From an uncultured Anaerobiospirillum sp. (GTDB lineage: Bacteria > Pseudomonadota > Gammaproteobacteria > Enterobacterales > Succinivibrionaceae): a stretch of DNA of 47,813 bases. Location: the NCBI GenBank assembly GCA_944390115.1, contig CALXOW010000020.1:1-47813 (forward strand), in the 5' to 3' direction. Below are positions 1-47,813 of this stretch, piece after piece (positions within the stretch are counted from its first letter, which is position 1; each line of letters begins with the position of its first letter). A program made the position numbers and the translations under genes. The notes below the pieces were generated by a model that was not told the DNA's origin, ran no database searches, and saw only the letters and a list, made by a program, of their open reading frames with translations.

Positions 1-7
1 TAACAAA

Positions 8-38
8 AGCCCAGCGCACGTCAAACGCGGGCTGGGCT
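8..38. terminator. Stem-loop at the left edge, possible terminator
   Basis: An 8-bp stem (AGCCCAGC with GCTGGGCT) encloses a GC-rich loop. The minus-strand side is followed by TTTTGTTA and the plus side by CTTATTT, so both tails are only weakly U-rich. It may end a gene lying outside the window to the left or act as a second terminator behind ntrC. Its strand cannot be settled here. Confidence 0.4.
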
Positions 39-78
39 CTTATTTCATATCTTCCTGAGTTTTGTAAAAACTCAGGGT

Positions 79-118
79 AAAAAAGCTAAGGGGCGGGCGC
101 TCGGCGCCCGCCCCTTAG
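79..118 (-). terminator. Rho-independent terminator of ntrC
   Basis: A perfect 14-bp stem (86-99 with 105-118, loop CTCGG) is followed on the minus strand by six T residues (79-84). It lies about 70 bp beyond the ntrC stop codon, the expected place for the end of an ntrBC transcript. Immediately beyond it is a second perfect dyad at 54-76 (10-bp stem, 3-nt loop) that has no U-tract. Confidence 0.85.
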
Positions 119-187
119 GCTCTGATTGCGAAATTTTTTCGCGCTCGCTTATGAGCTAGTTTGCAGCTTGCACTTGCCGCTTACTCA

Positions 188-1612
188 TTAGCAGTTGATG
201 TGCAGCTCCTTGAGCTTGCGGGTTAAGGTGTTGCGGCCCCAACCTAAGAGCTTAGCCGACTCTTGCTTATGATTGCTGGTAAAGGCTAAGGCAGCCTCCA
301 ACATCACGCGCTCAAACTCTGGGGTGGCCTCAGAGAGAATGTCGTGCTCGCCAGCACGCAGACGGCCGTCAACCCAGTTTCTGAGCTGCTCTTGCCACGA
401 GGTTGGCTCTTTGGAGGTACCGGCAATCGAGGTCGTGACCTTAGCTTGCTGGTTGCGGGCCTGTAAGTACTCGCTTGGCAGGTCGCTCATTTGAATATCG
501 CGGCCGGTGACCATAATGGTCAGGTACTTACACAGGTTCTTGAGCTGACGGACATTGCCCGGCCATGGCTGACGGCATAAGAAGACTAAGACCTCGGAGG
601 TCAGCTTCTTTGGCTCTTGACCAGCCTCAATCGCACTTTGCGTTAAGAAGTGCTTGGCCAGCATTGGGATGTCGTTGTTGCGCTCACGCAGTGGCGGCAT
701 GTTGATATGGATGACGTTGATGCGATAGTAGAGCTCTTTGATGAACTTGCCCTGATTGCCTAGTTCCTCTAAGTCCTGTGAGCTCGAGGCAATAATGCGC
801 ACATTGGCAGGACGTGGGGTGCTCTGGCCTAATGGCAGGTACTCATTGCGCTGGACCACGGTCAAAAGACGGGTCTGGGCGCTCAATGGCATATCGCTGA
901 TTTCATTGATAAATAAGGTACCGCCTTCGGCGCGCTCGATCGCGCAGGTGGCGCCGTCCTCATTGGAGAAGAGCTCGTGCTCAATTAACTCCTGCGGCAG
1001 CGAAGAGACGTTGACCGAGACAAACTTGCCTTGATCACGGCGCTCGGAGTGATTGTGCATCGCCAAAGCGACCAGCTCGCGGCCGGTACCACGCTCGCCA
1101 TAAATGAAGACTGGAACCCCTGCCTTGGCGCCACGGCCGATGTACTTGAAGACCTCCTGCATCGCTGGGCTCTTACCGATAATCTCATCGTTATCGTTCT
1201 CAGAGGCTTGCAGCGCAGTCTCGTCCTTCTTCTTGGTCTGGTTGACGCGGTGCACCGCCGCACGGCGGATTACTTGGATCGCCTGCTCAATGTCAAAAGG
1301 CTTTGGCAGGTACTCAAAGGTGCCGTGCTCGTAGGAGTCAATCGCCGCCGAAAGGTCGGAGTGGGCCGTGATAATAATAAATGGGATATTAGGATCGACC
1401 TCATGAACCTTTTGGATGAGCGACAGACCATCGATACTGCCAGGCATATTGATGTCAGACACGATGACGTCAGGAATCTCAGTCTTTAGGGCCTCAAGTG
1501 CCGCATCGCCGCTCTCAAAGGAGCGGTGGTTTATGGAGTTTACATTGAGTGCACGATCAAAGACGAAACGGATGCTGGTGTCGTCGTCGATGACCCAAAT
1601 AAGAGGATCCAT
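188..1612 (-). CDS. ntrC: NtrC-family nitrogen response regulator with a degenerate AAA+ domain
   Basis: The order is receiver, AAA+ core, Fis-type helix-turn-helix, in 474 residues, the usual NtrC (GlnG) length. The receiver phospho-acceptor is Asp53 (VSDINMPG). The C-terminus (HKQESAKLLGWGRNTLTRKL) is almost identical to the E. coli DNA-recognition helices, so DNA binding should be kept. The AAA+ core is unusual. Walker A reads GERGTGRE instead of GESGTGKE. Walker B reads FINE instead of FLDE. The sigma-54 contact loop GAFTGA is absent: the text goes from ELFSNEDGAT to EGGTLF with about eight residues missing. The frame is clean, so these are not obvious sequencing errors. It lies downstream of ntrB, 195 bp away. 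It probably acts as a phosphorylation-controlled DNA-binding regulator that does not use sigma-54, as described for Rhodobacter capsulatus NtrC. That function is inferred. Confidence 0.9.
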   Translation of the reverse strand: MDPLIWVIDDDTSIRFVFDRALNVNSINHRSFESGDAALEALKTEIPDVIVSDINMPGSIDGLSLIQKVHEVDPNIPFIIITAHSDLSAAIDSYEHGTFEYLPKPFDIEQAIQVIRRAAVHRVNQTKKKDETALQASENDNDEIIGKSPAMQEVFKYIGRGAKAGVPVFIYGERGTGRELVALAMHNHSERRDQGKFVSVNVSSLPQELIEHELFSNEDGATCAIERAEGGTLFINEISDMPLSAQTRLLTVVQRNEYLPLGQSTPRPANVRIIASSSQDLEELGNQGKFIKELYYRINVIHINMPPLRERNNDIPMLAKHFLTQSAIEAGQEPKKLTSEVLVFLCRQPWPGNVRQLKNLCKYLTIMVTGRDIQMSDLPSEYLQARNQQAKVTTSIAGTSKEPTSWQEQLRNWVDGRLRAGEHDILSEATPEFERVMLEAALAFTSNHKQESAKLLGWGRNTLTRKLKELHINC

Positions 1613-1727
1613 AATATCTAAACCTCAAGCTGAAAGTGTTAGAGGTTTTATCACACGCCATCGGTTCTAAAAACCACACTGTGAGCCGGTGGGCGCTGTC
1701 CAACCTCGGAGTCGTTGGGAAATCGAA

Positions 1728-1782
1728 GTAAGGGCTAACCTTACTGTGGGCGTAAGCCTAAGCACGCTTAAGACTTACACCC
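1728..1782. repeat. Two stem-loops in the ntrB-ntrC intergenic region
   Basis: Hairpin A is GTAAGG/CCTTAC with a 5-nt loop (1728-1744). Hairpin B is a longer nested dyad (1748-1782) pairing GGG-GTAAG with CTTAC-CCC around TAAGC/GCTTA. Neither has a U-tract, so they look more like mRNA processing or stability elements inside the ntrB-ntrC transcript than terminators. Nothing else is evident in the 195-bp gap. Confidence 0.5.
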
Positions 1783-1807
1783 GATGGAGAGTTAAGCAGG
1801 TACCTTG

Positions 1808-2905
1808 CTACTTGCTCCCCGCGTTATTGTTGTTCGTGGTGAGGGGCAAGATGAGCTTGAACACGGTGCACCCTGGGGTACTCTCGCACTCAATCGTGCC
1901 GTTATGATGCTCGACGATATTCTGGGCGATCGATAAGCCTAAGCCATGGCCCTCGGCGCGCGAGGTCACCATAGGATAGAACAGCATATCCTTGATTTCC
2001 TCGGGGATACCTGGACCGTTATCGATAATCGAGACCTCGATCGACATCGGGTACTTCACGCCACCAACCAAGGCGCCCATTAAGGCGCGGGTGCGGATCT
2101 TAATGGTTGGGTAGGTGGTGTTGGACTCGGTCAGCGCCTGAATAGCGTTGGAGATAATGTTGATCAAAGCCTGCTGCATCGCGTCTAAGTCGAGCATGAT
2201 CTCAGGCAGCGATGGGTCGTAATCCTTTTCAAAGCGCAGGCGTCCTTGGGTCGCCATCGACTCTAAGGACAAGACCTTTTCGATCACATAGTGGATATTG
2301 GTCATGGTGCGTGGGTTCGCACGCTGTGGCCCTAGGAGGCGATCGACCAAGGCCTTTAAGCGGTCGGCCTGCTCGATAATGACCTTGGTGTACTCCTTAA
2401 GCTCGCTGTCGGTGGAGTAGGTCATCTCAAGGAGCTGCGCGGCGCCGCGAATACCGCCTAATGGGTTTTTGATTTCATGGGCCAGATTGCGGATGAGATC
2501 GCGGGCCGCCAAGTTTTGGTTGCGGCGCTGCAAATCTTCATTGAGCTTTTGCTGGTAATCGAGGCGGTGAATCTCCACGACCAAGCCACGGGCGCGCCCG
2601 GTGTACAAGGAGAGATACATATCGGCATGGAAGTGGACGTGCGGATCAGGACTGAAGGTGATATCAGTGGCGGTAAAGCCCTGGAAGGTTGGCACATTGG
2701 AGTGCTGCAAGGTCTCAATCAAATTCTTTTCGCGCGCATCGATGAGGTCGGTCAGCTTGATTCCTTGTAACTTCGAGCGCGACATCGAAAACAACTGCTC
2801 TGCAGCGGTGTTGGCAAAGGCAACCTTTAACTGAGAGTCGGTGACCAAGAGGGCCGTCGAAATACTCTCAATAATGGTTTTAGCATCACATTGCATAAAA
2901 GCCAC
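1808..2905 (-). CDS. ntrB: NtrB nitrogen-sensing histidine kinase
   Basis: This is the sensor kinase/phosphatase partner of NtrC (GlnL in E. coli), normally cytoplasmic and controlled by PII. A PAS-like sensor covers about residues 8-110. The H-box is NLAHEIKNPLGG with the phospho-acceptor at His143. The N-box is NIISNAIQAL, and the G boxes are DNGPGIP and GHGLGLSIA. All catalytic motifs look intact, in contrast to its partner NtrC. At 365 residues it is close to E. coli NtrB. The frame opens with GTG at 2905, and an ATG three codons later (2896) is equally plausible; neither has a strong ribosome site. In enterobacteria glnA precedes ntrB in one operon; here a 980-bp non-coding gap precedes it. 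Confidence 0.93.
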   Translation of the reverse strand: MAFMQCDAKTIIESISTALLVTDSQLKVAFANTAAEQLFSMSRSKLQGIKLTDLIDAREKNLIETLQHSNVPTFQGFTATDITFSPDPHVHFHADMYLSLYTGRARGLVVEIHRLDYQQKLNEDLQRRNQNLAARDLIRNLAHEIKNPLGGIRGAAQLLEMTYSTDSELKEYTKVIIEQADRLKALVDRLLGPQRANPRTMTNIHYVIEKVLSLESMATQGRLRFEKDYDPSLPEIMLDLDAMQQALINIISNAIQALTESNTTYPTIKIRTRALMGALVGGVKYPMSIEVSIIDNGPGIPEEIKDMLFYPMVTSRAEGHGLGLSIAQNIVEHHNGTIECESTPGCTVFKLILPLTTNNNNAGSK

Positions 2906-3065
2906 TCACAAACATCAATTGACCAAATGCGCTCCACAACCTAGACCGTTTAGGCTCTGCCTCGGACTGTTCCGAACCCTCTGCCCTAGACTTTGGTGTG
3001 GACCCAACCTTATGTTCCTAAGTCCCACATGGTGTCTTATGCGGCGCAATCAATGGTGGTGCTAC

Positions 3066-3079
3066 TTTGTTGCAACAAA
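3066..3079. promoter_or_regulatory. 14-bp perfect palindrome, candidate operator upstream of ntrB
   Basis: TTTGTTGCAACAAA is a perfect dyad about 160 bp upstream of the ntrB start. Its size and symmetry fit a dimeric regulator site. The regulator is unknown. Confidence 0.35.
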
Positions 3080-3145
3080 TTACCAATGACTGAGCCCACG
3101 CGGCTAAAGCGGCGTGGTGAAGCGCACAAGGTGAAGCCATGAACC

Positions 3146-3175
3146 AAAAAGGAAGCTTAGTTAAAACCTAAGCTT
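3146..3175 (-). terminator. Rho-independent terminator-like hairpin upstream of ntrB
   Basis: A perfect 8-bp stem (AAGCTTAG, 3153-3160, with CTAAGCTT, 3168-3175) has a 7-nt loop. On the minus strand it is followed by CCTTTTTGG. No gene is recognised just upstream, so it may end a small RNA, or act as an attenuator between a promoter near 3450-3650 and ntrB. Confidence 0.6.
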
Positions 3176-3213
3176 GGGACCCAATGCTAAAGAAGCAGAC
3201 TGCTTTAAAGAGG

Positions 3214-3267
3214 CGCAGCTCTTTACAGCAACGCAGCTTGTTACAGCAACGCAGCTTGTTACAGCAA
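3214..3267. repeat. Three tandem 18-bp repeats
   Basis: The unit CGCAGCTTGTTACAGCAA occurs at 3214 (two mismatches), 3232 and 3250 head to tail. It lies between the NtrC-like sites and the minus-strand terminator at 3146-3175. The units could be read as six-residue peptide repeats on either strand, but no start with a ribosome site supports translation. Confidence 0.85.
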
Positions 3268-3452
3268 TGAGCGGCCTTAGCACTGACAGCAAGAAAGCTC
3301 TGACACGCTCAGGGGCATACGCCCTTGAGGTGAAACTTGAAGTAGTCAGCTGGGACTTCGGCCATTCGTGCGGTAACACTGATGGTGAGTGCGCCTAGCC
3401 GTCCTACAAAGGTGCAAGCATCAGAAAAAATCTGTGATCGAGCTTATACCGT

Positions 3453-3469
3453 TGCTCCATTTTAGAGCG
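3453..3469 (-). promoter_or_regulatory. NtrC-like binding site 1
   Basis: Read on the minus strand, CGCTCTAAAATGGAGCA matches 14 of 17 positions of the classical NtrC site TGCACTAAAATGGTGCA, including the central CTAAAATGG. It is near-palindromic (GCTC/GAGC). Confidence 0.5.
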
Positions 3470-3501
3470 GAAACGGGCTAGGAAAATGAGATTGTTGTGC
3501 A

Positions 3502-3518
3502 TGCTTTAATATGGTGCA
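3502..3518. promoter_or_regulatory. NtrC-like binding site 2
   Basis: TGCTTTAATATGGTGCA matches 14 of 17 positions of TGCACTAAAATGGTGCA. It is nested in a wider inverted repeat, TTGTGCA (3495-3501) with TGCACAA (3515-3521). It lies 49 bp from site 1, so the pair resembles the clustered sites of NtrC-controlled promoters. Confidence 0.5.
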
Positions 3519-3551
3519 CAAATGCCCGATAAAGGGTCATAAATTAAGGAA

Positions 3552-3620
3552 ACAAGATAGGTAACTAAATTTTGTAAATCCTGTATTTATCAGGATTTAA
3601 CGCTATGTGCCCCATCTTGT
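3552..3620. repeat. Nested inverted repeat
   Basis: The inner stem TAAATCCTG/CAGGATTTA (3575-3583 with 3591-3599) is perfect with a 7-nt loop. The outer arms ACAAGAT (3552-3558) and ATCTTGT (3614-3620) are also perfect. It sits between NtrC-like sites 2 and 3 and could be an operator or an RNA structure. The AT-rich DNA here is a likely promoter zone. Confidence 0.5.
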
Positions 3621-3633
3621 AACATGAAATCCA

Positions 3634-3650
3634 ACTTCAAAAATGGTGCT
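3634..3650. promoter_or_regulatory. NtrC-like binding site 3, mainly a half-site
   Basis: ACTTCAAAAATGGTGCT keeps the half-site AAAATGGTGC exactly but matches only 11 of 17 positions overall. It is weaker than the other two sites and supported mainly by its proximity to them. Confidence 0.3.
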
Positions 3651-3713
3651 CAACTCGTACCAGCAGCGCCCGCGCTTGCCCTCAAATTGGCGCTCAAAGG
3701 CCTAGCATTGTGC

Positions 3714-3754
3714 AAAAAACAAAACAGCCCAAGCTCTCAATGAACTTGGGCTGT
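3714..3754 (-). terminator. Rho-independent terminator of typA
   Basis: A perfect 10-bp stem (ACAGCCCAAG at 3724-3733 with CTTGGGCTGT at 3745-3754) is followed on the minus strand by TTTTGTTTTTT. It is about 130 bp beyond the typA stop, so typA appears to end its own transcript. Confidence 0.88.
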
Positions 3755-3886
3755 GAGGCGAGCGCTGATGCCCGCATGTTGCAAGTTGCTCTGTAGCGCT
3801 ACCGGCGTACCACGCCTGCGGCGCACAATTGGGGGGCCGCACCGTAAGGCCGATCTTAGGGCAGCAGGTGGTGCGGCGTAAAAGGC

Positions 3887-5728
3887 TTATTCCTTGCCGG
3901 CCTTGCCACCCTTAGCGCGGAAGTCGCGGATACGCTCCATCTCCGACAAGAACTTCTTGCGGATACGGATCGACTTCGGGGTGACCTCGACTAACTCGTC
4001 TTCGTTGATGAACTCTAAGGCCTGCTCTAAGCTCATGTGGACGGCTGGGGTTAAGATGATGTTGTCATCAGAACCGGCGGCACGGACGTTGGTTAACTTC
4101 TTGGTCTTGAGGCAGTTAACCGTCAGGTCGTTGGAGCGCACGTGCAGACCAATGATTTGGCCCTCATAGACCTCTTCACCGGCATCAACAAAGAGACGAC
4201 CACGCTCTTGTAAGAACCATAAGGCGTAAGGTACAGCCTTACCCGTGTCGTTGGAGATTAAGACACCGTTGGTACGCTCACCGATATTGCCGCCGACAAA
4301 CTCGTCGTAGCTATCAAAGGTGTGGTACATCAGGCCGGTACCCGAGGTTAAGGTCAGGTAGAGGCTTTGGAAGCCGATTAAGCCACGGGCTGGGATACGG
4401 TAGTCTAAACGGACCCGACCCTTGCCATCAGGGTTCATATTCTTAAGCTCACCCTTGCGGCGGCCTAATTCCTCCATGACGGCACCCTGGTTGCCCTCGT
4501 CTAAGTCTAAGGTCAGAACCTCATATGGCTCTAAGGTCTTGCCATTGGCATCCTTGTGCAAGATAACCTCAGGACGCGACACGCCCAGCTCATAGCCCTC
4601 ACGGCGCATCTGCTCGATTAAGACCGATAAGTGGAGCTCACCACGGCCCGAGACGCGGAACTTGTCAGCGTCCTCGGTGTTCTCAACGCGTAAGGCCACG
4701 TTGTGCACGAGCTCGGTACGCAGACGCTCTTCGATATTGCGCGAGGTGATGAACTTACCCTCACGACCGGCAAAGGGCGAGGTGTTAACGCAGAAGGTCA
4801 TGGATACAGTTGGCTCATCCACAGTTAAAGGAGGCAGGGCCTCAACCTTTTGTGGGGAGCAGATCGTATCCGAAATCTTGAGCTCGCCTAAACCGGTAAC
4901 GGCAATGATGTCACCAGCGCTGGCCTCAGGGACCTCAGAGCGGTGCAGGCCTAAATAGCCTAAGACCTGGCCAATCTTGCCTGTGCGGGTAGAACCATCA
5001 GCGCCGACAATGGTAACTGGCTGGTTGGTCTTAGCCGTACCACGGGTGACACGACCGACGCCGATAACACCAACATACGAGGTGAAATCAAGCGAGGAGA
5101 TCTGCATCTGGAATGGGCCTTCGAGATCGGCCTGTGGTGGGCTGACCTTCTCAATAATGGTGTTGAATAAAGGCTCCATCGTATCGCCGTGATTGTCCGG
5201 ATCCTCAGAGGCCCAACCGGCTAAAGCCGAGGCGTAGATGATTGGGAAATCAAGCTGCTCGTCGGTAGCGCCTAAGTTATCAAAGAGGTCGAAGACTTGG
5301 TCGATAACCCAATCAGGACGGGCACCTGGACGGTCGCACTTATTGATAACGACGATTGGACGTAAGCCACGGGCAAAGGCCTTTTGGGTGACAAAGCGGG
5401 TCTGTGGCATTGGGCCGTCGACGGCGTCGACTAATAACAGCACCGAGTCCACCATCGACATGACACGCTCAACCTCACCACCGAAGTCGGCGTGGCCTGG
5501 GGTGTCCACGATGTTGATGCGGTAATCTTTCCAGTTGATGGCGGTGTTCTTGGATAAGATAGTGATGCCGCGCTCTTTTTCGATGGCATTAGAGTCCATG
5601 ACGCGCTCTTGACCTAATTCGTTGCGATCAAGAGTGCCCGATTGGCGCAATAACTTGTCAACTAAAGTCGTCTTGCCATGGTCGACGTGTGCGATGATGG
5701 CAATATTACGGATCTTTTGAACATCCAT
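3887..5728 (-). CDS. typA: Ribosome-associated GTPase TypA/BipA
   Basis: This is a translational GTPase of the EF-G superfamily that assists ribosome assembly and stress adaptation. The G motifs are intact: AHVDHGKTT (G1), the ERGITI switch, [12 protein letters not shown] (G3) and NKCDRPGA (G4; most homologues have NKVDR). EF-G-like domains II, III and V and the TypA C-terminal domain ([18 protein letters not shown]) follow. Length is 613 residues, close to E. coli. The frame is open further upstream, but the conserved N-terminus begins at ATG 5728 ([20 protein letters not shown]), so that start is chosen. It lies near ntrBC as in E. coli, but on the same strand rather than divergent. Confidence 0.97.
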
Positions 5729-6149
5729 CGAAAAATTACCTAAGAAAACAGCAGCAAGCCTCTTCACCCCAGGGCATCTTGCCCCGGAAAAGCCTGCACC
5801 CAGTGATCGTGCTGACTTTTCCCACACCACACTAGGCTTGCGCGGGGCTTATCTCCTGCCGGATGGGCTAAGTGCAAGTCACTTAGCTGCGGGCATAAGC
5901 TTGAGAACACAAAAAATTTTGGGATCGCAGTCGTGCTTTGCACGCTTGTCCCTTGCAAAAAAAGTGACGCTATTTTATCGCAAATTGTGAAAGTTGCGCG
6001 GCTTGTCCAGATTTTGCTGCATCCGGCCTAAAATAGGGGGCAAGGCCATAATTTGGTGGCACAGCCATAAATAGGTGGCACAGCCATAAATAGGTGGTAA
6101 GGCCATAAATAGGTGGCACGGCCAGCAGGAAAGAAGAGGGAGAGGGGCG
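5729..6149. other. typA-yihY intergenic region
   Basis: A divergent promoter region of about 420 bp between typA (minus) and yihY (plus). It contains the 19-bp tandem repeats at 6043-6126. No gene is supported: the open frames here only extend typA upstream or read through the repeats. Confidence 0.6.
6043..6126. repeat. Tandem 19-bp repeats upstream of yihY
   Basis: The unit CAGCCATAAATAGGTGGCA starts at 6062, 6081 and 6100. A diverged copy precedes it from about 6043, and a partial copy (CGGCCAGC) follows from 6119. The array ends about 25 bp before the yihY start, within its likely promoter or leader, so copy-number change could alter expression. Confidence 0.85.
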
Positions 6150-7163
6150 ATGAAGGAACTGATTCAATATTTCGTGCACCGCATCAAGCGCGATGAAATC
6201 GCCATTGAGGCGGGCGCTCTGGCCTACACCACGGTCTTAGCCTTAGTTCCTGCCATCACGGTAGTGCTCTCGATCTTTGCCATGATCCCGGCCTTCACGC
6301 CGATCAAAGAAGCCATGATGGACTTTGCGGCGCAAAACTTCATGCCGGTCTTCACCGAAGCGGTAGGTAATTCCTTGACCACCTTCGTGTCGCATGCGAC
6401 CTCGATGACGGTGACCGGCTCCTTAATGCTCTTTGTGGTCAGCCTGATGTTGATTCGCTCGGTAGATAAGACTCTCAACCGTATTTGGCACGGGGGCAAG
6501 CGCCGGGTCACGATGACCTTTGCCATTTACTGGACTGTTTTGACCGTTGGCCCACTCAGCTTTGGCATTGTGGTCTGGGCGACCACCAAGCTGATTGCCT
6601 CGAACATCTTCGCCTCGATGGAGCTGGCGCTGGCAGCCGAGACCTTTTTCTACTTGCTGCCGTTTTTTATTGAGACCGGCATGATCTTCGTTTTGTACAC
6701 GGTGATGCCGGTGACCGAGGTCAAAGCGCGCGACGCCTTGGTCGGCGCTCTCTGTGTCGCCATTGCTTTTGAGCTGTTAAAGCGCCTGTTCTCGGCCTTT
6801 ATTCTCAACTTCTCCGACTACGAGGCGATCTATGGCGCCTTAGCGGCGGCGCCGGTGCTGATGATTTGGATTTACCTCAACTGGTGGCTGGTGTTGATCG
6901 GCGCGGAGATCACCGCCGTCTTAACGCAGGCGCGCAATGGCGCCCAAGACGTGCCTAAGGTCATTGTGGGTCTCATCAACCTCACCGGGAAAAAGCGCGT
7001 TAATGGCGCGATCATCAAGGCCGCCACCACTTACCAGCACGAGCGCTTAACCGACCAGCAGAGCGCCTTAAATCAAGAGAGCTCGATTAAGGTCCACATT
7101 GTGCCGCACCATCAAGAGAGCGACCCAACGGAGACCACCAAAGAAGACAGCACCAAGGCCTAG
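6150..7163 (+). CDS. yihY: YihY/BrkB-family inner-membrane protein
   Basis: A 337-residue polytopic membrane protein of the YihY (UPF0761) family, once named RNase BN in error; its function is not settled. The family signature is present: EAGALAYTTVLALVPAI near the N-terminus, then about six hydrophobic helices, and the loop YGALAAAPVLMIWIYLNWW near residues 230-250. It is about 45 residues longer than E. coli YihY, because of a hydrophilic tail ending in Thr/Glu/Lys-rich sequence. The ATG follows a purine-rich site (AGAGGGAGAGGGG). Its stop overlaps the stop of the convergent AsmA-like gene by 4 bp (CTAG), so no terminator fits between them. Confidence 0.9.
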   Translation: MKELIQYFVHRIKRDEIAIEAGALAYTTVLALVPAITVVLSIFAMIPAFTPIKEAMMDFAAQNFMPVFTEAVGNSLTTFVSHATSMTVTGSLMLFVVSLMLIRSVDKTLNRIWHGGKRRVTMTFAIYWTVLTVGPLSFGIVVWATTKLIASNIFASMELALAAETFFYLLPFFIETGMIFVLYTVMPVTEVKARDALVGALCVAIAFELLKRLFSAFILNFSDYEAIYGALAAAPVLMIWIYLNWWLVLIGAEITAVLTQARNGAQDVPKVIVGLINLTGKKRVNGAIIKAATTYQHERLTDQQSALNQESSIKVHIVPHHQESDPTETTKEDSTKA

Positions 7164-10100
7164 AAGATCATTTCCTCTTCGGGGTTATAAGGCTTTTCCT
7201 CAGCGGCCTTACGCGCGGCCGCGTCCTTTTGGGCGGCCGCCCGCGCCGCCTCCTCTTCAGCGGCCGTGCCATGCTCATGCTGGATAAAGCTATCGATAAA
7301 GACGTCCTTTAACAGCTCAAACTCGGTTTGATCCGCTTGCGCCTGGGCCGCAGCATCTGGCAATTCTTCAGGGGCTTGCGCCGTAGCGTCCGCACCAGCT
7401 GCCTCACCTGCACCCGTGCCCTCATCGGCCTTTGGCTCAGCGTCCGTGCTGGCACTGAACTCAGCGGTCGGCTCTGCGCCCTGAGCTACCTCAGCGGCAT
7501 CATTCTCAGCGGCCGCAGTCGCGGTAGCGTCTTCAGCTGGAACTTCGTCCTCATCAGCCTTTGGCTCAGCAGTGGTGCTGCTTTCAGCGGCAGGCTTTGT
7601 GCCCTGAGCTACCTCAGTGGTGTCAGACTCAGCGGCCGAGGTCGCGGCTGCGTCTTCAGCTGGAGCTGTGGTCTCATCATCCTTTGGCTCAGTGTCCGTG
7701 CTGGCCTCAGTCTCGGAGGCTGATTCCTCGCCCTGAGCTGTTTCAGTGGCGTCAGTCTCAGTGGCGTCTTCAGCTGGAGCTGTGGCCTCATCAGCCTTTG
7801 GCTCAGCGTCCGTGCTGGCACTGGACTCAGCGGCTGGCTCTGCGCTCTGCGCTACCTCAGCGGCGTCAGACTCAGCAGCCGAAGTCGCGGTGGCATCTTC
7901 AGCTGGAGCAGTGGTCTCATCAGCCTTTGGCTCTGCGTCCGTGCTGGCATTGCTCTCAGCGGCAGGCTCTGCGTCTTGATTTACCTCAGCGGCGTCAGTC
8001 TCAGGGGCTGAAGTCTCGGCTGCGTCTTCAGCTGGAGCTGTGGTCTCATCAGCCTTTGGCTCAGCGTCCGTGCGGGCACTGCTCTCAACGGCAGACTCTG
8101 TGCCCTGAGCTACCTCAGTGGCCGAAGTCTCGGCTGCGTCTTCAGATGGAGTTGTGGTCTCATCAGCCTTTGGCTCAGCGTCCGTGCTGGCATTGCTCTC
8201 AGCAGCCGACTCTGCGCCCTGAGCTACTTCAGCGGCGTCAGTCTCAGGGGCTGAAGTCTCGGCTGCGTCTTCAGCTGGAGCTGTGGTCTCATCAGCCTTT
8301 GGCTCAGCGTCCGTGCTGGCAGTGTCCTCAGCGGCAGGCTCTGCGCCCTGAGCTACTTCAGTGGCGTTAGCCTCAGCGGTTGTGGTACCGTCTTTAGTCT
8401 CTGCTGGTTCTGCGCCAGGGGCAGCTTGCTCGTCTGAAGGTGTGGCTTCAGGTTGATCTGGGGTGGTGGTTGCGTCACTGATTGGGGTATCGCTGACTTG
8501 CTCTGGGGCATCACTTTCCGCTGCGCTTTGGGCGATGGCGCTGGTGGCGTCCGCTACTTCTACGGTGCCGTTTAAGACGCCCTTGGCGTCAGTTTGCTCC
8601 TTGGCCTGAGCGGTGGCGTCGTATTGTGGCAGGTACAGGCCAGGGCGCTGCGCGCCACGGCTTAAGGCGCGAATGGCAAAGCTAGGTTCTGCGGTGGTGC
8701 CGCCAAAAGATACTGTGGTCGTGCTGTCGCGCGCGGTGCTTACCATAAAGGCATTGCCCGAGAAATCGCGGTTTAACAAGTCAATGTTGACGCTAAAGCT
8801 GGCGTTGGCGGTGGCCAGGCCGATGCGCCCTTGCGTGCTGAGCTTGCCTGCTTGGAAGGTGGTGTCGGCCTCTAAGGTGTTGATGCCCGCGACCGAGCCT
8901 TGCAGCGCCGCTAAGAGCTCGGTGCCACTTAAGGTGTAATCCTGCTGCTTACCGCCATTGATGAGGTCTAAGCCGAAGTCTGAAATTAACAAGCCCGCTG
9001 AGTCTAAGTGGATCCGGCCACTTAAGTTTTGGAGCAGCGCGTCCTTGAGCCCCAGGTCCTGCCAATTGGTGAAACTGGAGGTCAGCTGGGCGTTGAGGTT
9101 GACCTTACCCGTGAGCATATGGCCAATAAGATTGGAGTTTAAGTCGGCACTTTCAAAGTCGCTGGCCTCTAAGGCAAAGGTGCTCATACCCGTGTCGCTC
9201 AGGCTTAAGGTGCCGCTAGCGCTCAAGCTTGCTTCCTGGAACTTGACCTGTGGTAAGTTAACTTGCAGCTGCTTGGGGGTTAAAGCGGCCTCCAGCTCAA
9301 TGTTACTAAAGAGCAAGTTGGAGTAAAGCAGGTTGTGTAGGTTCAGCTTGAGCTCGCCGTGATCGCTGGTCTTAAGCTGCCCTAAGAGCGTAGCTGGGGT
9401 GAGCTCGGTCTTAGCGGTCAGCTCGGTCTTGGTGGCCTGTTCAGGCTGGGTACCAGCGGTAGTCTTGGGCTTGGTATCAGCGGTAGTTTCAGGTTGCGCC
9501 GCTGCGGTCATCTCAGACGGCGTGCCAGGGCCCCACTGTAAGTTAGTGGCGCTGCCACTGATGCTTTGGATCGAAAGTGGGAGCTGGTTTAAGAACGAGA
9601 GAAACTCGAGGTTCTCAAAACTGCCCTGAGCGAGCTTAATGGTGTAGGCGTTGTCGTGCTGGAGAAAATCAAGGCGCGGTGGGTTTAAAGCCAGCTTGCT
9701 CTTTTCCAGCTTGATTTCGTCTAAGCTCAGTTCCTGGTGCTCACGGTCGAGCGTGCCCTTTAAGCTGTAGCTGCCCTCGTAGAGGCTGCCCTTAAAGTCA
9801 AAGGTGATCTGGTCGTCTTGGAGTTTAGCTGTACCCTTATTGTGCTCAAAGCTGGTCTGTAAGTTCGGAAAGGAGAGGGCGTCGATCGTGCCATCAAAGC
9901 GGGCGCTGAAGTGCTCGTGCCCGAGCTCTAAATCGTGGAGCTTACCGGAAATGCCCTGCATCACCATAGAGTGATAGTCGCTGTGCGTGCCTGCCTTGGG
10001 CGCTGCTTGGTTGGTGCGATCCTGCTTATTAGGGGCGCTTAAGGCCTGCTGGTCATTGGTGTAAATGACCTCGCTTAAGTTAACGGTGCGGGCGCTTAGA

Positions 10101-10942
10101 TTGAGACCGACCTGAGGTCGACCTAATTCATGCAAAATGACTTTGGAAAGGTTGAGCTCGTCGAAGATGAGGTCGGCGTTGCCGCTTTGGCTAAAGCCCT
10201 CGGCGCTGCTAAAGCCGGTGTTATTGCCAGAGCTGGAGGCGCTGGCCTGGGGCAGGTAACGGCCTTGGCCTGAGACCATGCCGCCTAACATGGCGGCGGT
10301 GAAATTCTCAATGTTAAGGCCGGCTTGGTCGTGGGCAAATTGTAAGGAGAGGTCCTTGACCGGGCTCTCCAGGAGCTCAGCTTCGGGGGCGGCAATGGCA
10401 CCCGATCTAAAGGTCAGGCCTTCTTCGGGATTGAAGCCCACGTTATTTAAGCGGATGGTGGCGTCCTTGGTGTGCAGAAATTGGGTCTTCACTGGGGTGT
10501 GGTGAAAGCGCACTAAGGTCGCGTAAATGCTGTGGTAGCCTAAGCGGTTTGCGGTGAGAGCTTGTAAGTCCTCAGGGGTAATGGTGACGCCATTTAAGTA
10601 CAGGTCGTTGATCTCAAGGCGCTCCTCACTTAAGGCGCTGCGCAGGTCATACTCAAGGTACAGCTCACCGAGCTTGGAGCTGCCAAAGCTTACGTCGTAG
10701 AGCTTGATGACATCAGGGTAAAGCGGCGAGAACTCAGCGTCGCCAATCGTGACCTCAAAACCGGTCTTGGCGCTTAAGTAGGTGCCCAGAGGCTTTTTGA
10801 TTTGGCTGCCATTGAAGAAGAGCACAATGAGCACAAAGCCAATCACGACCATCAGGCCGAGCGTCATCAGGGCCTTGGTCAGAAAGCCTAAAACTTTGCT
10901 ATGCGAGCGTTGGGCTCGTCTTTTGTGGTAAAGACCAACCAT
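7160..10942 (-). CDS. AsmA-family envelope protein with a long Ala/Glu/Thr repeat tail
   Basis: A 1260-residue protein. One N-terminal transmembrane helix (about residues 20-45) follows a basic segment. The AsmA-like pattern comes next (KKPLGTYLSAKTGFEVTIGD, then EINDLYLNGVTI) and beta-rich repeats run to about residue 790. This family spans the periplasm and is linked to phospholipid transport between membranes; E. coli members include AsmA, TamB and YhdP. Residues about 850-1170 form an acidic tandem array with the core ASTDAEPKADETTAPAEDA, and the C-terminus is Ala/Glu/Lys-rich (AARAAAQKDAAARKAAEEKP). A smaller low-complexity Thr/Glu insert (KPKTTAGTQPEQATKTE) lies near residue 485. The tail is not part of the AsmA domain and is presumably disordered. 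No clear ribosome site precedes the ATG at 10942. The exact paralogue cannot be assigned. Confidence 0.85.
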   Translation of the reverse strand: MVGLYHKRRAQRSHSKVLGFLTKALMTLGLMVVIGFVLIVLFFNGSQIKKPLGTYLSAKTGFEVTIGDAEFSPLYPDVIKLYDVSFGSSKLGELYLEYDLRSALSEERLEINDLYLNGVTITPEDLQALTANRLGYHSIYATLVRFHHTPVKTQFLHTKDATIRLNNVGFNPEEGLTFRSGAIAAPEAELLESPVKDLSLQFAHDQAGLNIENFTAAMLGGMVSGQGRYLPQASASSSGNNTGFSSAEGFSQSGNADLIFDELNLSKVILHELGRPQVGLNLSARTVNLSEVIYTNDQQALSAPNKQDRTNQAAPKAGTHSDYHSMVMQGISGKLHDLELGHEHFSARFDGTIDALSFPNLQTSFEHNKGTAKLQDDQITFDFKGSLYEGSYSLKGTLDREHQELSLDEIKLEKSKLALNPPRLDFLQHDNAYTIKLAQGSFENLEFLSFLNQLPLSIQSISGSATNLQWGPGTPSEMTAAAQPETTADTKPKTTAGTQPEQATKTELTAKTELTPATLLGQLKTSDHGELKLNLHNLLYSNLLFSNIELEAALTPKQLQVNLPQVKFQEASLSASGTLSLSDTGMSTFALEASDFESADLNSNLIGHMLTGKVNLNAQLTSSFTNWQDLGLKDALLQNLSGRIHLDSAGLLISDFGLDLINGGKQQDYTLSGTELLAALQGSVAGINTLEADTTFQAGKLSTQGRIGLATANASFSVNIDLLNRDFSGNAFMVSTARDSTTTVSFGGTTAEPSFAIRALSRGAQRPGLYLPQYDATAQAKEQTDAKGVLNGTVEVADATSAIAQSAAESDAPEQVSDTPISDATTTPDQPEATPSDEQAAPGAEPAETKDGTTTAEANATEVAQGAEPAAEDTASTDAEPKADETTAPAEDAAETSAPETDAAEVAQGAESAAESNASTDAEPKADETTTPSEDAAETSATEVAQGTESAVESSARTDAEPKADETTAPAEDAAETSAPETDAAEVNQDAEPAAESNASTDAEPKADETTAPAEDATATSAAESDAAEVAQSAEPAAESSASTDAEPKADEATAPAEDATETDATETAQGEESASETEASTDTEPKDDETTAPAEDAAATSAAESDTTEVAQGTKPAAESSTTAEPKADEDEVPAEDATATAAAENDAAEVAQGAEPTAEFSASTDAEPKADEGTGAGEAAGADATAQAPEELPDAAAQAQADQTEFELLKDVFIDSFIQHEHGTAAEEEAARAAAQKDAAARKAAEEKPYNPEEEMIF
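7420..8400. repeat. Coding tandem repeats in the AsmA-like gene
   Basis: About eight diverged copies of a 38- or 43-codon unit (about 114 or 129 bp) lie head to tail. Each codes for a stretch like EVAQG-EPAAES-ASTDAEPKADETTAPAEDA. Two unit lengths arise from presence or absence of a five-residue piece (PETDA or AESDA). High nucleotide similarity between copies suggests recent expansion and possible length variation among strains. Antisense frames across this array are by-products of its composition. Confidence 0.9.
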
Positions 10943-11312
10943 GAACTAAAGCACCGCCGATAAAAGCCAAGAGCAAGCTTTTGCTTGCTGTCCCCACCTC
11001 ACTTATGGGAATCTGTGCCCACAAGCTCCCTTAGTATAGCCGAAATGTAGGCCATGCTTGGCGTTAATGCCGGACGTTGGCTGCGCTGCCATGGGCGCAC
11101 GCTACTGCCGGATAGTGCGCACTAAGTTGCGCGCTCAGTGCGTGATGAGGTGCACGCGGCTCTTGGTCGCGTGAACGGGCGGATTAAGTGGCGTGAGTGG
11201 ACGCACTGAGTGGTGGCATTGTTCCACTTGATGGCGCCCTTATTTGGTGCCTTGCTTAGCCTGAGTGGCGTGTCGTTAGCCCGGCGTATGCCCTTAGCCC
11301 GGTGGCGTGCTC
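10943..11312. other. Gap between recG and the AsmA-like gene
   Basis: About 370 bp with no supported gene. It contains GC-rich imperfect direct repeats (TTAGCCCGG-like units at 11275-11320, reaching the end of recG) and should hold the promoter of the AsmA-like gene. No convincing promoter or terminator was found. Confidence 0.5.
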
Positions 11313-13454
11313 TTAGCCCGCCAGATGGCTGGAGACTTGGCCGTTCTCTGGGCTTAAGACCTCTGGGAACCAGCGCAAAATGAGATTACGCGTGCACTGA
11401 GGGTCATGCTCAAAGATGGCGTGGGCCGCCCGCTGGGCATTGGTCATCAGGTCGTAGTCGCGGTGCATATCGGCAAAACGGAAGTTTTCCTTGCCTGTTT
11501 GCTGAGCGCCAAAGAACTCGCCCGCGCCGCGCATCAAGAGGTCTTGGTTGGCGATCTCAAAGCCGTTGGTGGTGCTGCGCATTACCTCGAGGCGCTGGCG
11601 CGCGCGCTCCTTGCGCTCTAAGACGCTCGGATCATCGCTTTCGATCTCTTGGTACATCAAGAGGCAGAACGAAGGCTTGGTGCCACGGCCGACACGTCCG
11701 CGCAGCTGGTGCAGCTGTGCCAGTCCCAGGCGGTCGGAGTTTTCAATCACGATCACTGTGGCATTAGGCACATCCACGCCCACCTCCACGATGGTGGTAG
11801 CGACCAAGATTTGGAGCTCATTGCGCACAAATTGCTCCATGACCTCGTTCTTGGCCTTTTCGCTCATTTGGGAGTGCAACAGGCCGACCTTGAGGTTAGG
11901 CAGCTTGGCTTGCAGCTCACTAAAGCGCTTCTTGGCTGAGCCCGTTTCGATCATTTCCGTGTCTTCAATCAAAGGGCAGACCCAATAAGCTTGGTTGCCT
12001 TGGCTGCAGTGAGCGTGGAGGTGCTCCATGACCTCGTTGATTTTGCTGTTGGCAATCACGGAGGTGGAGATCGGGGTGCGGCCTTTCGGCAGCATATCGA
12101 TGGTCGAAACGTCGCAATCGTCGGTGAGCGCCAGCTGCAAGGAGCGCGGAATGGGGGTTGCGGTCATAAGCAATTCGTGGGCGCTGTGCTCGGCCGGGGC
12201 CTTGTTGAGCAGGGCCTCACGTTGGTCCACGCCAAAGCGGTGCTGCTCATCGACGATGACCAAGCTTAAGTTTTGGTAGGTGAGCGCTTGCTGGAACAGG
12301 GCGTGGGTGCCGACAAAGACTTTGATCGAGCCGTCGGCGGCTTGGGCCATGATATCAGTGCGCTCTTTTTTCTTGAGGCTGCCAATGACCAGCCCGACCT
12401 CAATGCCGAGCGGCGCAAATAACTCTTGGAGCTTCTTGTGGTGCTGCTTGGCCAAAAGCTCGGTCGGCGCCAGCATGGCCGCTTGCAGGCCATTTTGGGC
12501 AAATTGCAAGATTGCCATCGCCGCCACCAAGGTCTTACCTGAGCCCACGTCACCGTGGACCAAGCGGTTCATAGCCTTAGGCTTGGTGCAATCGCTCATG
12601 ATTTCGCCAAAGACTCTAAGCTGGGCCGGGGTCGGGGTAAAGGGGAGGCTCGCGATGAGACGCTGCTGCGCGGCCTCATCGATTTTGAGGGCGGGCGCGG
12701 CCTTGACGCTTTGGCGTGCCTTGAGCTCTAAGATCGAGAGCTTATAAGCGACCAGCTCCTCAAAGCAAATGCGCTGGAAACTGCGCAGCGCCTCTAAGGG
12801 CACAATGCTGTGGTTGGGATCAGGCTCAGGGTTATGGGTCTCGATTAAGGCCTGGGTGATATCGCTGTCGTAAGGATTTAAGGTGACCGGCAGGTACTCC
12901 TCGAGCGGATGGCGCGCCAGGGTATCAAGCGCGAGCTGCTCGATTTGCCGCATCTGATTTTGGCTTAAACCGGAGGTTAAGTGATAGACCGGGGACAGGC
13001 GCGACGGCATCTCAATTTCATTGCTGTTAATGAATTGCACCTCAGGGTGCATGATTGAGACTTGCAGATGAGGTCCGTAGTAAGACTTGTTGACCATGCC
13101 CCACGCGAGCACCGTGGTGCCGACCTCAAAGCGCTTTAAATAGCTCTCGGAAGTATGGAAAAAGAGCAGCTTGATGCGCGTGCCTTCATGGTCTTGGGCG
13201 GCAATCTCGGTGACTTTGGCCTTGATGCGGGGCGCGCCGGTGATCGTGAGCAGTAAGGCACAAGGCACATTCTCCTCGGGATTACTGGCGACCGAGCGGA
13301 TATAGGTGCGATCTTCAAAGCGGAAGGGCAGATTTAAGATCAAATCGTAGAGGTTGTGCAGCCCGAGGCGCCCGAGCTTGGCGAGCGTCTGTTCACCTAC
13401 CCCCTTAATGGTCGACAAGGGGGTCGCAATAAATTGGGCATCTTGTCCTGGCAT
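11313..13454 (-). CDS. recG: ATP-dependent DNA helicase RecG
   Basis: A superfamily 2 helicase that remodels stalled replication forks and Holliday junctions. The N-terminal wedge/OB domain covers about residues 15-170. Helicase motifs follow: HGDVGSGKTL (Walker A), VDEQHRFG (motif II), TATPIPR (motif III), IVEVGVDVPNA (motif V) and QLRGRVGRG (motif VI). The C-terminal signature GAGEFFGAQQTG is present. ATG 13454 is chosen because GGGAGG lies eight bases upstream; an ATG six codons earlier (13472) has no ribosome site. At 713 residues it is slightly longer than E. coli RecG (693). Confidence 0.97.
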   Translation of the reverse strand: MPGQDAQFIATPLSTIKGVGEQTLAKLGRLGLHNLYDLILNLPFRFEDRTYIRSVASNPEENVPCALLLTITGAPRIKAKVTEIAAQDHEGTRIKLLFFHTSESYLKRFEVGTTVLAWGMVNKSYYGPHLQVSIMHPEVQFINSNEIEMPSRLSPVYHLTSGLSQNQMRQIEQLALDTLARHPLEEYLPVTLNPYDSDITQALIETHNPEPDPNHSIVPLEALRSFQRICFEELVAYKLSILELKARQSVKAAPALKIDEAAQQRLIASLPFTPTPAQLRVFGEIMSDCTKPKAMNRLVHGDVGSGKTLVAAMAILQFAQNGLQAAMLAPTELLAKQHHKKLQELFAPLGIEVGLVIGSLKKKERTDIMAQAADGSIKVFVGTHALFQQALTYQNLSLVIVDEQHRFGVDQREALLNKAPAEHSAHELLMTATPIPRSLQLALTDDCDVSTIDMLPKGRTPISTSVIANSKINEVMEHLHAHCSQGNQAYWVCPLIEDTEMIETGSAKKRFSELQAKLPNLKVGLLHSQMSEKAKNEVMEQFVRNELQILVATTIVEVGVDVPNATVIVIENSDRLGLAQLHQLRGRVGRGTKPSFCLLMYQEIESDDPSVLERKERARQRLEVMRSTTNGFEIANQDLLMRGAGEFFGAQQTGKENFRFADMHRDYDLMTNAQRAAHAIFEHDPQCTRNLILRWFPEVLSPENGQVSSHLAG

Positions 13455-13531
13455 GGCACTATCCTCCCGCATGCTTACTAATTTAAGTATAGCCTAAAAA
13501 CTAAGCGCCATGTCAACTCTTATAGCAAATT

Positions 13532-13906
13532 CTAGGGCTTTGCCGCAGAATCAGGTTGCTCCTGGGTGGGCTCAGGCTGAGTATGGGTTTGTTGCCCGTC
13601 CCCTGCTGTGATCTGGGAGGCGCTTGTTTCCTGGAAGGTGGTTGTTTCCTGGGAGGCGCTTGTTGTCTGGGGCTCGGGTGCGTCGTGCGGGGTTGGGGCG
13701 ACTAAGGCCGTGAGTAGGCCAGAGAGCTGCGCGCGCTTGAGCGCCCGATAGCGCCAGATGAAGTAGGGGCTCAGAGTCAGCAGCAAGATTCCTGAAACCA
13801 AGAATTGGTTGGCGATGGCAAAGCGATGCGCGATGGCGGCACCGGCAAATGGGCCCAACATGCTGCCAAATTGGCGAGCCATGGTGCTTGCTTGTGAAAT
13901 TTTATT
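13532..13906 (-). pseudogene. 3' remnant of an MFS transporter gene
   Basis: The frame translates to the end of a major facilitator transporter: NKISQASTMARQFGSMLGPF, then two hydrophobic helices resembling TM11-12 (FAGAAIAHRF, LVSGILLLTLSPYFIWRY), then a hydrophilic Thr/Gln/Pro-rich tail. The other ten or so helices are absent. The frame starts only inside the pssA terminator hairpin, and intact pssA lies directly upstream, so the 5' part has been deleted rather than frameshifted. A small expressed two-helix membrane peptide cannot be excluded, but there is no good start or ribosome site. Confidence 0.6.
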
Positions 13907-13919
13907 TTTGTCCGCACAG

Positions 13920-13952
13920 AAAAAAGCCCATGAAGCCAGACGGCGCATGGGC
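13920..13952 (-). terminator. Rho-independent terminator of pssA
   Basis: A 7-bp stem (GCCCATG at 13926-13932 with CATGGGC at 13946-13952) is followed on the minus strand by six T residues. It is 60 bp beyond the pssA stop and marks the junction with the truncated MFS sequence. Confidence 0.82.
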
Positions 13953-14015
13953 AGTAGTGGCGCAGGGCGGTGCGCCGTAGCAGCGGCGCTGGCTGTAGCC
14001 GGAGCGCGGCTTGGC

Positions 14016-15392
14016 CTAGAGCAGGCGCTTTAAGATTACCAAGGCCCGTAATCTTCGTACCTGCTTTAAGATCTTGCGTACGTGCTCAGGATAATCGTCG
14101 ATCGTCTGCAAGTCCTCAGGCTTTAACACCTGGGTGGTGTCGCGCAGAATGTACTGCTTTTCGTGCATGAACTTCTCTTGGAGCAGATGATTAGGGTCAT
14201 GGACAATCATGCCATTTTCCAAATCTAGGCCCCAGGCGCGCGGATTTAAGTTGTTGCCCGTGATCACCGCGATCGTGCGATCGACAAAGAAGCCCTTTAA
14301 GTGGTAGGTGTTATTGTCCTTACGCCACAGGTGCACCTTGAGCTGACCTGAGTCAATCTGCGCTTGAAAGCGTGCCACAAAGTCACGCAGGTTCTGCTCA
14401 TAGACGTAGGGGATGGCACCGATGGTGGAAAAGGGCTCATCTTCGGGGATATAGAAGTCATTGGCGACCTTATCGCCCACCACCAAGGTGATCTTGATAT
14501 CGCGCTTTAAGGCTAGCTCGATATGCTCTAACACTTCCTTGGGCGGATTGAAGTAAGGCGTGCACATGAACAAGCTTTCCCGTGCCGCATCAATCGCCCA
14601 GATGAGGGAGCGGTTGAGCAAATTGTTCTTGCCCAGGCCCACTAATGGGGTAATGCCCACCTCGTCATCATGCAGCTTGCGCGTGCCCTTAAACTCGTAC
14701 TGGCTTTGGGTGAGATTGCGCTGGAGCGCCTTGATCTCGTTTTTGATTTCCTTGGCTGGCTTGACCGGACCTTGCGAGAAGTCTTGCACCGCATAGTTTT
14801 GGTGGAACACTTCATTGCAGTAACGGCATAGGGTGTCCGCTAGCTCCTTGGAGTGGATCTCGTGATAGCGATCGAGGCGGTAACGGGCTCGGTTGTAGTT
14901 TAAGTACACATTGTTGATACTCGCGCCCGAGTAGAGCACGGTGTCATCAAAGACCAAGCCCTTTAAGTGCATCACGCCAAAGATTTCACGGCGCTTGACC
15001 GGCACGCCGTAGATCGCCGGGACCACTTCCTTGCCCTTGGCCCAATCGGCGTACATCTGAGCGTTGGTGCGGCCCCCGGCCTCGCCAATGCGGCCGCGTT
15101 GGGCGCGATGGAAATCGACGTAGATGCGAATGTACAACTGCGGATTGCGTGCTTGGGCCTCATAGAGGGCTTGCATGATCTCTTGGCCCGCCTCGTCGTC
15201 TTGCAGATAGAGCAAGGTCATCATAATGCGCTCTTGAGCCTTGGCGATAAGCTCTAAGATGCGCTGATGAAACAGCGAAGGGCGCTCGAGCACGCTATAG
15301 TCGTTGGCCTTGACTGCAATTTGCGGGGTGCGTTGCAGCCGAGTTTGGCTATAGAGCGTGGTCGGAGAATTATTTTTTAACAAGCCGAACAT
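14016..15392 (-). CDS. pssA: CDP-diacylglycerol-serine O-phosphatidyltransferase (PssA)
   Basis: Makes phosphatidylserine from CDP-diacylglycerol and serine, the first committed step to phosphatidylethanolamine. It belongs to the phospholipase D superfamily type found in gammaproteobacteria. Two HKD motifs are visible: VMHLKGLVFDD (His142, Lys144, Asp149) and NTYHLKGFFVDRT in the second half. Matching E. coli PssA blocks include DFHRAQRGRIG, LYSGASINNVYL and GDKVANDFYIPEDEPF. At 458 residues it is close to E. coli (451). The basic C-terminus (RKILKQVRRLRALVILKRLL) fits membrane association. ATG 15392 is the only sensible start; the ribosome site is weak. Confidence 0.97.
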   Translation of the reverse strand: MFGLLKNNSPTTLYSQTRLQRTPQIAVKANDYSVLERPSLFHQRILELIAKAQERIMMTLLYLQDDEAGQEIMQALYEAQARNPQLYIRIYVDFHRAQRGRIGEAGGRTNAQMYADWAKGKEVVPAIYGVPVKRREIFGVMHLKGLVFDDTVLYSGASINNVYLNYNRARYRLDRYHEIHSKELADTLCRYCNEVFHQNYAVQDFSQGPVKPAKEIKNEIKALQRNLTQSQYEFKGTRKLHDDEVGITPLVGLGKNNLLNRSLIWAIDAARESLFMCTPYFNPPKEVLEHIELALKRDIKITLVVGDKVANDFYIPEDEPFSTIGAIPYVYEQNLRDFVARFQAQIDSGQLKVHLWRKDNNTYHLKGFFVDRTIAVITGNNLNPRAWGLDLENGMIVHDPNHLLQEKFMHEKQYILRDTTQVLKPEDLQTIDDYPEHVRKILKQVRRLRALVILKRLL

Positions 15393-15500
15393 GCCAATGT
15401 TAATCCTTGAGAGCCCGCCTTTACGTGCGGGGCGCAGTCACACATCCTGAATGGAGTAAAAGCCCATAATAACAAAGCTTGGTGCCATTTTTAGCAAGTT

Positions 15501-15543
15501 TCTGGCGGGAACCAGATGCGGTAGCCCCCTTAACGGGGCTACC
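15501..15543 (-). terminator. Hairpins after the aminopeptidase gene, weak terminator
   Basis: A perfect 9-bp stem, GGTAGCCCC (15520-15528) with GGGGCTACC (15535-15543), and a second small stem TCTGG/CCAGA (15501-15516) lie just beyond the aminopeptidase stop codon. There is no strong U-tract, so this is tentative. Confidence 0.4.
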
Positions 15544-15588
15544 CTCAGGCACCTGTAACAAGGCGCCTGCTAAAAAGGCGGGGCGGCC

Positions 15589-17535
15589 TTAAATCGGGGC
15601 CGTGGCCTCCTTTAAGTAGGCCTGTTCCGCCTCACTTAAGTCCGCAGCGTTTTCAATGATGCTGTGTACGTTTTGGTGGTAGTCGTTGAGCCAAGTGCGC
15701 TCAGCTACAGTCAGCATCTCGCGGATGATGAGGCGCACGTCAAAAGGCACTAAGGTCAACGGCTCAAAGCACAGCATATTTTGGCAGCCTGGCTGAGTGC
15801 ATGGGCAGACCTTGTAGAGGTTCTCAAGGCGGATGCCGTACTCCCCATCCTCGTAATAGCCCGGCTCAATCGAGGTGACCATGCCGACATCTAACGCTAC
15901 CGTGCTGGAGCGTACCGAGATGTTTTGCGGGCCTTCGTGGACTGCCAGGACATGGCCCACACCGTGGCCCGTGCCATGCTCATAGTCGCAGCCATGCTCC
16001 CACATTGGACGACGAGCGATGGCATCAAGCTGCATACCGGAGGTGCCACGCGGGAAGATGGTGGAGGCCAACGCAATGTGCGACTTGAGCACTAAGGTGT
16101 ACATGAGCTGCATTTGCTCAGTGACATTAGGGCCAACCAAGACGGTGCGCGTGATATCGGTGGTGCCTTCGTTAAAGTGAGCGCCCGTGTCGATTAAGTA
16201 GAGCGGATCGGCGCCAAACTTACGTGGGGTCGCCACTTCAGCGTGGTTGTAATGGCACATCGCGGCATTCGGGCCTAAGGCCGAAATGGTGGCAAAGGAT
16301 GGCTGTAAGTACTCGCCTTGCTCCTTGCGCAGCTCTTCGACCTTGTCCGCGAGCACCGCTTCATCAAGCTCAGCGACACGCTCTTGATAGGCAGCAAGAC
16401 CCGCCTCTGGGCCATTGTCATCAATTTCGATAATCTCAGGCTGGGCGATGTTTTCAAGCCAGGCCAAGAAACGGCATAAGGCGACGCCATCTTTTAAGTG
16501 GGCCTTGTGTTCGCCCGCCAGCTCCGTGGCGTTCTTGCAGGCCTTAGGCAGCTCGCATAAGCCCAGGCCCGTCTCAACCTGAGCGCCCTTTTCGTAGAGG
16601 GTGTTGAGGATATGGGCGTTGGTGGTGCGGGGGTCAACGTAGATGCTGCACTGCGAGGAGGCGAGGCGATCTAAGACGTCATCAAAGCCTGATTCTGGGA
16701 AGATATCGACGTGGCCGATGTGATCTTCCAAATTGGCCTGTACCTCGTCGCTTAAGTGGTCAAAGTTGATGTACCACTCTAAGGCCTCATTGGCATAAGC
16801 GACCAAACGGCTGTTGATAATAGGCAGATATTGGCGATCGCGCCCGCGAATATTTAAGAGCCAGCACACCGTCTCAGGCGAGCTGATGATAGTGGCATCT
16901 AAGGACTTGTCGCGCAGGGTTTGAGCTAAATTCTTGCGCTTTTGCAGGCTCGGGCAGCCGTTAAACTCGTCAGGGAAAATTTCCACCGGCGAGCACACTG
17001 GGGCCGGACGCTCTTCCCAGACTAAATCAAAGAGGTTTTGCTCTAACGGCACAATCTCGATGCCCGCCAGCTCCAGCTCTTTTTTGAGTTCTTGGAAGTA
17101 GCGATAGCTGACACAGCGTAAATCAAGACCAACCCGACTCTTCTTGGGCAGCAGGGTGCGCAGATAGTCACTAGGGGTGACCTCGGCTAGGTTAAAGCAG
17201 TCAAAGACATCTTCGTTGACTTGCTCCTTAACCTGGACCTTATAGCGGCCATCGACAAAGACCGCTTGCTCATGGGCAAGCTCGAGCATAGCCCGGTCTT
17301 TGCGATTTGCCACCTCTAAAGGTAAAGCCTCCGCACGGCCGACACTGACGCAGACAAAGCCCGCCGAGCCCGTGAAATGGGTCAAGGTGGCAATGCGCTC
17401 GCAGTCAGCGGTGACCTCGCCTGACAGATATTCATCGTCATGCGGCAGCAGCAGCGCATCAAGCTCGTGGCTTAGAAGCTGCTCCTTTAAGGCTGCTAAC
17501 AGATCTAAAGAGTCGTCTTGATTGAGTTCAGTCAT
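15589..17535 (-). CDS. Xaa-Pro aminopeptidase, three-domain M24B type
   Basis: A cytosolic metallopeptidase that removes an N-terminal residue preceding proline. Two creatinase-like N-terminal domains (about residues 10-350) precede the pita-bread catalytic domain. The dinuclear metal ligands are visible: Asp in LIDTGAHFNEGTTDITRT (two Asp), His in GTGHGVGHVLAVHEG, Glu in SIEPGYY and Glu in IRLENL. At 648 residues it matches the long APP1/XPNPEP1-like form rather than the about 440-residue E. coli PepP, so the symbol pepP is not used. The start at ATG 17535 has a short AAGG site. It is transcribed divergently from prlC. Confidence 0.93.
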   Translation of the reverse strand: MTELNQDDSLDLLAALKEQLLSHELDALLLPHDDEYLSGEVTADCERIATLTHFTGSAGFVCVSVGRAEALPLEVANRKDRAMLELAHEQAVFVDGRYKVQVKEQVNEDVFDCFNLAEVTPSDYLRTLLPKKSRVGLDLRCVSYRYFQELKKELELAGIEIVPLEQNLFDLVWEERPAPVCSPVEIFPDEFNGCPSLQKRKNLAQTLRDKSLDATIISSPETVCWLLNIRGRDRQYLPIINSRLVAYANEALEWYINFDHLSDEVQANLEDHIGHVDIFPESGFDDVLDRLASSQCSIYVDPRTTNAHILNTLYEKGAQVETGLGLCELPKACKNATELAGEHKAHLKDGVALCRFLAWLENIAQPEIIEIDDNGPEAGLAAYQERVAELDEAVLADKVEELRKEQGEYLQPSFATISALGPNAAMCHYNHAEVATPRKFGADPLYLIDTGAHFNEGTTDITRTVLVGPNVTEQMQLMYTLVLKSHIALASTIFPRGTSGMQLDAIARRPMWEHGCDYEHGTGHGVGHVLAVHEGPQNISVRSSTVALDVGMVTSIEPGYYEDGEYGIRLENLYKVCPCTQPGCQNMLCFEPLTLVPFDVRLIIREMLTVAERTWLNDYHQNVHSIIENAADLSEAEQAYLKEATAPI

Positions 17536-17996
17536 ACCTTAAGTAATCCTTGGGCCAACCACAGCTGCCGCCTGTGCTCACAATGGGTGGGCTCAGACGG
17601 AGCTTGCGCCTGCCGTCACGAGCTTTAGTCGAAACGGGGCCTGATAAGGCCAATGCGCGTAAGCTCCAGGGACCTGCTGTCCCTGCGCTGGGGTTAGCGT
17701 AAGCCAAGCTACTAATAAGACCATGCTTATAAAGCATAAGTTCCAATGGTCTTAAGTGAGCCTTGATGTACCTAGCCCGCACAGAGCAAGCGCGTCCCAC
17801 TTAGGTTTGACGCGTCCTTATGAGGTTAGGACAAGGGGGCATATTAGCACGAAGTAGTAAAGCATAAGTTAGTGGGCGCATGAGGCTAGGCGCCATGGGC
17901 TTTAGGCGCTGCCCCAAAATAATTCACGGCGCTTTTGAGTGGGATCAGCTACAATCGGGGGCAGTTATCAGGGTCAATGAGTTGTGAGGAGAGGTG
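17536..17996. other. Divergent aminopeptidase-prlC control region
   Basis: About 460 bp separating two divergently transcribed peptidase genes. It holds the dyad at 17716-17754 and a possible prlC -10 (TACAAT, 17950-17955) followed by CGGGG. A minus-strand frame through 17528-17800 overlaps the aminopeptidase start in another frame and shows no motif. Confidence 0.6.
17716..17754. repeat. Dyad in the aminopeptidase-prlC control region
   Basis: A perfect 9-bp stem, TAAGACCAT (17716-17724) with ATGGTCTTA (17746-17754), encloses a second 5-bp stem (CTTAT/ATAAG). It could be an operator shared by both divergent promoters or an mRNA leader hairpin for the aminopeptidase. Confidence 0.5.
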
Positions 17997-20066
17997 ATGG
18001 ACGCACAAGCAAACCCACTGTTACAGATGCAAGGCTTACCGCCTTTTTCGCAAATTAAGCCCGAGCATGTCTTAGCGGCGGTGCAAGAAGCCATTGACTA
18101 CAGCATGAAGGTTATCAAGACTGTGGTCAAAGAGCATGAGAACAATCCAACTTGGGACAATGTGGTCGCACCGATCGAGGAAGCCGACGACAAGCTCTCG
18201 CGTATTTGGCAAGTCGTATCGCATTTAAATGGGGTGGTCAACACCGAAGAGCTGCGTGCTGCGCACGATAGCTGCCTGCCTTTGATGGCCCAGTACTCGA
18301 CCTTTGTCGGCCAATACAAGCCTTTGTGCGACGTCTTAAAGAAGATTGAGCATTCCAATGAGTTCCTGCGCTTAACTGAGGCGCAACGCAAGTCGATTGA
18401 AAACTCGCTGCGTGATTTCCGTTTAAGCGGTATCGACTTACCTGCTGACAAGCAGCAGCGTTACGCTGAGATTGCTGCCGAGCTCTCGCAGCTGCAATCT
18501 GACTTTGCCAACAATGTCTTAGACGCGACCCAAGGCTACACCTTACAGATTGATAGTGAGGATAAGGTCGCAGGACTGCCACCAGCTCAGCTGCGTCAGG
18601 CCAAGAATGAGGCTAAAAAGCGCGGGCTGGAGGGCTTGGTCTTCACCTTAGACATTCCATCCTATCTGCCTTTTATCACCTACGTCGACAATCGCGACTT
18701 ACGCCGTGAGCTCTATATTGCCTATGTCACCCGCGCCTCAGACCAAGGCCCAGATGCTGGTAAGTGGGACAATCAAGGCAAGATCGAGCAGATCATGGCC
18801 CTGCGTCATGAAGAAGCTCAGCTTTTAGGCTTTAACAATTACGCCGAGCTCTCTCTTGCTACCAAGATGGCCTCGACCCCAGCTGAGGTTATGAGCTTCT
18901 TAGAGGACTTAGCTCGTAAGTCCAAGCCACAAGGCCAGCGCGAAATGGCTGAGCTCACCGCATTTGCTCATGCCCAAGGCTTGGAGGGCGAGTTAGCTCC
19001 ATGGGATGTAGCCTACTACTCACAGAAGCTGTGCAAAGAGAAGTACAGTTACGACCCACAAGAGCTGCGCCCATATTTTGGCGTGGAAAAGGTGGTCGCA
19101 GGCCTCTTTACCTGCGCTGAGCGCCTCTACAACGTCTCCTTTAAGCCTCGCTTTGGCGTCGATGTCTGGCATCCTGATGTGCGCTGCTACGACATCTGCG
19201 ATCGCTTTGGCTCACGCATTGGCACCTTCTACCTCGACCTCTATGCTCGTGAGGGCAAGCGTGGTGGCGCCTGGATGGATGAGTGCATGAGCCGTCGCTA
19301 TCGCTCCGATGGTTCGCTCCAGCTGCCAGTGGCGTACTTAGTGTGCAACTTCACCGCGCCGTTAAACGGCAAGGAGAGCAAGCTCACTCACGATGAGGTG
19401 GTCACCTTATTCCATGAGTTTGGCCATGGCTTAAATCAGCTCTTAACCCGTATCGATATTGCCGATGTCTCGGGTATCAACGGCGTACCGTGGGATGCGG
19501 TCGAGTTGCCAAGCCAGTTCAACGAAAACTTCGCCTGGCAAAAGGAAGTTTTAAACTTCTTATCGAGCCACGAAACCACGCACGAGCCGCTGCCTGAGGA
19601 CAAGCTGCACGCCTTGATTGCCGCCAAGAACTTCCAGTCGGCCATGATGATGCTCCGTCAGCTCGAGTTTGCCCTCTTTGACTTCCGCATTCACGCCGAG
19701 TACGACCCACAAAAGGGTGCGCGCATCTACGAGATCTTGCGTGAGGTCAAGGACTTAGTAGCGGTCACGCCGCAGTACGAAAATGGGCGCTTCCCAGATA
19801 GCTTCACCCACATCTTTGCCGGTGGTTACGCCGCAGGCTATTACAGCTACAAGTGGGCAGAGGTTTTAGCCGCCGACGCCTTTGGGCGCTTTGAGGAAGA
19901 AGGCCTGTTTAACGAAAAGGCCGGTGCCGACTTCCGTGACTACATCTTAGCCCGTGGCGGTGCCTGCGACCCGATGAAGGCCTTTATCGCCTTCCGTGGG
20001 CGTAAGCCTGAGGTTGATGCCCTGCTCCACCAAAGCGGCATCTCGCTCGAGCCTCAAGAGGCCTAG
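17997..20066 (+). CDS. prlC: Oligopeptidase A (M3 metallopeptidase)
   Basis: A soluble zinc peptidase that degrades short peptides, including cleaved signal peptides. The zinc motif is FHEFGHGLNQL (HExxH) at about residues 475-485, with the downstream Glu-containing helix ELPSQFNENFAWQ. The M3A fold continues to the C-terminus (FAGGYAAGYYSYKWAEVLAADAF). Length is 689 residues against 680 in E. coli. ATG 17997 is preferred over the GTG one codon earlier because AGGAG is well placed upstream. In E. coli prlC precedes rsmJ; here rsmJ is separate, at 36.5 kb. Confidence 0.97.
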   Translation: MDAQANPLLQMQGLPPFSQIKPEHVLAAVQEAIDYSMKVIKTVVKEHENNPTWDNVVAPIEEADDKLSRIWQVVSHLNGVVNTEELRAAHDSCLPLMAQYSTFVGQYKPLCDVLKKIEHSNEFLRLTEAQRKSIENSLRDFRLSGIDLPADKQQRYAEIAAELSQLQSDFANNVLDATQGYTLQIDSEDKVAGLPPAQLRQAKNEAKKRGLEGLVFTLDIPSYLPFITYVDNRDLRRELYIAYVTRASDQGPDAGKWDNQGKIEQIMALRHEEAQLLGFNNYAELSLATKMASTPAEVMSFLEDLARKSKPQGQREMAELTAFAHAQGLEGELAPWDVAYYSQKLCKEKYSYDPQELRPYFGVEKVVAGLFTCAERLYNVSFKPRFGVDVWHPDVRCYDICDRFGSRIGTFYLDLYAREGKRGGAWMDECMSRRYRSDGSLQLPVAYLVCNFTAPLNGKESKLTHDEVVTLFHEFGHGLNQLLTRIDIADVSGINGVPWDAVELPSQFNENFAWQKEVLNFLSSHETTHEPLPEDKLHALIAAKNFQSAMMMLRQLEFALFDFRIHAEYDPQKGARIYEILREVKDLVAVTPQYENGRFPDSFTHIFAGGYAAGYYSYKWAEVLAADAFGRFEEEGLFNEKAGADFRDYILARGGACDPMKAFIAFRGRKPEVDALLHQSGISLEPQEA

Positions 20067-20093
20067 TTTCTAGTCCCCTCCCATAAAGAAAAG

Positions 20094-20128
20094 AGGCTCT
20101 CGCCATCTGGCGGGAGCCCTTTTTCTTT
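20094..20128 (+). terminator. Terminator of prlC, probably bidirectional with menA
   Basis: A 10-bp stem (GGCTCTCGCC with GGCGGGAGCC, one G-U pair) is followed by CTTTTTCTTT on the plus strand. The minus strand also has a T-rich tail (TCTTTTCTTT). It lies between the stops of prlC and the convergent menA. Confidence 0.88.
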
Positions 20129-20219
20129 AGGTGTTGGTCTGCCTCCTTGCAGGCTGCCTTCTTGAAGACAGCGTTTGCCGCCTTTCGGGCAGCGGCTGCC
20201 GTCTTCGGGGCGGGCGCTT

Positions 20220-21158
20220 TTAGGAATAAACCCAGAAATCGACGGTGAGGACGATGAGCCAAGCAAAGTGGTGGATGGCACAGCCGATCAAGGTGTACTT
20301 GAGCTCTGGGGCGACTAAGGCGCCGTTGTGCACATTCTTAATCGAGCGCAGGGTCGAGGACGCGAGAGGCACAAGCGAGAGCGCTAAGATGCTGATTTCC
20401 CAGCCCTTGTGGTTTAAAAAGCAGGCCAAAAAGGAACAGGCGGCTACGAGAGTAAAGAGCAAGCCGTGGTAGGCGGCAGCCCACTTATAGCCCAGGCGCA
20501 CGGCTAGGGTGCGCTTGTTGACGGCCTTATCCTCGGCCATATCGCGCATATTGGCGGTGTGCAGCACCATCATGGACGCAGCACCGACGCTTACTGCCAG
20601 TAAATAGGTGTCAGGATAGATCTCAAAGCCACTGCCTGAGGCATTGGCAATCATGATCTGCGGGCCAATGACCGCCAGGGCACCAAAGAATAAGAAGACG
20701 GAGATGTCACCTAAGCCCCGGTAGCCATAGGCGATGCCCAGGGTGTAGAGGATCGCCGCTAAAATGGCTAAGACGCCTAAGAATAAGAACCAGGCTAAGA
20801 CGTGGGGTTCGGAGTTTAAGGTCATATAGACCGCGCCAAAGCCCGTGAGCGAAAGCATAATGGTGACAATGGCCATAAAGCGGCGCAGCCCATCCAGGCT
20901 GATTGCTCCGGTCATGACCGCACGAATCGGGCCTAAGCGATTGGCGCCGTCGGCGCCCTTGTAGGCATCGCCGTAATCGTTGGAGAGATTGGATAAGATC
21001 TGCAGTAGCATGCCCGTGATGACGATCAAAAAGGCGGCTGCAATGTTGTAGGCGTTGACCGCGCCGTAGTAAAAGCCTAAGCCACAGCCCACGGCACAAT
21101 TCGTGGCGCCCAAGAGCAAGGTCTGAGGCCGAGCTTCCTTAACCCAATCTTTAAGCAT
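20220..21158 (-). CDS. menA: 1,4-dihydroxy-2-naphthoate polyprenyltransferase (MenA)
   Basis: An inner-membrane UbiA-superfamily prenyltransferase that attaches the polyprenyl tail to DHNA to form demethylmenaquinone. The first Asp-rich motif is NLSNDYGDAYKGAD, near residues 58-71, and the second region holds NMRDMAEDKAVNKRTLAVRLG, near residues 203-223. About eight or nine hydrophobic helices are visible. Length (312) matches the family. Its presence indicates menaquinone use in respiration, as expected for anaerobic or facultative growth. Convergent with prlC and divergent from rnb. Confidence 0.95.
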   Translation of the reverse strand: MLKDWVKEARPQTLLLGATNCAVGCGLGFYYGAVNAYNIAAAFLIVITGMLLQILSNLSNDYGDAYKGADGANRLGPIRAVMTGAISLDGLRRFMAIVTIMLSLTGFGAVYMTLNSEPHVLAWFLFLGVLAILAAILYTLGIAYGYRGLGDISVFLFFGALAVIGPQIMIANASGSGFEIYPDTYLLAVSVGAASMMVLHTANMRDMAEDKAVNKRTLAVRLGYKWAAAYHGLLFTLVAACSFLACFLNHKGWEISILALSLVPLASSTLRSIKNVHNGALVAPELKYTLIGCAIHHFAWLIVLTVDFWVYS

Positions 21159-21329
21159 AGTGAGATCCCATTAACCGCGCCCCGCCATCACCTGGCGGTG
21201 GTAAGTCACCACCAACGGCGGCAAGGCAAAACCACCAGGCGGGGCAAGCCTCCACTGATGGCGGCAAGTCAAAATGCCTTATTTTACCGCGTCCTAACCT
21301 TTCGTGCTATGGTGCAATCAGGTTCACTT

Positions 21330-21360
21330 TTGGTTTTGGCGCCTCATTAGCCTGTATAAT
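21330..21360 (+). promoter_or_regulatory. Candidate promoter of rnb
   Basis: A consensus -10 (TATAAT, 21355-21360) lies 62 bp before the rnb start, with a weak -35 (TTGGTT, 21330-21335; 19-bp spacer). A GC-rich discriminator (CGGGGCC) follows. The candidate prlC -10 (TACAAT, CGGGGGC) has a similar discriminator. Confidence 0.5.
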
Positions 21361-21422
21361 CGGGGCCGAATGTTAGACCTGATAGCGGTAGCGTACCTGC
21401 CGATTCTAGGAGTTAATTGCAG

Positions 21423-23471
21423 ATGTTGTTTGATGATCCTGCCTTACAAGCCCTCAAGCATGAGTTTGATGCACAAAAGGTTAAAAAGGAAGGTATTGTA
21501 AGGGGGACGGAGCGCGGCTTTGGTTTCTTGGAAGTCCAAGGAGAAAAAGGGGAAAAGGAGAGCTTTTTCATTCCTCCTCAGGCGATGAAGTCGGTGATTA
21601 ACGGCGATTTAGTCGTAGCTGTTATTACCGAAGACAAGGAAAAAGGTAAGAGCCAAGCAACTCCTGAGAGCTTAAAGGAGTCGGCCTTAAATGAGCCGTT
21701 TGTAGCGCGCATCAGCTTTATCAACAATAAGATGCACGTGACTCCGGACAATCCGACGATCAAGCAAAGCTTCCCAGCCAACGATCAGCGCCGCGTTAAG
21801 AACGGCAAGTTAAACGAGGGCGACTGGGTCTTATGTACCCTCACCAAGCACGCGTTATCCGATGGCTCGTTTAGAGCTGCGATCAATGAGGAGATTATCG
21901 CAAGCGGCGATCCAACCACCCCATGGACGGTGAGCCTGCGTGCCTTAAATCTGCCCACCGAGTGCCCAGAGTCCAAGGAGCAATATCCTTTCTTAGAGGA
22001 TGAGCTGCCTCGTTCTGATTTAACCCATCTTCCTTTTGTCACGATCGACAGTGAGAAAACCGAAGATATGGACGACGCGCTCTACGTCGAGAAAACCGAC
22101 GATGGCTTTAAACTCTACGTGGCTATTGCCGATCCTACCGGCTACATTGACGAGAACTCCGACTTAGATGCTGAGGCCGCTAAGCGTGCCTTCTCGATCT
22201 ACTTGCCAGGCCGCAATATCCCAATGCTGCCACGTGAGCTCTCGGACAATCTGTGCTCGCTGCGCGAAAATGAGTTACGTCCAGTCTTAGTCGGTACCGT
22301 TCATATCTTAAACGACGGCACGATCGACACTGAGGCCACTCACTTTGAGCTGGCGGTGATCAAGTCGCAAGGCAAGCTGATCTACAACTACGTCTCTGAT
22401 TACTTAGAGAACGGTGACACCACCAACTTCAATCCATCCGAGCAGGTCAAGGAAGTCTTACAGCACTTAGTTGAGCTCACAAAGGTGCGCGATCACTACC
22501 GCACCACGGTCTTAGCCGCCTTTAGAACCCGTCCTGATTACGAGTTCGTCTTAACTGAGGAAGGGGCGTTAGACCACATCGAGGTCAACTATCGCCGTAT
22601 CGCTAACCAGATCGTCGAAGAGTGCATGATTGCCGCGAATATCGCCTGCGGTGACTTCTTAGCTAAGAACCTCAACACCGGTATCTTCAACAGTCACTCA
22701 GGCTTTGTGGTCGAGGAGCTCGAGGATGTGGTTGAGCTGTTAAAGGAAAATGGCTATCAAACCAGCGCCGAGGAGCTGGAGACGATCCCTGGCTTCTGCG
22801 CCGCCCGTCGCTATGCCAACAGCTTAGAGAGCACCTATCTTGATAACATGCTGCGCAAGTACCAAGAGTTCTCGCAGATGACGATCAGCCCACAACCGCA
22901 CTACGCCTTAGGTGTGGAGACTTACGCTACTTGGACCTCGCCAATTCGTAAGTACGGCGACATGATCAACCACCGTCTGGTTAAGTCGGTCATTTGCACC
23001 CAAGAGCATCCGCGCATGCCAGATGAGACCTTGCTCTCTGAGATGAACTTGGCTCGTCGCACCAACCGCATGGCCGAGCGCTCGGTCCGTGATTGGCTCT
23101 ATGCTGATTACTTATTCCCAGAGATCGAGAAGAAGACGGTCTTCACCGCCGAGCTCTTTGACGTGGTCCGTGGCGGTATTCGCGTCTGCTTGCAAGAGAA
23201 CGGTGCCTTTATCTTCGTGCCGATGTCGCTCTTTAGCGCTCAGCGTGACGATTTAGAGTTTGACAACAGCAAGGGCCGCATCTTCTACAAGGGTGATGTG
23301 GTTTACTCCTTAGGCGATACCATGAAGGTACGCATTGTCGACATCAACAAGGAGACCCGCTCGATTGTGGGTGCCCCAGTGGAGCTGCCGCTTGATCTGC
23401 CATTGGTCAACGTCGAGGAGATGTTAGATAAGCGCGCCAAAAACCAGCGCCGCCCTAACAACAACCGCTAA
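21423..23471 (+). CDS. rnb: Exoribonuclease II
   Basis: A 3'-to-5' processive exoribonuclease in mRNA decay. The N-terminal cold-shock domains match E. coli RNase II (GTERGFGFLEVQGEK near residue 28). The RNB catalytic domain has the metal-binding signature TIDSEKTEDMDDALYV, with the clustered Asp residues intact, and ATWTSPIRKYGDMINHRLV; an S1 domain closes the protein. Length is 682 residues against 644 in E. coli. ATG 21423 is chosen: AGGAG lies ten bases upstream, whereas the TTG at 21417 is only four bases from it, and MLFDDPALQ aligns with the E. coli N-terminus. Confidence 0.95.
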   Translation: MLFDDPALQALKHEFDAQKVKKEGIVRGTERGFGFLEVQGEKGEKESFFIPPQAMKSVINGDLVVAVITEDKEKGKSQATPESLKESALNEPFVARISFINNKMHVTPDNPTIKQSFPANDQRRVKNGKLNEGDWVLCTLTKHALSDGSFRAAINEEIIASGDPTTPWTVSLRALNLPTECPESKEQYPFLEDELPRSDLTHLPFVTIDSEKTEDMDDALYVEKTDDGFKLYVAIADPTGYIDENSDLDAEAAKRAFSIYLPGRNIPMLPRELSDNLCSLRENELRPVLVGTVHILNDGTIDTEATHFELAVIKSQGKLIYNYVSDYLENGDTTNFNPSEQVKEVLQHLVELTKVRDHYRTTVLAAFRTRPDYEFVLTEEGALDHIEVNYRRIANQIVEECMIAANIACGDFLAKNLNTGIFNSHSGFVVEELEDVVELLKENGYQTSAEELETIPGFCAARRYANSLESTYLDNMLRKYQEFSQMTISPQPHYALGVETYATWTSPIRKYGDMINHRLVKSVICTQEHPRMPDETLLSEMNLARRTNRMAERSVRDWLYADYLFPEIEKKTVFTAELFDVVRGGIRVCLQENGAFIFVPMSLFSAQRDDLEFDNSKGRIFYKGDVVYSLGDTMKVRIVDINKETRSIVGAPVELPLDLPLVNVEEMLDKRAKNQRRPNNNR

Positions 23472-23501
23472 CTCAAGAACAAAGCGGCTCTCATCTTTAT
23501 T

Positions 23502-23530
23502 GCAAGCCCTGGCCCCGTGCCGGGGCTTGC
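23502..23530. terminator. GC-rich stem-loop between rnb and trkH
   Basis: An 8-bp stem (GCAAGCCC with GGGCTTGC) encloses a second CCCC/GGGG pairing. Next to it are the palindrome TTGGGGCGCCCCAA and two direct copies of CTGGGCGCGCAGC (23591 and 23610). There is no U-tract, but it lies between convergent genes and probably limits read-through. Confidence 0.4.
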
Positions 23531-23665
23531 GCGTTTGGGGCGCCCCAAGCCCCGCGCTGTACCGCGCCTCCTTTGCGCGCCGCGCGCGCACTGGGCGCGC
23601 AGCAGTCTGCTGGGCGCGCAGCGTATAGCGCTTTGCGCTGGCGCGTAGCGGGCACTGTGCGGGCT

Positions 23666-25123
23666 CTAGGTGCGCCAGAAGAAGCGGGTCATGAGCAGCA
23701 GCACCGGAATGATCTCAAGACGGCCTAAGAGCATGTCAAAGGCAAAGATAAGCTGAATGCCCCAGTGCAGGCCCGCGAAGTTAGCGCTTGGGTTGAGCTC
23801 AGGACCAATGGCCGGGCCAACATTTGATAGACAGGTTACGGTCGCCGAAATCGCATCGATGATGTTGAGGCCGCCCATGGTGCAGATAAGGCTGGAGACA
23901 ATCACCACGATAATGTAGGCCGCAAAGTAGGTGATGATGCTGTGCATGGTGGCGGCATCAACCACGTGGCGATTGAAGTAAGGCTCAATCACGCGGTGCG
24001 GGTGCAAGCTTTTAATGAGCTGGGTCTTAAAGAGCGAGGCGGCGACCTGCAATCTAAAGAATTTCATGCCACCGGAGGTCGAGCCCGAGCAGCCGCCTAA
24101 AGGCAAGATGAAGAAGAAGATTAAGGTGGCGACCGGATTCCACTGGGTAAAGTCCTCGAGGGCAAAGCCACTGGTCGATAAAATCGAGGTGATGTTGAAG
24201 ATGGACACGCGCCAGGCGTGCTCTAAATCGTAGCCGTTGTAGAACATCAAGGTGGCGGTGATGACGGCGGACGCGAGCAGGGTAAAGATGAAGTAGCCGC
24301 GCATCTGCTGGTCAATCCAGGCCTTGTGGATATTACCGGCGATACCGGCTACCACCACGGCAAAAGGACAGCTGCAGATGAACATGAAAAAGGCGGCACT
24401 GTAGTGCACAAAGGGCGAAAAGCCGTTCATTGAGGCGTCAAGCGGCATCATGCCGCCGGTGGCTACCGTGCACATCGAGGCGTTGATCGCCATGAAAAAG
24501 TCCATGCCGCCGATGATATAGGCCGCCGTGCACAGGATAAAGACCGCAATGTAATAGCCTAAGATCGCCATCGACATAGTCTTGAGGTGCGGGGTGAACT
24601 TATTGCGGTCCTCAAAGGAAGTCGACTCGGTTCTAAAGATGTTCATGCCGCCGGTGGCTGCCTGAGGCAGCACCGCCACCGCGATCACCACGAAGCCGAT
24701 GCCTCCTAACATCTGCAAGATCGAGCGCCACAGTAGCATAGCCGCAGGCTTGGTCTCCAGCTGGGAAATCGTGGTGGCACCCGTGGTCGATAGGGCCGAG
24801 GCGGACTCAAAGACAGCATTGGCGTAATTGAGCTCGGGCAGCATGGTGTTAATCGGGATAGCCGCCAGCAGCGCCACCATCACCCACAGCGAGGTGGTAA
24901 ATAAAAAGAGCTCGCGAATGCTCAGGCTTTCCTTGGTGCGCTTGGTGCCCACATAGCTTAAGAATTGGCTTAAGACCAAGGTTGCTAAGATCATCACGCC
25001 GAAGCTTAAGGCGCCTGAAGTGTCGTTAACCAAGGCGTAGCAAAAAGGAATCATGGCCGCTACGGCCAGGGCTAGCAGCGACGGTCCTAGCATCTTGGCG
25101 ACCGCATAAATATTGATAAACAC
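23666..25123 (-). CDS. trkH: Potassium uptake channel subunit TrkH
   Basis: The membrane pore of the Trk potassium system, working with the RCK regulator TrkA. There are about ten hydrophobic helices. The four pore loops can be followed: STTGATTISQ, CTVATGGMMPLDAS, STSGFALEDFTQWNP with CSGSTSGGMKFFRLQ, and CLSNVGPAIGPELNP. Each contributes a glycine to the filter. Length is 485 residues (E. coli 483). It starts 12 bp after trkA, so the two are surely co-transcribed. In E. coli trkH lies elsewhere, in the fadBA region. Confidence 0.96.
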   Translation of the reverse strand: MFINIYAVAKMLGPSLLALAVAAMIPFCYALVNDTSGALSFGVMILATLVLSQFLSYVGTKRTKESLSIRELFLFTTSLWVMVALLAAIPINTMLPELNYANAVFESASALSTTGATTISQLETKPAAMLLWRSILQMLGGIGFVVIAVAVLPQAATGGMNIFRTESTSFEDRNKFTPHLKTMSMAILGYYIAVFILCTAAYIIGGMDFFMAINASMCTVATGGMMPLDASMNGFSPFVHYSAAFFMFICSCPFAVVVAGIAGNIHKAWIDQQMRGYFIFTLLASAVITATLMFYNGYDLEHAWRVSIFNITSILSTSGFALEDFTQWNPVATLIFFFILPLGGCSGSTSGGMKFFRLQVAASLFKTQLIKSLHPHRVIEPYFNRHVVDAATMHSIITYFAAYIIVVIVSSLICTMGGLNIIDAISATVTCLSNVGPAIGPELNPSANFAGLHWGIQLIFAFDMLLGRLEIIPVLLLMTRFFWRT

Positions 25124-25135
25124 TATGGCCCCCTG

Positions 25136-26527
25136 TTAGCGCCAGTGTGGCACCCAGAATGGACGTGGCTTGAAGAGCTTGACCAAGGCGCGCATTTGAG
25201 TGCGATCGGTCAAATAGACCACGACGTGATCGCCTGGGGTGAAGACGTAGTCTTGGTCGATCTTGATGACCATCTTTTCGCGCAGGGCGATACCAAAGTG
25301 TACCCCCGGCGGCAGCGTGAGATCCTCAAGCTTGCGCCCAATCACATAACTGGAGCGCGGATCGCCTTGGACCAAGAGCTCTAAGGCTTCAGCTTGGCCG
25401 TGGCGGAAGATGCGCAGCTTGACCAAACCCTCTTGCAAAATAAGCGAGAGTAAGGCCGAAATAATGGCATCGCGCGGGGAAATAATGGTGTCAATCGGGC
25501 TGCCGGTGCTGCGTAAGTCCTGGGTTGAGAACTGGCGGATGACCGCGATGGTCCGAATCTTTTGGGTGCGCTGCAACATCAGGGCAGCCATGATGTTGGT
25601 TTCATCATTGGCCGAAGCGGCAATGAAGCTGTCCGTCTGATAGAGCTTTTCTTCTTGCACGAAGTTTGGGTCGGTGGCGTCGGCGCAGTAGAGCTCCACC
25701 TTGCTGCCGCGCAAGCGCTCGGCTAAGCGCTTGGCGCGATTAGGATCCGGCTCAATCAGCTTGACATGGTAGCGCTCGGCAAGGCGCATTGCGATGCTAT
25801 CGGCGATATGGGTACCGCCTTGAACCACGACGTCCATGCCGCTCGGGCGCAGCGGCATCAGGGCGCCGACCAAGTTTAAGGCGCGCGCGCGCTCAACACA
25901 GAGAATGACCTCATCGCCTGCGGCCAGCTTGAAGTGATCGAGTTTAGTGAGGGCGTTACCTTTGCGGTACACGGCCATCACCTTGCACTTAGGCTCGTAG
26001 TTCTCAAGCTCAACAATCGGCTGGCCGATCAGCTTGCCCCCTTCCTTGCAGGTGACTGAGGTCATGATGAGGCGGTCGCGGGCAAAGGACTGAATGGCAT
26101 TGACCCCAGGGATCTCCATCAGATCGCTCACCGCATCGGCCATCAGTTGCTCCGGCGAGATGATGTGGTCGATCGGAATGGCTTGCGGGCCAAAGAGCTT
26201 ATCGGCCTCATCAAAGAAGTCAGGTGCGCGCAGGCGCGCGATTTTGCGCGGGATATTGAACAGATAGGTGGCGATGCAGCAGGTAGTGATGTTGACCTCA
26301 TCGCTGGCGGAGGTGGCAACCAAGAGCTCGGTATTACGTGCTCCGGCCTCACGCAAGACCGAAGGCCAGGTGGGATCGCCTTGAATGACGCGCAAATCGA
26401 GGCGATTGGCAATTTGGGTGAGCTCATCTGAGGGCAGATCGATCAAGGTGACCGCATGCCCGGTCTGCACCAGATACTCGGCCAGCTCAGTTCCGACCAA
26501 GGTCGCACCAACAATGATGATCTTCAT
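25136..26527 (-). CDS. trkA: Trk potassium system regulatory subunit TrkA
   Basis: A peripheral cytoplasmic protein that gates TrkH. Two tandem RCK units, each a Rossmann (TrkA-N) and a TrkA-C domain, fill 463 residues (E. coli 458). The N-terminus MKIIIVGATLVGTELAEYL aligns with E. coli MKIIILGAGQVGGTLAENL. The glycine signatures are altered: GATLVG in the first half and GGTHIA in the second, against GAGQVG and GGGNIG in E. coli. Acidic residues ending beta-2 (TLIDLP, KLIEPD) remain. Nucleotide binding may therefore differ. It follows the PLMP-domain gene by 62 bp and precedes trkH. Confidence 0.95.
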   Translation of the reverse strand: MKIIIVGATLVGTELAEYLVQTGHAVTLIDLPSDELTQIANRLDLRVIQGDPTWPSVLREAGARNTELLVATSASDEVNITTCCIATYLFNIPRKIARLRAPDFFDEADKLFGPQAIPIDHIISPEQLMADAVSDLMEIPGVNAIQSFARDRLIMTSVTCKEGGKLIGQPIVELENYEPKCKVMAVYRKGNALTKLDHFKLAAGDEVILCVERARALNLVGALMPLRPSGMDVVVQGGTHIADSIAMRLAERYHVKLIEPDPNRAKRLAERLRGSKVELYCADATDPNFVQEEKLYQTDSFIAASANDETNIMAALMLQRTQKIRTIAVIRQFSTQDLRSTGSPIDTIISPRDAIISALLSLILQEGLVKLRIFRHGQAEALELLVQGDPRSSYVIGRKLEDLTLPPGVHFGIALREKMVIKIDQDYVFTPGDHVVVYLTDRTQMRALVKLFKPRPFWVPHWR

Positions 26528-26589
26528 CCCATTTAAGGCGCGCCAACCCCCAAAGCTACTTGGCAGTGGCGCACGGCCTCCCTAAAAAA

Positions 26590-27159
26590 TTAATTTGATT
26601 TTATTGAGCTACGCTCAGGCAGCTTATTGGGCTGAGCCCGACCCGGCCCCACCGGACGCTGGCCTTGAGGCTGACCCTGACGTTGAGCCCCCGTCTGACC
26701 CCCAGGTCTACCCTGACGGCGCTGCCACGGCTGGCCTTGGCTCTGTCCCGGCTTACCATAGTTACCTGGCTTGCCCTGGTGCTGCCCGGACTTGGCTGGG
26801 TGGCGTTGCCCCGGCTTGCCCTGGTTCTGACCGGACTTACCTTGGTGCTGCCCTGTTTGAGCGGCACTCTGCTTGTTCTTACGTGGTACGCAGGGTACGG
26901 GCTCAAGCTGCGGCTCAGTGTCGCCCTCTGCGGTCGGAGCGACGCGCAACCCCTTGTAGTGGTAGCCGGGATCGTCGCTGGGGGCAATCGGTCTTCTGAT
27001 TTCGCCTGAGGCTATGGTCAGCTGAATGGTGAAAGGCTTAATGAACTTCACAAAGGCCTTCTTATCATTAAGCAGCTTGCGGGCTTTGACCGGCGTGCAG
27101 GGCATCAGCGGCTGCCCACGCATGTTCAGAATGCAAACTTTAACTTTTGCTGGTTCCAT
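26590..27159 (-). CDS. Orphan PLMP-domain protein (IscB N-terminal domain) with basic low-complexity tail
   Basis: A 189-residue protein. Residues 6-48 match the PLMP domain that opens IscB, IsrB and IshB: VCILNMRGQPLMPC, then KARKLLNDKKAFV, then PFTIQLT. DDPGYHYKGLRV (62-73) resembles the start of IscB RuvC-I (DPGSKTTGIAVV), but no further RuvC, bridge-helix or HNH sequence follows. Residues about 95-175 are basic and rich in Gln, Gly, Lys and Pro, with repeated QGKPGQ-like words. ATG 27159 is chosen because it starts the conserved domain after GGGGGCG; the upstream frame extension overlaps rsmB. Only 31 bp separate it from rsmB and 62 bp from trkA, so it sits in an operon with no room for an upstream omega RNA. 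A role in RNA binding is inference; a decayed iscB is the alternative. Confidence 0.7.
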   Translation of the reverse strand: MEPAKVKVCILNMRGQPLMPCTPVKARKLLNDKKAFVKFIKPFTIQLTIASGEIRRPIAPSDDPGYHYKGLRVAPTAEGDTEPQLEPVPCVPRKNKQSAAQTGQHQGKSGQNQGKPGQRHPAKSGQHQGKPGNYGKPGQSQGQPWQRRQGRPGGQTGAQRQGQPQGQRPVGPGRAQPNKLPERSSIKSN

Positions 27160-27190
27160 GATATCGCCCCCAATTTTAGGATGGCCTGGC

Positions 27191-28939
27191 TTAAACCGGC
27201 TTGACGAAGCGGGCGTAGAAGAAGCCATCGCCGTGGTCATCGCCCGGCAGGCGCTGGAGCGTGGTGTAACTCTGCGTGCCTAGGGTAAAGGCCTTGAGGC
27301 TCGCCTCGGGGTGCCGGGCTAAAAAGGCTTGTACCTGCGCGTCGTTTTCCTCCGGCAGAATCGAGCAGGTGGTGTACACCAACAGGCCCCCTGGGCTTAG
27401 CTTGTCGTAGGCCGCATCCAAGATCGCGGCTTGTACCTGAGCTAAGGCACTAATGTCCTTAGCGCGGCGCAACCACTTGATATCAGGGTGACGGCGAATA
27501 ACGCCGGTGCCGGAGCACGGGGCATCGACCAAGATGCGCTCAAAGGTGCCCTCAAGCTCTGCTAACTTGGTCGCGTCAAGCGCCTGAAGCGTGACATTGG
27601 TGCGCCCTAAGCGCGTTAAGGTGTCTTGGGTCGACTTGAGGCGGTTGTGGTCCACATCAAAGGCCGTGAGGTTAACCTCAGGGTTTAAGTCCAAGATGTG
27701 GGCGCTCTTACCGCCAGGGGCGCAGCAGCAATCAAGCACACGGCTGCCAGCAGGTAAGGACTCTAAGTCCATGAGCGGGGCCGCGAGTTGTGCACTTAAA
27801 TCCTGCACCGTGCAGCGGCCCTGGGCAAAGCCTGGGATGTGCTCAACATTGAGCGCTGACTCAAGCTCGATCGCACCTGAATAGAGGGCACAGGCCTGAG
27901 CGTTGATGCCAGCGGCAGCAAGCTCAGCTAACTGCGCCTCGCGCGTGGTCTTAGACTGCTCTACGCGCAAGAAGAGCGGTGCCTTCTCATTGCTATGCTG
28001 CAAGATATCGCGGCAGCGCTCAGGGTAGCTCTCCTTGAGCTTTGTGTAGAGCCAATCTGGGAAGGAGTAGTCGACCGCCTCATTGTCGCTGTGAAGCAGC
28101 TGTCCGCCCTCACGCAGGAAGCGGCGCAAGATCGCGTTGACCAGCGAGGTAAAGCCCTTACGCTCGATATCAGCGCAGGCACTGACGGTGGCTGCGACCA
28201 CAGCGTGGACTGGCACGCGCATGAAGGTGAGCTGGTACAGGGCCACTAAGAGCAGGGCCTGGACAATGCGATGGCGCTCGGTGATCTTGTAATTAAAGAG
28301 CGGCTTTAAGGTATTAAGGAGCAAGCGGCGCTGACGCAGCGTGCCGTACACCATTTCCTTGATAAAGGAAACGTCGCGCTCATCAAAGCCTTGCAGATGG
28401 CGTGGAAAGGCTTCGCTCAATGACACGCCGTCACTGACCGCATCGACGATGAGAGCCGCAGCTGCACGCGAGCGGGCACCGGCTGCCAGTCCAGCGCTGT
28501 TCTTGACCATCTTGCTGTGGCTCTTGGGGCTCAAGGCAATGACCTTACCCTCAGCTGCTTCCAAGGAGCGTGCTGGGGCGCGCTCAGAGGCGCGTTCAGC
28601 GCGGCGCTCTTCCTGAGTGGAGCTGACGTTCTTGACCTTGCCGTCAGCGGCTACTTCTTTTCTAAAGAAGTTGTGCTTCGGGCCAAGCTCATTAGCGTGG
28701 GCCCATGGGCTCTTAGGGTGCGGCTTGCCGTCGTGCGTCTTATTGCCTTGAGGCAGACCGACGTGGGCCTTGCCTTGGGCCTTACCTTGAGGCTTTGCCC
28801 CAGGAGCGCGGCGGGCCGAAGCTGCGTTGCCCGAAGCTGTGCTGCCCTGGGCCTTAGGGTGGGCGCCATTAGAGGTAGTGTGGCCTGCGGCCGGGCGCGG
28901 GCGCAAAGTGAGCTTAGGCAAAGCGGTTTCCTCGAGCAA
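27191..28939 (-). CDS. rsmB: 16S rRNA m5C967 methyltransferase RsmB
   Basis: Methylates C967 of 16S rRNA with S-adenosylmethionine. The N-terminal NusB-like RNA-binding domain starts at about residue 155 (ALIVDAVSDGVSLSEAF). The methyltransferase domain has CCCAPGGKSAH (SAM site), the nucleophile region DAPCSGTGVIRRHPD and the second catalytic cysteine in YTTCSILPEEN. E. coli RsmB has 429 residues; here the open frame gives 582, because about 145 residues of basic low-complexity sequence (QGKAQGKAH, GKPHPKSPW) precede the conserved part. The frame opens with TTG at 28939, overlapping the fmt end by 26 bp. An internal ATG at 28510 would give 439 residues of normal size. Neither has a strong ribosome site, so the start is uncertain. 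Confidence 0.92.
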   Translation of the reverse strand: MLEETALPKLTLRPRPAAGHTTSNGAHPKAQGSTASGNAASARRAPGAKPQGKAQGKAHVGLPQGNKTHDGKPHPKSPWAHANELGPKHNFFRKEVAADGKVKNVSSTQEERRAERASERAPARSLEAAEGKVIALSPKSHSKMVKNSAGLAAGARSRAAAALIVDAVSDGVSLSEAFPRHLQGFDERDVSFIKEMVYGTLRQRRLLLNTLKPLFNYKITERHRIVQALLLVALYQLTFMRVPVHAVVAATVSACADIERKGFTSLVNAILRRFLREGGQLLHSDNEAVDYSFPDWLYTKLKESYPERCRDILQHSNEKAPLFLRVEQSKTTREAQLAELAAAGINAQACALYSGAIELESALNVEHIPGFAQGRCTVQDLSAQLAAPLMDLESLPAGSRVLDCCCAPGGKSAHILDLNPEVNLTAFDVDHNRLKSTQDTLTRLGRTNVTLQALDATKLAELEGTFERILVDAPCSGTGVIRRHPDIKWLRRAKDISALAQVQAAILDAAYDKLSPGGLLVYTTCSILPEENDAQVQAFLARHPEASLKAFTLGTQSYTTLQRLPGDDHGDGFFYARFVKPV

Positions 28940-29858
28940 AGAGATCTTTCTTGGAGCAAGCTAAGTCGCAGGCGGCAACCTTGCCCTTACCTGGAGCCTG
29001 AATCGTCACTAAGGTCAAGGCGCTGTTCTGGCCACAGGCGACCACGATACCTTCGTGGTTGACCTCTAAAATGGTGCCTGGCTCAGCCTGGTCAGCGGTC
29101 TGCCCATCTTTTGCGGCAAAGACCTTGTAGGTGACATCGGCAAGCTTACAGGTGGCGACCGGCCATGGATTTAAGCCGCGTACTTGTAAGGACAATTGCG
29201 CCGCGCTCTGAGTGAAATCAAGCGGGCACTCGTCCTTGGTCAGTTTTTGGGCGTAGGTGACCTGGGCCTCGTCTTGCGGCTCCGGGCTAATCTTTTGCTC
29301 CAAGATCGCAGGTAGGCTGTCCACTAAGGCGCTGGCACCTAAGGTTGCCAGGCGCTCAAAGAGGGTGCCTGAGGTGTCCTCTGGGGCGATGGTGAGCTCG
29401 CGCTTGACTAGCATGGCACCGGCATCTAAGGCTTTGACAATCTGCATGATCGTCACGCCCGTGATCGGGTCGCCGCTTAATAAGGCGCGCTGAATCGGCG
29501 CGGCACCGCGCCACTTAGGCAGCAAGGAGCCGTGGACGTTGATGCAGCCTAAGCGCGGGGCGTTTAACACGCGCTTAGGGAGGATTAAACCGTAGGCCAC
29601 TACGATCGCAAGATCGGCCTGATGGCTTTCCCAGGCGGCGATATCGGCTTCATCCTTGAAGTTGACCGGGGTAAAGACCGGTAAGTTATGTTCTAAGGCC
29701 AAGGACTTTACTGGGCTCGGCGTCAGTTTGTGGCCGCGTCCTGCCGGACGGTCTGGTTGGGTGTACACCGCGACGATCTCAAAGTTAGCCTCAAGTAAGG
29801 CCTTAAGATGCACGGCAGCAAAATCAGGGGTGCCAGCAAAGATGATGCGTTGGGACAT
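28914..29858 (-). CDS. fmt: Methionyl-tRNA formyltransferase
   Basis: Formylates initiator Met-tRNA using 10-formyltetrahydrofolate. The N-terminal motif MSQRIIFAGTPDFAAVHLKAL, the catalytic NVHGSLLPKWRGAAPIQRAL (Asn-His-Ser loop) and GVTIMQIVKALDAGAML are all present. The C-terminal OB-like tRNA-binding domain ends in KKDLFARGNRFA. Length 314 matches E. coli (315). GAGG precedes the ATG by seven bases. It follows def by 23 bp and overlaps the rsmB frame at its 3' end, the usual def-fmt-rsmB order. Confidence 0.97.
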   Translation of the reverse strand: MSQRIIFAGTPDFAAVHLKALLEANFEIVAVYTQPDRPAGRGHKLTPSPVKSLALEHNLPVFTPVNFKDEADIAAWESHQADLAIVVAYGLILPKRVLNAPRLGCINVHGSLLPKWRGAAPIQRALLSGDPITGVTIMQIVKALDAGAMLVKRELTIAPEDTSGTLFERLATLGASALVDSLPAILEQKISPEPQDEAQVTYAQKLTKDECPLDFTQSAAQLSLQVRGLNPWPVATCKLADVTYKVFAAKDGQTADQAEPGTILEVNHEGIVVACGQNSALTLVTIQAPGKGKVAACDLACSKKDLFARGNRFA

Positions 29859-29881
29859 GCAAACCTCAAGGATGGTGGTGC

Positions 29882-30412
29882 TTAGTGCTTCAGGTGCTCT
29901 TTTTTGAACTTGATGAGGCGCTTCTTGATGCGCTCGCGCTGGAAAGTGCCTAAGTAATCGATAAAGAGGTGACCCTCTAAGTGGTCGAGCTCATGCTGTA
30001 TGCAGATAGCGAGCAGGCCCTCAGCTTCCTCAATGTGCTCTTGACCTTGCAGGTCAAAGTACTTGATCTTGATGCGCTCGGCGCGGTGCACTACCTCGTA
30101 GATTTCAGGTACCGACAGGCAGCCCTCTTGGGACTCAACCTCGCCGTACTTCTCTAAAATCTCCGGGTTCACCAAGGTCATAGGGTGGCGCATGGTCACA
30201 TTGCCTTGCTCATCGGTATCGGCAACGTCGATAACCACTAAGCGCTTGCTCACGCCAATCTGAGGGGCAGCCAGACCAATGCCCTCATAGAAGTACATGG
30301 TCTCGAACATATCGGCAACTAAGGTCGCAAGCTCCTCATCGAACTTGGTGACCTCGGTGGTCTTAGCTCTTAAGCGATCATCTGGGAAAATGACCATCTC
30401 GCGTACAGCCAT
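29882..30412 (-). CDS. def: Peptide deformylase
   Basis: Removes the formyl group from new proteins; the catalytic metal is usually iron. The three signature motifs are intact: GIGLAAPQIG, EGCLSVPE and CIQHELDHLEG. ATG 30412 (MAVREMVIFPDDRLR) is chosen because it matches the family start and has AAAGG eight bases upstream; the longer frame to 30457 is not supported. Length is 176 residues against 169 in E. coli. First gene of the def-fmt-rsmB-PLMP-trkA-trkH cluster. Confidence 0.97.
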   Translation of the reverse strand: MAVREMVIFPDDRLRAKTTEVTKFDEELATLVADMFETMYFYEGIGLAAPQIGVSKRLVVIDVADTDEQGNVTMRHPMTLVNPEILEKYGEVESQEGCLSVPEIYEVVHRAERIKIKYFDLQGQEHIEEAEGLLAICIQHELDHLEGHLFIDYLGTFQRERIKKRLIKFKKEHLKH

Positions 30413-30594
30413 AGCGTAACCTTTAAATTTCTTAGCACAATTAAGACAAAGCCGCATTTTACCACGTCCGTCAAGGGCGCTGCGGGCCCAGCGCTCAGGC
30501 CGTTGACCGCTTAGACAACGCGCTTTTGCCCTCAGGTCTTTGCACCTGTCAGACCACCTGAGGCTAGATTGAGTGGGACTTGAGGCGTCTTGGC

Positions 30595-30622
30595 TTGATT
30601 TATAGGGCCAAGGCGCTATGAT
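30595..30622 (+). promoter_or_regulatory. Promoter of the EptA/CptA-like gene
   Basis: A -35 (TTGATT, 30595-30600) and a -10 (TATGAT, 30617-30622) are separated by 16 bp. Transcription would start near 30629, giving a leader of about 30 nt before ATG 30658. No Shine-Dalgarno sequence lies in that leader. Confidence 0.6.
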
Positions 30623-30657
30623 GCGCGAGACTTTTGTTCTTGCGCTGGTTCTTGGCT

Positions 30658-33093
30658 ATGAAAAAATCTTCCTTTTGGGTTATTGCTTGGAGTATCGCCC
30701 TGTCCGTGGTGATGGGCTACTTCATGTTTAAGTTCTCAGGACGTGATTTGGCCCCAGATTGGGTTCGCCCATCCTTGGCGGTCATGTTCGCTCTGATTGC
30801 GGTGATGATCTTAATTAGGCTGGGGCGCACCCGCATTGCTGCCTTTATGCACTTTGTGGTCGGCTACGGTACCAGCCTCTTTATCACCTTGATGTACCTG
30901 TACTATCGCTCGATCGATGCGGTCTTCACCGGTGATGACGTGGTCGCTATCGCCCAATCAAACCCGGAGGAAGTGTGGGACTTCTTAAGCCATTACATCC
31001 TCAATACCACGAGCTTAGTGAGCACCTTAGTGCTCTTGGTAATCTATTACCTGCTCTTTAAGGTCTATCTCAAGCTGTGGCGCCCGGACAATCAGGCCGC
31101 GCTCTTTGCCCCATATTCACGCCGTGCCTTAGGCTTATTGCGCATCAAGTCGATGGTCTTAGTGGCCTTAAGCGCGATCTTGCTTTTAGGTTCGATCGGC
31201 GTCACCTCCCAGACCCGTCCTTTAAAGTACTACACCATCATGGTCCAAGAGTTAAAGGGGCGCCTTGATACCTTCCATGATTTGGTGGCAAAGCTTGAGA
31301 GTGATGACTCCTTCCAAGCGACCAAGGAGGGTAAGGGCGAGCTTTACGTCTTAATCATCGGTGAGTCCTTAAGCCGCGATAGCATGGGCGTGTACAACCA
31401 CAGTGTCGACAACACCCCATTCTTATCACAGCTGGTGTTATCAGGTCAGGCCCAGATCTTCCCTAACGCCTATGCCTCCTTTGTTAACACCGTGCCTTCG
31501 ATTACGGCTTCCTTCTCGCAAGGCAATCTGGCCACCGGTTTGACCTTCCCATATGGTGCGAACCTGGTGACCGTTGCCAAGAAGGCGGGCTTTAAGACCC
31601 ATTGGATCTCCAACCAAGTTAAGAATGGCTCGGCTGATACCCCAATTGGTGCGATTTCGTCTTTAACCGACTACAGCTTCTTTACCACCAACTTCGTTTT
31701 TGATGGTTCCTACTCGCAGCATCCGGACATGATCTTAATTCCGGAGATTAAGCGCACCTTAGAGAGCCTCGACCCGAGTGAAAACAATCTGCTCATCATC
31801 CACGTGATGGGCAATCATTCCCCTTACTACAATCGCTTCCCGGCTGACTACCCTAAGGTGGTTTTAAATCAAGCCGCTCAGATTGGTGGCCTTATCACCA
31901 AGCCACCGTTTAACGAGAGCTTGATTGGCGCGAGCGACTACGAAAATTATTTAACGGCGATCAAGTACAACGACATGGTGTTAAGCGAGATTGGCAAGCT
32001 CACCATGGACCGTGAGGACTTTGAGGCCCTGGTCTATTACTCTGATCACGGTGAGGCCCTGATCTATCAGTCCTTTAACGATATCGCCCCAGAGAATGCC
32101 AAGGAGCCTGCTGGGCGCCATAATGTAGCGCAATTCTCCTTTGCCATGACCCGCATTCCGCTGATCGTGGCACTCTCCGAGGATTTCAAGGCTAAGTACC
32201 CGCAAACGGTCCAGGCTTTAAACGAGCATCGTCAGGACATCTTTACCAACGACACACTCTACGACTTTATCCTCGACCTGCTGCAGATCAAGTCGCCTGC
32301 CATCAACTACCAGCTGGCCTTAGGTAACCCGAGCTACCAACGTGGTACTCCCGATGAGATTGAGCTGTTACAGCACAAGATTGTCGGTCACGACCCTGAT
32401 TACTTAGCCTTTGCCCACGCCCACGAGCCTGAGGGGGCCAATCTTACGGTCAAGAGCGCAAACTCGACCTTTAAGGCCAATTCCAGCCTGGCTAAGGGCT
32501 ATCATAAGCTTCAGATCAACACCCAATTTGAGTCAGGTGAGCTCTATGTGCGCGTCTTAAAGGACTTTAAGCGTGACTTCTACACCTTAGAGCAGTTCCT
32601 TGCCGTGCTCAAGAACCAAGATGGCTCAAGCTGGCTTGAGCCTGACCATCAAGGCCAGAGCGTTGACTTGTTGCTGACCGTCGATAATGAGGCGGCCTTA
32701 AGCGCCGAGCACAAGGAGCAGCTCACCGCCAAGCTGGTGGCCTTAGCCCCTGAGGTTAAGGAACACCTCTACCTTGCACTCACCGACCAAGGCTTGCGCT
32801 CCCAGCTACAGGCTCAAGGTTTAAAGCCATTGGCCTTACTGACCAGTGAGAATGCCAGCAGCGAGCACGCCGTCGGTGTCGCCTTAAGCGCCGATCTCTT
32901 AGCCAATGAGAATGTTCTGGGTCAAGTGGCCGCAGTACATGAGTCCGCAGGCTTAGTCGCGCTCTTTGACCCAAGCTTGAGTGTGCAAGACGCTGACTTC
33001 AGAACTCACCGTCAGGCGCTTTTAGAACGTTTAGGCTTTACCCCTGACTTCTTGGTGGTCAATTACTACAACGCTTTTGACTCCAACTTCTAA
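30658..33093 (+). CDS. EptA/CptA-like phosphoethanolamine transferase with an extra C-terminal region
   Basis: An inner-membrane enzyme of the alkaline-phosphatase-like superfamily, which transfers phosphoethanolamine to lipid A, core sugars or glucans. About five N-terminal helices (residues 1-190) precede the periplasmic domain. The nucleophile motif is IIGESLSRDSMGVYNH, where Ser237 aligns with the Thr of EptA (GETAR) and the Ser of CptA-like proteins (GEST). Metal-site residues follow in HVMGNHSPYYNRFP, YYSDHGEALIY (about 460-470) and RHNVAQF. Family members are usually about 550 residues; this has 811. The extra 240 residues (from about 570) include a segment resembling the strand pattern of glycerophosphodiester phosphodiesterases, but without clear catalytic residues. 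ATG 30658 is preferred over TTG 30634. Acceptor unknown. Confidence 0.82.
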   Translation: MKKSSFWVIAWSIALSVVMGYFMFKFSGRDLAPDWVRPSLAVMFALIAVMILIRLGRTRIAAFMHFVVGYGTSLFITLMYLYYRSIDAVFTGDDVVAIAQSNPEEVWDFLSHYILNTTSLVSTLVLLVIYYLLFKVYLKLWRPDNQAALFAPYSRRALGLLRIKSMVLVALSAILLLGSIGVTSQTRPLKYYTIMVQELKGRLDTFHDLVAKLESDDSFQATKEGKGELYVLIIGESLSRDSMGVYNHSVDNTPFLSQLVLSGQAQIFPNAYASFVNTVPSITASFSQGNLATGLTFPYGANLVTVAKKAGFKTHWISNQVKNGSADTPIGAISSLTDYSFFTTNFVFDGSYSQHPDMILIPEIKRTLESLDPSENNLLIIHVMGNHSPYYNRFPADYPKVVLNQAAQIGGLITKPPFNESLIGASDYENYLTAIKYNDMVLSEIGKLTMDREDFEALVYYSDHGEALIYQSFNDIAPENAKEPAGRHNVAQFSFAMTRIPLIVALSEDFKAKYPQTVQALNEHRQDIFTNDTLYDFILDLLQIKSPAINYQLALGNPSYQRGTPDEIELLQHKIVGHDPDYLAFAHAHEPEGANLTVKSANSTFKANSSLAKGYHKLQINTQFESGELYVRVLKDFKRDFYTLEQFLAVLKNQDGSSWLEPDHQGQSVDLLLTVDNEAALSAEHKEQLTAKLVALAPEVKEHLYLALTDQGLRSQLQAQGLKPLALLTSENASSEHAVGVALSADLLANENVLGQVAAVHESAGLVALFDPSLSVQDADFRTHRQALLERLGFTPDFLVVNYYNAFDSNF

Positions 33094-33137
33094 CTAAAAC
33101 CCAGGGCGGCCTTAAGCCGCCTCGCCCAGCCACTTCG

Positions 33138-33152
33138 AGGGATGAAATCCCT
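33138..33152 (+). terminator. Weak terminator-like hairpin after the transferase gene
   Basis: AGGGAT/ATCCCT with a GAA loop. It is preceded by GGCGGC/GCCGCC around 33105-33121, and TTTGTTTTG follows 14 bp later. It may partly end transcription before the yrdD-like gene. Confidence 0.35.
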
Positions 33153-33180
33153 GGGGTGACAGGGCTTTGTTTTGCCTAAT

Positions 33181-34254
33181 ATGACTGAACTCGATTCTCT
33201 TATCTCTAACCTCACCACGCCTGAGGGCAACAGCATTGTGCTGCAATCCTTAGAGCACATGCCGGAGAGCACTGAGCCCGCGCCTCGGCGCAAGCGCCGT
33301 AAAGCGCAGGTCACACCTGAGCCGCAGCTGGCCGCCGAGGTCTTAGCCGATGAAGTGCTGCCTGACGCCACGGCCACTGGGGTGCTTGAGCAGGCCGTAC
33401 CAGAGCTAGCCGCAGCTGCCACGCCAGAGCTCGCCGTAACCGAGGCGCATCCTGATGGAGCTAATTCTGCCTTGCCTGAGCCTGAGGCCAGCTTACGCGC
33501 GCAAAGCATCTTGCAGCAGCTCATTTCGGCGGTGCAAAGCCAAGAGGCAGTGGTGGCAACGCAGGCCGATAAGCAGGTAGCAATGCAGGCCGCTCAGCCA
33601 GTAGCAGCGTCGGTGGCTGAGCCTGCGCTCACGGTATCAGAGCATCATGCGTCGGCCCCAGAGCTTGAGGAAGGGCCTGAGCTCAGTGCAGCGGAGCTGG
33701 AACGCTATAACCGCATGCTGCTGAAGGTGGGCGATCCGTGCCCGGCCTGTGGCCACGGCACCTTGGTGCTGCGCCAAAGCGGCAAGGTGGCCTTTTTAGG
33801 CTGCTCGTGCTTTCCGCGCTGCAAGCTGCGCTATTTCACGCGTACCGTCAGCCCGGTTCACACCTTAAAGCTGCTTGCGAGCTTGTGTCCGCAATGTGGC
33901 GCCCCCTTGGCGGTCAAGAAAGGCCGCTATGGCCTGTTCATTGGCTGTTCTGATTACCCTAATTGCACCTACAGCCCCAAAGAGGCGGCCGAAGAAAACG
34001 CCGTGGAGTGCCCCCAGTGCCATCAGGGCGTATTGCGCCAGCGCCGTAGTAGCTCCGGCAAGATCTTCTATGGCTGTGAGTGCTACCCGCAGTGCGATTT
34101 CAAGCTGATGGGCGCACCCTACGTCAAGACCTGCCCTGAGTGTGGCTTTCCGCTGCGCTTTAAAAAGAAGGTCAAGGCGGGCATTGCCTTGGTGTGCGGC
34201 AATCCCAAGTGCCCGACGCGCAAAAGCCGCAAGTACGACTTGCTCCAAGACTAG
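33181..34254 (+). CDS. YrdD-like protein with four topoisomerase-type zinc ribbons
   Basis: A 357-residue protein. The N-terminal part, about 175 residues, is Ala/Glu/Val-rich low complexity. Four C4 zinc ribbons of the topoisomerase IA C-terminal type follow: CPACGHG with CSCFPRC, CPQCGAP with CSDYPNC, CPQCHQG with CECYPQC, and CPECGFP with CGNPKC. E. coli YrdD (about 180 residues) has ribbons of this type and lies directly upstream of tsaC-aroE, as here apart from the intervening purE, so orthology is likely. A nucleic-acid-binding role is inferred; YrdD has no established function. ATG 33181 is preferred to the TTG at 33172; no strong ribosome site is visible. Confidence 0.82.
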   Translation: MTELDSLISNLTTPEGNSIVLQSLEHMPESTEPAPRRKRRKAQVTPEPQLAAEVLADEVLPDATATGVLEQAVPELAAAATPELAVTEAHPDGANSALPEPEASLRAQSILQQLISAVQSQEAVVATQADKQVAMQAAQPVAASVAEPALTVSEHHASAPELEEGPELSAAELERYNRMLLKVGDPCPACGHGTLVLRQSGKVAFLGCSCFPRCKLRYFTRTVSPVHTLKLLASLCPQCGAPLAVKKGRYGLFIGCSDYPNCTYSPKEAAEENAVECPQCHQGVLRQRRSSSGKIFYGCECYPQCDFKLMGAPYVKTCPECGFPLRFKKKVKAGIALVCGNPKCPTRKSRKYDLLQD

Positions 34255-34266
34255 AGGGCTAAGCCT

Positions 34267-34340
34267 GGCTCACTGAAGCTGGGCTGACCGTGCCCAGGCT
34301 CACTGGAGCCGGGCTGACTGTGCCCTGGCTAACTTGGGGG
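34267..34340. repeat. 30-bp tandem repeat between the yrdD-like gene and purE
   Basis: Two adjacent 30-bp units (34267-34296 and 34297-34326), each of the form GGCTCACTG, GAAGC or GAGCC, GGGCTGAC, GTGCCC, are followed by a partial third (GGCTAACTTGG). No coding role is seen. Confidence 0.75.
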
Positions 34341-34366
34341 CAAAAGCCTGATTTTTCGGGCTTTCG

Positions 34367-34375
34367 TGCTATACT
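34367..34375 (+). promoter_or_regulatory. Extended -10 promoter of purE
   Basis: TGCTATACT is an extended -10 element 50 bp before the purE start. No good -35 is seen (closest is CTGATT at 34348), as is common for extended -10 promoters. No clear PurR box was recognised. Confidence 0.55.
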
Positions 34376-34425
34376 TGGCGCGCACTCAAGCCCATTTTAG
34401 TGGGCCTAACTTAGGAGATTTTTTT

Positions 34426-34935
34426 ATGGCAGAGCAATTTGCTGTCGTCATCATGGGCTCGGATTCGGACTTACCTTTGGTTAAGAACACCTTAGACGTC
34501 TTAAAGGGCTTTGATATTAAGTACGAGGTGCGCGTCGCTTCGGCCCACCGTACTCCTGATGTGGTCGCAAACTATGTCACTGACGCCGAGCAACGTGGCG
34601 CTGCCGTCTTTATCTGCGCTGCTGGTTTAGCTGCGCACTTAGCTGGTGCCGTTGCTGCCCGTACCACCCGCCCAGTAATCGGTATTCCGGTTGATGGCGG
34701 TCCATTAAACGGTGTTGATGCCCTGTACTCCACCGTCATGATGCCAGGCGGCATCCCAGTTGCCACTGTTGCCGTGGGCAAGGCTGGTGCTAAGAACGCC
34801 GGTTACTTAGCCGCCCAAATTATGGCGATCGCTGATAAGGCCTTAGACGAGAAGGTTAAGGCCAACCGCGCCGCTGCTTCCCAAGAGGTGATGGCTAAGG
34901 ATCGCGCCCTCCAAGAGAAGCTCAAGGAGCTCTAA
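34426..34935 (+). CDS. purE: N5-carboxyaminoimidazole ribonucleotide mutase (PurE)
   Basis: Converts N5-CAIR to CAIR in purine synthesis. The signature [10 protein letters not shown] (P-loop-like phosphate site), ASAHRTPD and the substrate loop [19 protein letters not shown] are intact, typical of class I PurE. ATG 34426 has AGGAGA seven bases upstream; the frame is open to 34366 but that part is promoter DNA. Length is 169 residues, as in E. coli. purK is not adjacent. Codons such as GCT, GGT and TTA are more common here than in its neighbours, which suggests high expression. Confidence 0.97.
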
Positions 34936-34978
34936 AGCGCTCTCAAAGCTTGAGAACAGCTCTCAGCTTAATGCACAC

Positions 34979-35006
34979 AAAAAGGGGCCCCGTGCCCCTT
35001 TTTGTT
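34979..35006 (+). terminator. Rho-independent terminator of purE
   Basis: A perfect 10-bp stem (AAAAAGGGGC with GCCCCTTTTT, loop CCCGT) ends in a T-tract, then GTTT. It separates purE from tsaC. Confidence 0.93.
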
Positions 35007-35040
35007 TGCGGGTTAGAAAAAAAATGGCAGGAGGCCGGGC

Positions 35041-35616
35041 GTGGCATTAACAGAGGTTCAATGGCATAAGGTCAAAGAGGCGGCTCTCACTTTGCGCGAG
35101 GGCGGGGTCATTATCTGCCCAACCGAGGGGGTGTATGGCATTTCGGCGCGCGTTAGCAATATCAAAGGCATTGAGCGCATCATCTCAATCAAGCACCGTG
35201 CTTTTAATAAGGGACTTATCATCGTCAGTTCTAGTGTGGCCCAGCTTGAATCGGTGGTGAACTTTGGGGCGTTAAGCGCCGATAGTATGCGCTTGATCCA
35301 CAATAAGTGGCCGGGGCACAATACCTTTATCGTGCCTGCTAAGTCCGGCGTTTCTCCGGTGTTAACCGGGGGCCGCACCACGATGGCGGCGCGCGTGACC
35401 GATTTTGAGTTGCTAGCAGCGCTGTGTGATGAGGTGGGTGAGCCCATTGTCTCCACCAGCGCCAATATCTCAGGTTCAGAGCCCCTCACGACTTTGCCTG
35501 AGCTGCAAGCGACCTTTGCTACGAGCGTCGATTACATCTTGGATGAGCCGTGCATGGGCCGTAATAAGCCTAGCACCATTTATGATGCGCTCACCGGTGC
35601 GGTGCTGCGTGCCTAA
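35041..35616 (+). CDS. tsaC: Threonylcarbamoyl-AMP synthase TsaC
   Basis: Makes threonylcarbamoyl-AMP from threonine, bicarbonate and ATP for the t6A modification at tRNA position 37. The YrdC-fold signatures are present: GGVIICPTEGVYGISA near residues 21-36, KHRAFNKGLIIV (KxR...GLI) and STSANISG for nucleotide binding. GTG start at 35041 with AGGAGG six bases upstream. At 191 residues it matches the short TsaC form of E. coli (190). Precedes aroE by 22 bp, the conserved order. Confidence 0.95.
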   Translation: MALTEVQWHKVKEAALTLREGGVIICPTEGVYGISARVSNIKGIERIISIKHRAFNKGLIIVSSSVAQLESVVNFGALSADSMRLIHNKWPGHNTFIVPAKSGVSPVLTGGRTTMAARVTDFELLAALCDEVGEPIVSTSANISGSEPLTTLPELQATFATSVDYILDEPCMGRNKPSTIYDALTGAVLRA

Positions 35617-35638
35617 TCAACAGATTTAAGGAGCTCTT

Positions 35639-36499
35639 GTGTCTCAACCCCTCAAGTTAACGGTGTTTGGCAACCCGATTGCCCATTCCATTTCGCCACT
35701 GGTACACAGCGTCTTTGCCGCCCAGACCGGTATTGCGGTCGACTACGGGCGCATTAAGGTCGAAGGCTCCTTTAAGGACGCCGCTACCGCCTTCTTTGAG
35801 GCAGGCGGCGTGGGCTGCAATGTGACCGTACCGTGCAAGCCGGACGCCTTTGCCTTAGTCGATCACTGCACCAAGAGCGCGGAAATTGCCCAGGTGGTCA
35901 ACACGATTAAGCTTGAGGTGGCAGCAGATGGCACCCGAACTTTGTTAGGTGATAACACCGATGGCCGGGGCCTTTTTACCGACTTAGTACGGCTTCAGGC
36001 ACCACTTGCCGGGGCCCATGTCCTCATTATCGGTGCCGGTGGTGCCACGCGCGGTATCGTGCCACCGCTCTTAGACCCTGAGGTCGGCATTGCTCGCATC
36101 ACCATCGTCAATCGCACCGTGAGCAAGGCTCAAGACATCATCGCCGACATGCAGGCCTTAAAGCTCGGTTCTAAAGTAGAGCTCAATGCTTGTTCCTTTG
36201 CTGAGCTTAAGCCTGAGGCTTACAGCGTAATCATCAACGCCACTTCGCTCTCGCTTAAAGGCGAGCTACCTGAGCTTGCCCCCGAGCTCTACCGTCAGGC
36301 ACGCTTTGCTTATGACCTGTTCTATACCCCGCAGGGCACTACCGTCTTCACCGAGCACTGCAAGGCCTTAGGCGTACCAGCGGTTTATGACGGTCTGGGC
36401 ATGCTGGTGGGGCAAGCCGCCTTATCCTTTGCCTTATGGACCGGTGTCATGCCTGATGTGGGCGCGGCTTTAGCGCAAGTGCGCGCCCAGCTGGGTTAG
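35639..36499 (+). CDS. aroE: Shikimate dehydrogenase (NADP+)
   Basis: Reduces 3-dehydroshikimate to shikimate in aromatic amino acid synthesis. The substrate site includes NPIAHSISPLVHS near the N-terminus, NVTVPCKPDAF with the catalytic Lys, and GDNTDGRGL with the catalytic Asp. The NADP site is IGAGGATRGIVPPLL followed by NRTVSKAQ. Length 286 against 272 in E. coli. GTG start with AAGGAG six bases upstream. It follows tsaC by 22 bp and precedes rsmJ by 3 bp, so these three form an operon. Confidence 0.97.
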   Translation: MSQPLKLTVFGNPIAHSISPLVHSVFAAQTGIAVDYGRIKVEGSFKDAATAFFEAGGVGCNVTVPCKPDAFALVDHCTKSAEIAQVVNTIKLEVAADGTRTLLGDNTDGRGLFTDLVRLQAPLAGAHVLIIGAGGATRGIVPPLLDPEVGIARITIVNRTVSKAQDIIADMQALKLGSKVELNACSFAELKPEAYSVIINATSLSLKGELPELAPELYRQARFAYDLFYTPQGTTVFTEHCKALGVPAVYDGLGMLVGQAALSFALWTGVMPDVGAALAQVRAQLG

Positions 36500-36502
36500 C
36501 TC

Positions 36503-37408
36503 ATGCGCACCTTGTACTACTATTGCGCCCCAGAGGTTGAGACCGCACGCCGCGACGAGTTTGCGCAGCTCATCGCCGCCGCTCAAGCCGCTGCCCAAGC
36601 TTCAGCCCTGGACATTGCTCAAGCCACATCTGAAGCAGGTACCTGGCAGCTTGTGGCGGTCAGCGACTATGACGCCTTGATCAAGGCCACGACCTTACGC
36701 GCCAAGGGCAAGGCGGTGACGGGGCTAGCCTTGGAGCCTGAAGATGTGCTCTTAGAGCTCACGCCAAAAATGGCGGGAGTCGGGCTGCGTTTAGGATCCT
36801 TGGCCAACTTCAAGCCTTTAGTCATCGACTTTGAGCAGGTGGCAGTGCGCCAGCGTTTGCTTCGGGGCGGGCGCCAAAAGGAAGCGGTTGCACGTGCGGT
36901 TATGGCAGGTCTGCCCGATGGCGCGCTGGTCTTTGATGCGACCGCCGGCCTGGGGCGTGAGTCTATGATTTTGGCGCACGCCGGAGCGCAGGTCTTGTCC
37001 TTTGAGCGCCAGCTGCCAATCTGGTGCATTTTGCACGATGGCTTGCTGCGCGCAGGCCGCTCCCGCTTTTACCCGTTTACGGTGCCCACGCTCCACCCTT
37101 TAGGCACGATTAAGGACTATCGTGGCGCCGCGCGCCCCGAGGTCATTTACTACGACCCGATGTTCCCAGAGCGCTCAGGTAGTGCTCAAGTCAAAAAGGA
37201 TATGCACATCTTCCAAGAAGTGATCGGAGCTGACACTGACAACGAAGACTTCTTGCGCGCGGCGCTCACGCTGGCTACCCGGCGTGTGGTGGTCAAGCGC
37301 CCGGACTACGCTCCACCGCTTTCTTACCCTGGAATTGAGCTTGCCTACAGCGTCGATGGCGGCCAATGCCGTTTTGACTGTTACCAAGCTGATTCATTTC
37401 AGGAATAG
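36503..37408 (+). CDS. rsmJ: 16S rRNA m2G1516 methyltransferase RsmJ
   Basis: Methylates G1516 of 16S rRNA. The diagnostic blocks are visible: DFEQVAVRQRLLRGGRQKEA, the SAM motif DATAGLGRESMILAHAG, YYDPMFPERSGSAQVKKDMH and KRPDYAPPLS. It has 301 residues against 250 in E. coli; the extra part is mainly N-terminal (residues 1-60). Starts three bases after the aroE stop, without a clear ribosome site, so translation is probably coupled. Confidence 0.93.
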   Translation: MRTLYYYCAPEVETARRDEFAQLIAAAQAAAQASALDIAQATSEAGTWQLVAVSDYDALIKATTLRAKGKAVTGLALEPEDVLLELTPKMAGVGLRLGSLANFKPLVIDFEQVAVRQRLLRGGRQKEAVARAVMAGLPDGALVFDATAGLGRESMILAHAGAQVLSFERQLPIWCILHDGLLRAGRSRFYPFTVPTLHPLGTIKDYRGAARPEVIYYDPMFPERSGSAQVKKDMHIFQEVIGADTDNEDFLRAALTLATRRVVVKRPDYAPPLSYPGIELAYSVDGGQCRFDCYQADSFQE

Positions 37409-37486
37409 GTTCGCTCACTGCTAGAGCAAAGCTAACGGTGCCTTGATTTTGCCAGTTATTTTTATGATAGATTTGAATTTTTAGGC

Positions 37487-37492
37487 TATAAT
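37487..37492 (+). promoter_or_regulatory. Candidate -10 for the secreted protein gene
   Basis: TATAAT lies in an AT-rich stretch 60 bp before the start of the gene at 37553. No good -35 at normal spacing is seen (TTATGA at 37462 has a 19-bp spacer). Confidence 0.45.
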
Positions 37493-37552
37493 CTAAATTG
37501 TTATAAATTTAAAGACATCAGGCAAATTGCTGGTCAACATAAGGAGTTGTGA

Positions 37553-38230
37553 ATGAAGGCAAAGCTTGCGGCGTTAGTTTTAGCTGGTTCGTTGTTAGGT
37601 GGTGCCTCTACAGCCTCAGCAGGCCTCTTGGGCTTGTTTGGTTCATCGCCGATTGACGTCGTTCAGGAGGGCGTGCTGCCTGATTATTCTAAGACCAAGA
37701 AGGTAGGCCCGGCCTTGGAGAGCTACTACGACTGCCAAAAAGGTTCGGCAGAGTGGGACACCTTTGAGACGGAAAAGGGCGAAACGATTGTACAGTTCAA
37801 ATGCGCACTGGGCGATGAGCATTTGACCTATATGGACAAGATGAGCCGCATTAACTCAAAGGAATTGGGTCAGTTTGATCGAACCAGCATTAAGGTTGAT
37901 ATCGCCATCGCCATGATTAACATCAGGCAAGTACTCGATGGAGCGCAAATGAGCGCATTCCAAGATTGGCAAAAGGTCAACTTGAACGTGCAATTTGCGA
38001 TGAGCCAAGTCGAAGAGGACGCCTTCGAGATTTCCTATGTGGGCCTTGAGCCAACCTATGTCAACGGTGAGCAAGGTGCGATTCCTTTGACCTTTGGCAC
38101 CCTGCAAGGCGTGTTTGAGGACGCAAATCTCTTCGAGGCTGATTTCGTTCAATACTCCAGCATCGAGAATGGCGTCGCCGATTTTATCGGAGATGCGATC
38201 GATAACTTCTGCTCGCTCGAGTACATCTAG
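37553..38230 (+). CDS. Small secreted protein of unknown function
   Basis: 225 residues, not recognised. It has a classical signal peptide (MKAKLAALVLAGSLLGGAST) with a likely cleavage ASA-GLLG near residue 23. The mature protein is acidic, of mixed alpha/beta pattern, with three cysteines (YYDCQK, QFKCAL, NFCSLEYI). No lipobox, membrane segment or catalytic motif is seen. A strong ribosome site (AAGGAG) lies seven bases before the ATG, and its own promoter is likely. It is followed by a GC hairpin at 38237-38255 and the convergent ModA-like gene. Periplasmic localisation is inferred from the signal peptide. Confidence 0.8.
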   Translation: MKAKLAALVLAGSLLGGASTASAGLLGLFGSSPIDVVQEGVLPDYSKTKKVGPALESYYDCQKGSAEWDTFETEKGETIVQFKCALGDEHLTYMDKMSRINSKELGQFDRTSIKVDIAIAMINIRQVLDGAQMSAFQDWQKVNLNVQFAMSQVEEDAFEISYVGLEPTYVNGEQGAIPLTFGTLQGVFEDANLFEADFVQYSSIENGVADFIGDAIDNFCSLEYI

Positions 38231-38236
38231 CGCCAG

Positions 38237-38255
38237 CGCGGGCTTAAGGCCCGCG
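38237..38255. terminator. Hairpin between convergent genes
   Basis: CGCGGGC/GCCCGCG with loop TTAAG lies between the secreted-protein stop (38230) and the ModA-like stop (38265). There is no U-tract, but its place suggests a bidirectional stop. Confidence 0.4.
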
Positions 38256-38264
38256 TTGCGTGGG

Positions 38265-39275
38265 CTAAGGCTCTTCGGGGGCGAGAGGAGCAAAGCCGTA
38301 GTGGTTCAAAATGGCTTGAACTTTGGCATCGTGTCTGAGGCTGCGCATCAGCTCTTGGGCTTCGACTTTGTCTTTGCTTTGCTCCATCAAGAGCACATAG
38401 TATTGGATATCGGCGTGCACCCGGCGCGGAATGGTGAGATAGGAGCCACGCACCGTGCTGGGGTGGGCGCTCTCTACGACCAGGGGCTTGGTGACCAAAC
38501 CGCATTGCACTGCACCGGAGCGTACCTGCTCATAAATTTGGTACTCGTGCTCGTAGCGGTAGCGCTTGCTCGGCAGCAGCGCCTTGATTTTGCGCGAGTC
38601 GGTCATGACTTGGCGCGCGGCATAGCCCACCGGCGTTAAGTGCGCGTCGGCGTAGGCTAGGGAGCTGAGCTTGACTTGCTTGAGCGCTTGGTAGAGCTCT
38701 TCATTGGTATCGGAGTGCGCAGCGCTCAGCAAAATCGTATTGACGTAGCGATCCCACTCGGCTTGAGTCATGCTCTCAGGTGACTTGGTGGTGGTAGGTG
38801 CGGGCTCGTCCCACGGGTCAGGGGCATGCTGCGGACGTTCAGCGAGTATGTCCTCAGGCATAGCGCAGGTGGTATCAACTGGAGCGTCGCTCGTGGGCTT
38901 GGAGCCTAAAGGATTACCGGCAAAGAGCGCGGGATCGGCCGACCACAGCACCAGCGGGGCGCGGGTAAAGGGCAGCATGGCACTGCCTAAACCTTTTTTA
39001 GCGCGAATTAAGGTGATGGGCAGGCGCTCATCACTTGAGAGCAGCAAATCGCATTCGCTGGTGGTGTCGGCTGCGGCCATGAGGCGCTCAGTAAGCGCGT
39101 TCGGGGTATCATAGCGGGCCGTAAAGTCATGCGGGAGCACCCCGTGTAAGTGCTCTAAGGCCAAATAAAGCTGGGGCACCGCGCAGACCTTAAGTTCAGC
39201 GGCGTGGCCGCACATTGTAAGAGCGCCCCATAATGTCAGGGCGGAGCCGAGGGCCTTGAAAGCCTTAGACAGCAT
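38265..39275 (-). CDS. ModA-like periplasmic substrate-binding protein
   Basis: 336 residues with a signal peptide (GALTMCGHAA, cleavage near residue 26). The pattern of type II binding proteins of the molybdate class follows: ELKVCAVPQLYLALEHL, CDLLLSSDERLPITLI, MLPFTRAPLVLWSADP, SSLAYADAHLTPVGYAA and VQCGLVTKPLVV. A low-complexity stretch of about 50 residues (PVDTTCAMPEDILAERPQHA and onward, residues about 132-180) interrupts the usual fold. Neither a permease nor an ATPase gene is adjacent, so this is an orphan binding protein. The ligand (molybdate, tungstate or other) cannot be told from sequence. Confidence 0.7.
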   Translation of the reverse strand: MLSKAFKALGSALTLWGALTMCGHAAELKVCAVPQLYLALEHLHGVLPHDFTARYDTPNALTERLMAAADTTSECDLLLSSDERLPITLIRAKKGLGSAMLPFTRAPLVLWSADPALFAGNPLGSKPTSDAPVDTTCAMPEDILAERPQHAPDPWDEPAPTTTKSPESMTQAEWDRYVNTILLSAAHSDTNEELYQALKQVKLSSLAYADAHLTPVGYAARQVMTDSRKIKALLPSKRYRYEHEYQIYEQVRSGAVQCGLVTKPLVVESAHPSTVRGSYLTIPRRVHADIQYYVLLMEQSKDKVEAQELMRSLRHDAKVQAILNHYGFAPLAPEEP

Positions 39276-39328
39276 GTGATCTCTTTAGGCCAAATGGCCG
39301 CTTATGACTTTTTGGTGGGGGCTTATGG

Positions 39329-39781
39329 TTAGCCCATGAGCTCAGGCAAGGTATCACGCTCATGCGCGATCGCATCAGCCACCTGCTTTACCTTTTCAGG
39401 ATCCTTCTTCGGGGCTAAGAGCAGGTCGATAAGCTGAGCGTAGCTGCCATCGGGGTCTTTACTTGTTAACTTGCTCTTTAAGAAAGAGATAGCTTCCTCC
39501 CGCGACAGCTGGCGTGGAGTACCGCCTTCTTGTTGCAGCAACTCTGCTTGTAAGTCTTGGGCAAAAGTACGGGCTAAGTTCATGGTGCTGGTGTAGTGCA
39601 GCACTTGTGGCATGACCTCTTCATCTTCAAGCAGGGTGTCGTGCTTGGATCCGATCATGAATAAGAGATGGGAGACGATGGCGTGCATGCTTTGCTCTTT
39701 CAGCGGTACCTCGCTGTCCATGATGTTATTCATCTTCATTGCAGCTGGTTGCGTCGTGCCCGGTTTATTTTGCATAGCCAT
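39329..39781 (-). CDS. Small soluble protein of unknown function
   Basis: 150 residues, not recognised. Largely alpha-helical by composition, acidic, no signal peptide or membrane segment. It resembles small helical chaperone-like or regulatory proteins only in a general way. ATG 39781 is chosen because GAGGG lies six bases upstream; the frame is open to 39817. It lies 54 bp from the ModA-like gene, so they may share a transcript. Confidence 0.65.
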   Translation of the reverse strand: MAMQNKPGTTQPAAMKMNNIMDSEVPLKEQSMHAIVSHLLFMIGSKHDTLLEDEEVMPQVLHYTSTMNLARTFAQDLQAELLQQEGGTPRQLSREEAISFLKSKLTSKDPDGSYAQLIDLLLAPKKDPEKVKQVADAIAHERDTLPELMG

Positions 39782-39942
39782 GATTCCCTCTTGAGCCCTC
39801 GCGATTATTAGCCTCATTCGGGGCCTATCTTAGCCGATTTGGGCGCTGAACGCACGATGACGGCGCTGGTACGCGTGCCCTTAAATCCTTTGGTGGAGGC
39901 GGAGCCTTAAGGTGCGTGGAGCTTAGTGCATGATGTGGGGCC

Positions 39943-42102
39943 TTAACGCATGATGTGGCGCTCACATTGCACCATGCGCTCAAAGAGCTCGGTAGGGGAG
40001 CCTGAAGCGCGCAGCTTGTCCGCAAAGCCCGATTCATTGAGCAGCAAGGACAGGCGGCCTAACAGATTCATATGAGTGTAGCCATCGTCGGGGCTGGCCA
40101 AGAGAAAAATGAGGTCGCAGTCTCTATTATCTAAAGCACCTAAGTCGATCGGGTGATCTAAGGTCGCGACCAACACCGTGGCACGTCGTACCGCTGAGGA
40201 CTTGGCGTGCGGCAGGGCAATGCCTTCGGCGATGCCGCAAGGGCCCAGCGCCAGGCGCGCGCGCAAGTCAGACATAAAGTCATGCTCTGAGGTGACGGCC
40301 TGCACTTCACTTAGCTTTTGCACCATAGCCTTTAAGATGTCGTCGACGTTATTGGCGTTGAGCTTGATCAGCATCGTGCTCTCATCTAAGGCGTAGCGCA
40401 GCATAAACTTGTTGGCATTGAGGTCGGCCAGGGTTGGGCTCGCCACATTTTGGTTTTGGCGCAAGTACTGTAAGTTGTTGAGTACATTGCGGTAGAAGGC
40501 GCCGTTGAGCTTGTAGAATTTGACGTACAAGAGCAGGGTCACAACGAGCAAGATGAGCACGATCAAGACCGTACCACTGATTTCGCCGGGCATATCGGCG
40601 TCATCATTAGCTCCTAAGATATAGCCAATGGTGAGCGCGCCGCCGTAGAAGAAAAAGGAAATGGTCTTGCCTAAGTTATGGGCCATCGCGCGCAGCGAGA
40701 AAATAAGGCCGTCAGTGCGCACCGAGAGCTTAAACTCGCCGTAGTCGACCGTGTCGATGGTCATAGAGGTCAGCGCGACCTTGCACAGGCCCACACCTAA
40801 ATTGGTCAAGAAGATCGAGGCGGCCAAAACCGGTAAGGTGTAGCCTTGGCTGTACTCGGCCCAGAACATCAGGGCAAATCCCGCCATGCTCATATAGAGC
40901 GCGAGCCTAAAGATAAAGGTGCGCGAGGTGTGGCGCACTAAGGCCTCAAAGGAAGTCATAGCAAAAAGCTGCAATAGGCCCGCCCCAAGTAAGATGAGGT
41001 ACAAGGTCGGGTTTAAGAGCAGCTGATGCTCAATGAAAAACGAGATATAGGCGCCTAAAATCAGACCAAAGGCGGTGTACAGGAGCACGGTGCTCAAAAA
41101 GATCACCATGAGCTGGTCGTTTTTAAAGAGCACCTGGGCCATGGTGTAGAGGCGCTCCTTGAGGCTTACGTGAGCAGGGGCGGACGCATGATAGACCGGG
41201 GGCTCACTTAATTGGCCTTCAGCGATGCTATTTAAGGCTGCGACCAAACTATGTTCGGTGCTAACGGCCCCAAAGGTCGGCGTGGCGTAATCATAGGTGT
41301 TGGCCCCAAGCTCAGCTGAGCTTTCTTCTTCCTCTTCTTCTTGCTTTAAAGGATCGGCCGTAGCCTGGGCTGAACTAGCCGTAGCTGGGGCGGGCGCTGC
41401 CTCAGGCTGGGCGGGGGTAGGCTTTGTCGGGGTGGCAAGGCTCGGGCTTGGTTGGCGCGGGGCACCATGGAAAGCGTTGTTCTTGAGCAAGAACAAGAAG
41501 ATGCTCTGGCTTATCAGCATGATGTAGAAAGCGACCAAGGCTCCTAACGGATAGCTGATGGTCTCAAAGATGGCGCTGGCGTGCTGCATGAAAGGCAGAG
41601 CGCAGATTACGAGCAGCTGTGTGCCTAAATGATTGGTGATGCACGGCACGGTGGCCATCGCATCGCGCGTGGTATTGGAGGTGTTAAAGGCGCTTAAAAT
41701 CGACCAAGAAGGCAGGTCGATCATAAAGAAGCTCAGCGACCATAACAGGTAAACGATGGTAATGGTCAGCTCGACATTGCAAGAAGTGAGCTGGGGCAGG
41801 TAGTAAAAGCCCATCAGGGTGGCGCAATTTAAGATCAGCCCCAAGAAGGTTAAGATTTTGTACTTACCAAAGCGGCAATTGAGGTTATCAAGCAAAATGC
41901 CCAAGAGGGGCGCGGTAATAATGCCTAAGAGGTTATGAGATAGGTACAGTACGCCTAAGAAAGGGATATCGAGCTCAAGAACTTGGATGCAGTATAAGAA
42001 GACGTAACAGCTGATTAAACCATGTGCGACTTCTTTGCCTAGAGAGCCTGTGCTGTAGGCAAACTTATCGCGAAAGGCTAGGGTTGCAGTTAAATCTTTC
42101 AT
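39943..42102 (-). CDS. GPH-type sugar symporter fused to a PTS EIIA (fructose/mannitol class) domain
   Basis: 719 residues. The N-terminal 530 or so form a 12-helix transporter of the glycoside-pentoside-hexuronide family (FAYSTGSLGKEVAHGLISCY; TAPLLGILLDNLNCRFGKYK in the loop after TM2). An acidic Pro/Ala/Glu linker (residues about 215-300, KQEEEEEESS) splits the two six-helix halves. Residues about 575-715 form an EIIA type-2 domain with the phosphorylatable His in GIAEGIALPHAKSSAV and LIFLLASPDDGYTHMNLLG. Streptococcal LacS is a GPH symporter with a C-terminal EIIA, but of the glucose class; here it is the fructose/mannitol/Ntr class. PTS-dependent control of uptake is the likely meaning. 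ATG 42102 is preferred over GTG 42114; no ribosome site is obvious. Substrate unknown. Confidence 0.85.
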   Translation of the reverse strand: MKDLTATLAFRDKFAYSTGSLGKEVAHGLISCYVFLYCIQVLELDIPFLGVLYLSHNLLGIITAPLLGILLDNLNCRFGKYKILTFLGLILNCATLMGFYYLPQLTSCNVELTITIVYLLWSLSFFMIDLPSWSILSAFNTSNTTRDAMATVPCITNHLGTQLLVICALPFMQHASAIFETISYPLGALVAFYIMLISQSIFLFLLKNNAFHGAPRQPSPSLATPTKPTPAQPEAAPAPATASSAQATADPLKQEEEEEESSAELGANTYDYATPTFGAVSTEHSLVAALNSIAEGQLSEPPVYHASAPAHVSLKERLYTMAQVLFKNDQLMVIFLSTVLLYTAFGLILGAYISFFIEHQLLLNPTLYLILLGAGLLQLFAMTSFEALVRHTSRTFIFRLALYMSMAGFALMFWAEYSQGYTLPVLAASIFLTNLGVGLCKVALTSMTIDTVDYGEFKLSVRTDGLIFSLRAMAHNLGKTISFFFYGGALTIGYILGANDDADMPGEISGTVLIVLILLVVTLLLYVKFYKLNGAFYRNVLNNLQYLRQNQNVASPTLADLNANKFMLRYALDESTMLIKLNANNVDDILKAMVQKLSEVQAVTSEHDFMSDLRARLALGPCGIAEGIALPHAKSSAVRRATVLVATLDHPIDLGALDNRDCDLIFLLASPDDGYTHMNLLGRLSLLLNESGFADKLRASGSPTELFERMVQCERHIMR

Positions 42103-42337
42103 GACACATGACACAAGATCAAATGCTTGCCAGAGACACTATGTGCCACTGGTGGGGCAAGGGAAAATAAGCGCAGCCTACGGGCGCTGCCTTGCAGCAG
42201 CGGCGTGCGACGCCTTACGGTATCAACGCACGACACCGTGCAGCAGTCGCGATGCGACGCCTACGGTTAGTTCGACCAAGGGTCACTCCCAAGTGGGATG
42301 AAACCTAAGGTAGGTCATGACCCTAAGTTAGCCCCAT

Positions 42338-42417
42338 CCTAAGTGTCCACGTGCACGTAACTACGTTCACGTCCTGGAGCCAAGTCTCCAGCACTTAGGT
42401 GGCACATCCATGCGCCA
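42338..42417 (-). ncRNA. Candidate cis-regulatory RNA: three-way junction plus adjacent hairpin
   Basis: The outer stem is CCTAAGTG (42338-42345) with CACTTAGG (42392-42399). It encloses two hairpins: ACGTG-C-ACGT with ACGT-T-CACGT (42349-42372, loop AACT), and CTGGAG/CTCCAG (42374-42391, 6-nt loop). All three helices are perfect except for one mismatch. A further hairpin (TGGC-CAT with ATG-GCCA, 42400-42417) abuts it. On the minus strand this lies 236-315 nt upstream of the symporter-EIIA start, downstream of the glmU terminator, so it could be a leader RNA. Strand and function are inferred; a DNA-level role is possible. Confidence 0.45.
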
Positions 42418-42814
42418 CAGCTGCTAACGCTCATCCTTGCCGATTCAGTCAGTCTCAAAAGGTCGAAGGAAAAGAATAAAGTCAATCTATGCCATTTGAT
42501 GCTCAGACCACTTGCGGCGCACTGGCCCTAAATTGCCGCTGGACCAGGTACTTGCTAGGTTATGTTTTGCGGTGGCCATGCTCAAGTCACACCACTGCCT
42601 AAACCGCTCACCTATCGCGGTTTGAACTTCAAACAACCTTTCCATTTTAGCAAAGAAATGTGAGCTAGAGCATGCATTTGCGCAACATGGAGCGCGAACC
42701 GCACTATGTTATTTTTAACATTGATCCATTATGGGGCACGATAGCGTGGCGGGGCCTGCCCTGAAAACTTCCGCCATGTTCTTGAGAGCTCAAATCTAGA
42801 GCTGGTCAGACAAC

Positions 42815-42846
42815 AAAGCCCCAAGTCCAGAGGGACTTGGGGCTTT
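42815..42846 (-). terminator. Terminator of glmU
   Basis: A perfect 14-bp stem (42815-42828 with 42833-42846, loop AGAG) is followed on the minus strand by TTGTTGTCTG, a modest U-tract. It lies about 90 bp beyond the glmU stop. Confidence 0.8.
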
Positions 42847-42869
42847 GAGCCGAAAAAGCTTGAGCTTGA

Positions 42870-42901
42870 TTGGGCTTAGGCCTGATTGGGCTTAGGCCTG
42901 A
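42870..42901. repeat. Two 16-bp direct repeats after glmU
   Basis: ATTGGGCTTAGGCCTG occurs twice head to tail between the glmU stop and its terminator. Further variants (TAGGCCTTCAGC, TTAGGCCTTCGGC) run into the 3' end of glmU, so the array may have grown from the codons of the gene end. Confidence 0.7.
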
Positions 42902-42936
42902 CTTTAGGCTTTCTGCTTACTAGGCCTTCAGCTTGA

Positions 42937-44334
42937 TTAGGCCTTCGGCTTCTTGGTTGGGCGCTCGTAGTCAGCGATCGCGCGCAGTGGGGCGCGGGTG
43001 ACCACTAAGCTCTTAGCCTTAACCGTGCGAGTGACCGTGGTGCCCGCACCGATGGTGGCGCCGTCCTCAACGGTGACTGGAGCTACCAGCTGGGTGTCAG
43101 AGCCGACAAAGACATCCTTGCCGATCGTGGTGCGGTGCTTGTTCGCACCGTCGTAATTGCAGGTGATGGTACCGGCACCGATATTGGTGTTCGCGCCGAT
43201 ATCGCTGTCACCTAAGTAGGTGAGGTGACCGGCCTTAGTACCGTATTCGATGTGGCTGTTCTTAACCTCAACGAAGTTGCCGATGTGGACCTCGTCCTCT
43301 AAGACATTGCCTGGACGTAAGCGCGCAAATGGGCCGATTGTGGTGTGCATCTTAAGCTCAGAGCGCTCCATAATGGTGTAAGGTGAGATCACCGAATTAT
43401 CACCAATTGAGACGTCCTTTAAGACGCAGCCTGCGCCGATAACCACGTTATTACCTAGGGTGACCTTGCCCTCGATAATCACATTAATGTCGATAAAGCA
43501 GTCTTGGCCAAAGTAGAGCTCACCGCGTAAGTCAAAACGCTTCGGGTCTGCTAAGGTCAGGCCGTCCATTAATAGCTGATTGGCGGCGCGCTCTTGGTAC
43601 AGGCGCTCCACGAAAGCCTGCTGTTGCTTGTTGTTGATGCCCGAGAGCAGGTCGATATTCTCTGGGGCGGCCTTGATGCCGTCCACTTGCTTGCCCGCCT
43701 GAACTAAGAGCCCCGCTAAGTCGGTCAGGTAGTACTCGCCTTGGGCGTTGTTATTGCCAATTTGTGGCAGGTACTCATTAAGCAGGGCGCCCGTGGTGGC
43801 AATCATGCCGGTGTTGATCTCACGAATTGCCTTTTGCTCAGGGCTGGCGTCCTTGTCCTCGACAATGCCCTGTAAAGCACCGCTGGCGCTGCGGACAATG
43901 CGGCCGTAGCCTGCTGGATTGTTAAGCTCAGCTGTCAGTAAGGACAGTGCGGCGCCCTCGTTTAAGGCGGCAAGTAAGCGCTCTAACTCAACCTTCGGGG
44001 TGAGCGGGGTATCACCGTAGAGTACGATGACTTGGCTGGCCGCATCGACCTGCGGCAGAGCTTGTGCTACCGCATGGGCGGTGCCTAATTGCTCCTTTTG
44101 ATAGCAGACCTTGACCAGAGCTTGCAGCTCCGGGCTCAGCTGCTGGAGCGCGGCCTCAACCTTATCGCCGCCATGGCCTAAGACGACATGGATCGCCTGA
44201 GGACCTAAGGTTGCTGCCGTCTTGATGACATGAAACAGCATCGGTTGTGCAGCCACGGCATGGAGCACCTTAGGCAGGCTAGAATGCATTCTCTTGCCCA
44301 TACCTGCTGCCAAGACGATCACTTCAAGAGCCAT
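42937..44334 (-). CDS. glmU: Bifunctional UDP-GlcNAc pyrophosphorylase / glucosamine-1-phosphate acetyltransferase
   Basis: Makes UDP-GlcNAc for peptidoglycan and LPS. The N-terminal uridyltransferase has VIVLAAGMGKRMHSSLPKVL, YGDTPLT and EDKDASPEQ. The C-terminal left-handed beta-helix has many hexapeptide repeats and the acetyltransferase residues in NFVEVKNSHI and TITCNYDGANKHRT. 465 residues against 456 in E. coli. GAGGAGAGG precedes the ATG. lgt lies 94 bp upstream on the same strand. The C-terminus ends in a short basic tail (ERPTKKPKA). Confidence 0.97.
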   Translation of the reverse strand: MALEVIVLAAGMGKRMHSSLPKVLHAVAAQPMLFHVIKTAATLGPQAIHVVLGHGGDKVEAALQQLSPELQALVKVCYQKEQLGTAHAVAQALPQVDAASQVIVLYGDTPLTPKVELERLLAALNEGAALSLLTAELNNPAGYGRIVRSASGALQGIVEDKDASPEQKAIREINTGMIATTGALLNEYLPQIGNNNAQGEYYLTDLAGLLVQAGKQVDGIKAAPENIDLLSGINNKQQQAFVERLYQERAANQLLMDGLTLADPKRFDLRGELYFGQDCFIDINVIIEGKVTLGNNVVIGAGCVLKDVSIGDNSVISPYTIMERSELKMHTTIGPFARLRPGNVLEDEVHIGNFVEVKNSHIEYGTKAGHLTYLGDSDIGANTNIGAGTITCNYDGANKHRTTIGKDVFVGSDTQLVAPVTVEDGATIGAGTTVTRTVKAKSLVVTRAPLRAIADYERPTKKPKA

Positions 44335-44428
44335 ATCCTCTCCTCAAACATATATCCGTTTCGGCCCATCGGCCCCTTTTTTCGTGAGCATAGCACCAAG
44401 CATGAGGCTTAGCGCGCCTTTCCCCAAA

Positions 44429-45322
44429 TTATGGCTTACGCTTTACTGCGCCCGGCTTTTGCTCTTTGGCCTCACCTGGGGTGGCGCTAGTCTTGTGCTC
44501 AGTTGCTGGTGCGGTGCTCACGCGCCCTACGCTTGAGGCGCGGCGCTTGCGGTCGTACCAGGTGACAAAGATCATTAAAGCCAGGGAGCCTAAGATAAAT
44601 GGGATCGAGAGCAGCTGGCCCACATTGAGCGCAATGCCGGTGCTGTAGTCTGCTTGCTCTTCTTTGAACGGCTCGATGAAGAAGCGTGCGGTGTAGATTA
44701 AAAAGAGCAGGAGCGCCAGTAAGAAACCCTCGGGGCGACGGTGCCATTTGAGGTAGAGCACGCCCAAGATAATGAAGATGATAAAGTAGGCGGCCGCCTC
44801 AAAGAGCATGGCTGGATAGCGCGCAAAGTCCTCGCCTAAGCGCGCAAAGACGATACCGAGAGCACTGTCAGTCGGCTTGCCGAGGATCTCTGAGTTCATG
44901 AAATTGCCGATGCGAATAAAGGTGCACACTAAGGCAATCGGCACTGCGAGCATGTCCGCGATATCAAAGAAGCGATAGCGGCGGCTGAAGCGGATAAAGA
45001 GGTAGAAGGCTAGCACCACGCCCACGGTACCGCCGTGGCTAGCGAGGCCGCCCTGCCAGATTTTGAGGATCTCAATTGGGTGCGCTAAGAAGTAATCTGG
45101 CTCGTAGATTAAGCAGTGGCCTAAGCGCGCACCGATAATGGTTCCGGCAAAGATGTATAGCAAGAGGCGGTCTAAATCTTCGGTGCGATAGTTGGCGCGT
45201 TTGAACATCGCCACCATGATGAAATAGCCTAAGACAAAGCCTCCGGCAAAGAGAAGTCCGTACCAGCGCAGTACTACTGGACCAATGCTCAAGGCAATGG
45301 GATCGCCCGCCCACACCAACAT
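44429..45322 (-). CDS. lgt: Phosphatidylglycerol-prolipoprotein diacylglyceryl transferase
   Basis: The inner-membrane enzyme that adds diacylglycerol to the lipobox cysteine of prolipoproteins. Seven helices. Signature blocks are RWYGLLFAGGFVLGY, GARLGHCLIYEPDYF (the HxxxY-type region), GGLASHGGTVGVVLAF and the Lgt signature RIGNFMNSEILGKPTD. 297 residues, close to E. coli (291); a hydrophilic Lys/Ala/Thr tail ends the protein. ATG 45322 is chosen because GGGGG lies seven bases upstream; the frame opens with TTG at 45337, which has no support. Confidence 0.97.
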   Translation of the reverse strand: MLVWAGDPIALSIGPVVLRWYGLLFAGGFVLGYFIMVAMFKRANYRTEDLDRLLLYIFAGTIIGARLGHCLIYEPDYFLAHPIEILKIWQGGLASHGGTVGVVLAFYLFIRFSRRYRFFDIADMLAVPIALVCTFIRIGNFMNSEILGKPTDSALGIVFARLGEDFARYPAMLFEAAAYFIIFIILGVLYLKWHRRPEGFLLALLLFLIYTARFFIEPFKEEQADYSTGIALNVGQLLSIPFILGSLALMIFVTWYDRKRRASSVGRVSTAPATEHKTSATPGEAKEQKPGAVKRKP

Positions 45323-45440
45323 AGTTAACCCCCACAAAGAAGAATATTGCCAGGAGCTGTTATAAATTAACTTTGATGCCTCTTAATGATGCAGTTACTA
45401 CTCGAAGAGCAGAACCACGCTTTACACCAATAAGTGAATC

Positions 45441-45486
45441 ACATTATAAACTATAATTAGATAAATCTAATTATATTTTATAATGT
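45441..45486. repeat. 46-bp near-perfect AT palindrome
   Basis: Arms ACATTATAAA (45441-45450) and TTTATAATGT (45477-45486) flank an inner palindrome ATAATTAGAT/ATCTAATTAT (45453-45474). Of 23 base pairs only the central A-A and one C-T do not match. It lies 119-165 bp upstream of lgt and about 290 bp beyond the TnpB-like stop. It could be an operator, or a transposon-end hairpin of the kind recognised by IS200/IS605 TnpA. Confidence 0.8.
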
Positions 45487-45662
45487 AACATTAAGGTATT
45501 TACAGAAACTCACACCTTAATCATCTTTAGATTAAGGCCAGCTTGCGCTTTATGCATCAATCTAGCCCGCTTCACGGAGGTCTATGTTTCTCTATAGATT
45601 ACAGCTCATTGCCCCCAGCAAGATACTGTCCAAACCATAGTTACAACGTCAGGAACTCATAC

Positions 45663-45721
45663 CTTATAACTAGGCATTAAGCGTTATGCTTTCATGTCTT
45701 GGGTAAGACAAACGCTATAAG
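45663..45721 (-). ncRNA. Candidate structured RNA beyond the TnpB-like gene (omega RNA-like position)
   Basis: Three nested stems on one axis: CTTATA/TATAAG (45663-45668 with 45716-45721), GCGTT/AACGC (45681-45685 with 45711-45715) and GTCTT/AAGAC (45696-45700 with 45705-45709, loop GGGT). It starts about 55 bp beyond the TnpB-like stop codon on the same strand. TnpB guide RNAs come from the 3' end of tnpB and the adjacent right end of the element, so place and structure fit. That it is a guide RNA is inference. Confidence 0.35.
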
Positions 45722-45776
45722 ATAAAGTTAGCCTTAAAACATTAAGACATCACACTGAAATCGTAACCTCGTTGGC

Positions 45777-47813
45777 TCAAGCTCTTGTTTTCTTTATTTG
45801 CAACCAAGCTCGCATGCCCCAACGCCAATCATGGTCCTTGAGGTCATGCTTGCTTGGACGCAAAGTCTCTTTGACCAAATCAGGGCAAAGTCCCTTATCC
45901 CGCAGATGTTTCATGGTGTAGTAGTAGGCCTTCATAAATGCCGCCCAATCGGCCCGGCAGGTGGCCACATCCACATCATTGAGCACCTTACTTTTAGACT
46001 TACCGCTCTTGCGTTCCTTGGTCTTGCCTTTATCAGGGATGAGTTTTTCATTATAAACAGCATGCATTAAAGTAAATGCTGCCATAAAGTCACGTTGAAC
46101 CCATACCTTAATATCATGGTCAAGACCATTGACCGCACTAGGCACCAGCACTTGCTTATAACGCTGCGAGAGCCCACCTTCAAGCTTGTTAAAAGCTTGC
46201 GGCGTAGCTTCTAGCAGTGGATTGCGTTGAGTGGCTTTAAGCAGCTGGGTCGGAGCTTCAACCAAAATTCCACCCTGCTTGGCTAGTATGGTCTTATAAG
46301 TCTGGATAAAGGAGGCAGGTGCAGCACGACCAATCGCAGCCCCAAAACGAGACCGCTTTTGGGCCGGCATACGCTCTGCTTTGCTCTGATTAGTCTTATT
46401 TGATTGGACAGGAGCACCGGATGTACGGCGCTGTGCCCGGTTTAATGTAGCGGCCGTTGCCTTGGACTTGACCGAAGCACTCTTTGCGGAAGCTTTATCT
46501 CTTGCTGACTCTTGATTTTTTGCATATGTACCTGTGACACGGTGAGAACTAGTGCCTGAGGTGGCGCTCTGGGCGCTCTTATTACTTCTATGGTGAGTCT
46601 GAAGCGATAAATCCTCTTGATCAAATTGTACTTGATGCATTTCCCGCTGCATCGCCGCCGAATTTCTTTCTCCTCCGTTTTGTAATGGGTTGATTCTCGC
46701 ACATTCGGCGAGACTGTGATAATTCATTTGCTCTGTGATTACAATACCACCCAAAGGTAAAAGTTTGTAAATAAGCTTCAAGTGCGCATCGTGACGGAAT
46801 TGTGCGATTTTACGATTATCTTCGCGTAAAACATTTAATAGGCGTAACGCCTTATTATCGTACCACTCCTTAATATAGCCAAATTTGGCATAAACCTCAG
46901 CGTCGCTGAGACGACGGCCGTGAGCGTCGTAAAATCTCGGGTTAATCTTGGCCATGTACTTGTTATAAGCACGCTGGTCCTGTTGCGTCTTGCGTAGCAG
47001 ACTCTTCCACTGTTGCACTCTTCTCTTAGTGTTGAGCTGCAGAAAGTCCTCGTATAACAGAGTGAACTTTTTTCCATCAAATGACAGCACAGCAACGGTC
47101 TGGAGGCTCAGATCAAGCGCCACCACTCGCTTGAGCCATGCTTCCTTACCGGCATTTTTGTTATTGCCCTTGGCTTTATCTTTGTTGCTCTCAACGCCAT
47201 TGACTTTATTGTTTTTACGTTTAACGCCATTGGCTTTGTTATTTAAGACTTCAAAGATCTGCTCCACCTTGTTGGACAGATTTTCAGGCTGACCAGGAAT
47301 GCAACTATACACCGCAAGGCGCTTGCACAAGCGGCCATTATTAGTGTGCAAGGTTTGATAGACAATTTTGATATTTTGGAGATTAATTTCTCCATTCTTA
47401 TCTTTTAATTTCTGCCAAACCAGGTCAGGATGCTTTTTATTGCCAAAGTCAAGTTCACAGCTTATATTGTGAAATAAGCCATCAGCCCCGAGTACTTTAC
47501 CGTGGAAGGTTCCTTGGATTATTTCCTCTGCCGTTGTTGGTAAGGTGAATTTAAGGCACGAGCCAGCTCTATTAAATTGGCTGGTAAAGACGCAGCAGTT
47601 CTTAGGGTTACGGTACTCGGTGGTGTATGAGGCATAGTTGAGGCGGTCAGACGATGGAGCGCGCGAGACGAGCTTGCGCGTGCTAACTGCTTGCTTTGCC
47701 GCACTATTGTCCTTGGTTGGAGTCGGGTCAGCCGGAACCTCCACGATGAGGTGATGCTTTTGGCGATACTTATCTCTCAGTTGGGCAAATTCAACTGGGT
47801 TCCACCGTGCTTT
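45777..47813 (-). CDS. TnpB-family RuvC protein without zinc ribbon, 5'-truncated by the window edge
   Basis: The frame is open to base 47813, so the true start lies outside the window. A GTG at 47744 is only the first start-like codon inside it, and sequence before it (ARWNPVEFAQLRDKYRQKHH) also looks coding. Counting from that GTG (655 residues), RuvC-I is VVALDLSLQTVAVL (Asp211), RuvC-II is GIVITEQMNYHSLAE (Glu338) and RuvC-III is VQRDFMAAFTLM (Asp552). The helices between I and II and GAAIGRAAPASFIQTYKTIL match the IS605 OrfB/TnpB pattern. The zinc ribbon (CxxC...CxxC) normally just before RuvC-III is missing: 498-550 has no cysteine. A basic Ser/Ala/Lys-rich insert of about 110 residues (352-465) and an Asn/Lys-rich linker (168-200) are extra. 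No tnpA is adjacent. Either a diverged TnpB or a domesticated relative. Confidence 0.72.
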   Translation of the reverse strand, partial: KARWNPVEFAQLRDKYRQKHHLIVEVPADPTPTKDNSAAKQAVSTRKLVSRAPSSDRLNYASYTTEYRNPKNCCVFTSQFNRAGSCLKFTLPTTAEEIIQGTFHGKVLGADGLFHNISCELDFGNKKHPDLVWQKLKDKNGEINLQNIKIVYQTLHTNNGRLCKRLAVYSCIPGQPENLSNKVEQIFEVLNNKANGVKRKNNKVNGVESNKDKAKGNNKNAGKEAWLKRVVALDLSLQTVAVLSFDGKKFTLLYEDFLQLNTKRRVQQWKSLLRKTQQDQRAYNKYMAKINPRFYDAHGRRLSDAEVYAKFGYIKEWYDNKALRLLNVLREDNRKIAQFRHDAHLKLIYKLLPLGGIVITEQMNYHSLAECARINPLQNGGERNSAAMQREMHQVQFDQEDLSLQTHHRSNKSAQSATSGTSSHRVTGTYAKNQESARDKASAKSASVKSKATAATLNRAQRRTSGAPVQSNKTNQSKAERMPAQKRSRFGAAIGRAAPASFIQTYKTILAKQGGILVEAPTQLLKATQRNPLLEATPQAFNKLEGGLSQRYKQVLVPSAVNGLDHDIKVWVQRDFMAAFTLMHAVYNEKLIPDKGKTKERKSGKSKSKVLNDVDVATCRADWAAFMKAYYYTMKHLRDKGLCPDLVKETLRPSKHDLKDHDWRWGMRAWLQIKKTRA

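Follow-up and report, generated by a model that had tools for sequence, protein, structure and literature searches.

Results

A PLMP-only gene between rsmB and trkA

The window, which is the whole 47,813-nt stretch of Anaerobiospirillum DNA analysed here, contains a gene that encodes a free-standing IscB-type PLMP domain followed by a basic tail (Table 1). The gene lies between two ORFs that we take to be rsmB, a name that fits the sequence, and trkA; the ORFs just upstream on the same strand are presumably def, fmt and rsmB, as read. According to the ORF list, the frame runs intact for 189 codons and a stop from an ATG at 27159, and a G-rich run, GGGGGCG, lies a few bases 5′ of this ATG. The initial annotation had described an intact ORF with a plausible start, tightly packed between its neighbours, and the distances measured bear this out, with 31 bp from the rsmB stop to the gene and 62 bp from the gene to the trkA start. 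A scan of 24900–30700 found one promoter-like site, on the plus strand (2.0 expected), and seven terminator-like sites (5.7 expected), none of which falls within 26528–27190. The leader of the gene shows no notable RNA fold (z −0.16 and −0.93). The N-terminal extension of rsmB (28500–28939, minus strand) is fast-changing, low in complexity and rich in Q, G, K and P, resembling the tail of the PLMP-only gene.

Table 1. Coordinates of the PLMP-only gene, its parts and its two neighbours in the window.
Feature	Position	Strand	Basis
PLMP-only gene, 189 codons and stop	26590..27159	-	ORF; G006 ortholog in the same position
PLMP domain core, about residues 8-54	26998..27138	-	RRXRR match 8-74; invariant columns
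Degenerate RuvC-I strand remnant, residues 59-74	26938..26985	-	Alignment with IscB rows
Acidic proline-rich linker, residues 75-92	26884..26937	-	Net charge -4; dN/dS 0.14 over 18 codons
Basic Q/G/P/K/R-rich low-complexity tail, residues 93-189	26593..26883	-	Composition; dN/dS 0.33, 85 aligned codons
rsmB (presumed), upstream neighbour; N-terminal extension also low in complexity	27191..28939	-	ORF; same neighbour in G006
trkA (presumed), downstream neighbour	25136..26527	-	ORF; same neighbour in G006

Profile searches confirm the PLMP identity that had been proposed from the letters alone. Residues 8–74 match Pfam RRXRR (PF14239) with 46.1 bits (cut-off 25, E 6.7e-12) over profile positions 1–68 of 174, and NCBIfam guided_IscB (NF040563) with 47.1 bits (E 1.7e-12) over positions 1–69 of 314, the whole-protein cut-off of 175 for the latter not being reached. 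The PDB sequences of solved IscB/IsrB chains match the protein from E 9.2e-07, the IsrB chain at E 1.5e-05. When the gene and its ortholog in a second genome (G006, see below) were aligned with 17 IscB-type rows, 15 columns proved invariant in 19/19 rows, including N12, G15–P20 and P42/F43/I45–L47. Residues 59–73, first read as the opening strand of RuvC-I, do align with that strand, and D63 occupies its Asp column, but APSDD stands in place of the hydrophobic LG(V/I)D; a working RuvC strand is therefore unlikely, and the stretch is a degenerate remnant. Apart from RRXRR, the Pfam scan of the protein returned only a weak Vitelline_membr match (10.6 bits, below its cut-off), and RuvC-II/III and HNH were not found in it. 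Beyond the degenerate stretch, no further RuvC was matched by the Pfam and NCBIfam profiles.

The PLMP part carries a net charge of +9. The tail is basic, as the first reading had it, with a pI of 12 and a net charge of +17. When it was searched against the window's own genome (G000), only the tail itself was returned below E 0.05, and stops interrupt the two matches that scored less well (E 0.09 and E 0.17). In the same genome the PLMP-only gene is the sole PF14239 match.

Distribution and selection

Among 57 genomes of the family, a PLMP match (query residues 1–74, E up to 0.001) occurs in 13, and the PLMP-only gene stands between rsmB and trkA in two, the window genome G000 and G006, another Anaerobiospirillum genome with the same gene and the same neighbours. 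The search of related genomes suggested in the initial annotation thus found the gene in a second species; the case of a gene confined to one strain, with frameshifted relatives, is not what was observed. In the family, trkA is matched in 53/57 genomes and rsmB in 51/57. The two adjoin in 10 of the 11 genus genomes, neither being found in the eleventh (G001). The spacer could be read in these 10 members: two hold the PLMP-only gene and eight are empty, measuring 41 to 636 bp including the rsmB stop codon, with no PLMP frame. The longest of these (G008, L088, 636 bp) is filled, by eye, with seemingly imperfect repeats. The site is also empty in G005 and G009, which after G006 are nearest to the window by trkA identity (90% and 85%), and these two genomes have no PF14239 match anywhere and no HEARO. 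With only 2/10 readable genus members carrying it at this site, the gene does not belong to the rsmB operon in general. The simplest history has the gene arriving in the common ancestor of G000 and G006, although losses may have occurred.

In collinear sequence around the gene, the DNA identity of G000 and G006 is 88.5% across 9.3 kb and 89.9% across 2.3 kb. Over residues 1–92, dS is 0.646, dN is 0.078 and dN/dS is 0.12, with 7, 8 and 29 changes at the first, second and third codon positions and a Fisher p of about 6e-10 against equal rates (rounded counts). For comparison, dN/dS is 0.048 in trkA and 0.049 in the rsmB core, and the 140 aligned codons at the start of rsmB give 0.41. The dS of residues 1–92 (0.65) is somewhat above those of trkA (0.44) and rsmB (0.51). 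The dN/dS comparison that had been proposed as a check thus indicates purifying selection on residues 1–92, as judged from one pair of draft genomes, which argues against a fresh iscB fragment. The PLMP domain and linker are conserved letter by letter; the tail is conserved mainly in composition (+17 in the window, +19 in G006). Maintenance of the PLMP-only gene by selection is supported by this species pair.

HEARO and IscB in the carrier genomes

No Rfam HEARO match (E up to 0.01) lies beside the PLMP-only gene in either species (L002, L085). With a limit of E 0.001, HEARO is present in 18/57 genomes of the family, in 10 of them over the Rfam cut-off, and both carriers contain HEARO sequences elsewhere. 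The copy in G000 is truncated where contig C10 ends (L144:1-144, minus strand) and scores 84.9 bits when treated as truncated, the gathering score being 83. The same 146 bp HEARO, with other flanks, lies at a contig end in G006; since the flanks differ, this is probably a mobile copy, which suggests that HEARO copies were recently mobile in both genomes. A further HEARO-like RNA in G006 (L146:3070-3278, plus strand) scores 51.3 bits, below the gathering score of 83, and no IscB frame follows it in the stretch fetched.

With the IscB model, the only match in G000 is the PLMP-only gene itself. Weak matches to this model mean little because matches below the cut-off were also found in 9/14 control genomes. 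On contig C98 of G006, the start of an IscB lies at the contig end beside a HEARO. The iscB of the carriers has perhaps been lost in assembly gaps. Comparison of the standalone gene of G006 with the C98 IscB shows synonymous change to be saturated in the PLMP part, and the split between these two is therefore old. In a tree of 26 rows and 67 columns, which leaves 14 of its 23 inner branches open, the two standalone genes form a pair (100/99), and this pair joins the genus IscBs with weak support (85/80), in a group that includes a long-branch Desulfovibrio row. Leaving aside frames at contig ends, 4/5 genus genomes with HEARO have a PLMP-only frame, as against 0/6 without (Fisher 0.015); common descent from the same elements confounds this association.

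Other PLMP frames

A PLMP domain without RuvC or HNH is not unique to the window locus. Short nuclease-less PLMP frames were found elsewhere in the family, in G004 (an 82-codon open frame), G002 (188 codons), G017 (84) and G019 (135), with no HEARO in the stretches fetched around them; they may be decaying iscB. The RRXRR match at the G002 frame (L102:1031-1597, plus strand) continues past a stop. Against the IscB of the same genome, this frame gives a dN/dS of 0.22 in the PLMP part and 0.56 in the rest, a contrast that is suggestive only because the IscB branch is itself constrained. By eye, the frame is flanked by ORFs resembling ruvC and ruvA. The window's gene is alone among the nuclease-less PLMP frames found in having two-species evidence for selection.

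In a draw from the class, PF14239 is matched in 12/369 genomes. One of these matches, in G393 (L171:1486-2229, plus strand), is a 247-aa protein in which a PLMP-like N-domain (25.9 bits, cut-off 25) precedes QueH (192 bits); the domain is seen on QueH in one of three genomes of its family and order. By eye, this gene has neighbours like ruvB and queA. When the QueH fusion served as query, the viral matches (L214–L217) all fell in one long phage protein and were taken as chance. In a draw from the phylum, the PLMP profile matched 2/398 genomes, namely the window genome and another, in which the frame has 510 codons. On viral contigs, 20 of the 21 PLMP loci lie in frames of at least 405 codons, and the remaining one runs off its contig. 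Fifteen plasmid records matched, all with less than 60% identity, and 8 of the 10 matches listed are annotated as iscB; three phage records matched, all partially and without annotation. A PLMP-only protein was not recognised, by title or start of abstract, among the matches listed from open-licence papers.

Discussion

We consider it rather probable, at roughly 0.6, that the gene is an exapted PLMP domain of iscB origin, most likely encoding a small RNA-binding protein. An iscB-derived gene would have shed its nuclease part and omega RNA, and by the time the two Anaerobiospirillum species split, its PLMP domain would have been established between rsmB and trkA as a host gene. In the published IscB and IsrB structures, the PLMP domain contacts the terminal hairpins of the omega RNA (PMC9581776, PMC9640706), including, in IsrB, its Shine-Dalgarno hairpin (PMC9581776); the contacts in OgeuIscB are described there as mainly sequence-independent (PMC9640706). 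By analogy, the PLMP fold of the present protein may dock at an RNA hairpin, and the flexible basic tail may add non-specific affinity for RNA. The initial annotation had proposed a domesticated RNA-binding module. The free-standing PLMP, its occurrence in a second species and the purifying selection all agree with domestication; RNA binding is predicted from the published structures and from charge, and the function proposed here, with its target, is conjecture. A lone PLMP may bind poorly, because in IsrB extensive contacts with RuvC and TI brace the domain (PMC9581776).

As for the target, it had been argued that there is no room for an omega RNA. This holds at the locus, where no HEARO was found; both carriers hold HEARO elsewhere, and a role in trans on omega RNA is therefore possible. 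The protein might thus bind the omega RNA of resident HEARO/IscB elements and dampen or otherwise regulate them, a tentative proposal that is slightly favoured over ribosomal or other cellular RNA, a target to which we give somewhat lower odds.

Among the alternatives to an exapted RNA-binding PLMP, the one that fares best is a translation accessory, in which a PLMP domain resembling the N-terminal domain of IF3, together with the basic tail, would bind the 30S subunit or an initiator-tRNA context. Such a role would fit the presumed def, fmt and rsmB, which precede the gene closely in the same orientation, and the likeness of the PLMP fold to the IF3 N-terminal domain reported in the IsrB study (PMC9581776). 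IF3 itself, however, gives no HMMER match to the protein, and the gene is present at the site in only 2/10 readable genus members; we regard this reading as unlikely. Less likely again is a protein-binding module with no direct RNA role, in which the surface that once faced RuvC and TI would have come to bind a cellular protein or a resident IscB. The contacts of the IsrB PLMP with RuvC and TI mentioned above are in its favour, and the linker outside the RNA-binding core is likewise conserved (dN/dS 0.14, 18 codons), yet the charges of the PLMP part (+9) and the tail (+17) point to a polyanion as partner. A non-functional iscB N-terminal remnant, open by chance, could be imagined from the low-complexity, fast-changing tail and from the short PLMP frames resembling decaying iscB in the family and elsewhere, but it is improbable given the dN/dS of 0.12 over residues 1–92 and a substitution-only neutral simulation in which 4.1% of runs at 15% divergence, and 0.5% of those at 25%, retained an open frame.

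A broader proposal can be put forward, to which we lend clearly less than even odds: that PLMP is an autonomous RNA-hairpin-binding domain used by cells outside RNA-guided nucleases. It would act as a free, basic-tailed protein controlling omega RNAs or translation, or fused to a tRNA-modifying enzyme, as in the one PLMP-QueH, and the window gene would represent a descendant of the Cas9-ancestor family reduced to a single domain, free of nuclease and under selection. Such a gene would mean that recruitment can involve the small RNA-contacting part alone. It would also provide a natural single-domain protein for testing a lone PLMP on the omega-RNA 3′ end or a Shine-Dalgarno hairpin, or for action like that of the IF3 N-domain.

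The protein can be set beside several known systems. It is related to the IF3 N-terminal domain through the reported fold likeness of PLMP, but has no IF3 sequence match. With IscB (NF040563; the HEARO ORF) it shares the PLMP domain with core columns kept, whereas RuvC-II/III, HNH, WED, TI and an adjacent HEARO are absent and a basic low-complexity tail stands in their place. IsrB, the OMEGA nickase composed of PLMP and RuvC, is likewise matched in the PLMP domain (E 1.5e-05), and differs in its working RuvC nuclease and adjacent omega RNA. IshB consists of PLMP and HNH; like the window gene it has a PLMP without a full RuvC, but the window gene is without HNH as well. To our knowledge, the IscB relatives described so far keep a nuclease or part of one. 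TldR proteins, which derive from TnpB, are RNA-guided transcription factors. They offer a parallel for a transposon RNA-guided nuclease family in a nuclease-free role; TldR, however, belongs to the TnpB family and keeps guide-RNA binding and DNA targeting, whereas the window gene consists of one small domain.
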